A DNA stretch of 32,869 bases, from positions 1 to 32,869 of the forward strand of contig JAIKZM010000111.1 of NCBI GenBank assembly GCA_024682215.1. The letters are read 5' to 3'. Made by a program: the position numbers and the translations under genes. The DNA is from Saccharofermentans sp. GTDB taxonomy: Bacteria; Bacillota; Clostridia; Saccharofermentanales; Saccharofermentanaceae. The notes beneath the pieces are model-generated. The model ran no database searches. It was given only the letters and a program-made list of their open reading frames with translations, and was not told the DNA's origin. Shown here in pieces: positions 1 to 32,869 of this stretch (position 1 is its first letter; each line of letters begins with the position of its first letter).

Positions 1-2727
1 GAAAAGCACATTGATTCCGCTTTCCTTTCCGATCCCGGAAGGTTCTTCCCGGTCAAGATGATGGAAGTAATGAGCTGCAGGCCCGAAAAGCTCAACCGCG
101 ACAGGATCTCACTGGACAGCTGTTTTAACAGGGACGACCTCATTCCGAGACTTGATGAGGAGAGGCCTTCTCCGGAAGTGTTCTTTTTCACTCCGCTGCA
201 TTTCGATCACAGGTGCTTCGGTTACGCCATGATCTCTTTTACAGAACCGACATCCTACAGCGACAATTACAGGATCTGGCTCAGAGGCGTAATGAGGGGA
301 TTTGAGACCTTAAGACGCGAGGTCAATCTTAAGAAGACAAACGAGATACTCGAATCCAATCTCATAAGAGACCCGCTTTCAGGTCTTTACAATTACAGAG
401 GCTTTAACCAGAAGGCTGAGAGCCTGCTCGATATATATAACGACAAGGGCATAAAGAAAATCTGTGCCATTGCCGCTGATATCAGGAATCTTTCTGAGAT
501 CAACGCCAAGGACGGCAGGGCTGCCGGTGACAAGGCGATCGTCCATCTCGGCAGATTCATGCAGGAAGCGTTCCCGGAAGGTTATGTATTCTCATTCGGA
601 AACGGCGAGATCATAGTGATAGACAGCCTCACCGATGACTGCAAGAAGAAGGCCGAGGAGGCCGTTTCCGGAGTCCGCGAGAAGCTTGCTGTCTTTTCCA
701 GGAGACATAAATGCAAAGTTCCTTTAGATATATATTACGGTTATGCCGAAGGCGAACCTGAGGACCGGAACGGTTTTGAAAGGATCGCGAGTGTCGCGGT
801 CGCCAACAAGAATGCCTACAAGCTCAAGATCAGGAGCATCGGTGATGACGGCGGTTCTGAGATCGACACAAAGAAGCAGGCTGATCTGGTAAATGACATC
901 TTAGACCATAACAGGATCAACTATCACTTCCAGCCGATCATTGACGCCCATACAGGTGAGATCTTCGCTTATGAGGCTCTGATGAGAGTTAACGTCAATC
1001 CGTATCTGGCGCCGCCCGTTGTCCTCAAGTACGCAGGACTTTTCGGAAGACTTGACGATGTCGAGGCTACCACGTTCAGGAACATTCTTGACATCATCAA
1101 CAAGCGGACGGATGAGTTTTCCACCGGTTCGAAGATCTTCATAAACAGCATTCCGGGACAGCATCTCAAGGAGAATGAGCTCAACTACCTGAACGAATCG
1201 GTCAAGCGTTTAGGGAACAGGATCGTTGTCGAGCTTACCGAGCAGGATGAGCTCAGTACCGATGAACTTGCGTATCTCAAGAAGAGCTACAACGACATGG
1301 GCCTTGATATCGCGATCGACGATTACGGAACAGGTTATTCGAACATCAGCAACCTCCTGAGATACATGCCGAAGTACCTCAAGATCGACAGGTCGCTCAT
1401 TTCGGAGATCCAGACGTCTCCGCAGAAGCAGCACTTCGTCAGAGAGATCATCTCCTTCTGCCGTGATAACGGCATAAGGGTCCTGGCCGAGGGCGTCGAG
1501 ACGCAGGAAGAGCTTGCCGCGTCCATCCATCTTGGCGTTGACCTGATCCAGGGTTATTACACGGCTAAACCTGCGGCAAAGGTCGTCAAGGCGATCGATC
1601 CCGAGATCATGGAAGAGATCTTAAGATACAACCGCCTCGAAAAAGACGAGCACAACAAGAGTGTTTACGTGGCGGGAAGGGAAGCAAGAGTACAGCTTCA
1701 GAGCCTTATTTCCGGCGATATCAAGAGCATTAGGGTCACCAACGGTGAAGTTACCTTCAGGGATATCACCATCACTGGCATTCCGGGCGTTACGTCTTCC
1801 ATCTGTCTGAACGTGGACGACGGTTATTCGGGACGCATTATGCTCGAAAACGTACATTTCTCCGGAAAGGACAGGAAAGCTGCGATCGTCATTGGCGAAA
1901 ACTGTGACATTACAATGGTCCTTAAGGGCGAGAATAACTTAGCCGACGGCGGTATCCTTGTACCTTCGACTTCAAATCTGATAATCGAGGGTGACGGAAA
2001 CCTGAACATTACCGTAAATGACATTGAGTCGTTCGGAATCGGTAATGCCCCGAACTCTGTTGCCGGAAACATCACTTTCGATCAGGACGGAACGGTGGAA
2101 GTTTCGCTCAACGCTTCGAGAGGCATCTGCATCGGAGCCGGAAACGGAGCCGGCATCAATATCAAGAGGGGAAGGTATTTCCTCAAGCTGTCCGGTCAGC
2201 AGGGCGTCGCCATCGGAACGCTTATCGGAGCTTTCGCCCCGAGTATCAGCAACTGCCTGATCAACCTTTCCTCGAATATGATGACTTCCGTAGGCATCGG
2301 TTCCATAGAAGGCAATGTTGATCTGAAGCTGGAGCACATAGCGCTTATATCTGATTTTAACGGAAATGATGTGACCGTTTTCGGAAACATCAGGAGATCC
2401 AAGTCGAACATCGACATTTACAGCGTTACCCTTCAGAGCAAGTTCAGCGCGACGAACGGTATCATGTTCGGTTCGCTCGACTGCTCGCCTTCGAATACCG
2501 AAATCGAATATGCCACGGTAAGGGCAGAACTCGACGGCCGTATGGTCTCCCTGTTCAGGGGCACCGACAAGAGTTCCGCCGTATCCATCAGCGAATGCAG
2601 CCTTGACGGAAAGATCGAATCGAGGGAGAAACCGCCGCTCGACCTGGATGCCATGGCATTCAAGCACAACAAAGTCGGTGTCATGATCGACATCAACGGC
2701 GAAGCGCGCTACCGCAATTCCTACTGA
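1..2727 (+). CDS. GGDEF(degenerate)-EAL protein with C-terminal beta-helix-like region, 5' truncated by window edge
   Basis: Putative cyclic-di-GMP phosphodiesterase. The frame is open from base 1, so the gene starts upstream; the first in-frame ATG is at 58 and residues are numbered from it. Residues 1-95 resemble the sensor-to-GGDEF linker region of clostridial LacI-type/GGDEF proteins. A GGDEF-fold domain spans about 100-260, but its signature reads GNGEI (181-185), so cyclase activity is unlikely. The EAL domain spans about 275-525 and keeps EALM (306-309), VELTE, DDYGTGYSN (421-429), EGVET (478-482) and QGY, so hydrolysis of c-di-GMP is plausible. From about 555 to 870 the protein is rich in Gly, Asn and Ile with recurring strand-turn patterns, like the right-handed beta-helix of carbohydrate-binding-domain proteins. 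No signal peptide or membrane segment is seen in the visible part. The gene converges on exoA with a 9-bp gap. The EAL call is firm; the role of the C-terminal region is unknown. Confidence 0.85.
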   Translation, partial: EKHIDSAFLSDPGRFFPVKMMEVMSCRPEKLNRDRISLDSCFNRDDLIPRLDEERPSPEVFFFTPLHFDHRCFGYAMISFTEPTSYSDNYRIWLRGVMRGFETLRREVNLKKTNEILESNLIRDPLSGLYNYRGFNQKAESLLDIYNDKGIKKICAIAADIRNLSEINAKDGRAAGDKAIVHLGRFMQEAFPEGYVFSFGNGEIIVIDSLTDDCKKKAEEAVSGVREKLAVFSRRHKCKVPLDIYYGYAEGEPEDRNGFERIASVAVANKNAYKLKIRSIGDDGGSEIDTKKQADLVNDILDHNRINYHFQPIIDAHTGEIFAYEALMRVNVNPYLAPPVVLKYAGLFGRLDDVEATTFRNILDIINKRTDEFSTGSKIFINSIPGQHLKENELNYLNESVKRLGNRIVVELTEQDELSTDELAYLKKSYNDMGLDIAIDDYGTGYSNISNLLRYMPKYLKIDRSLISEIQTSPQKQHFVREIISFCRDNGIRVLAEGVETQEELAASIHLGVDLIQGYYTAKPAAKVVKAIDPEIMEEILRYNRLEKDEHNKSVYVAGREARVQLQSLISGDIKSIRVTNGEVTFRDITITGIPGVTSSICLNVDDGYSGRIMLENVHFSGKDRKAAIVIGENCDITMVLKGENNLADGGILVPSTSNLIIEGDGNLNITVNDIESFGIGNAPNSVAGNITFDQDGTVEVSLNASRGICIGAGNGAGINIKRGRYFLKLSGQQGVAIGTLIGAFAPSISNCLINLSSNMMTSVGIGSIEGNVDLKLEHIALISDFNGNDVTVFGNIRRSKSNIDIYSVTLQSKFSATNGIMFGSLDCSPSNTEIEYATVRAELDGRMVSLFRGTDKSSAVSISECSLDGKIESREKPPLDLDAMAFKHNKVGVMIDINGEARYRNSY

Positions 2728-2736
2728 TGTTTCAGC

Positions 2737-3504
2737 TCAGAACTTAAGATCCAGGAAAACCGGACAGTGATCCGATCCCATTACGCCGCTCATCATGTTG
2801 GATTCTTTGATCTCGGGAAGAAGTCCTTTTGTCGCGAAGAAATAGTCGATCCTCCAGCCTACGTTACGCTCTCTTGCAGCGGTCTTGTAAGACCACCACG
2901 TATAGCATTCCGGCTTGTCGGGATAGAGCATCCTGAATGTATCGGTGAGGCCTGCTTCCGCGAAGTGGTCCATGTAAACGCGCTCTTCGGGAAGAAAGCC
3001 GGAGATCTTTGAATTTGCCTTGGGGTTGGACAGGTCTATCTCTTTGTGGGCAGTGTTCACGTCACCGCAGCAGATGACTTCGCGGCCCTTTGATTCGAGT
3101 TCTCTTACGCGGTCGAGGAAGCAGTCGTAGAACCTCAGTTTGAACTTAACGAAATCGTCGCCTCTTCCGCCGTTCGGAAAGTAGATGTTGAACAGCACGA
3201 ACTTCCCGAAATCCGCGCAGATCGTTCTGCCTTCGTGATCGAATTCATCGGTGCCCAGACCGAAAGTTACGTCTTCAGGTTCGATCCTGGAATAGAGCGC
3301 GGTGCCGGAATAGCCCTTGCGCTCGGCTGAGTAAAACCAGCTCTTGTAGCCGTTCAGCTGAGTGATCTCCGGGCCGAGCTGCTCAATCTGCGCCTTGGTC
3401 TCCTGGATCCCTATGATGTCGGCGTCCATTGCCTTTACGGTTTCCGCGAAGCCCTTGTTCGCAACTGCCCTTATGCCGTTAACATTCCAGCTTACTATTC
3501 TCAT
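2737..3504 (-). CDS. exoA: Exodeoxyribonuclease III / AP endonuclease
   Basis: Metal-dependent DNA repair nuclease that cleaves 5' of abasic sites and degrades 3' ends, acting in base-excision repair. The 255-residue product is a full-length endonuclease/exonuclease/phosphatase-fold protein of the ExoIII (Xth/ExoA) family. Visible motifs are the N-terminal WNVNGIR (metal-binding Asn), QETKAQ (catalytic Glu), the GDVNTAHKEID block (Asp/Asn pair), NVGWRIDYF, and the C-terminal GSDHCPV with the catalytic Asp-His. The ATG (complement of 3502-3504) is preceded on the minus strand by a GAGG Shine-Dalgarno. It is a single gene divergent from the asparaginase and convergent with the EAL gene. Family assignment is firm; xth is an equivalent symbol. 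Confidence 0.96.
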   Translation of the reverse strand: MRIVSWNVNGIRAVANKGFAETVKAMDADIIGIQETKAQIEQLGPEITQLNGYKSWFYSAERKGYSGTALYSRIEPEDVTFGLGTDEFDHEGRTICADFGKFVLFNIYFPNGGRGDDFVKFKLRFYDCFLDRVRELESKGREVICCGDVNTAHKEIDLSNPKANSKISGFLPEERVYMDHFAEAGLTDTFRMLYPDKPECYTWWSYKTAARERNVGWRIDYFFATKGLLPEIKESNMMSGVMGSDHCPVFLDLKF

Positions 3505-3526
3505 ATATTGCCTCGTGAATTATAAT
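3498..3526 (+). promoter_or_regulatory. Candidate divergent promoter with palindromic -10 between exoA and the asparaginase gene
   Basis: The plus strand carries a perfect -10 TATAAT at 3521-3526 with a weak -35 (TTCTCA, 3498-3503) at 17-bp spacing. ATTATAAT (3519-3526) is its own reverse complement, so the minus strand also has TATAAT (3519-3524) facing exoA. The two genes may therefore share overlapping -10 elements. The -35 boxes are poor on both strands, so the exact promoter is uncertain. Confidence 0.4.
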
Positions 3527-3566
3527 TTCAGATGTATTTTACCTTAAAAAGAGAGGCGCACCAACA

Positions 3567-4424
3567 GTGGCAAAACTGCTTGTGACAGTATCGGGCGGAA
3601 CGGTCTCGTCATCAGTGAAAGACGGGCTGGTCAAGCTTGAAAAGGAGTCCCCGATAGCATCCTATCTGAAGGGGAAAGCCGGGCAGACCGAATTCATTTC
3701 GCCTGCCAATTACTCATCCGAGAACGCGCGTCCCGAGGATTACCGCGATGTTCTCAAAGCCGTATCGGAGGCTGTTTCCAAAAGCCGTCCTGACGGGATA
3801 CTGATCCTTCACGGAACCGATACGATGGCCTATTTTGCACAGCTGGCGGCAAGGGCTTTAAGCCACATGGCGGTCCCTTTCGTCATTACCGGTTCCAAGA
3901 TCCCGCCGGACTGCGAAGGTACGGATGCTTTTGCCAACATCGATTTCGCGGTGGAACAGCTGACGGAAGGAAACAGCGGTGTTGTATTCACCACGCACGA
4001 AGGATCGCAGAAGATAATCCCGGCAGGGAAAGTAACTTCCCCTGATATCTACGGCGATTACGGGATCTGGCCTGACAGCGCGGACATCGATTTCGCTTCG
4101 GAAAGATACAGGAAGGCGGCTGAGGCATTTTTCAGCGCGAAAAACCTTCACAGGATCCATGTTATCGCTGCTGCGCCCACGCCCGGCATCCTTGACGGGG
4201 GATTTGATACGGTCCTCATAATGTGCCACCATTCGGGCACAGCTGACGTGAAGCTCGTTCCCAAAGTCAGGAAATGGCATTCCGGGGGCATCAGGTGCTT
4301 TATGGCGCCGGTCCCCAGAAATTCAAATGTTTACGAGAGCCGTGCGATGCTTGAATCTGCCGGCTGCATATCGCTTCCCGGCGTCCCTGTCGAAGGCGCC
4401 TGGGCCGAGGCCCTGATCACATGA
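3567..4424 (+). CDS. L-asparaginase family protein (type I-like)
   Basis: Predicted cytoplasmic hydrolase of L-asparagine to aspartate and ammonia. Catalytic elements of the asparaginase/glutaminase family are present: Thr12 in the N-terminal SGGTVSS loop (usually TGGTIAS), the HGTDT block with Thr84-Asp85, and Lys111 in ITGSK. The family also shows as the TTHEGSQKIIPAGK region. At 285 residues it is somewhat shorter than the usual 320-340, mainly at the C-terminus, and lacks a signal peptide. The start is GTG at 3567, with GAGAGG at 3551-3556 as ribosome-binding site. The stop overlaps the next gene's ATG in an ATGA arrangement, which suggests coupled translation. Family assignment is strong; substrate (Asn, Gln or another amide) is inferred. 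Confidence 0.88.
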   Translation: MAKLLVTVSGGTVSSSVKDGLVKLEKESPIASYLKGKAGQTEFISPANYSSENARPEDYRDVLKAVSEAVSKSRPDGILILHGTDTMAYFAQLAARALSHMAVPFVITGSKIPPDCEGTDAFANIDFAVEQLTEGNSGVVFTTHEGSQKIIPAGKVTSPDIYGDYGIWPDSADIDFASERYRKAAEAFFSAKNLHRIHVIAAAPTPGILDGGFDTVLIMCHHSGTADVKLVPKVRKWHSGGIRCFMAPVPRNSNVYESRAMLESAGCISLPGVPVEGAWAEALIT

Positions 4425-5032
4425 CTTCAGTTCCTCCCGGAGCGTCAGGAACGGCATGCCTGACCCGTCCGCCATCGATCGACGGGAGTTTCGGAGGAAA
4501 CCAGATGTGGACCTCTTCTCCGCTCATGCAAAACTGCGGCTGCGGAGTGATCGCCGGGCTTGATGCGGTACTCAGATATGAGTGGATCTCGGCAATGACC
4601 AGGGATGAATATCTCAAACGCTTCGATGAGGCTGCCCGCTTCATCAGGCCGATCGTGCTGCCGGGGAAGCGCGAAAACCCTAAGAGTTTCGGTGTCAGTA
4701 CCGCCGGGTTTAAGCACGGCGTAAAAAAGTATGCGGCTTCCCGCGGGATCAGTGTAAAGGTCAAGGGATTTATCTTCGATTACGAGGAAAAGGCCGGGAA
4801 ATATCTTGCCATGGGCGTTCCGGTGGTTGCCCTGATAGCGGCGCCCTTTAACAATGTAAGCATAGTCAACTGCAACGGCGCGGGGAGCAGGATCGGTTTT
4901 CACTGGGTTACATGCACCGGGATAGACGACCGGTATCTTGAGGTTTCTTCCTGGGGAGTATTGCACAGGATTGAGCTTTCGGATCTGGACAGGGCGTCGG
5001 CAGGCGTCAGGTTTTATGCTATTTTGCCTTGA
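4421..5032 (+). CDS. Putative papain/C39-like cysteine peptidase-fold protein
   Basis: I do not recognise a named family. The 203-residue product has a layout typical of papain-like folds: QNCGCGVIAGLDAVL with candidate nucleophile Cys39, a later FHWVTCTGID with candidate His161, and a nearby SSWG segment (176-179). This resembles C39-type peptidases (Cys-Gly ... His-Trp-x-x-x-x-Gly). No signal peptide or transmembrane helix is evident. The first ATG overlaps the asparaginase stop (ATGA). A second in-frame ATG at 4505 sits 6 bp after a strong GGAGGA (4493-4498) and would give a 175-residue protein beginning just before the catalytic Cys. Residues 1-28 look unstructured, so 4505 is a serious alternative start. 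Coupling to an asparaginase may point to peptide or amide catabolism; that is speculative. Confidence 0.6.
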   Translation: MTSVPPGASGTACLTRPPSIDGSFGGNQMWTSSPLMQNCGCGVIAGLDAVLRYEWISAMTRDEYLKRFDEAARFIRPIVLPGKRENPKSFGVSTAGFKHGVKKYAASRGISVKVKGFIFDYEEKAGKYLAMGVPVVALIAAPFNNVSIVNCNGAGSRIGFHWVTCTGIDDRYLEVSSWGVLHRIELSDLDRASAGVRFYAILP

Positions 5033-5034
5033 AA

Positions 5035-5063
5035 TTGCAAGAAACCCTTTAATGAAGTAGTAT
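5035..5063 (+). promoter_or_regulatory. Possible promoter for the ACP/KS cassette
   Basis: In the 65-bp gap before the ACP gene, TTGCAA (5035-5040) and TAGTAT (5058-5063) are separated by 17 bp. Both depart from consensus, but the spacing is ideal and the gap is AT-richer than its surroundings. No FabT-like palindrome is present here, unlike upstream of fabH. Confidence 0.3.
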
Positions 5064-5097
5064 TAATAAGTTAAAAACACGTTTGGAGGATTCCTTA

Positions 5098-5343
5098 ATG
5101 AATGAGGAAATTGCAGCTAAGATAAAGAATATGCTCGTTGAGAGACTCAGGATCCCCGAGGACGAACTCGATTACGATTCAGAACTCTTCGGAGAGGATA
5201 TAGGACTTGATTCAATTGATTCGATCGAGATCATCGTAGGCCTGGAGAGCCTTTTCGGAGTTGACATGTCAGGCTCCGGCAAGGAGAATTTCCAGTCGAT
5301 CAGGACACTTACCAAGTACGTAGAAGAACATAAAGAGGACTGA
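5098..5343 (+). CDS. Acyl carrier protein (specialised type)
   Basis: Small acidic carrier protein of 81 residues that would carry acyl intermediates on a 4'-phosphopantetheine arm. The attachment site is Ser39 in GLDSIDS, followed by the typical helix EIIVGLESLFGV. A DSID core preceded by GEDIGL is more like ACPs of aryl-polyene or polyketide-type clusters than the DSLD of most housekeeping AcpPs. The start is ATG 5098, 7 bp after GGAGGA (5085-5090); a TTG at 5083 would lie inside that Shine-Dalgarno and is rejected. The ketosynthase gene starts one base after this stop. No other ACP gene is in the window, so a role as the housekeeping AcpP cannot be excluded, but the neighbouring KS fusion favours a dedicated ACP. 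Confidence 0.9.
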   Translation: MNEEIAAKIKNMLVERLRIPEDELDYDSELFGEDIGLDSIDSIEIIVGLESLFGVDMSGSGKENFQSIRTLTKYVEEHKED

Positions 5344-5344
5344 T

Positions 5345-7612
5345 ATGTCTGACAGCATCAAAAGATGCGTGGTTACGGGTTTAGGACTCGTATGTGCGCT
5401 TGGTGACGATGCCGCTTCTTGTGCGGCATCTGCTTTTTCAGGAAAGAGCGGGATCAAAGACGTTGAGTCCTTCGGTACCGCGAACTGTTATTCACACAAA
5501 GGGGCGGAAGTGCCCCTCATGGATGAGCAGCTCTGCAGCAGCAAGTACGACAGAACGACTCTGCTCTGCATCAAGGCTGCGGGAGAGGCGCTCGCGGATT
5601 CCGGTCTCGACCTCGGAAAGGAAGACCGCAGGAAGATCGGTGTCATCCTCGGAACATGCATCGGCGGTGCGGCGAGCATCGACAAGTACTATACCGACAG
5701 CCATGAAGGCAGGCCGGCAGACAGCGGGGATATCCTGAGGATGCCTGCATCCGCGATCGCAAATAATGTCGCGGTCCATTTCGGTCTCGACGGCATCACC
5801 GCAAATATCGTAAATGCATGCGCGGCAGGCACCATGAGCCTTGCAGGCGCCTGTGACATGATCAGGGCAGGCAAGGCCGATGTCTTTGTCGCCGGCGGAT
5901 GCGACAGTTTCTCATCGCTTGCTTATGCAGGTTTCCATGCTCTTCACGCTCTGGCCGAAGAAGCATGCTCTCCCTTCAATCACAGCAACGGCATAACGCT
6001 CGGGGAAGGCTCCGGCGTTCTCATCATCGAAAGCTATGAACACGCCGTTGCGCGCGGCGCAAAGATCTACTGTGACGTTCTTGGCGCCGGCGTAAGTTCC
6101 GACGCTTACCACATCACTGCGCCGAGGCCTGACGGAGAGGGACAGATGAGCGCGATCAGACGCGCGGCCCGCAATTCAGGCGTCGATCTTTCAGAGATCG
6201 ATTACATTAACGCCCACGGAACGGGCACGTCGAAAAACGATGAGGCGGAATTCCTTTCACTGAGGACGCTTTTCGGAAACAGGCCTGACCTCGCGGTCAG
6301 TTCAACAAAATCAATGAACGGACACTGTCTCGGAGCAGCGGGATCCATTGAAGCCGTGCTGACGGTCGAGGCTATGAACAGAGGCGAAGTGCCTCCCACG
6401 ATCGGATACAGCACTGAGGATATCGAAGCCCTGAAGGAGAAGTCCGGCGGCATAGGCTTCGTTGCGAACGAAAAGCAGACGAAGGATGTCGGTATTGCAA
6501 TGTCCAACTCGTTTGCGTTCGGAGGCAACAACGCAAGCATCGTCTTTTCCGGGGAGCCGCGCGTTGCTGCCCGCGAAAGGAACATGGATCCCGTCTATAT
6601 CACCGGCATCGGCGAAGTCACCGGAACCAAAGCCGAAGGCGCTTCAGGCTACACAGCCGACATCAGCCCCGAGGTCTTCAAGCAGCACGGGGTCAAAACG
6701 GCTTTCTTAAGAAAGCTCGACAGGTTCAGCGAACTCGTTCTCCTGAGCGGCATCGTTGCTCTCGAAGATGCCGGAATCAAGGTCGATGACACCAATGCGG
6801 ACGACATCGGCATCGTTATCGGAACATCTGACGGTCCCATGACCGAGATCGTGAATTTCCAGAAACTCGTCATCGAAAACGGCACCGAAAACGGAAGCGC
6901 GTTCATGTTTCCCAACACCGTATACAACGCGGCCGGCGGATACCTTTCGATATTCACGGGCATAAAAGGCTATAACATAACGATTGCAAACGGCTTCCAG
7001 GCGGGCCTCCAGAGCGTCATGTACGCATGCGAGACGATCCGCAGGGGAGACGGCAGCATCATGCTCGCGACAGGCGCGGACGAGATGACGGACGTCGAAT
7101 CTGAACTCTACGGTAACGCAGGTTACCTCGGAAACGGCAGGGACAGCGGATTTGAGCTCGGCGAGGGCTCAGTCACCCTCATACTCGAATCTTCAAAGAG
7201 CGCTTCGGAGCGCGGAAGCAAAAAGCTTGCGCAGATCGCAGGTTACGGCACGGCAAGGCATTCAGTGGCTTACGGCAAGGCAGAGGGCACCGGCGAAGCG
7301 CTTGCCAGAGCAATAGAAGAAGCTGCCGCAGATGCCGGCATCAGCGCTTCTGACATCAGGACAGTCTACGGTTTCGCGAACGGATCAAAGACGCTCGATG
7401 AGATCTTTAACGAAGCAGTTTCAAAGATCTGGGGAAACGGCATCGAAGTAAAGAACGTCAGATCGGAATGCGGCGAGGCAAGAGCGGCGTCAGCTGCGCT
7501 TTCGCTTGCAAGGGCAGCAAAGGAAATGGAGACGGGCGAAGGAGAATACTCCATTGCTCTGTCCTACGGAGCAGGCGGAATCTATTCCGCGGTAGTCCTC
7601 AAGAAAGCATAA
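5345..7612 (+). CDS. Fused ketosynthase - inactive ketosynthase-like (KS-CLF-type) didomain protein
   Basis: A 755-residue tandem of two thiolase-fold ketosynthase domains. KS1 (about 1-405) is FabF-like and complete: Cys159 in NACAAG, His291 in NAHGTGT, Lys322 and His327 in STKSMNGH, and the NSFAFGGNN gate. KS2 (about 415-755) keeps the fold (ITGIGEVTG, FPNTVYNAAGGY, ATGADE, ELGEGSV) but loses the catalytic residues. The nucleophile position reads NGFQAG (Phe551, with Gln552 next), and the NAHGTGT and NGH histidines are replaced by YGFANGS and SECGEA. This active-plus-dead pairing matches the ketosynthase/chain-length-factor heterodimers of type II polyketide and aryl-polyene systems and the fused KS-CLF of PUFA synthase. 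The gene starts one base after the ACP stop and is followed 12 bp later by a ketoreductase. Likely function is chain extension of ACP-bound malonyl units; the product is unknown. Confidence 0.88.
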   Translation: MSDSIKRCVVTGLGLVCALGDDAASCAASAFSGKSGIKDVESFGTANCYSHKGAEVPLMDEQLCSSKYDRTTLLCIKAAGEALADSGLDLGKEDRRKIGVILGTCIGGAASIDKYYTDSHEGRPADSGDILRMPASAIANNVAVHFGLDGITANIVNACAAGTMSLAGACDMIRAGKADVFVAGGCDSFSSLAYAGFHALHALAEEACSPFNHSNGITLGEGSGVLIIESYEHAVARGAKIYCDVLGAGVSSDAYHITAPRPDGEGQMSAIRRAARNSGVDLSEIDYINAHGTGTSKNDEAEFLSLRTLFGNRPDLAVSSTKSMNGHCLGAAGSIEAVLTVEAMNRGEVPPTIGYSTEDIEALKEKSGGIGFVANEKQTKDVGIAMSNSFAFGGNNASIVFSGEPRVAARERNMDPVYITGIGEVTGTKAEGASGYTADISPEVFKQHGVKTAFLRKLDRFSELVLLSGIVALEDAGIKVDDTNADDIGIVIGTSDGPMTEIVNFQKLVIENGTENGSAFMFPNTVYNAAGGYLSIFTGIKGYNITIANGFQAGLQSVMYACETIRRGDGSIMLATGADEMTDVESELYGNAGYLGNGRDSGFELGEGSVTLILESSKSASERGSKKLAQIAGYGTARHSVAYGKAEGTGEALARAIEEAAADAGISASDIRTVYGFANGSKTLDEIFNEAVSKIWGNGIEVKNVRSECGEARAASAALSLARAAKEMETGEGEYSIALSYGAGGIYSAVVLKKA

Positions 7613-7624
7613 CGGAGATTTGCC

Positions 7625-8359
7625 ATGGGAAAGACAGCATTGATCACGGGCGCTTCGCGCGGCATCGGCAAGGCGATCGCATTGAGACTCGCAAAAGACG
7701 GCTATGACATCGCGGTCAACTTCAACAGCAATCAGGAAGCGGCCGAAAAGACCGCTGAAGAGATCGCGGCGCTTGGAGTAAAAGCTGTGACATATAAGGC
7801 GGACACCTCTGACATCGATGAGGTCAAAGCCATGTTCAAAGCGATCAGAAATGATTTCGGTGCTCTCGATGTTCTCGTAAACAATGCGGGCATCGTTGAT
7901 GATGCATATCTTCTGATGGTCAACCGCCAGTCTCTCGAAAAGAGCCTCGCGATCAACATCCAGGGCTACATCAACTGCGCTCAGCAGGCGGCCCTCCGCA
8001 TGGCGGGCGCCGGAAAGGGCATCATAATCAACATATCATCGGTGAGTTCTGTCATAGCAGTCGAAGGCCAGACCGTCTACAGCGCCACCAAGGGTGCCGT
8101 TAACTCAATGACCGCAACCATGGCCAAAGAACTTGCCCCCCGCGGCATCAGGGTAAATGCCGTCGCTCCGGGATTTGTCGGGACCGACATGCTCAAATCC
8201 ATTCCCGGAGACCTTGTTGACAGATACATCGATTCGATCCCCATGAAGAGATTCGGCACGGCAGAGGATGTCGCGAACGTTGTCGCAAGCCTCTGTTCCG
8301 ACAGTTTCTCATACATGACCGGACAGGTTCTGGTATTGGACGGCGGTCTTTCACTCTAA
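7625..8359 (+). CDS. fabG: 3-oxoacyl-ACP reductase, SDR family (cassette copy)
   Basis: NADPH-dependent short-chain dehydrogenase that would reduce the beta-ketoacyl-ACP made by the adjacent KS fusion. The 244-residue product has the cofactor motif TGASRGIG near residue 8, the NNAG stretch, the catalytic Ser in INISSVSS, the YSATK Tyr-Lys pair, and a C-terminal GQVLVLDGG. It follows the KS gene by 12 bp, with CGGAG as ribosome-binding site. It is a paralogue of the fabG at 14302, and its partnering with ACP and KS genes suggests a dedicated ketoreductase. SDR membership is certain; substrate is inferred from context. Confidence 0.9.
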   Translation: MGKTALITGASRGIGKAIALRLAKDGYDIAVNFNSNQEAAEKTAEEIAALGVKAVTYKADTSDIDEVKAMFKAIRNDFGALDVLVNNAGIVDDAYLLMVNRQSLEKSLAINIQGYINCAQQAALRMAGAGKGIIINISSVSSVIAVEGQTVYSATKGAVNSMTATMAKELAPRGIRVNAVAPGFVGTDMLKSIPGDLVDRYIDSIPMKRFGTAEDVANVVASLCSDSFSYMTGQVLVLDGGLSL

Positions 8360-8387
8360 TGATCACAAAACCAGGATGAAATAAGGA

Positions 8388-9116
8388 ATGAAATTACTTT
8401 TATTAAACGGAAGCCCCAAGTGCGGCGCAAGCAACACGATAAAGATCGCGAACGCGTTCGTCGAGGGCTTTCCCGAAGGAACTCAGATCCGAAGGATCGA
8501 TCTCTATGAAAAGAACATCATGCCCTGCAAAGGATGCTTTTCGTGCTGGAAGAGCGAAGAGGGCAAGTGCGTCATAAAGGACGACATGGAGGAGATCATC
8601 GCGGCCGTAAAGGATGCGGACATCATCATCCAGAGCTATCCGCTCTATTTCTACGGCATGCCTTCGCAGATGAAAGCCATGACCGACAGATGCCTTCAGC
8701 TCGTAATGCCCTACATGGGCGACAAGAGCGAATCCGATACAACGTTCAACGAGCTCCGCGATCCCGCGATGTGGGAAAAGAAGCTGGTCCTCATCAGCTC
8801 CTGCGGCTACGTAGAGACCGAGCCCGTCTATCCCGCGCTCCTCACGCAGTATGACCTGATCTGCGGCAAGGGCAATTACACCGCGATCCTCTGCCCCGAG
8901 GGCGAGATCTTCGTCACCGGCAAGGCAAAGCGCCAGCAGGATGTTTACCTCGAAAGCATCAGGGCAGCCGGCTCGGAATACGCGTCGGATCTCAGCCTGT
9001 CAGACGAGACTTTGAGGAAGATCGCCATCCCGATGCTTTCACCATTGAGTTTCAGTACGATCACTAAGGCTCACTGGAAAGACGGTCACTGGACAGAAAG
9101 AGATCCGGAACAGTAA
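8388..9116 (+). CDS. Flavodoxin-fold NAD(P)H-dependent oxidoreductase
   Basis: The 242-residue product belongs to the NADPH-dependent FMN reductase / multimeric flavodoxin group. The N-terminal LLLNGSPKCGASNT is the FMN phosphate-binding loop. A cysteine cluster PCKGCFSCW followed by GKCVIKDDM is the usual pattern of the iron-sulfur flavoprotein-like branch. YPLYFYGMPSQMKAMTDR is the conserved flavin-site segment. It probably moves electrons from NAD(P)H to an unidentified acceptor. It follows fabG by 28 bp and is 2 bp from the araC gene, so it may belong to the ACP/KS transcription unit, for example as a tailoring reductase or a regulated redox gene. The substrate cannot be read from sequence. 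Confidence 0.82.
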   Translation: MKLLLLNGSPKCGASNTIKIANAFVEGFPEGTQIRRIDLYEKNIMPCKGCFSCWKSEEGKCVIKDDMEEIIAAVKDADIIIQSYPLYFYGMPSQMKAMTDRCLQLVMPYMGDKSESDTTFNELRDPAMWEKKLVLISSCGYVETEPVYPALLTQYDLICGKGNYTAILCPEGEIFVTGKAKRQQDVYLESIRAAGSEYASDLSLSDETLRKIAIPMLSPLSFSTITKAHWKDGHWTERDPEQ

Positions 9117-9118
9117 AC

Positions 9119-10108
9119 ATGGAATTGAAGACCCGGAGCAAGCGATCTTCAATGGACTGTTCGATAGATGTTTTCTACGAACAGAAAAATGGCTTTCCCA
9201 AGTATCTTAACGACAGGGAAACTTATAAGATGGTGCTTGTCTCTTCGGGTTCATTCGTTGTCGAAGAGGACGGCGGGTATAAGATGATGTCTGCTCCCGT
9301 CGGGATCGTATTAAATGAAAAGGCCGATTTCAGGCTTGTTACCGAAAGCAACATAAAGTGCGACACGATCTGTTTCAAGCCCACGTTCATAAGGGAAGAG
9401 TTCACTTTTGAAGCGATCGGTTCCGGCAGGTACGAAAAGTTTTTCAGCGCCGTAAAAGACGATGGAAAGATGGGTTACCTGGAAAAGACCGAAGCTGCGG
9501 CCTTTGGCGACGTTAAGTTTGAAGACTGCTTTGCCGGATCGGTGTACCAGGATTATCTTTTGCTTTCGCAGTTCAATTCCGGTGACAGAAACATCCGGTA
9601 CTGGTCTTTGATCACCCAGGAGTATGAAGTCTTAAACAGGTTTTTCAAGAGCGTCAAATACGATATCGAAAAACAGCCTGACAATTACTGGATACTGAGG
9701 GTACGCTACTTTATCAATTCGATCCTGTTTACCGCCACCGCAGACTTTTACAGGGGGTTCAGGCAGTATGAACTTTACCGGGACCGCTTTGTCGCGAAAG
9801 TCGCGATGTATCTTTATGAAAACATCGGCGATGACATTACGATAGCAAGCCTTACCAAGCGCTTCTCGGTCAACAAGAACGCGCTGAACGACGCATTCTA
9901 CAAGGAGACTTCGATGTCCTGCATGGCTTATCTTGAGGACATGAGAATGACTCTTGCCAAGAGATGCCTGCAGTCTTCGGATCTCACGGTCAGCGAGATA
10001 AGCGATCTTTGCGGTTACAGGGATCACAACTACTTTTCCAAAGTTTTCAAAAAACATACGGGCATGTCGGCGACCGAATATCAGAAGCATGTGAAAGGCA
10101 TGTGCTGA
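9119..10108 (+). CDS. AraC-family transcriptional regulator
   Basis: A 329-residue regulator with two parts. The C-terminal ~100 residues hold the double helix-turn-helix of AraC/XylS proteins: ITIASLTKRFSVNKNALNDAF as first HTH, and LTVSEISDLCGYRDHNYFSKVFKKHTGMSATEYQ as second HTH with its conserved tail. The N-terminal ~220 residues are not recognised and may be a sensing domain with a cupin-like start. The ATG is 2 bp after the reductase stop, so the two are almost certainly co-transcribed. Adjacent placement suggests control of the reductase or of the ACP/KS cassette, but no operator could be assigned. Confidence 0.9.
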   Translation: MELKTRSKRSSMDCSIDVFYEQKNGFPKYLNDRETYKMVLVSSGSFVVEEDGGYKMMSAPVGIVLNEKADFRLVTESNIKCDTICFKPTFIREEFTFEAIGSGRYEKFFSAVKDDGKMGYLEKTEAAAFGDVKFEDCFAGSVYQDYLLLSQFNSGDRNIRYWSLITQEYEVLNRFFKSVKYDIEKQPDNYWILRVRYFINSILFTATADFYRGFRQYELYRDRFVAKVAMYLYENIGDDITIASLTKRFSVNKNALNDAFYKETSMSCMAYLEDMRMTLAKRCLQSSDLTVSEISDLCGYRDHNYFSKVFKKHTGMSATEYQKHVKGMC

Positions 10109-10197
10109 TATTACATAATTTTGTGCTGATTTTTCTAACCCGTGACCTGCTCAACAAAGTAAGATTTCGATAGAAACCTAACGGAGGACCAAAGGAT

Positions 10198-11286
10198 ATG
10201 AAAAAGACGATCAGGCCTTTTGCATTTGTTCTTACCGCAGTAATGACACTTGGCATGTTGGTCGCGTGCGCATACAAGCCGAAGACAAAGACGGAGACTG
10301 AAAAAGTAAACGTTAATGACGGCATGCTGCCCCAGGTCATTGAAAGGGAAGCGTCCTATGTACAAAAGACAAAGGACGGCGAGTGGGAATTGGAAAAGGC
10401 CGAGATTCTCAAGTGGGAGCTCTCGCAATCTGAAATACCCGATTCCGTACGCATCATCAGCACCGATGATGCCAAGTCCGTTTATCCCGCACTGGACGAT
10501 TCATTCAAGGGCCGGAAGGCTGCTTTTTATTTCCGCTTCAATGATGACATAAGCGGCATTCAGGCGACCGTAAACAAAGGCGCTGACGGTTCTTCCACCA
10601 TGGATGTGAAAATGCAGGGAACCGCCGACGTTGTTTTTTCGAGCGGCGGAAATAAGATGAAGTTTGACGGGATCAAAGTTCTCGGAGCCCTCATAGATGC
10701 TGACGGTTCTACCGATCTGAAGGTCGACATCGGTCAGGGCGAAGCTGTCTTAAAGGCTCCCGCAAAGGTTAAGAACGCAGGATTGAAAGACTTCATGGCC
10801 GCACAGTCCGATACGTTTATTTCAAATGAATCCTTCAAGGATCTTACCAGGTTTGATGTTACTTCTTCTCTCGTAAAAAGAGGCGCCTGGGATAAAAAGA
10901 TCTCCACTGATGGCGGCAATACCTCTCCCGATCTCAAGTGGGACAAGATCGACGGCGCTTCCCGGTATGTGGTCATCATGATTGACGGAAACTGGCTCCA
11001 CATGGATGTTTTCACGACAGATACTTCCCTGGCGGAAGGCGCATATAAAAGGAGAGGCGGCGAAGGAGCGGAGTTTGTCGGACCTTACCCTCCCCGGGGA
11101 TCCACCCATACTTATTCGGTCTTTGTTTTCGCGCTGAAGAACGAGCCCGGAAAGAACGTTCTCTTCTTTGACTGCGGCGGAAACAACATCAACGAGATAT
11201 TTAAAGGCCTGGATACGGACAGTTCAGGCAGCCAAGGCAACGTGATCGCTTACGGCAGATTAGACGGAAATTACACCAGTAAATGA
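10198..11286 (+). CDS. Lipoprotein with C-terminal PEBP (YbhB/YbcL-like) domain
   Basis: A 362-residue exported lipoprotein. The N-terminus has two lysines, a hydrophobic segment and the lipobox LVAC with Cys24 as predicted lipidation site. Residues about 90-200 are an unrecognised beta-rich region. The C-terminal half resembles the phosphatidylethanolamine-binding protein family: SPDLKWDKI, VVIMIDGNWLHMDVF, and GPYPPRGSTHTYSVFVFAL corresponding to the family's ligand-site GP-PP-G-H-Y segment. The function of bacterial PEBP proteins is poorly defined. The gene has GGAGG upstream of ATG 10198 and ends at a strong terminator, so it closes the cassette or forms its own unit. Lipoprotein call is strong, PEBP call good. 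Confidence 0.8.
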   Translation: MKKTIRPFAFVLTAVMTLGMLVACAYKPKTKTETEKVNVNDGMLPQVIEREASYVQKTKDGEWELEKAEILKWELSQSEIPDSVRIISTDDAKSVYPALDDSFKGRKAAFYFRFNDDISGIQATVNKGADGSSTMDVKMQGTADVVFSSGGNKMKFDGIKVLGALIDADGSTDLKVDIGQGEAVLKAPAKVKNAGLKDFMAAQSDTFISNESFKDLTRFDVTSSLVKRGAWDKKISTDGGNTSPDLKWDKIDGASRYVVIMIDGNWLHMDVFTTDTSLAEGAYKRRGGEGAEFVGPYPPRGSTHTYSVFVFALKNEPGKNVLFFDCGGNNINEIFKGLDTDSSGSQGNVIAYGRLDGNYTSK

Positions 11287-11292
11287 CATCAG

Positions 11293-11315
11293 GCGCTCCT
11301 CCGGGGGCGCTTTTT
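11293..11315 (+). terminator. Rho-independent terminator after the PEBP lipoprotein gene
   Basis: GCGCTCC (11293-11299) and GGGGCGC (11304-11310) form a 7-bp stem with one G-U pair around the TCCG tetraloop, followed directly by TTTTT (11311-11315). It begins 7 bp after the lipoprotein stop and separates that unit from the fab operon. Confidence 0.88.
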
Positions 11316-11377
11316 GTTTAGTGCTGCACAATTGGTGAACTGATCTGCGGCATAATAATCATTTTTCCTTTATAGAT

Positions 11378-11406
11378 TTGACAAGCATGCTTACCATATA
11401 TATACT
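11378..11406 (+). promoter_or_regulatory. Sigma-70-type promoter of the fab operon
   Basis: Consensus -35 TTGACA (11378-11383), exactly 17 bp, then -10 TATACT (11401-11406), one mismatch from consensus. It lies 37 bp before the fabH ATG. The -10 touches a FabT-like palindrome, so repressor binding would block polymerase. Confidence 0.85.
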
Positions 11407-11420
11407 TTGATAATCAAACT
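11404..11420 (+). promoter_or_regulatory. FabT-like operator palindrome upstream of fabH
   Basis: ACTTTGATAATCAAACT contains a perfect 13-bp palindrome TTTGAT-A-ATCAAA (11406-11418). This closely matches the TTTGATTATCAAA core known for FabT, the MarR-family repressor of fatty-acid genes in streptococci and relatives, which binds with acyl-ACP as co-repressor. It overlaps the end of the -10 box and the expected transcription start. No fabT gene is in the window, so the binding protein is inferred. Confidence 0.72.
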
Positions 11421-11442
11421 ATTTGTATGGAAGGAAATCCAA

Positions 11443-12417
11443 ATGACCGGAAAAATAATCGGTTTAGGTTCATACCTGCCGGAAAAGGTGCTGACCAACG
11501 ATGATCTTGCCAAGATAGTCGAGACGAACGACGAATGGATCACTGAGAGAACGGGCATCAAGGAAAGAAGGATCTCGGATCCTTTGAACGACAAGCCCTC
11601 GCAGATGGTCGTCAAGGCGGCGCGTCAGGCAGTTGAGGATGCCGGCATCGATCCTAAAGACATCGATCTTATAATCACAGCCACCACAACGTCGGATCTT
11701 ATGTTCCCGACGCTTTCGTGCGTTATTCATGAAGCTCTCGGCGTAAGCGAGGAGTGCGGAACTTTTGACGTTAACTCCGCATGCCCCGGCTGGATCGCTG
11801 CTTATAATGCGGCGCAGTGCTTCATTCAGACCGGTAACGCTAAGACCGCGCTCATCGCAGGCGTTGAGTGCACATCCAATTTCGTCAACTGGGAAGACAG
11901 GGGCCAGTGCATCCTTTTCGGTGACGGCGCCGGTGCTGCGGTCCTCAGGGCTGAGGAAGGCAAGCCGAACCAGTTCATCATGAGATCTGACGGAAAGAGG
12001 AAGGATGTCCTTCACTGCGATAATGCGATGCAGCCCGCACGCGTTAACGAGGCGAACTTTAAAGAGCTCACCAAGTTCAACATGGACGGACGCGAGGTAT
12101 TCAAGTTCGCGGTCACTGAAGTTCCCAGGATCATCAGGGATCTTTCGGCGAAATACGATTTCGCTCTTGAAGATATCGACTGGTTCGTTCTGCATCAGGC
12201 GAATGCAAGGATCATCGAGGCAACTGCAAAGAAGCTCAAAGTGAGCCTGGACAAGTTCCCGATGAATATCATGCATACAGGAAACACATCTTCCGCGAGC
12301 ATTCCGGTGCTCCTTAAGGAGATGAAGGAAAAGGGACAGCTCAAGAGAGGCATGAAGCTCGTCATCGCGAGCTTCGGAGGCGGCCTTACCTGGGATGCCA
12401 ACTATATTGAATACTGA
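11443..12417 (+). CDS. fabH: Beta-ketoacyl-ACP synthase III
   Basis: Initiates fatty-acid synthesis by condensing an acyl-CoA primer with malonyl-ACP. The product is 324 residues from ATG 11443, chosen because GGAAGGA (11429-11435) lies 7 bp upstream; an upstream in-frame TTG at 11407 falls inside the operator and is rejected. Catalytic residues are Cys114 (VNSACPGW), His251 (LHQANARI) and Asn281 (MHTGNTSSA). NDEWITERTGI is the family's N-terminal signature. The CPGW after the nucleophile differs from the more usual CSGF/CTGF and may bear on primer choice, which is untested. First gene of the operon; fabK follows 20 bp later. Confidence 0.96.
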   Translation: MTGKIIGLGSYLPEKVLTNDDLAKIVETNDEWITERTGIKERRISDPLNDKPSQMVVKAARQAVEDAGIDPKDIDLIITATTTSDLMFPTLSCVIHEALGVSEECGTFDVNSACPGWIAAYNAAQCFIQTGNAKTALIAGVECTSNFVNWEDRGQCILFGDGAGAAVLRAEEGKPNQFIMRSDGKRKDVLHCDNAMQPARVNEANFKELTKFNMDGREVFKFAVTEVPRIIRDLSAKYDFALEDIDWFVLHQANARIIEATAKKLKVSLDKFPMNIMHTGNTSSASIPVLLKEMKEKGQLKRGMKLVIASFGGGLTWDANYIEY

Positions 12418-12437
12418 TCTTGGAAAGGAGATCGATC

Positions 12438-13370
12438 ATGACCAGAATCACGGATCTTATCGGAATAAAGTACCCAATCTTCCAGGGCGGAATGGCTTGG
12501 GTCGCAGACTGGCATATTGCTTCAGCGGTTTCTGAGGCAGGCGGACTCGGCATCATTGGTGTAGGCGGCGCTGACGAGAACTGGCTCCGCGAACAGATCA
12601 GGCTTTGCCGTGAGGCTACGAACAAGCCGTTCGGCGTTAACCTCATGCTCATGAATCCCAGAGCTCCCGAGATCGCAAAGGTGATCGCAGAGGAAAAGGT
12701 AAAGGTAGTCACGACAGGTGCAGGTTCACCTGAGAAATACATGGAAATGTGGAAGGAAGCCGGCATCATCGTCGTTCCCGTTACGGCAGGCGTTGCGCTC
12801 GCAAAGAGAATGGAACAGTGCGGTGCTGACGCTGTCATCGCTGAGGGCACTGAGTCCGGCGGACACATCGGCGAAGCAACCACGATGACACTCGTTCCCC
12901 AGGTTGTTGATGCGGTATCAATCCCCGTTATCGCCGCAGGCGGTATCGCTGACGGCAGAGGCGTTGCGGCTGCGTTCATGCTCGGCGCCGAGGGCGTTCA
13001 GTGCGGAACCGTTTTCTGCGCATGCGATGAGGTTAATGTACACCAGAACTACAAGGACATGGTCATCAAGGCAAAGGACAACTCCACAAGAGTTACCGGA
13101 AGATCCTACGGCCATCCCGTAAGACAGATCAGAAACGCTCTTTCAAACAAGTATCTTGAGATGGAGCAGAACGGCGTAACCTTCGAAGAACTCGAGGGAC
13201 TCACGGTAGGAAGTCTCCGCAAGGCTGTCGTTGAAGGCGACACCAAGCAGGGTACGTTCATGGCAGGACAGATCGCAGGTCTTATTAAGGAGATCAGACC
13301 TGCAAAAGTCATCATCGAATCAATGTTCGAAGAGGCTGACAAACTCCTTGGAAGGAAGATTGAAGCATAA
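12438..13370 (+). CDS. fabK: FMN-dependent enoyl-ACP reductase II
   Basis: Reduces trans-2-enoyl-ACP in the last step of each elongation cycle, with FMN and NAD(P)H. The product is 310 residues from ATG 12438, which has AAAGGAG (12424-12430) 7 bp upstream. It is a TIM-barrel of the FabK/nitronate monooxygenase group: YPIFQGGMAWVAD at the N-terminus, GVNLMLMNP, TTGAGSPEKY, AEGTESGGHIGE and IPVIAAGGIADGRG are characteristic flavin/phosphate-binding segments. Location between fabH and fabD supports enoyl reductase over nitronate monooxygenase. No fabI is present. The stop overlaps the fabD start by one base (TAATG). Confidence 0.95.
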   Translation: MTRITDLIGIKYPIFQGGMAWVADWHIASAVSEAGGLGIIGVGGADENWLREQIRLCREATNKPFGVNLMLMNPRAPEIAKVIAEEKVKVVTTGAGSPEKYMEMWKEAGIIVVPVTAGVALAKRMEQCGADAVIAEGTESGGHIGEATTMTLVPQVVDAVSIPVIAAGGIADGRGVAAAFMLGAEGVQCGTVFCACDEVNVHQNYKDMVIKAKDNSTRVTGRSYGHPVRQIRNALSNKYLEMEQNGVTFEELEGLTVGSLRKAVVEGDTKQGTFMAGQIAGLIKEIRPAKVIIESMFEEADKLLGRKIEA

Positions 13371-14287
13371 TGAAGATCGCATTTTGTTATCCGGGCCAGG
13401 GTGTCCAGCAGGTAGGAATGGCCGAAGCATTCGTTAAGTCAGATGCACGTTATCAGGAAATGGTGGACGTTGCTTCAAAGGCTTCGGGCATCGACATGAA
13501 CAAACTCCTTTTCGAGCCCAACGAAGACATTAACATTACTGAAAATACGCAGCCTGCACTTGTTACGGCATGCTGCATCATCACCGAAGCGCTTCTTAAG
13601 GCCGGCATAAAGCCTGAAGTTACAGCAGGCCTTTCGCTCGGTGAATACTGCAGCCTTTATGTTGCAGGCGCTTTGAGCTTTGAGGATGCCGTAAGGCTTA
13701 CAAGGATCAGGGGAAGGCTCATGTCTTCCGAAGTTCCCGCAGGCGAAGGCTCTATGGCTGCCATCATCGGTCTTAAGAAGGATCAGGTGGAGAGTGTCAC
13801 AAACACCATCGAAAACGTATGGCCCGCAAACTTCAACTGCCCCGGACAGATCGTCATCACGGGCAAGAAGGAAGCCGTCAGGGAAGCAATGCCCAAGCTC
13901 GAGGAAGCCGGTGCTGTAAAGGTCGTTGAACTCAACGTTTCCGGACCTTTCCATTCACCTCTTCTCAAGGGTGCAGGCGAAAAGCTCGGCAAGGAGCTCG
14001 CAGGCGTGGAACTCGGCGATCTCAAGATCCCTTATTTCGCAAATGCCAATGCATCGGAGATCACTGACAAGGCTCAGATCAAAGAGCTCCTGGAGAAGCA
14101 GGTATACAGCCCCGTAAGGTGGGAAGAGACACTTTACGAGCTCGAAAAGATGGGCGTAGACACCATCATTGAAGTCGGTCCCGGAAGGACGATCGCAGGT
14201 TTCGTAAGAAAAACTGTTCCGTCTATAAAGGTAATCGGTGTATCCACACCTGAAGACATAGAGAAAATACTCGAGAAGATCGGATGA
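13370..14287 (+). CDS. fabD: Malonyl-CoA:ACP transacylase
   Basis: Transfers malonyl groups from CoA to ACP, supplying extender units to FabH and FabF and possibly to the upstream KS fusion. The 305-residue product has PGQGVQQVGM at the N-terminus, nucleophile Ser89 in GLSLGEY, Arg114 in the RIRGRLM helix, NCPGQIVITG, and catalytic His195 in GPFHSPLL. The length is normal for FabD. It begins on the last base of the fabK stop. Its stop lies within 17 bp of the next gene's start and also overlaps an upstream in-frame ATG of that gene. Confidence 0.96.
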   Translation: MKIAFCYPGQGVQQVGMAEAFVKSDARYQEMVDVASKASGIDMNKLLFEPNEDINITENTQPALVTACCIITEALLKAGIKPEVTAGLSLGEYCSLYVAGALSFEDAVRLTRIRGRLMSSEVPAGEGSMAAIIGLKKDQVESVTNTIENVWPANFNCPGQIVITGKKEAVREAMPKLEEAGAVKVVELNVSGPFHSPLLKGAGEKLGKELAGVELGDLKIPYFANANASEITDKAQIKELLEKQVYSPVRWEETLYELEKMGVDTIIEVGPGRTIAGFVRKTVPSIKVIGVSTPEDIEKILEKIG

Positions 14288-14301
14288 TACAGGAGGTAAA
14301 A

Positions 14302-15048
14302 ATGTCAGAGAATATTAGAAAGACAGCGATCGTCACAGGCGCATCCAGAGGCATCGGCCTTGCAATCGCAAAGAAACTCGCAAAGAGCGGATACAATATC
14401 GCAGTCGTAGACGCATGCGACCTCGAAAAGAGCGAGGATGCAGTTAATGAAGTAAAGGCACTTGGTGTCGATGCAAAGGCATATCAGTGCAACGTTGCTG
14501 ATTTTGCTGCAGTTGAAGAGACAGTCAAGCAGATCAACGAAGACTTCGGCGGTATCTACATCCTCGTTAACAACGCAGGAATCACAAGAGACGGTCTCCT
14601 CATCAAGATGACCGAGGAGAATTTTGATGCAGTCATTAACGTTAACCTCAAGGGTACGTTCAACTTTATCAAGCACGTTTCTCCCATCATGATGAAGAAG
14701 AGAGAAGGAAGAGTCGTAAGCATCTCCTCCATCGTAGGCATCGAGGGACAGGCAGGCCAGGTAAACTATTCCGCATCAAAGGCAGGCGTCATCGGTATCA
14801 CAAAGTCCTGCGCAAGGGAGTTCGCTTCAAGGAACATCACCTTCAACGCGATCGCTCCCGGATACGTTGAGACTCCCATGACTGCAGTCCTTACCGATAA
14901 GCAGAAGGAAGCGATCTTCGAAATGATCCCTCTCAAGAGATATGGACAGCCCGAGGATATTGCCAACGTAGTTAACTTCCTGTGCTCTGATGATGCTTCC
15001 TACATCACGGGCCAGGTCCTTTCCGTCGACGGCGGAATGCATATGTAA
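14302..15048 (+). CDS. fabG: 3-oxoacyl-ACP reductase (housekeeping copy)
   Basis: NADPH-dependent reduction of beta-ketoacyl-ACP. The product is 248 residues from ATG 14302, chosen because a full AGGAGGT (14291-14297) precedes it; an in-frame ATG at 14284 overlaps the fabD stop but lacks such a site. SDR signatures are TGASRGIG, NNAGITRDGLL (a typical FabG string), Ser in SISSIVG, YSASK, and GQVLSVDGG at the end. Position between fabD and fabF marks it as the main pathway enzyme, in contrast to the paralogue at 7625. Confidence 0.96.
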   Translation: MSENIRKTAIVTGASRGIGLAIAKKLAKSGYNIAVVDACDLEKSEDAVNEVKALGVDAKAYQCNVADFAAVEETVKQINEDFGGIYILVNNAGITRDGLLIKMTEENFDAVINVNLKGTFNFIKHVSPIMMKKREGRVVSISSIVGIEGQAGQVNYSASKAGVIGITKSCAREFASRNITFNAIAPGYVETPMTAVLTDKQKEAIFEMIPLKRYGQPEDIANVVNFLCSDDASYITGQVLSVDGGMHM

Positions 15049-15074
15049 TCTAAGATTTACGGAGAAAAAAGCAA

Positions 15075-16304
15075 ATGGCAAACAGAGTCGTAATAACCGG
15101 TATGGGTGCGATCACACCTCTCGGAAACACTGTTGAGACTTTCTGGGAAGGTCTTAAAAAAGGCAAGGCAGCTACTGCCCCGATCACCAAATTCGATGCA
15201 AGCGGCCTCAAGGTACAGCTCGCATGCGAAGTCAAGGATTTCGATCCGCAGAACTACATGGACTTCAAGACCATGAAGCGTATGGAACCCTTTGCGCATT
15301 ATGCTGTTGCAGCTGCAAAGGAAGCCATCGAGCAGGCAGGACTCAACATGGAGAATGAGGATCCTTACAGGGTCGGCGTCATCGTAAGCTCAGGCATCGG
15401 CTCGATGCAGGCTCACGAAAGAGAGCAGTTAAGACTCGAAAAGTCAAACAAGATCGCTCCCATGTACATCCCGATGATGATCGCAAACATGGCATCCGCT
15501 AACATTGCTATCCAGTACGGAATGAAGGGCATCAACACATGCGTAGTCACTGCATGTGCAACCGGTCTTCACTCGATCGGCGATGCTTTCAAGGCAGTCA
15601 AGTACGGTGATGCCGACGTAATGATCACCGGCGGATGCGAAGCAGCTGTCTGCAAGTCCGGCATCCAGGGATTTGCAGCTCTCACGGCTCTTTCAACAAA
15701 CGATGATCCCGAGACTGCATCAAGACCTTTCGACAAGAACAGGGACGGCTTCGTCATTGGTGAAGGCGCAGGCGTCATCGTTATCGAGAGCCTTGAGCAC
15801 GCACAGGCAAGAGGCGCAAACATTCTCGCAGAGGTTGTAGGCTACGGTGCAACATGCGATGCATTCCACATCACATCACCTGCAGAAGACGGCTCCGGTG
15901 CCGGTGAAGCAATGATCATCGCCATGAAGGAAGCAGGCATCATGCCCTCACAGATGGATTACATCAATGCTCACGGAACATCCACGCACCACAACGATCT
16001 TTTCGAGACACGCGCAATGAAGTATGCGTTCAAGGAAGACATCAGGAATATCGCGATCAACTCCACCAAGTCCATGATCGGCCACGCTCTGGGCGGTGCA
16101 GGCGGCATCGAGCTAATCACATGCGTCAAAGCCATTCAGGACGGATACGTTCACGTCACGGCAGGCTCCAAGGAGGCTGAGGGCGAGATGGATCTTGATT
16201 ACACATTCAATGAACCTAAGAACCGCGACATCACTTATGCGATGACGAACAATCTTGGATTCGGCGGACACAACGCTTCCATGATCGTGAAGAAGTTCGC
16301 TTAA
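15075..16304 (+). CDS. fabF: Beta-ketoacyl-ACP synthase II
   Basis: Elongating condensing enzyme of the fatty-acid cycle. The 409-residue product has the full FabF catalytic set: Cys161 in VVTACATG, His300 in NAHGTSTHHND, Lys332 and His337 in STKSMIGHALGG, and NNLGFGGHNAS near the C-terminus. It has GGAG 10 bp before ATG 15075. It lies between fabG and accB and is the only classical stand-alone elongating synthase here; the other KS is the fused protein at 5345. Confidence 0.97.
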   Translation: MANRVVITGMGAITPLGNTVETFWEGLKKGKAATAPITKFDASGLKVQLACEVKDFDPQNYMDFKTMKRMEPFAHYAVAAAKEAIEQAGLNMENEDPYRVGVIVSSGIGSMQAHEREQLRLEKSNKIAPMYIPMMIANMASANIAIQYGMKGINTCVVTACATGLHSIGDAFKAVKYGDADVMITGGCEAAVCKSGIQGFAALTALSTNDDPETASRPFDKNRDGFVIGEGAGVIVIESLEHAQARGANILAEVVGYGATCDAFHITSPAEDGSGAGEAMIIAMKEAGIMPSQMDYINAHGTSTHHNDLFETRAMKYAFKEDIRNIAINSTKSMIGHALGGAGGIELITCVKAIQDGYVHVTAGSKEAEGEMDLDYTFNEPKNRDITYAMTNNLGFGGHNASMIVKKFA

Positions 16305-16323
16305 GCAGGGGAGGTCCGGTCAA

Positions 16324-16830
16324 ATGGCAGATAAGAATGCCCGCACAGGTCTTTCTCTTGATGAGATGACTGCCCTTATCAAAGCGGTTTCCGAATCGAA
16401 CATCGACAGCTTCGATTACAAGGAAGGCGATTTTTCGATCACTCTTCACACCGGCAGGAGCGGGATCCTGACTTCGGCTGCAAATGCCGCAGGCGCAGGC
16501 GCTTTCAGCGGCGTTTCGATGGTCGATCTCAACAAGGCCATGTCACTTGCTTCTGAAGCTACCAGCGGTACTTCCGAGGATGAAGAGGACGAATACGCAT
16601 TCGTCATCAAGTCACCGCTCGTAGGCACTTTCTATGCGGCACCCGCTGCTGACGCACAGCCTTTTGTAAAGATCGGCGACCGCGTTAAGAAGGGCCAGGT
16701 CCTTGCCATCGTTGAGGCGATGAAGATGATGAACGAGATCGAGTCTGACTGTGACGGCACGGTCTCTGAGATAATGGTAACAAACGGTTCGCCCGTCGAA
16801 TACGGACAGCCGCTTTTCAGAATAAGCTAA
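16324..16830 (+). CDS. accB: Biotin carboxyl carrier protein of acetyl-CoA carboxylase
   Basis: Carries the carboxybiotin between AccC and the carboxyltransferase. It is 168 residues. The C-terminal half is the biotinyl domain, with Lys134 in EAMKMMNE as biotinylation site and SPLVGTFYAAPAADAQPFVKIGD as the lead-in including the family's thumb region. Residues about 45-90 form an Ala/Gly/Ser and then acidic linker. GGGGAGG (16309-16315) precedes ATG 16324. Confidence 0.95.
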   Translation: MADKNARTGLSLDEMTALIKAVSESNIDSFDYKEGDFSITLHTGRSGILTSAANAAGAGAFSGVSMVDLNKAMSLASEATSGTSEDEEDEYAFVIKSPLVGTFYAAPAADAQPFVKIGDRVKKGQVLAIVEAMKMMNEIESDCDGTVSEIMVTNGSPVEYGQPLFRIS

Positions 16831-16848
16831 TACAAAGGAGAAACAGTC

Positions 16849-17298
16849 ATGGCAAATTCACTCGACACTATCGGAATCATGAAGATCATTCCGCACAGGC
16901 ATCCTTTCCTCCTCATCGACAGGGTTGAAGATTATGTACCCGGCGAGTATGCCATCGCATATAAGAACTTCACATACGATGAATATTTTTTCAGAGGACA
17001 CTTCCCTGAATATCCTATCGTTCCCGGCGTCCTCACTGTTGAGGCTCTTGCCCAGACAGGCGCTGTCAGCATCCTTTCCCAGGAGGCATTCAAGGGCAGG
17101 ATCGCTCTTTTCGCAGGCGTTGACAAGTGCAAGTTCAAGGGTTCGGTAGTTCCCGGAGACACAGTAAGACTTGAGACAAGGATCACCGCAATGAAGAACA
17201 CTTTCGGCATCGGTGAGGCTGTAGCTACCGTCAACGGCAACGTTGTCGTAAAGGCAACACTCAAGTTTGCTCTTCTTCCCAAGGGAGCCGAAGCTTAA
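16849..17298 (+). CDS. fabZ: 3-hydroxyacyl-ACP dehydratase
   Basis: Dehydrates beta-hydroxyacyl-ACP to the trans-2-enoyl form. The 149-residue hotdog-fold protein has the IPHRHPFLLIDRV signature, catalytic His51 in FRGHFPEYPIVPGV and Glu65 in VEALAQTGA, both in the FabZ arrangement. AAAGGAG (16834-16840) lies 8 bp before the ATG. As the only dehydratase in the window, it is also the candidate dehydratase for the upstream ACP/KS cassette. Confidence 0.96.
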   Translation: MANSLDTIGIMKIIPHRHPFLLIDRVEDYVPGEYAIAYKNFTYDEYFFRGHFPEYPIVPGVLTVEALAQTGAVSILSQEAFKGRIALFAGVDKCKFKGSVVPGDTVRLETRITAMKNTFGIGEAVATVNGNVVVKATLKFALLPKGAEA

Positions 17299-17310
17299 TC
17301 AAGGCAGCTT

Positions 17311-18654
17311 ATGATAAAAAAAGTCCTGATAGCAAACAGGGGCGAGATCGCGGTCCGCATTATAAGAGCATGCCGCGAAATGGGCATTGAGACGGTCGCG
17401 GTATGCTCCGAGGCCGACAGAAATGCCCTTCATGCAATGCTTGCGGATCAGACGATCTGCATCGGTCCCGCACCCTCTTCAGAGAGCTATCTGAATATTG
17501 GCCGCATAATCAGCGCGACGATGACATCCGGCGCAGACGCAATACATCCGGGCTTCGGATTCCTTTCCGAGGATTCGAGGTTTGCGAGGATCTGCGAGCG
17601 CTGCAACATCACGTTCATCGGCCCTTCATCCGAAATGATTGCTGCTTCAGGCAACAAAGCCCAGGCAAAGAAGACCATGATAGATGCAGGCGTACCGACT
17701 ATCCCCGGAAGTGCTGAAGCCGCACAGACCGATGAAGACGGCCTGAGGCTTGCCGACATCGCGACATATCCCGTCATGATAAAGGCGGCTTTGGGCGGCG
17801 GCGGAAAAGGCATGAGAGTCGCAAGGTCAAAAGACGTTTTCCAGCAGGCTTTCCTCACTGCCCAGCAGGAGGCAAAGAATGCATTTGGCGACGGCTCCAT
17901 GTATATCGAACACTATGTCGAGCACCCCAAGCACATCGAGGTGCAGATACTTGCCGACAAGTACGGCAACGTGGTCCATCTCGGCGAGCGTGACTGCTCA
18001 ATCCAGAGAAATCACCAGAAGCTCGTTGAAGAGACACCGTGCGAATCCCTTTCCGAAGAGAAGCGCAGGGAGATCTGCGAAGCTGCGGTAAAGGCAGCAA
18101 AGGCAGTAAATTACGAGAATGCCGGCACGGTCGAATTCCTCCTCGAACCTACGGGGAACTTCTATTTCATGGAGATGAACACGAGGATTCAGGTCGAGCA
18201 TCCGATCACCGAATGGGTAACCGGCATCGACCTCATCAAGGAGCAGATCAGGATAGCTTCAGGCGAGAAACTCTCTTTCACGCAGAAAGACATCAGTATC
18301 AAAGGCCACTCGATCGAAGTGCGCATCAATGCCGAAGACGCGGAACACAAGTTCAGACCGTGTCCGGGAAAGATCGAACTGGCATATCTTCCGGGCGGCC
18401 AGGGCGTAAGGATCGATTCAGCCGTTTACAGCGGCCTTGAGATCCCGCCGTATTACGATTCAATGCTCGCAAAGCTCTCCGTATGGGCGCCCACCCGCGA
18501 AGAGGCTATAAAGAAGGCGCAGTCCGCGCTGGGCGAAGTGATACTGACGGGCATAAAGACAAATATAGATTACCAGTACGGGATCATCACGAGTCCTGAA
18601 TTCATTGAAGGAAAGACCGACATCGATTTTATCGAAAAGTTCTCGAGAAAATGA
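17311..18654 (+). CDS. accC: Biotin carboxylase subunit of acetyl-CoA carboxylase
   Basis: ATP-dependent carboxylation of the biotin on AccB. The 447-residue product shows the N-terminal LIANRGEIAVRIIRAC, HPGFGFLSE, the ATP-grasp glycine loop GGGGKGMRVA, HIEVQILADKYGN, GERDCSIQRNHQK, and the catalytic EMNTRIQVEHPITE block. Length is full for AccC. ATG 17311 follows fabZ by 12 bp with only a modest AAGG Shine-Dalgarno. It is followed 16 bp later by the fused carboxyltransferase. Confidence 0.97.
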   Translation: MIKKVLIANRGEIAVRIIRACREMGIETVAVCSEADRNALHAMLADQTICIGPAPSSESYLNIGRIISATMTSGADAIHPGFGFLSEDSRFARICERCNITFIGPSSEMIAASGNKAQAKKTMIDAGVPTIPGSAEAAQTDEDGLRLADIATYPVMIKAALGGGGKGMRVARSKDVFQQAFLTAQQEAKNAFGDGSMYIEHYVEHPKHIEVQILADKYGNVVHLGERDCSIQRNHQKLVEETPCESLSEEKRREICEAAVKAAKAVNYENAGTVEFLLEPTGNFYFMEMNTRIQVEHPITEWVTGIDLIKEQIRIASGEKLSFTQKDISIKGHSIEVRINAEDAEHKFRPCPGKIELAYLPGGQGVRIDSAVYSGLEIPPYYDSMLAKLSVWAPTREEAIKKAQSALGEVILTGIKTNIDYQYGIITSPEFIEGKTDIDFIEKFSRK

Positions 18655-18670
18655 TCCGGGTTAACACAAA

Positions 18671-20365
18671 ATGGAACTAAGATATCTGTTTAAGAAGACG
18701 CAGTCCGTTCCGGACTCCGAAAACACGAAAAGAGAAGATCAGGGCCCCCAGACGCCGCAGGGACTTTTCCACAAGTGCGCCAAATGCGGCGAGACCATCT
18801 TTTCCGAAGAACTCAAGAGAAACCTCTTTGTCTGCCCGAAGTGCGGCGGATATTTCCGCATGTACGCGGGTACCAGGATAGACAGTATCCTGGACGACGG
18901 TTCATTTGAGGAATGGGACAATGACATAAAGGAAATGAACCCGCTTAAGACACCGGGTTACGAGGACAAGCTCGAAAGGCTCCGCGAAAAGACTTCGCTC
19001 GATGAGGCTGTCATTACCGGCAAAGGCCTGGTAAACGGCAATCCCGCCTGCCTCGGCGTCATGGACTGCCGTTTCATGATGGCTTCCATGGGAAGCGTTG
19101 TAGGCGAGAAGATCACCAGGATGTTCGAGCGCGCCACGGAGGAAAGGCTTCCGGTCATCATCTTCACGGCTTCGGGCGGCGCGAGGATGCAGGAAGGCAT
19201 CGTGTCACTGATGCAGATGGCTAAGACATCCGCGGCGATCAAGAGACATTCCGATGCAGGTCTTCTTTACATTACCGTACTGACCGATCCGACCACAGGA
19301 GGCGTTACCGCAAGCTTTGCAATGCTCGGCGACATAATTCTCGCTGAACCCGGTGCGCTCATCGGTTTCGCAGGCCCCAGAGTAATCGAGCAGACCATAG
19401 GCCAGAAGCTCCCCGACGGTTTCCAGCGTTCCGAATTCCTTCTCGAGCACGGCTTTGTCGACGATATCGTCACAAGGTCCGACATGAAGGATTATCTTAC
19501 CGACATCTTGAGGCTGCATGCCGACAAAGGCAGCTTCAAGCCTGAAAAGGCCGGAAAATATAAGCTTCCGAAGAGATCTTCCAAGCTCACTCCGTGGGAC
19601 AAGGTCATGATCTCCCGCGGCAAGGACAGACCCGTCGCGGAGGATTACATAAACGAGCTTTTCCCCGATTTCATCGAATTCCACGGTGACAGGTTCGTCA
19701 AGGACGATAAGGCCATAATGGGCGGCATCGCCACATTTGCGGGCAGGACCGTTACCGTTATCGCAGAGTCAAAAGGCCACGATACAAAGGAAAACATTGA
19801 ACGCAATTTCGGCATGCCGTCACCTGACGGATACCGCAAGGCGCTGCGTCTTATGAAGCAGGCCGAAAAGTTCGGCCGTCCCGTGATCTGTTTCGTCGAT
19901 ACTCCGGGCGCATACTGCGGACTTGAAGCAGAAGAGAGGGGACAGGGTGAGGCCATCGCCAGGAACCTTTACGAGATGTCATCCCTCAAAGTCCCCGTAC
20001 TCTCGATAATCATAAGCGAGGCAGGCTCAGGCGGAGCACTGGCCGTCGCGGTATCCGACGAGGTCTGGATGCTCGAAAACGCCATCTACGCCATCCTTTC
20101 ACCCGAAGGCTACGCAAGTATCCTCTGGAAGGATTCAAAGCGCGCTTCCGAGGCGGCTGCGGAAATGAAACTGACTGCCGCTGACATGAAGGATAAAAAG
20201 ATCATCGAAAAGATCATTGCGGAGCCTGAGAATCTTTGCAAAGATAATATAGAGACCGTCATCATTCAGCTTAGGGAAGGCATTTCTTCCTTCATCGGAA
20301 ACAACCTGGATTTTGACGGCAGCGAACTCGCGAAAAAGAGGTACGACAGATACCGGAGCTACTGA
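18671..20365 (+). CDS. accDA: Fused acetyl-CoA carboxylase carboxyltransferase (beta-alpha)
   Basis: Transfers the carboxyl group from carboxybiotin to acetyl-CoA, giving malonyl-CoA. This 564-residue single chain holds both subunits that are usually separate. Residues 30-290 are AccD, with a zinc ribbon (Cys36, Cys39, Cys55, Cys58) and the [12 protein letters not shown] and [17 protein letters not shown] segments. Residues about 305-564 are AccA, with [55 protein letters not shown] and [11 protein letters not shown]. The AccA half lacks most of the helical N-terminus found in E. coli AccA, and the linker is a short basic stretch (about 290-305). No frame break is seen. The last base of the stop is the first of the next gene's ATG. 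Confidence 0.96.
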
Positions 20366-22665
20366 TGGATATAGACCTTGCACTCAAAAACATGCCGCTT
20401 GAAGATAAGGCAGGACTGCTCTGCGGACGGTCGCCGTTTTCGATAGGAGGCATTGAGTGCAAAGGGACTGATATTCCTGTGCTCTACATCCAGGACGGCG
20501 GAACCGGCATCAATTTCGAGCAGCTCTTCCAGGACCGTGAGGAGGGCGAGACCGAAGGCTTTTCGGCAGAAGAGATCCGCCGCGTGATCACGCTTTTTTA
20601 CCGTACCGGCGAGCTTACCGCTCATGAGAACATCCTTCGCGAAAAGATATCCCGGAGACTTTCGGAAATAAAGGGAAACATCACCTCAGCTCCCGGCTGT
20701 TACCCGCCGGGCATCCTTCTAGGCGCGACATGGGATCCCGTTACCGTGCATGAGGTATCGTGCGCACTGGGCATGGAAGCTCAGGCATATAAAATCGGCG
20801 TCCTTCTGGGAACCCCCAACTGCAATCTTTTAAGGGATCCGAGAAACGGACGGTTTTTCGAAGGCTATTCCGAAGATCCCTGCCTTGCCAAGACCCTTGC
20901 GCCGCAGATGTGCAAAGGCGTTGAGGAGGCCGGAGTCGCTTCAAATGCCAAGCATTTTGCCTGCAATAATCTCGAGATAAACCGCGTCGGGATCGACGAG
21001 AAGATCCCCGAAAGAGCGGTAGAAGAACTCTATCTGCCGGCATTCAGGGAGTGCGCCGCCGTCTCGTCCGTTTTCATGTCCGCATATGTTTCAGTCAACG
21101 GCACCAGGTGCACTGAGAACAAGTGGCTCCTGAAAGACGTCTTAAGAGACCGCTGGGGCTTTGACGGCACGGTCGTAACCGATTGGGCGGCATGCACCGG
21201 AAGGGCTGGAGACTCGCTCGCGGCCGGCAACGATCTGTTCATGCCCGGCCCCTGGGACCACACTGACATAGTCGCTGCCGTAAAAGACGGCCGCGTTTCT
21301 GAAGAGCGCCTCGACGAAGCCTGCAGAAGGATACTAAGGCTCATTGACCGTCATTCATGCGTTCCGCTTCCGGACGGCTTTACCGATGAGGAGTATGTCG
21401 CCAGGGGCAGAAAAGCAGCATACGATGCTGCATGTGAAGGCATCGTGATGCTGATAAACAGAGACGGAGTTTTTCCGCTCAAACAGGGCGGCACTGTCGT
21501 GTTTTTCGGAAAGTCAAAAGGAAGATTCAGGGATTTCGGCACGGGAAGCGCCCAGGTATTTACCGACAGGACGACTGTCCTGCCTGAAGAGCTTTCGGGA
21601 ATACCCGGATTTGAAAACATCGCTTTTGACGATTTCGAAGCCTTCAAAAACGGAGCCGTGGCAGTCGTTATCGAGACAATGGATTCGAGCGAAGGCGCTG
21701 ACCGCGCTGACCTTAAGCTTTCTGACGAGACCCGCGGGATCCTTTCAAAGCTGATACAGGAACGCGGCACCGGAAAGATATGCCTCATCCTCAATACTCC
21801 CGGCCCGGTTGAGCTCGGCAGCTTCAAAGACGGGCTGGACGGCCTTTTCGCGGTGTTCTATCCGGGTATGGAAGGCGGCCGCGCGATGGCTGACATCCTG
21901 ACCGGAAGAGTGAACCCCTCCGGTCATCTGCCCGTTACTTTCCCTGAAAGACTTGAAGATGTTCCGTCCTTCTTATGCTACCCCGACAGCTTCAGCTGCG
22001 TATACGGCGAGGGCATCTATGCGGGTTACAGGGGGTATCAGAAACGCAGGATCGCCCCGGCTTTCCCGTTCGGATTCGGACTTAGCTACTCAAGATTCGA
22101 GATCCTGGCGATGACCTCAAAAGTCAATGGCGGCAAGGTCTGTAACACTGTTACCGTCAAAAATGCGGGCCCCGTCCCCGGCAAAGTGACGCTCCAGATC
22201 TATTCGCACAAGGTGAGCCCTGATGTGCCCCGTCCCGAAAACGAGCTGCGCACGTTCGGAAAGTTTTTCCTTGAAGCCGGCGAGACCAGGCAGGCTGAAA
22301 TGTCCTTTGATGCCTCTGAACTGATGTATTACGATGCCGACCGCGGCTCGTTCCTCCTTGAGGAGGGTGCTTATGAGCTCAGATGCGGTCTCAGCTGCGA
22401 GGAGTTCGCCGCTTCGAGCGTCATAAGGATCGATGACGGTTCGCCCGAACTTAAGTGCGGCATTTCCTGGCCCTGCGGCAGGATCGCGCAGCACCCTGAG
22501 TTTGAAGAAGCACTCAAAAAGGACGTCGAAGCGCACGGCGACAGCTACGGACTTTATCTTTCGGACTGCATCTACATGCCGTTCAAGCCCGTCTCGGAAA
22601 TATATCCCGGAGCTTCCGGTTATGAGGGGTTCATCGCGGCCTGCAACGGATTCGTGCACGAATAA
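20365..22665 (+). CDS. Glycoside hydrolase family 3 (beta-glucosidase-like)
   Basis: Predicted cytoplasmic exo-glycosidase. The 766-residue product has a GH3 N-terminal barrel (to about 330) with GYSEDP, AKHFACNN and the nucleophile Asp273 in TVVTDWAA. A GH3 C-terminal alpha/beta sandwich follows (about 360-580), including YPGMEGGRAMADILTGRVNPSGHLPVTFP, then a fibronectin-III-like domain (about 600-690; FPFGFGLSYSRFE at its border, RPENELRTFGKF within). The last ~75 residues extend past it and are unrecognised. There is no signal peptide, so substrates must be imported or intracellular. ATG 20365 overlaps the accDA stop by one base (TGATG), an unexpected coupling of a glycosidase to fatty-acid genes. 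Sugar specificity cannot be read. Confidence 0.93.
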   Translation: MDIDLALKNMPLEDKAGLLCGRSPFSIGGIECKGTDIPVLYIQDGGTGINFEQLFQDREEGETEGFSAEEIRRVITLFYRTGELTAHENILREKISRRLSEIKGNITSAPGCYPPGILLGATWDPVTVHEVSCALGMEAQAYKIGVLLGTPNCNLLRDPRNGRFFEGYSEDPCLAKTLAPQMCKGVEEAGVASNAKHFACNNLEINRVGIDEKIPERAVEELYLPAFRECAAVSSVFMSAYVSVNGTRCTENKWLLKDVLRDRWGFDGTVVTDWAACTGRAGDSLAAGNDLFMPGPWDHTDIVAAVKDGRVSEERLDEACRRILRLIDRHSCVPLPDGFTDEEYVARGRKAAYDAACEGIVMLINRDGVFPLKQGGTVVFFGKSKGRFRDFGTGSAQVFTDRTTVLPEELSGIPGFENIAFDDFEAFKNGAVAVVIETMDSSEGADRADLKLSDETRGILSKLIQERGTGKICLILNTPGPVELGSFKDGLDGLFAVFYPGMEGGRAMADILTGRVNPSGHLPVTFPERLEDVPSFLCYPDSFSCVYGEGIYAGYRGYQKRRIAPAFPFGFGLSYSRFEILAMTSKVNGGKVCNTVTVKNAGPVPGKVTLQIYSHKVSPDVPRPENELRTFGKFFLEAGETRQAEMSFDASELMYYDADRGSFLLEEGAYELRCGLSCEEFAASSVIRIDDGSPELKCGISWPCGRIAQHPEFEEALKKDVEAHGDSYGLYLSDCIYMPFKPVSEIYPGASGYEGFIAACNGFVHE

Positions 22666-23041
22666 CGCTTGATCCGGTTTTAGGGCATGACAGCCTGAAT
22701 GCCGAAAAGCGGGCTGACGGATAAAATCACTGAAATCTCTGGATTTATCCGTATTTTTCGGCCCGAAAAGAGTCCAAAAACCGAAAACCGACGGATAAAA
22801 CCGGGCTTTTTGCTGTTTTTATCCGTGCATCACGCCTGTGAAAGCTCCCGAATGTCTCAAATGCACGGATAAATCCGCAAAAAAACGGAAAATTATCCGT
22901 CAGTGCCATTTTCGCCGGCAGAACCCCGGTAACGCATGGGTCAAAGTGTGGTCAAAAAGCCAAAATTATTATAAATAATGCGAAAATCCTTTTTGTAGTG
23001 TATATTATATTATTGCAAAATTCTCGAAAGGATCTTTTCTG
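22666..23041 (+). other. 376-bp intergenic region between the GH3 gene and glf
   Basis: No open frame here looks coding. From the left it holds a 5-bp inverted repeat GGCAT/ATGCC (22684-22688, 22699-22703) and the ACGGATAAA array (22703-22914, listed separately). Two GGTCAAA direct repeats follow, 11 bp apart (22939-22945, 22950-22956), then an AT-rich palindrome ATTATT-ATA-AATAAT (22965-22979). Last is an AT-rich stretch with TATATT/TATTAT (23001-23008) that may be the -10 of glf, although I find no good -35. AAAGGA (23027-23032) is the glf ribosome-binding site. No terminator with a U-run follows the GH3 gene. Confidence 0.6.
22703..22914 (+). repeat. Array of six alternating-orientation ACGGATAAA elements forming nested inverted repeats
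   Basis: ACGGATAAA occurs at 22717, 22791 and 22865 and its reverse complement TTTATCCGT at 22744, 22818 and 22892 (the last with one mismatch). Each orientation repeats at exactly 74 bp; gaps alternate 18 and 38 bp. Flanking bases match best in a nested scheme: copy 1 with 6 (11 bp CTGACGGATAA, plus CGAAAA/TTTTCG after a symmetric 5-base internal loop), copy 2 with 3 (9 bp plus TTTTCGG/CCGAAAA), and copy 4 with 5 (13 bp TTTATCCGTGCAT). Pairing neighbours 1-2, 3-4 and 5-6 instead gives three hairpins of 8-10 bp. Sequence between the elements is not conserved, so this is not a simple tandem duplication. It could be a structured RNA, a multi-site protein-binding locus or a decayed element. Confidence 0.85.
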
Positions 23042-24148
23042 ATGAGTCAATATGATTTCCTCATCGTCGGTGCAGGCCTTTACGGCGCAACTTTTGCGCG
23101 CCTTGCGACTGACGGCGGATACAAGTGTCTGGTCATAGACAGACGCGGACAGGTTGCCGGCAATGTTTATACTGAGAATGTCGGCGGGATCAACGTCCAT
23201 AAGTATGGCGCTCACATTTTCCATACCAGCGACAAGGAAGTCTGGGACTTTGCGAACAGATTCGCCGAATTCAACCGTTACACGAATACGGTCGTAGCCA
23301 ACTACAAGGGCGAGATCTACTCAATGCCTTTCAACATGTACACGTTCAACAAGATGTGGGGTGTCATCACACCTGAAGAGGCAAGGGCAAAGCTCGACGA
23401 GCAGATCGCTTCAGTAAAGATCGATGAGCCTAAGAACCTCGAAGAGCAGGCCCTTTCACTTATCGGCCCCGATATCTACAACAAGCTCATCAAGGGCTAT
23501 ACCGAGAAGCAGTGGGGAAGAAAGGCCACCGAGCTTCCTGCATTCATCATCAAGAGACTTCCGGTAAGGCTTACATACAACAACAATTATTTCAACGACA
23601 GCTTCCAGGGCATCCCCGTCGGAGGCTATACAAAGTGGATCGAGAATATGCTCGAAGGCATTGAAGTCAGGACAGGCGTTGATTTCCTTGAGAACAGGGA
23701 AGAGCTTTCCGGACTTGCCGACAGGATCATCTATTCCGGCATGATCGACGAGTATTACGGATATAAGCTCGGAACGCTCGAATACAGGAGCCTCAGGTTT
23801 GAGACCGAATACATGCCTGATACAGACGATTTCCAGGGTAACGCGGTCATCAACTACACGGATGCCGAGACACCGTTCACAAGGATCATCGAGCACAAGC
23901 ATTTCGAATTCGGAACCGGAAAGGGCACCGCGGTGACACGCGAGTATCCGGCTGAGTGGAAGAAGGGCGATGAGCCTTACTACCCGCTCAATAACGACAG
24001 AAACAACGAACTTTACCGCAAATATCAGGAACTCGCGTCTGAAGACAAGATGGTCTGGTTCGGCGGAAGGCTCGGAAAATACAAGTACTACGACATGGAC
24101 GATACTATCGCTGATGCCGCAGCCGACTATAAAAAGATCACGGAGTAA
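23042..24148 (+). CDS. glf: UDP-galactopyranose mutase
   Basis: Flavoenzyme that interconverts UDP-galactopyranose and UDP-galactofuranose, supplying Galf for surface glycans. The 368-residue product has the FAD-binding LIVGAGLYGATFA, the RRGQVAGNVYTE block, HKYGAHIFHT, the YSMPFNMYTFNKMWG substrate-loop region, GYTEKQWGR, and RLPVRLTYNNNYFNDSFQGIPVGGYT, all typical of Glf. Length is normal. ATG 23042 follows AAAGGA by 9 bp. The next gene begins 4 bp after this stop. No galactofuranosyltransferase is in the window. Confidence 0.97.
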   Translation: MSQYDFLIVGAGLYGATFARLATDGGYKCLVIDRRGQVAGNVYTENVGGINVHKYGAHIFHTSDKEVWDFANRFAEFNRYTNTVVANYKGEIYSMPFNMYTFNKMWGVITPEEARAKLDEQIASVKIDEPKNLEEQALSLIGPDIYNKLIKGYTEKQWGRKATELPAFIIKRLPVRLTYNNNYFNDSFQGIPVGGYTKWIENMLEGIEVRTGVDFLENREELSGLADRIIYSGMIDEYYGYKLGTLEYRSLRFETEYMPDTDDFQGNAVINYTDAETPFTRIIEHKHFEFGTGKGTAVTREYPAEWKKGDEPYYPLNNDRNNELYRKYQELASEDKMVWFGGRLGKYKYYDMDDTIADAAADYKKITE

Positions 24149-24152
24149 ATCA

Positions 24153-25682
24153 ATGAAGGCATTCAAGAAAATCATCATCGGAATCGTTGCAGCAGCAGTA
24201 ATGATGTCCTCGGCAGCCACCGCATTTGCCGATGAGACCACTGCACCTTCACAGCCGCAGGAAACCACCGCGCCGTCAACGACATCAACATTCGACATCT
24301 CAAAGCTCAGCTTTGACACAATGTACGGAAATCAGCTCCCTGACTTCCTCAATCACGAATATGAGTACAACGGACAGAAGATCCCGATCGTAGAATCGAA
24401 TTACTATTTTCTTCTGACGTTCCTCCAGCTCAGCCAGTATGCGGCATACGGATACTATCCGGCTACTTCTGCAGGCTATCTCGACCTTGCCGCTACATAC
24501 GGTGAAGGCGATGAGAAGAAGACATACGGCGAGTATTTTGTTAAGCAGGCTGAGGAATATCTTTACAGCACATGCATCTTCGTTGAGCGTGCCAAGGCAG
24601 CCGGATTAAAGCTTTCTGACGAAGACAAGAAGGCGATCGACGATGAGGTCAACGACAGGATAGAGCAGCAGGCTAAACCCGCAGGAGTTTCCCTTGACGT
24701 TATCCTCAAGCTCTACTTCGGACCCCAGTGCGATGAGAAGGCTTACCGTTCACTTCTTGAGAACGCCACACTCGCAGGAAAGTACACAGAGAAGTACATC
24801 AAGGATTACAAGATCCCTGAAGAACAGCTCATGGTACCCAACATCAGATATGCGCTTTTCTATGCGCCCGGCGCTTCAGCAACTGATGATGACAAGAAGA
24901 AGGCTGAGGCTGCTGCAAACGACATGCTCAAGAAGTGCAAGAACGTTGAAGATCTCAAGACTCAGGCAGAGGCAGGAAAGACTGCCGGAACCGTTTACGA
25001 TCAGGGCACTCTTTCAGTGCCCAAGGGCAAGATGGTTTCCGCATTTGAGGAATGGGCATACGGCGCTACACGCAAAGAGGGCGAGATGGGCATCATCTAC
25101 TCTCAGGAATACGGCTATTTCGTAGTCGGATACATGGGCAAGGTCAAGCTCGATGAGGAAGACCAGGAATCTCTCGCCAACGATGCCATGAATACTGAGA
25201 TCGAGAACGAGATGAAGGAAAACAAGCACAACTTCCACACCGATCAGAAGTACGGTCCCGCAAAAGCTGCTCCCACGGCTGCTCCGACAACAGAGGCACC
25301 TGCTGAAACAGGCGCGGCTGCACCGGTCGAGACAGCTCCCACGGCACTTCCCACTGAGACCGGAACACCTTCTGCCGACAACGGAATGTCCAATGTTCTC
25401 ATCATTGTTTTCGTTGCGATCGGAGGAATCGCGATCATCGCGGTAATCATCATCCTCATAACGAACTCCAAGAATTCTGAAAAAGATGATTCTTCCAAGA
25501 AGAGTTCTTCACGCAAGGCTTCCAAAAAAGACGCCGATGAAGATGATGAGGACGAAGACGGCGAGTACGAAGAAGACGGAGAAGATGAAGAAGAGCCTGA
25601 GGAACAGGAAGACATCTATTCCGGCATCTCCGGCGACGAAGACGAAGAGTCTGAAGAAGAGTCTGATAAGAATAAAGATTAA
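24153..25682 (+). CDS. Membrane-anchored parvulin-like (PpiC/SurA-type) protein with acidic cytoplasmic tail
   Basis: A 509-residue surface protein from ATG 24153; an upstream in-frame start would overlap glf and bypass the signal peptide. Signal peptide at 1-26 (ATAFA-D cleavage likely). Residues about 60-225 form a helical SurA-N-like region. Residues about 228-335 look parvulin-like (VPNIRYALFYAP, then SAFEEWAYGATRKEGEMG and EYGYFVVGYMGK). A Thr/Pro/Ala linker (368-412) follows, then one transmembrane helix (413-437) and a charged tail with a Lys/Ser stretch and a run dominated by Asp and Glu (about 461-505). It is probably an extracytoplasmic folding factor, though key parvulin catalytic residues cannot be confirmed. 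It lies 4 bp after glf. It is related to the protein at 31021 (shared ESNYYF/ETNYYF region) but anchored at the other end. Confidence 0.8.
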   Translation: MKAFKKIIIGIVAAAVMMSSAATAFADETTAPSQPQETTAPSTTSTFDISKLSFDTMYGNQLPDFLNHEYEYNGQKIPIVESNYYFLLTFLQLSQYAAYGYYPATSAGYLDLAATYGEGDEKKTYGEYFVKQAEEYLYSTCIFVERAKAAGLKLSDEDKKAIDDEVNDRIEQQAKPAGVSLDVILKLYFGPQCDEKAYRSLLENATLAGKYTEKYIKDYKIPEEQLMVPNIRYALFYAPGASATDDDKKKAEAAANDMLKKCKNVEDLKTQAEAGKTAGTVYDQGTLSVPKGKMVSAFEEWAYGATRKEGEMGIIYSQEYGYFVVGYMGKVKLDEEDQESLANDAMNTEIENEMKENKHNFHTDQKYGPAKAAPTAAPTTEAPAETGAAAPVETAPTALPTETGTPSADNGMSNVLIIVFVAIGGIAIIAVIIILITNSKNSEKDDSSKKSSSRKASKKDADEDDEDEDGEYEEDGEDEEEPEEQEDIYSGISGDEDEESEEESDKNKD

Positions 25683-25731
25683 TTAAGAGAAATATAGAAA
25701 CAGTAACAATAATAGAGGGGCATCAGTCAAA

Positions 25732-26019
25732 ATGGAGATTACGACCGATCTGGTAAGATATCTCGAGGCATTGGGCAGGATCGAGCTTTCACCTGAAGAT
25801 GAAGCCGGCATGCAGAAAGGCCTTTCGGATATCCTGGGTTATTTCGACAAACTCAACGAACTCGACACGACAGGCGTTGAGCCTCTGAGCCACGCGCTCG
25901 GAAGGAGCAACGTCATGCGTGAGGATAAGGTATCTAACGGGGACATGAGGGACACGGTCCTTTCAAATGCTCCCGAGACTAAGGACGGTACGATCCTCGT
26001 GCCGAAAACATTTGATTAA
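25732..26019 (+). CDS. gatC: Asp-tRNA(Asn)/Glu-tRNA(Gln) amidotransferase subunit C
   Basis: Small stabilising subunit of the GatCAB complex, which amidates mischarged Glu-tRNA(Gln) and/or Asp-tRNA(Asn). The 95-residue product has the family pattern: LVRYLEALGRIELSPEDE, the ILGYFDKLNELDTTGVEPLSHAL core and the VMREDKV tail. AGAGGGG lies upstream of ATG 25732. gatA follows 15 bp later, in the common C-A-B order. Confidence 0.95.
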   Translation: MEITTDLVRYLEALGRIELSPEDEAGMQKGLSDILGYFDKLNELDTTGVEPLSHALGRSNVMREDKVSNGDMRDTVLSNAPETKDGTILVPKTFD

Positions 26020-26034
26020 AGGGGCGGAAAAGAT

Positions 26035-27483
26035 ATGACATCAGAAGAGATCATCAGCCTTTCTGCTCTGGAACTCGGCAAGGCGATAAAAGAAGGAAAG
26101 ACCTCATCCGTTGAGGTATGCCATGCATACCTCGAGAGGATCAATGAAACAGACGGCGAATACAACGCTTTCATCACCGTTCTCACTGAAGAGGCACTCA
26201 AGAGTGCGGCACGTGTCGATGCAGACATCTCTGCCGGCAAGCTCACGGGTCCTCTCGCAGGCGTTCCCATTGCAGTAAAGGATAACATCTGCACCAAGGG
26301 CGTTCTTACAACATGCGGCTCAAAGATGCTTTCAAACTTCGTTCCGCCTTATGACGCAACTGTAGTAAAGAAGATAGAAGAAGCCGGAATGGTCATCATC
26401 GGTAAGGTAAACATGGACGAATTCGCCATGGGCTCCACCACCGAGACCAGCTATTTCGGACCTACCGTAAACCCTCACGGAATCAACAGGGTTCCGGGCG
26501 GTTCTTCCGGCGGCAGCGCCGCAGCAGTAGCTGCTGACCTTGCGCCCATCGCGCTCGGTTCTGATACCGGTGGATCCATCAGACAGCCTTCGTCTTTCTG
26601 CGGAGTTACGGGATTAAAGCCCACATACGGAAGCGTTTCGCGTTACGGACTCGTTGCGTTCGCATCTTCCCTCGACCAGATCGGACCCATCGCAAGGAAT
26701 GCCGAAGACGCTGCTGCGCTTTACAACATCATCTGCGGCGCGGATCCCAAGGACCAGTCATCTTCTGAGGAAGCAAAGTCCGTTGATGTCGGTGCTCTTG
26801 AGAACTTCTCCCTGAAGGGAAAGAAGATCGGTCTTCCCGAAGAGTATTTCGGTGACGGTATCGATGCCGAAGTAAGGGAAAAGGTTAACGCTGCGATCGA
26901 AGTCATGAAGGGCCTCGGTGCGGAAGTCGAGACATTCTCTTTCCCCATCGCAGAATACGCGATCCCGACATATTACATAATCGCCTGCGCGGAAGCGTGC
27001 TCCAACCTTTCGCGTTACGACGGCATCAAGTACGGCTACCGTCCCGAAGGCGAGATAGATCTTACACAGCTTTACATCAAGTCCAGGAGTGAAGGCTTCG
27101 GACTCGAGGTCAAGAGAAGGATAATGCTCGGTAACTTCGTTCTCTCGTCCGGTTACTATGACGCATACTACAACAAGGCCCTTCAGGCCAAGAACCTGAT
27201 CAAGCAGTCTTTCGACAAGGCTTTTGAGAAGTATGACATCATTGCGGGACCCGTTGCGCCGACAACGGCACTCAAGGCAGGAGAGAGCCTCTCAGATCCT
27301 CTCAAGATGTATCTCGGAGACATCTGCACGGTACTCATCAATATCGCAGGACTTCCCGCGATCTCCGTTCCGTGTGGCAATGCAGGCAGTGAGAATCTCC
27401 CGGTAGGTCTCCAGTTGATCGGAAAGCCGTTTGACGAGGCAAATGTACTCGGATTCGCAGCGGCATATCAGAAGAACCAGTAA
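26035..27483 (+). CDS. gatA: Asp-tRNA(Asn)/Glu-tRNA(Gln) amidotransferase subunit A
   Basis: Glutaminase subunit that releases ammonia for tRNA-dependent amidation. The 482-residue amidase-signature protein carries the Ser-cisSer-Lys triad at Lys82 (IAVKDN), Ser157 (GGSSGGS) and Ser181 (DTGGSIRQP), with the spacing seen in characterised GatA. The SRYGLVAFASSLDQIGP segment is also typical. It has GGGGCGG upstream of ATG 26035, and gatB follows 22 bp after the stop. Confidence 0.97.
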   Translation: MTSEEIISLSALELGKAIKEGKTSSVEVCHAYLERINETDGEYNAFITVLTEEALKSAARVDADISAGKLTGPLAGVPIAVKDNICTKGVLTTCGSKMLSNFVPPYDATVVKKIEEAGMVIIGKVNMDEFAMGSTTETSYFGPTVNPHGINRVPGGSSGGSAAAVAADLAPIALGSDTGGSIRQPSSFCGVTGLKPTYGSVSRYGLVAFASSLDQIGPIARNAEDAAALYNIICGADPKDQSSSEEAKSVDVGALENFSLKGKKIGLPEEYFGDGIDAEVREKVNAAIEVMKGLGAEVETFSFPIAEYAIPTYYIIACAEACSNLSRYDGIKYGYRPEGEIDLTQLYIKSRSEGFGLEVKRRIMLGNFVLSSGYYDAYYNKALQAKNLIKQSFDKAFEKYDIIAGPVAPTTALKAGESLSDPLKMYLGDICTVLINIAGLPAISVPCGNAGSENLPVGLQLIGKPFDEANVLGFAAAYQKNQ

Positions 27484-27505
27484 GGAACAAGGGCAGGAAA
27501 AAGAT

Positions 27506-28945
27506 ATGAGAGATTATGAAATGGTTATAGGGCTCGAGGTACACTGCGAGCTGTCGACCGAATCGAAGATCTTCTGCGGGTGCTCGACGAAATTCGGAGG
27601 CGCGCCCAATACACATGTCTGCGAGGTATGTTCGGGTATGCCCGGAACGCTTCCGCAGCTTAACATGAAAGTAGTAGAGTTTGCCGTTAAGGCGGGACTC
27701 GCTCTCAATTGCGAGATCACCAGAAAGAACAAGTTCGACAGAAAGAACTACTTCTATCCCGACCTTCCGAAGGCATACCAGATCTCACAGCTCTACTTCC
27801 CGATCTGCAGGAACGGCCATGTGGACATCAAGACCAGCACGGGCACCAAGTCCATCGGCATACACGAGATCCATATGGAAGAGGATGCAGGAAAGCTAGT
27901 TCACGATCCGGTTACCGGAATGACGATGGTCGACTTCAACCGCTGCGGCGTTCCTCTCCTCGAGATCGTAAGCGAACCTGATTTCAGGAGCGCCGAGGAA
28001 GTTACCGCTTACCTTGCAAAGCTCCGTGACACCATGCAGTACCTGGGAGTTTCAGACTGCAAGATGCAGGAAGGCTCCATGCGTGCTGACGTAAACCTTT
28101 CCGTAAGACCGAGAGGACAGAAGGAATTCGGTACAAGGACCGAAATGAAGAACATCGCTTCCTTCAAGGCTATCGAGCGCGCCATCGAATACGAGAGGGA
28201 GCGCCAGATCGACCTTATTGAGGAAGGCAACGAAGTCGTCCAGGAGACAAGACGCTGGGACGATGAGAAGGAATATACCTATGCGATGAGATCCAAGGAA
28301 AATGCCCAGGATTACAAGTACTATCCGGATCCTGACCTCATGCCCATAGAGATCTCCGATGAATATCTCAATGAGATCAAGGCAGGACTCCCTGAGTTCG
28401 CCGATCAGAAAAAGGCACGTTATATAGAGCAGCTCGGGCTCCCCGAGTACGATGCGGACATCATCACCGCCAGCCCTGCTCTTGTTAAGGTCTTCGAGAC
28501 GGCATGTGAGGTTACCGGTGCGCCCAAGGAAGTCTCCAACTGGCTCATGACTGACCTGCTCAAGCTCTGCAAGGATGCTGCGGTAGCAGTCGATGACATG
28601 AAGTTTGACGGAAAGTCTCTGGGGCTCATCATAAAGATGGTCCAGGACGGCAAGATCAACCGCAAGTCCGGACGCAAAGTCCTCGAAGAAGTTTTCATGA
28701 ACGGCGCGGATCCTGAAGAATACGTTAAGGAAAACGGCCTTGCACAGGTATCTGACGCATCGGCCATCGAGCCTGTCATCAAGGAAGTGCTGGATGCAAA
28801 TCCGGGCCCTGTTTCCGAGTATCTCGCAGGCAAGGAAAAGAACTTCCAGTTCCTTGTAGGCCAGTCGATGAGAGCTCTCAAGGGCAAGGCAGATCCTCAG
28901 GCTGTAAGAACAACACTCGAAAAGCTTTTGGGTGAAATGAAATAA
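27506..28945 (+). CDS. gatB: Asp-tRNA(Asn)/Glu-tRNA(Gln) amidotransferase subunit B
   Basis: Binds the mischarged tRNA, activates its acyl group with ATP and receives ammonia from GatA. The product is 479 residues from ATG 27506, which has AGGAAA upstream; an earlier in-frame start at 27431 would lie inside gatA and is rejected. Visible are MVIGLEVHCEL, the zinc-type cysteine set FCGC...CEVC, KNYFYPDLPKAYQISQ, IHMEEDAGKL, the PLLEIVSEPD block, and a C-terminal GatB/YqeY helical domain. The stop overlaps the next start by one base (TAATG). Confidence 0.97.
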   Translation: MRDYEMVIGLEVHCELSTESKIFCGCSTKFGGAPNTHVCEVCSGMPGTLPQLNMKVVEFAVKAGLALNCEITRKNKFDRKNYFYPDLPKAYQISQLYFPICRNGHVDIKTSTGTKSIGIHEIHMEEDAGKLVHDPVTGMTMVDFNRCGVPLLEIVSEPDFRSAEEVTAYLAKLRDTMQYLGVSDCKMQEGSMRADVNLSVRPRGQKEFGTRTEMKNIASFKAIERAIEYERERQIDLIEEGNEVVQETRRWDDEKEYTYAMRSKENAQDYKYYPDPDLMPIEISDEYLNEIKAGLPEFADQKKARYIEQLGLPEYDADIITASPALVKVFETACEVTGAPKEVSNWLMTDLLKLCKDAAVAVDDMKFDGKSLGLIIKMVQDGKINRKSGRKVLEEVFMNGADPEEYVKENGLAQVSDASAIEPVIKEVLDANPGPVSEYLAGKEKNFQFLVGQSMRALKGKADPQAVRTTLEKLLGEMK

Positions 28946-30315
28946 TGGGAAAAACAGTAGCTGAAATACTGCTTGTAGTCTTTTTCGTAATAGTGAACGC
29001 ATTCTTCTCCGGCACGGAGATGGCGGTCATCTCGCTGAGTGACGCCAAGATGCGCAAGATGGCCGAGGAAGGCCACAAGAAGGCGAAAAGGATCGTTAAG
29101 TTCATAGATAACCCCGGTAATTTTCTGGCGACGATCCAGGTCGGCGTAACGCTCGCCGGCTTCCTGTCATCGGCTTTTGCCGCGAACAGCTTTGCGTCAA
29201 AGCTCGCAGAGCTGGTCGATCCCGCGGGTTCATACAAGTGGCTTGAATCTTTCTGGACAGTCATCATAACCATCGTCCTTTCATACTTTTCGCTCGTTCT
29301 GGGAGAGCTCGTACCGAAGCGCGTTGCCCAGAACAATCCCGAGAAGTGGGCATTTGCGGCTGTCGGTGTGGTAGGCTTCTTCGGCGTCATCCTCAAGCCC
29401 TTTGTTCTGTTGCTCACTGCCTCGACCAATGTGTTCCTCAAACTTTTCAAGATCTCTCCGACGCATACCGACAAGAGCGTAACCGAGGAAGAGATCCGCA
29501 TGATGGTCGACGTAGGCTCTGAATCCGGCAACATCGAGGACTCCGAAAAGGAAATGATCGACAATGTCTTCGAGTTCAACGACAAGGAAGTCTCGGAGAT
29601 AATGACCCACAGAAAGAAGATCGTATCGCTCCCCATCGATGCCGAGTTCAGCGAGGTCATGAGGGTTGCTCGTGAAGAGAAATACACCAGGATCCCGGTC
29701 TACGAAGATACCATCGACGACATCAAGGGAATACTCCACATAAAGGATCTCATCGGCATCATGCCGCCTGATGATGAGCACCCGTTCGTGCTCGAAAAGT
29801 TCATCAGAGAGCCTCTGTTCGTTCACGAGACACGTAAGATCTCATCCCTCTTCGGAGAAATGAAGACATCCGGAATGCAGATGGCCGTCATCATCGACGA
29901 GTACGGCGGAACGATGGGTATCTGCACCATCGAGGATATGCTCGAAGAGCTCGTAGGCAACATCACCGATGAGTTTGACGATGAGGAACAGTCCTTCGTC
30001 AAGCTTTCAAACGGTGACTACATCGTTGCGGGCGACATGACCCTGAGCGACCTCGAGGATGAGCTCGACACGGAGCTTACCGACGAGGAGTACGATACCA
30101 TCGCAGGTCTCGTCATCCAGGTTCTCGACAGGGTTCCCGAAGAGAAGGAAAAACCGATCGTTCATTATAAGAATCTCGATATAAAGGTCCTGAAGATCGA
30201 GGACCGCGCGATCGCGAAAGTCCTCATCCACGTCAACAAACCGGCAGTCAGCGACGGTGAGGCCGGCGAAAATGATACAGACCGAGAGAATAACGATGCT
30301 AAAAAAGAAGATTGA
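28945..30315 (+). CDS. CNNM/CorC-type membrane protein with CBS pair
   Basis: A 456-residue integral membrane protein of the DUF21-CBS-CorC family (often named hemolysin, CorC or MpfA), linked in relatives to magnesium efflux. Domain order is a DUF21/CNNM transmembrane region (about 1-185) with IVNAFFSGTEMAVISLS, IQVGVTLAGFLSSAF and LGELVPKRVAQ; two CBS motifs (about 200-335) including EIMTHRKKIVSLP and YTRIPVYEDTIDDIKGILHIKDL; and a CorC_HlyC C-terminal domain (about 345-430). A short acidic tail follows. It begins on the last base of the gatB stop and overlaps the next gene by 20 bp. Ion specificity is inferred. Confidence 0.93.
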   Translation: MGKTVAEILLVVFFVIVNAFFSGTEMAVISLSDAKMRKMAEEGHKKAKRIVKFIDNPGNFLATIQVGVTLAGFLSSAFAANSFASKLAELVDPAGSYKWLESFWTVIITIVLSYFSLVLGELVPKRVAQNNPEKWAFAAVGVVGFFGVILKPFVLLLTASTNVFLKLFKISPTHTDKSVTEEEIRMMVDVGSESGNIEDSEKEMIDNVFEFNDKEVSEIMTHRKKIVSLPIDAEFSEVMRVAREEKYTRIPVYEDTIDDIKGILHIKDLIGIMPPDDEHPFVLEKFIREPLFVHETRKISSLFGEMKTSGMQMAVIIDEYGGTMGICTIEDMLEELVGNITDEFDDEEQSFVKLSNGDYIVAGDMTLSDLEDELDTELTDEEYDTIAGLVIQVLDRVPEEKEKPIVHYKNLDIKVLKIEDRAIAKVLIHVNKPAVSDGEAGENDTDRENNDAKKED

Positions 30316-30961
30316 TCTGATACTTTATGACCTCGACGGCACGATCCAGGATTCCGTGCCGCTCATACTCGAATCATTTCACAAGGCATACGAGATCGTC
30401 CTCGGAGAATGCACGAGAAGCGATGCCGACTTGATGAGCTACATCGGAAGGCCGCTTACCGTTTCGTTCGAAAGACATGACAAAGAGACCGCCGAGAAAC
30501 TTACACAGGCTTATCTCGAATACAACAAGAAGAGGATGCTCGAAGGAGTGATCCCACTTTTCCCGGGAGTCAGGGAAGGACTTGAGAAGATCAGGGCAGA
30601 GGGTTTCAGACAGGGAATAGTTACGGCCAAGCGCCGTGATTCAGCCATGATCACCATTGACATGCTCGATATCGCGAAATACTTTGACGTGATGGTATTC
30701 AGCGAGGATACCAAACGTTCCAAGCCCCACGGCGATCCCCTTATCGAAGCGGCGGGGCGTCTCGGAGTAACCGACATGAGCCGCGTCCTTTATGTGGGAG
30801 ATGCCGGATCCGATCTGCTCTCAGCGAGGGACTGCGGTGCGTCTTTTGCTCTTGTCGACTGGACTCTGATGCCGAAAGACGAGATAGAAAAGCTCGGTCC
30901 GGACTGCATATTGTCCTCTTTAGACGAGATTCCTTGCATTATAAAGGGCAGCGAATTATAA
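30296..30961 (+). CDS. HAD-superfamily phosphatase (Gph/PpaX-like)
   Basis: Predicted cytoplasmic phosphatase of 221 residues. HAD motifs are DLDGTIQDS (nucleophile and acid/base Asp), VTAKRR (motif II Thr), the motif III lysine in KRSKPHGDP, and GDAGSD (motif IV). The helical cap between motifs I and II is the subfamily I type of phosphoglycolate phosphatase and pyrophosphatase PpaX. I chose ATG 30296 because GAGAG (30284-30288) lies 7 bp upstream and the protein then starts directly at the first strand; ATGs at 30257 and 30272 are possible but add an unlikely tail. It overlaps the preceding transporter gene by 20 bp. Substrate unknown. Confidence 0.88.
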   Translation: MLKKKIDLILYDLDGTIQDSVPLILESFHKAYEIVLGECTRSDADLMSYIGRPLTVSFERHDKETAEKLTQAYLEYNKKRMLEGVIPLFPGVREGLEKIRAEGFRQGIVTAKRRDSAMITIDMLDIAKYFDVMVFSEDTKRSKPHGDPLIEAAGRLGVTDMSRVLYVGDAGSDLLSARDCGASFALVDWTLMPKDEIEKLGPDCILSSLDEIPCIIKGSEL

Positions 30962-31020
30962 TTATCCTTGCATTTTTGCGCACACATATATTTATTTTTA
31001 TATAAGGCAGGAAATACAGT

Positions 31021-32556
31021 ATGGCAAATTCAACGAAAAAGGCTAGATCCGGCAAGAAGTCCAAGGCCAAGCTGGCACTGGGATTGATCGTAGCCGTAAT
31101 GATTCTTTTTGTAGCGGGTTATTTTGTTTACTTCTCCGGAATCATTCCGCAGCTCCTGCCCGGCATGACGATCACAGAGACAAAAGACGGAGCTACCGTA
31201 AAGATCAAGGACCTTTCGGTTCTCGAGACGAATTACTACTTCATGAACATCTACAGCATGTACTCACAGTACGGCATGATCTCAACTGATTCGCTCGATT
31301 CCGTTTTCAATTCAACAACAGGTCAGACATACCGTGAATATCTTCTCTCACAGGGTGCCGAAGAGGCTCTCAAGAACGTTCTTATGGAGCGTGAGGCTGA
31401 TTCAAAGGGCTTCCGTGCGATGTCAGCTGCTGACAAGGCTGCAAAAGAGGAGCTCGAAAGCCTCCGCGGAATCTCAAAGCTCTACGGATATCCTACGGTT
31501 GACAGATATATTTCTGCCCAGTACGGCACAGGCATGACATCCAGACTTTACAGACAGTGCATGGCAAGAGGCCTCTATGCCGACGAGTATCAGCAGTATA
31601 TCTCACAGTTCGATCCTTCCATCGTTCCCACTGATGAGTCTCTTAATGAAGCATACAAGGCAAACCCTGCCGCATACGACAACGTTGATTTCAACTACTA
31701 TCTCGTAACTGCACAGACAAAGGACGGCAAGGCTGATATCGAGGGCGCAAAGAAGGATGCTCAGTGGATCTCTGACAAGTCAACTGACGCCAAGTCATTC
31801 CGCAGCGCTGTCATGACATATCTCAAGGGCAAGGGCGATACCGAGGCTCTCAAGGGTTATGAGAATGACGAAGATCCCACAGCCGTATCCGACATGACAA
31901 AGTCTGCAGTCGAGCAGACATACGATGCAAATCTCGCAGCCTTCCTTTTCGCTGACGGAAGAAAGGCCGGCGACAAGACTGTCGTTGAGACTGCAACAGG
32001 CGCTTATGTCGTTATCCTTAACGGCAGAAAGCTCGATGAGGAGAAGGAAGTTTCTTACAGAACACTTACTCTTAATAATGATTCCAAGGACGGCAAAGAG
32101 CGCACCGATGAGCAGATCGCAGCTGATGCAAACGCACTTGCCGAAAAGGCAAAGCAGCTCGCTCCTGCAGGAATGTCCTCTCTCGATTTCTACAAGCTTG
32201 TCAAGGCTAACTCCAAAGACCAGGATGAGATGATGGACGGCGGTTTTGTCGCAGGCGAGACCAAGGCTGACATGACGGAGGCTGAGGAAGGCAAGGAAGT
32301 CGATGCTCAGACAAAGGCAGTTGCAGACTGGCTCTTCGACGAGTCACGCAAGGCCGGTGATGTCTATGTCAAGATCGCATCCGACAACAGGACAGTTGTT
32401 ATCTATTATTACGAGAAGTCTTCACCCGCATGGATGGGCGAAGCCAGAAACGCAAAGATCACAGAGAACGTCAACAAGCTGAAGGAGTCACTCAAAGCTA
32501 ACAACCCTCAGTTCGTTGTAAATTCTGACCTGGTCAAAAAATTTATTTACGGCTGA
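31021..32556 (+). CDS. N-terminally anchored SurA/PpiC-like foldase protein
   Basis: A 511-residue protein with a Lys/Ser-rich cytoplasmic N-terminus, one uncleaved transmembrane helix (about 17-40) and a large extracytoplasmic part. Residues about 62-200 form a SurA-N-like helical region starting VLETNYYFMNIYS. Two parvulin-like modules may follow: about 222-336 (NVDFNYYLVT ... FLFADGRKAGDKTVVETATGAYVVILNGR) and about 345-465 (VSYRTLTLN ... WLFDESRKAGDVYVKIASDNRTVVIYYYE). The KAGD plus readout-strand pattern is typical of parvulin domains. Catalytic residues are not evident, so a chaperone role without isomerase activity is possible. CAGGA (31008-31012) precedes ATG 31021. It is a paralogue of the protein at 24153 and lies immediately before the rpoB promoter. 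Confidence 0.8.
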   Translation: MANSTKKARSGKKSKAKLALGLIVAVMILFVAGYFVYFSGIIPQLLPGMTITETKDGATVKIKDLSVLETNYYFMNIYSMYSQYGMISTDSLDSVFNSTTGQTYREYLLSQGAEEALKNVLMEREADSKGFRAMSAADKAAKEELESLRGISKLYGYPTVDRYISAQYGTGMTSRLYRQCMARGLYADEYQQYISQFDPSIVPTDESLNEAYKANPAAYDNVDFNYYLVTAQTKDGKADIEGAKKDAQWISDKSTDAKSFRSAVMTYLKGKGDTEALKGYENDEDPTAVSDMTKSAVEQTYDANLAAFLFADGRKAGDKTVVETATGAYVVILNGRKLDEEKEVSYRTLTLNNDSKDGKERTDEQIAADANALAEKAKQLAPAGMSSLDFYKLVKANSKDQDEMMDGGFVAGETKADMTEAEEGKEVDAQTKAVADWLFDESRKAGDVYVKIASDNRTVVIYYYEKSSPAWMGEARNAKITENVNKLKESLKANNPQFVVNSDLVKKFIYG

Positions 32557-32626
32557 TAAGCTAATAAATTAAGATATTACATGGACCTTGGCGGTCATGA
32601 AAAATGCCGGCGGTGAAAAATAACCG

Positions 32627-32655
32627 TTGACAGATTTTGCAATCATCTATATAAT
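32627..32655 (+). promoter_or_regulatory. Perfect-consensus sigma-70 promoter for rpoB
   Basis: TTGACA (32627-32632), exactly 17 bp, then TATAAT (32650-32655): every base matches the vegetative consensus. Transcription should start near 32662, giving a leader of about 140 nt before rpoB. It begins about 70 bp after the preceding gene's stop, which shows rpoB is at least partly independently transcribed. Confidence 0.9.
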
Positions 32656-32661
32656 TCTTTA

Positions 32662-32801
32662 TTGCGTCATAATGGGTTAGGGGCATTATGCCTTTTTAAC
32701 TTGACGGGAAAGGCCTTTTGTGTTAAATAAATAGGCTTTTTCAACGTAATAACTGCTTAAACTTAGGTTTTTTAAGCTTTGTGTGAGGTGATTCGTTAGT
32801 C
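32662..32801 (+). promoter_or_regulatory. rpoB leader with inverted repeats
   Basis: The predicted 5' untranslated leader contains CATAATG/CATTATG (32668-32674, 32684-32690), followed 2 bp later by TTTTT (32693-32697), and GCTTAAA/TTTAAGC (32755-32761, 32771-32777). The first could be a weak AT-rich attenuator; the second lies just before the Shine-Dalgarno GAGGTG (32785-32790). A weak second promoter-like pair (TTGACG at 32701) is also present. Regulatory function is a suggestion; no known riboswitch or r-protein leader is recognised. Confidence 0.45.
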
Positions 32802-32869
32802 ATGGTCCATTCCGTAAAACAAGGCAAGACAGAGAGGCAGTCGTATTCCAAGATCAACGAAGTAATCGA
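32802..32869 (+). CDS. rpoB: RNA polymerase beta subunit, N-terminal fragment cut by window end
   Basis: Only 22 codons are visible. The translation starts MVHSVKQGKTERQSYSKINE and continues VI, which matches the N-terminal pattern of clostridial RpoB (M-V-x-x-V-x-x-G-K-x-x-R-x-S-[FY]-x-[KR]-I-[DN]-E-V). GAGGTG lies 11 bp before the ATG, and a perfect promoter is upstream. The call rests on a short stretch but fits the strong promoter. No rplJ or rplL gene precedes it within the window, although those genes usually do. Confidence 0.8.
   Translation, partial: MVHSVKQGKTERQSYSKINEVI

Follow-up and report, generated by a model that had tools for sequence, protein, structure and literature searches.

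The window, the whole stretch of 32,869 nucleotides of Saccharofermentans sp. DNA that we analysed, carries a cassette of four genes, encoding an acyl carrier protein (ACP), a fused ketosynthase and ketosynthase-like protein (KS~CLF), a ketoreductase (KR) and a flavoprotein (Table 1). It adjoins the fab genes fabHKDGF. The reading frames, their coordinates and the gaps of 1 bp (ACP to KS~CLF) and 12 bp (KS~CLF to KR) are as the initial annotation gave them, and Pfam agrees. Its list of ACP, KS~CLF and KR was confirmed, but it overlooked the flavoprotein, which is a constant fourth gene in nearly all relatives, including the distant Lachnospira eligens version. The ACP (81 aa) is single and stand-alone, and an SD-like TTGGAGGA precedes its start. 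The promoter-like stretch upstream was not called in a sigma-70 site search, and a window scan at up to 2 mismatches found no FabT-like box upstream of the ACP. Among the cassettes examined, a GLDSIDS-type motif is present in 78/78 ACPs, VYSA(S/T)K in 77 of 79 KRs and the Cys motif Cx2Cx2Cx7C in all 75 flavoproteins. The best NCBIfam model for the KR was 3-oxoacyl-ACP reductase, with a score under that model's cut-off.

Table 1. Features of the cassette and of the neighbouring fab operon in the window.
Feature	Position	Strand	Basis or remark
Intergenic region 5' of ACP	5033..5097	+	Promoter-like stretch AATTGCAAGAAA ... TAGTATTAA, kept in close relatives (upstream regions compared by eye)
ACP, dedicated acyl carrier protein	ATG 5098 to stop 5343	+	Pfam PP-binding 1.7e-10; phosphopantetheine site GLDSIDS
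KS~CLF, 755 aa, active ketosynthase and inactive ketosynthase-like half	5345..7612	+	Pfam, residues, AlphaFold, Foldseek
Catalytic Cys159 codon, KS half	5819..5821	+	Invariant in 84/84 fused proteins
Other catalytic codons of KS half: His291, Lys322, His327	6215-6217, 6308-6310, 6323-6325	+	Invariant in 84/84 fused proteins
Cys-position codon of CLF half, Phe551	6995..6997	+	Never Cys in 84 sequences
His positions of CLF half: Asn679, Glu711	7379-7381, 7475-7477	+	Alignment of fused proteins
KR, FabG-type ketoreductase (SDR)	7625..8359	+	adh_short_C2 3e-64
Iron-sulfur-flavoprotein-like FMN reductase, Cx2Cx2Cx7C	8388..9116	+	PF03358/PF02525
AraC-family regulator	9119..10108	+	Accessory; in only some relatives
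Lipoprotein with PEBP domain	10198..11286	+	Accessory; in only some relatives
FabT-like box TTTGATAATCAAA, fabH promoter	11406..11418	+	Sole such box in window at up to 2 mismatches
FabD, housekeeping operon	13370..14287	+	Presumed malonyl supplier to cassette ACP; cassette without transacylase gene
FabZ, housekeeping operon	16849..17298	+	Only FabA/FabZ-type dehydratase found in genome; presumed shared

The KS~CLF chain contains two stretches each of the Pfam families ketoacyl-synt and Ketoacyl-synt_C. As originally annotated, an intact ketosynthase (C159/H291/K322/H327) is followed by a half without the catalytic residues (F551/N679/E711), in which the codon of a conserved Gln552 directly follows that of Phe551. 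The arrangement general to KS/CLF pairs, an active KS with a Cys-less partner, both conserved, was found throughout the fused proteins (KS tetrad in 84/84, CLF Cys in 0/84). Both halves are under purifying selection, with pN/pS of about 0.10 for the KS half and 0.20–0.23 for the CLF half.

The earlier assignment to a KS/CLF-type iterative synthase agrees with the phylogeny. A single clade of the KS half and FabF was rejected (AU test on the KS half, p-AU 0.005), and ApeO and other fused KSs were closer to the KS half than FabF. The clostridial KS halves formed one clade, as did the CLF halves (100). The best NCBIfam model for the KS half, the FabF equivalog, gave 363 bits against a cut-off of 493.75. 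On these sequence comparisons the KS half is not a plain FabF.

The predicted fold of KS~CLF comes from an AlphaFold model with 57 diverse alignment rows (pLDDT 88.8, pTM 0.92), for which a run with 16 close sequences (pLDDT 55) was set aside. The top Foldseek match was the KS-CLF didomain of PfaC from PUFA synthase (6riw), which matched across the whole chain (TMq 0.82, 18% identity) and was, among the matches listed, the only solved structure to cover both halves. The KS of ishigamide biosynthesis, a highly reducing type II PKS system, was also a structural match (KS/CLF 6kxd; Z 56.1, rmsd 1.8 over 391 residues, 33% identity), one that is not diagnostic because FabFs match equally well; KS and CLF are separate chains in that system. 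The VIA-align rows span the KS half only, with the CLF half outside that comparison. By sequence, the best solved match of both halves was the KS/CLF pair 9s5h/9s5i, named only 3-oxoacyl-ACP synthase, whose chain B gave 300 bits against the KS half and whose Cys-less chain C gave 115 bits against the CLF profile. In contrast to the window protein, these are two separate chains; a literature search for 9s5h returned nothing relevant, and the source and product of the pair were not found. Single-chain proteins with an active and a degenerate KS do occur in polyketide-like clusters on plasmids of Priestia megaterium, Pseudalkalibacillus and Streptomyces, but they are only about 32–36% identical, have other neighbours and do not show the cassette-type order.

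The fusion recurs well beyond this assembly. Carriers account for 35 of the 85 genomes of the window's genus, the window's included (the first search gave full-length homologues in 15 further genomes of the genus), and full-length homologues are also found in many other Clostridia. In GTDB genomes, at least 268 stretches carry a coding sequence related to the CLF half; class- and phylum-level samples yielded few carriers, and the Ruminococcus-type carriers were reached only via searches of genome contigs. All 78 intact full-length loci examined encode a fused protein with an intact KS tetrad and a second half without Cys, and the cassette recurs in related genomes, commonly in the order ACP-KS~CLF-KR.

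Among 48 relatives outside the genus, the KR was present in 47, a dehydratase (DH) in 45, the flavoprotein in 43, a PlsC-like acyltransferase in 37 and a PPTase in 26. Their commonest order was PlsC-ACP-KS~CLF-KR-FabZ-PPTase-flavoprotein, with the PPTase optional. The L. eligens version additionally has FabD, AccD and PlsX, and the L125 version FabD, an AccD/AccA pair and an acyl-ACP thioesterase. The operon of the window lineage has no dehydratase, acyltransferase or PPTase. Since relatives have their own dehydratase and acyltransferase, and often a PPTase, this compact gene set is probably a derived state; the initial description of the cassette as compact, without dehydratase, transferase or PPTase, is right for the window but does not extend to the relatives. 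The window cassette is a reduced version of an operon that is widespread in gut Clostridia and apparently undescribed. Literature searches on fused KS-CLF, and on R. bromii with ketosynthase, gave no relevant papers, and a type II PKS catalogue gives Firmicutes KS-CLFs, its main text mentioning neither fusion nor these genera.

The proposal that the cassette borrows FabD and FabZ was strengthened by the genome content. Window-lineage carrier genomes have one FabA/FabZ-type dehydratase and one PPTase each, which supports the borrowing of housekeeping enzymes; in 14 of 16 other carriers there are at least two FabZ-type dehydratases. A search with a FabK query and of annotated neighbours found no enoyl reductase in any cassette version, and no FabK homologue in the loci of the 48 relatives outside the genus. 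As the search consisted of these two approaches, an enoyl reductase of unrecognised type may be present.

In E. coli, aryl polyenes (APEs) are made and anchored by a KS/CLF, KR, DH, ACP and lysophospholipid acyltransferase (PMC8253772). The CFT073 cluster (ApeO-ApeC, ApeQ, ApeI/P, ApeE/F, ApeD) has the same kinds of parts as our operons, which we count in favour of a polyene-lipid product. The window KR is 35% identical to ApeQ and its KS 29% to ApeO, while the R. bromii PlsC is 25% identical to ApeD. The window, like these clusters, encodes KS, CLF partner, KR and ACP together, but with KS and CLF fused and a flavoprotein added; the dehydratase of APE clusters is absent from its cassette and present in those of most relatives. 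The genes also fit a highly reducing type II PKS of ishigamide type (KS/CLF, KR and DH, without ER), for which the product would be a conjugated polyene, although the DH was found in the relatives' cassettes only. Several observations count against a polyene-lipid product. BLAST similarity of the CLF half to ApeC was undetectable, the window has no linked gene for an aryl-starter ligase, a release enzyme or an exporter, and the housekeeping enoyl reductase FabK, about 4 kb from the cassette, could reduce its intermediates. Among window ORFs and recurrent neighbours, we found no linked acyl-ACP synthetase of APE type (aryl starter), ApeR, methyltransferase or Lol/MMPL export.

We favour, at about an even chance, a FAS-like iterative synthase (resembling a highly reducing type II PKS) that makes an unusual, most likely polyene, chain for a membrane lipid, with steps lent by the housekeeping fab genes. 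Housekeeping AcpS and FabD would charge the cassette ACP, and the KS half would condense malonyl units, with the Cys-less half as its permanent pseudo-dimer partner, which would give the cavity its shape and influence how long the chain grows. Reduction would fall to the KR and dehydration to a dehydratase, a dedicated one in most relatives and the housekeeping FabZ in the window. Most cycles would probably keep the double bond to give a conjugated polyenoyl-ACP; the lack of a detected enoyl reductase in any cassette version is our reason for favouring this chain. In relatives, the PlsC-like acyltransferase or PlsX may then hand it to a glycerolipid. The conserved flavoprotein has a putative redox role. 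Of the products initially proposed (acyl, polyene or hydroxy-acyl), a polyene, probably for a lipid, would be the best supported.

The synthase may instead make a specialised saturated or 3-hydroxy fatty acid, KS~CLF setting an unusual length, with FabK fully reducing the chain or the window lineage halting at the 3-hydroxy stage. The position beside fabHKDGF and the window cassette's lack of a dedicated dehydratase would both suit this, as would the PlsC and PlsX partners of relatives, which could serve fatty acyl chains of any kind. The dedicated FabZ-like DH of most relatives, the absence of FabK homologues from their loci and the clustering of the KS half with ApeO and other fused KSs, not FabF, make it somewhat unlikely.

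A second alternative places part of the pathway elsewhere. Beside fakA, unlinked to the cassette, lies a locus (locus B) that encodes a GT2, an alpha/beta hydrolase, an AMP-ligase fused to a carrier domain, a tandem PlsC-like acyltransferase and an ACP. Cassette and locus B could together form a split pathway, primed by an acyl ligase, to an APE-like lipid. The gene order of locus B was kept in the 11 genomes fetched, and the locus is present in 32 of the 35 KS~CLF genomes compared to 2 of 50 non-carriers (Fisher p 1e-17). Its GT2 resembles ApeJ (4e-18), and its tandem acyltransferase resembles ApeD (2e-5) and the PlsC of the R. bromii operon (4e-16). However, carriers form one clade in a 26-genome marker tree, so the association may reflect shared ancestry, and it has exceptions: genome G009 has locus B but no cassette, and G023 and G027 have the cassette but no locus B. 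The tandem protein was not seen in 16 other carriers either, where matches were single-domain acyltransferases. We consider this pathway unlikely.

PfaC belongs to a multidomain synthase, and its KS-CLF order in a single chain, together with its place as top Foldseek match, could point to a PUFA-synthase-like system producing methylene-interrupted polyunsaturated chains. This is very improbable: identity is low, the window chain ends at the CLF half without DH domains, and it uses a free ACP, KR and DH. No Pfa-type DH domains after KS-CLF, tandem ACPs or PfaD-type ER were seen in the window or in the fetched cassette loci, and the DH of relatives is FabZ-type, with only weak similarity to FabA. 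A normal FabF paralogue whose duplicated domain is decaying, to which the best NCBIfam model might point, was already disfavoured by the shortfall in score and the rejected clade, and is scarcely credible for a CLF half that is under purifying selection and retained in fused relatives. The celluxanthenes and flavoaffinins, the yellow pigment of C. thermocellum, were rejected as a product class since celluxanthenes originate from an iterative type I PKS (PMC12144888).

Returning to the polyene-lipid reading, its widest form is an undescribed and widespread polyene- or unusual-acyl-lipid pathway in Gram-positive gut anaerobes (Ruminococcus bromii, L. eligens and Saccharofermentans-type bacteria of the rumen), a functional parallel of aryl polyenes. 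Its genes in the window lineage would be divided between two unlinked cassettes, A next to the fab operon and B next to fakA, with dehydration, malonyl transfer and ACP activation left to housekeeping enzymes. We put this forward tentatively, as rather unlikely in full. If true, common gut and rumen Clostridia would produce, bound to lipid, a dedicated acyl or polyene chain for which nobody has yet looked, a Gram-positive, anaerobic counterpart of aryl polyenes. The system would also provide a naturally tethered KS-CLF, useful for studies of chain-length control, and a natural case of a specialised synthase losing its own dehydratase and sharing that of primary metabolism. R. bromii and L. eligens are cultivable carriers, which makes the proposal testable.

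The fused gene (KS~CLF) and the ACP and KR genes beside it lie where the initial annotation had placed them, with intergenic gaps of 1 and 12 bp. By Pfam and NCBIfam they encode an ACP, two ketoacyl-synthase units within one 755-aa chain and a FabG-like SDR. The first half, described as an intact ketosynthase, keeps Cys159, His291, Lys322 and His327; the second, described as non-catalytic, has Phe551 (adjoining a conserved Gln552), Asn679 and Glu711 at the corresponding positions, with the Lys not recognisable. A fourth gene, whose product is an FMN protein of the flavodoxin fold carrying the motif Cx2Cx2Cx7C, accompanies the cassette in nearly all relatives. No starter-supplying gene, neither a ligase nor a KSIII, lies within the cassette.

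Coordinates of the cassette, its neighbours and the unlinked operon
Feature	Stretch	Position
GGDEF-EAL-like gene	window	58-2727
C39-like gene	window	4421-5032
ACP	window	5098-5343
KS~CLF	window	5345-7612
KR	window	7625-8359
Flavoprotein	window	8388-9116
AraC regulator and PEBP lipoprotein	window	9119-11286
FabT-like box	window	11406-11418
Apparent AccD-AccA fusion	window	18671-20365
Unlinked operon	locus L227 (genome G000, contig C70)	5365-11100
Unlinked operon	loci L228-L237	

An AlphaFold model of KS~CLF (57 sequences) had a pLDDT of 88.8 and a pTM of 0.92. Its top Foldseek match was the PUFA synthase protein PfaC (KS-CLF, 6riw; TMq 0.82, 18% identity, rmsd 6.9), the sole listed match aligned to the whole chain, while FabFs matched one half only; the two halves therefore probably fold onto each other to give an internal KS-CLF pseudo-dimer. 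Among solved sequences, those nearest to both halves were the two chains of 9s5h, one of which, chain C, is without the Cys; a literature search for 9s5h found no paper. Clostridial KS halves formed one clade and CLF halves another (100* each), roughly mirrored. This tree was quick and has long branches (ApeC, ApeO, Pseudalkalibacillus), so that deep placements are unsure; its firm result is the rejection of KS and FabF as a single clade (p-AU 0.005). Both halves might have branched with ordinary FabF proteins, as the initial annotation had allowed, and the KS half does not.

Nor is the fusion unique to one assembly. Full-length KS~CLF was found in 15 same-genus genomes besides the window's (first search, 59 relatives), and genus-wide in 35 of 85 genomes, the window's counted, as well as in other Clostridia. 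Nearly all genus carriers keep the order GGDEF/EAL, exoA, asparaginase, C39-like, ACP, KS~CLF, KR, flavoprotein, fab genes, and with it the ACP-KS-KS-KR arrangement that was to be sought in related genomes. A pattern scan of 84,980 GTDB species gave at least 268 stretches encoding relatives of the CLF half. The 80 best matches, Ruminococcus bromii YE282 and many Oscillospirales MAGs among them, were retrieved, and 78 yielded full-length fused chains. Together with the window's protein, that of Lachnospira eligens and four other plasmid-borne ones, these made a set of 84, in which the KS tetrad was always intact (84/84) and the CLF position never held Cys (0/84). The halves were in separate frames at two loci (L105, L114) and in one genome (G853); these cases may reflect genuine splits or faulty assembly. 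The cassette is real and conserved.

In a marker tree of 26 genomes, carriers formed one clade (17 rows, 97*) with a non-carrier, G009, nested inside. G009 has a clean empty site, running from the C39-like gene to fabH with no trace of cassette genes, and its flanking genes are 64-97% identical to the window's, save the GGDEF protein (59%). The simplest reading of these sequences is one gain on the clade's stem, then at least one loss. The C39-like gene is constant upstream of the cassette and adjoins the empty site too; its product has no Pfam match and, by eye, resembles a C39-type peptidase fold. The GGDEF-EAL-like protein has a repeat-like C-terminal part, and the ORF at its place in relatives is longer (about 1280 aa), so the window copy may start upstream of the contig end. 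The AraC regulator and PEBP lipoprotein genes, between the cassette and fabH, occur in some species only and are missing in close relatives. The apparent AccD-AccA fusion, in the housekeeping operon, is one 564-aa ORF.

A FabT-like box, the perfect palindrome TTTGATAATCAAA, lies in the fabH promoter, and no other was found window-wide at up to two mismatches. As the cassette has a conserved promoter-like stretch of its own, its co-regulation with the fab operon through this box is not suggested by the sequence. Upstream of the ACP, no more than about 90 bases from it, conservation is striking around TTGGAAAAACAG...AACATAGTGTAAGGTTAT in loci L061, L065, L067, L069, L070 and further members of the 60%-identity clade; the version found in the clade of the window differs, reading TTGCAAGAAA...

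The canonical operon has more genes than the window's cassette. Of 48 loci outside the genus, 47 have KR, 45 a FabZ-like dehydratase, 43 the flavoprotein, 37 a PlsC-like acyltransferase preceding the ACP and 26 an Sfp-type PPTase; querying these loci with FabK gave no homologue. The most frequent order was PlsC-ACP-KS~CLF-KR-FabZ-PPTase-flavoprotein; a patatin is also present in some loci. On the L. eligens ATCC 27750 megaplasmid (KS~CLF 47% identical) the order is TetR, alpha/beta hydrolase, ACP, KS~CLF, KR, FabZ, FabD, AccD, flavoprotein, PlsX, and a distant locus (L125) adds FabD, an AccD/AccA pair and an acyl-ACP thioesterase. One carrier (L039, genome G016) has fabD, fabZ and accDA directly after the flavoprotein gene, with no fabH/K/G/F between. 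In R. bromii YE282 (G867, contigs C36 and C60), two dehydratases have scores typical of the cassette's and there is a third besides, so this genome may carry a second cassette.

In the window's genus, thirteen genomes, carriers included, had one FabA/FabZ-type dehydratase each, and fifteen had one PPTase each, of AcpS size; two or more FabZ-type dehydratases were found in 14 of 16 other carriers. It follows that the cassette, if it dehydrates at all, would have to draw on the housekeeping FabZ, and its ACP on the housekeeping AcpS. This is the simplest reading of gene counts that come partly from incomplete genomes, and for FabZ it agrees with the borrowing proposed initially.

A search for the missing acyltransferase led to a conserved, unlinked operon encoding a protein that has two PlsC-like domains. 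The operon's genes are, in order, GT2, alpha/beta hydrolase, AMP-ligase with carrier domain and this tandem acyltransferase, followed in several genomes by a small ACP. Next to the operon lie DegV and FakA genes, joined by PlsX in several genomes and in most by a putative recG, assigned from size and place. The operon is nearly restricted to the cassette-carrying clade. Across 85 genus genomes, 32 had both the tandem acyltransferase and KS~CLF, 3 KS~CLF only, 2 the acyltransferase only and 48 neither. Since carriers group as a single clade in the tree of sampled genomes and the exceptions are mismatched, shared ancestry would explain this co-occurrence as well as function would, and the locus is a lead.

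What might the cassette make? No published description was found in the literature searched, most subscription journals lying outside it. The division of labour between KS and CLF is established. In such systems the KS condenses and the CLF shapes cavity and chain length (PMC8358021); here the KS half would condense and the CLF half would set cavity and chain length. Membership of the KS/CLF acyl synthases is well supported and very probable. With KR and a FabZ-type dehydratase but no ER found, a conjugated polyene would be expected, a product with moderate support and roughly even chances. Aryl polyene clusters have parts of the same kinds, and their ApeD (a lysophospholipid acyltransferase) and ApeJ are proposed to anchor the product in lipid (PMC8253772). 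The relatives' PlsC-like gene is weakly similar to ApeD. By analogy, this gene and PlsX point to lipid anchoring of the product, a destination that is moderately supported and somewhat favoured.
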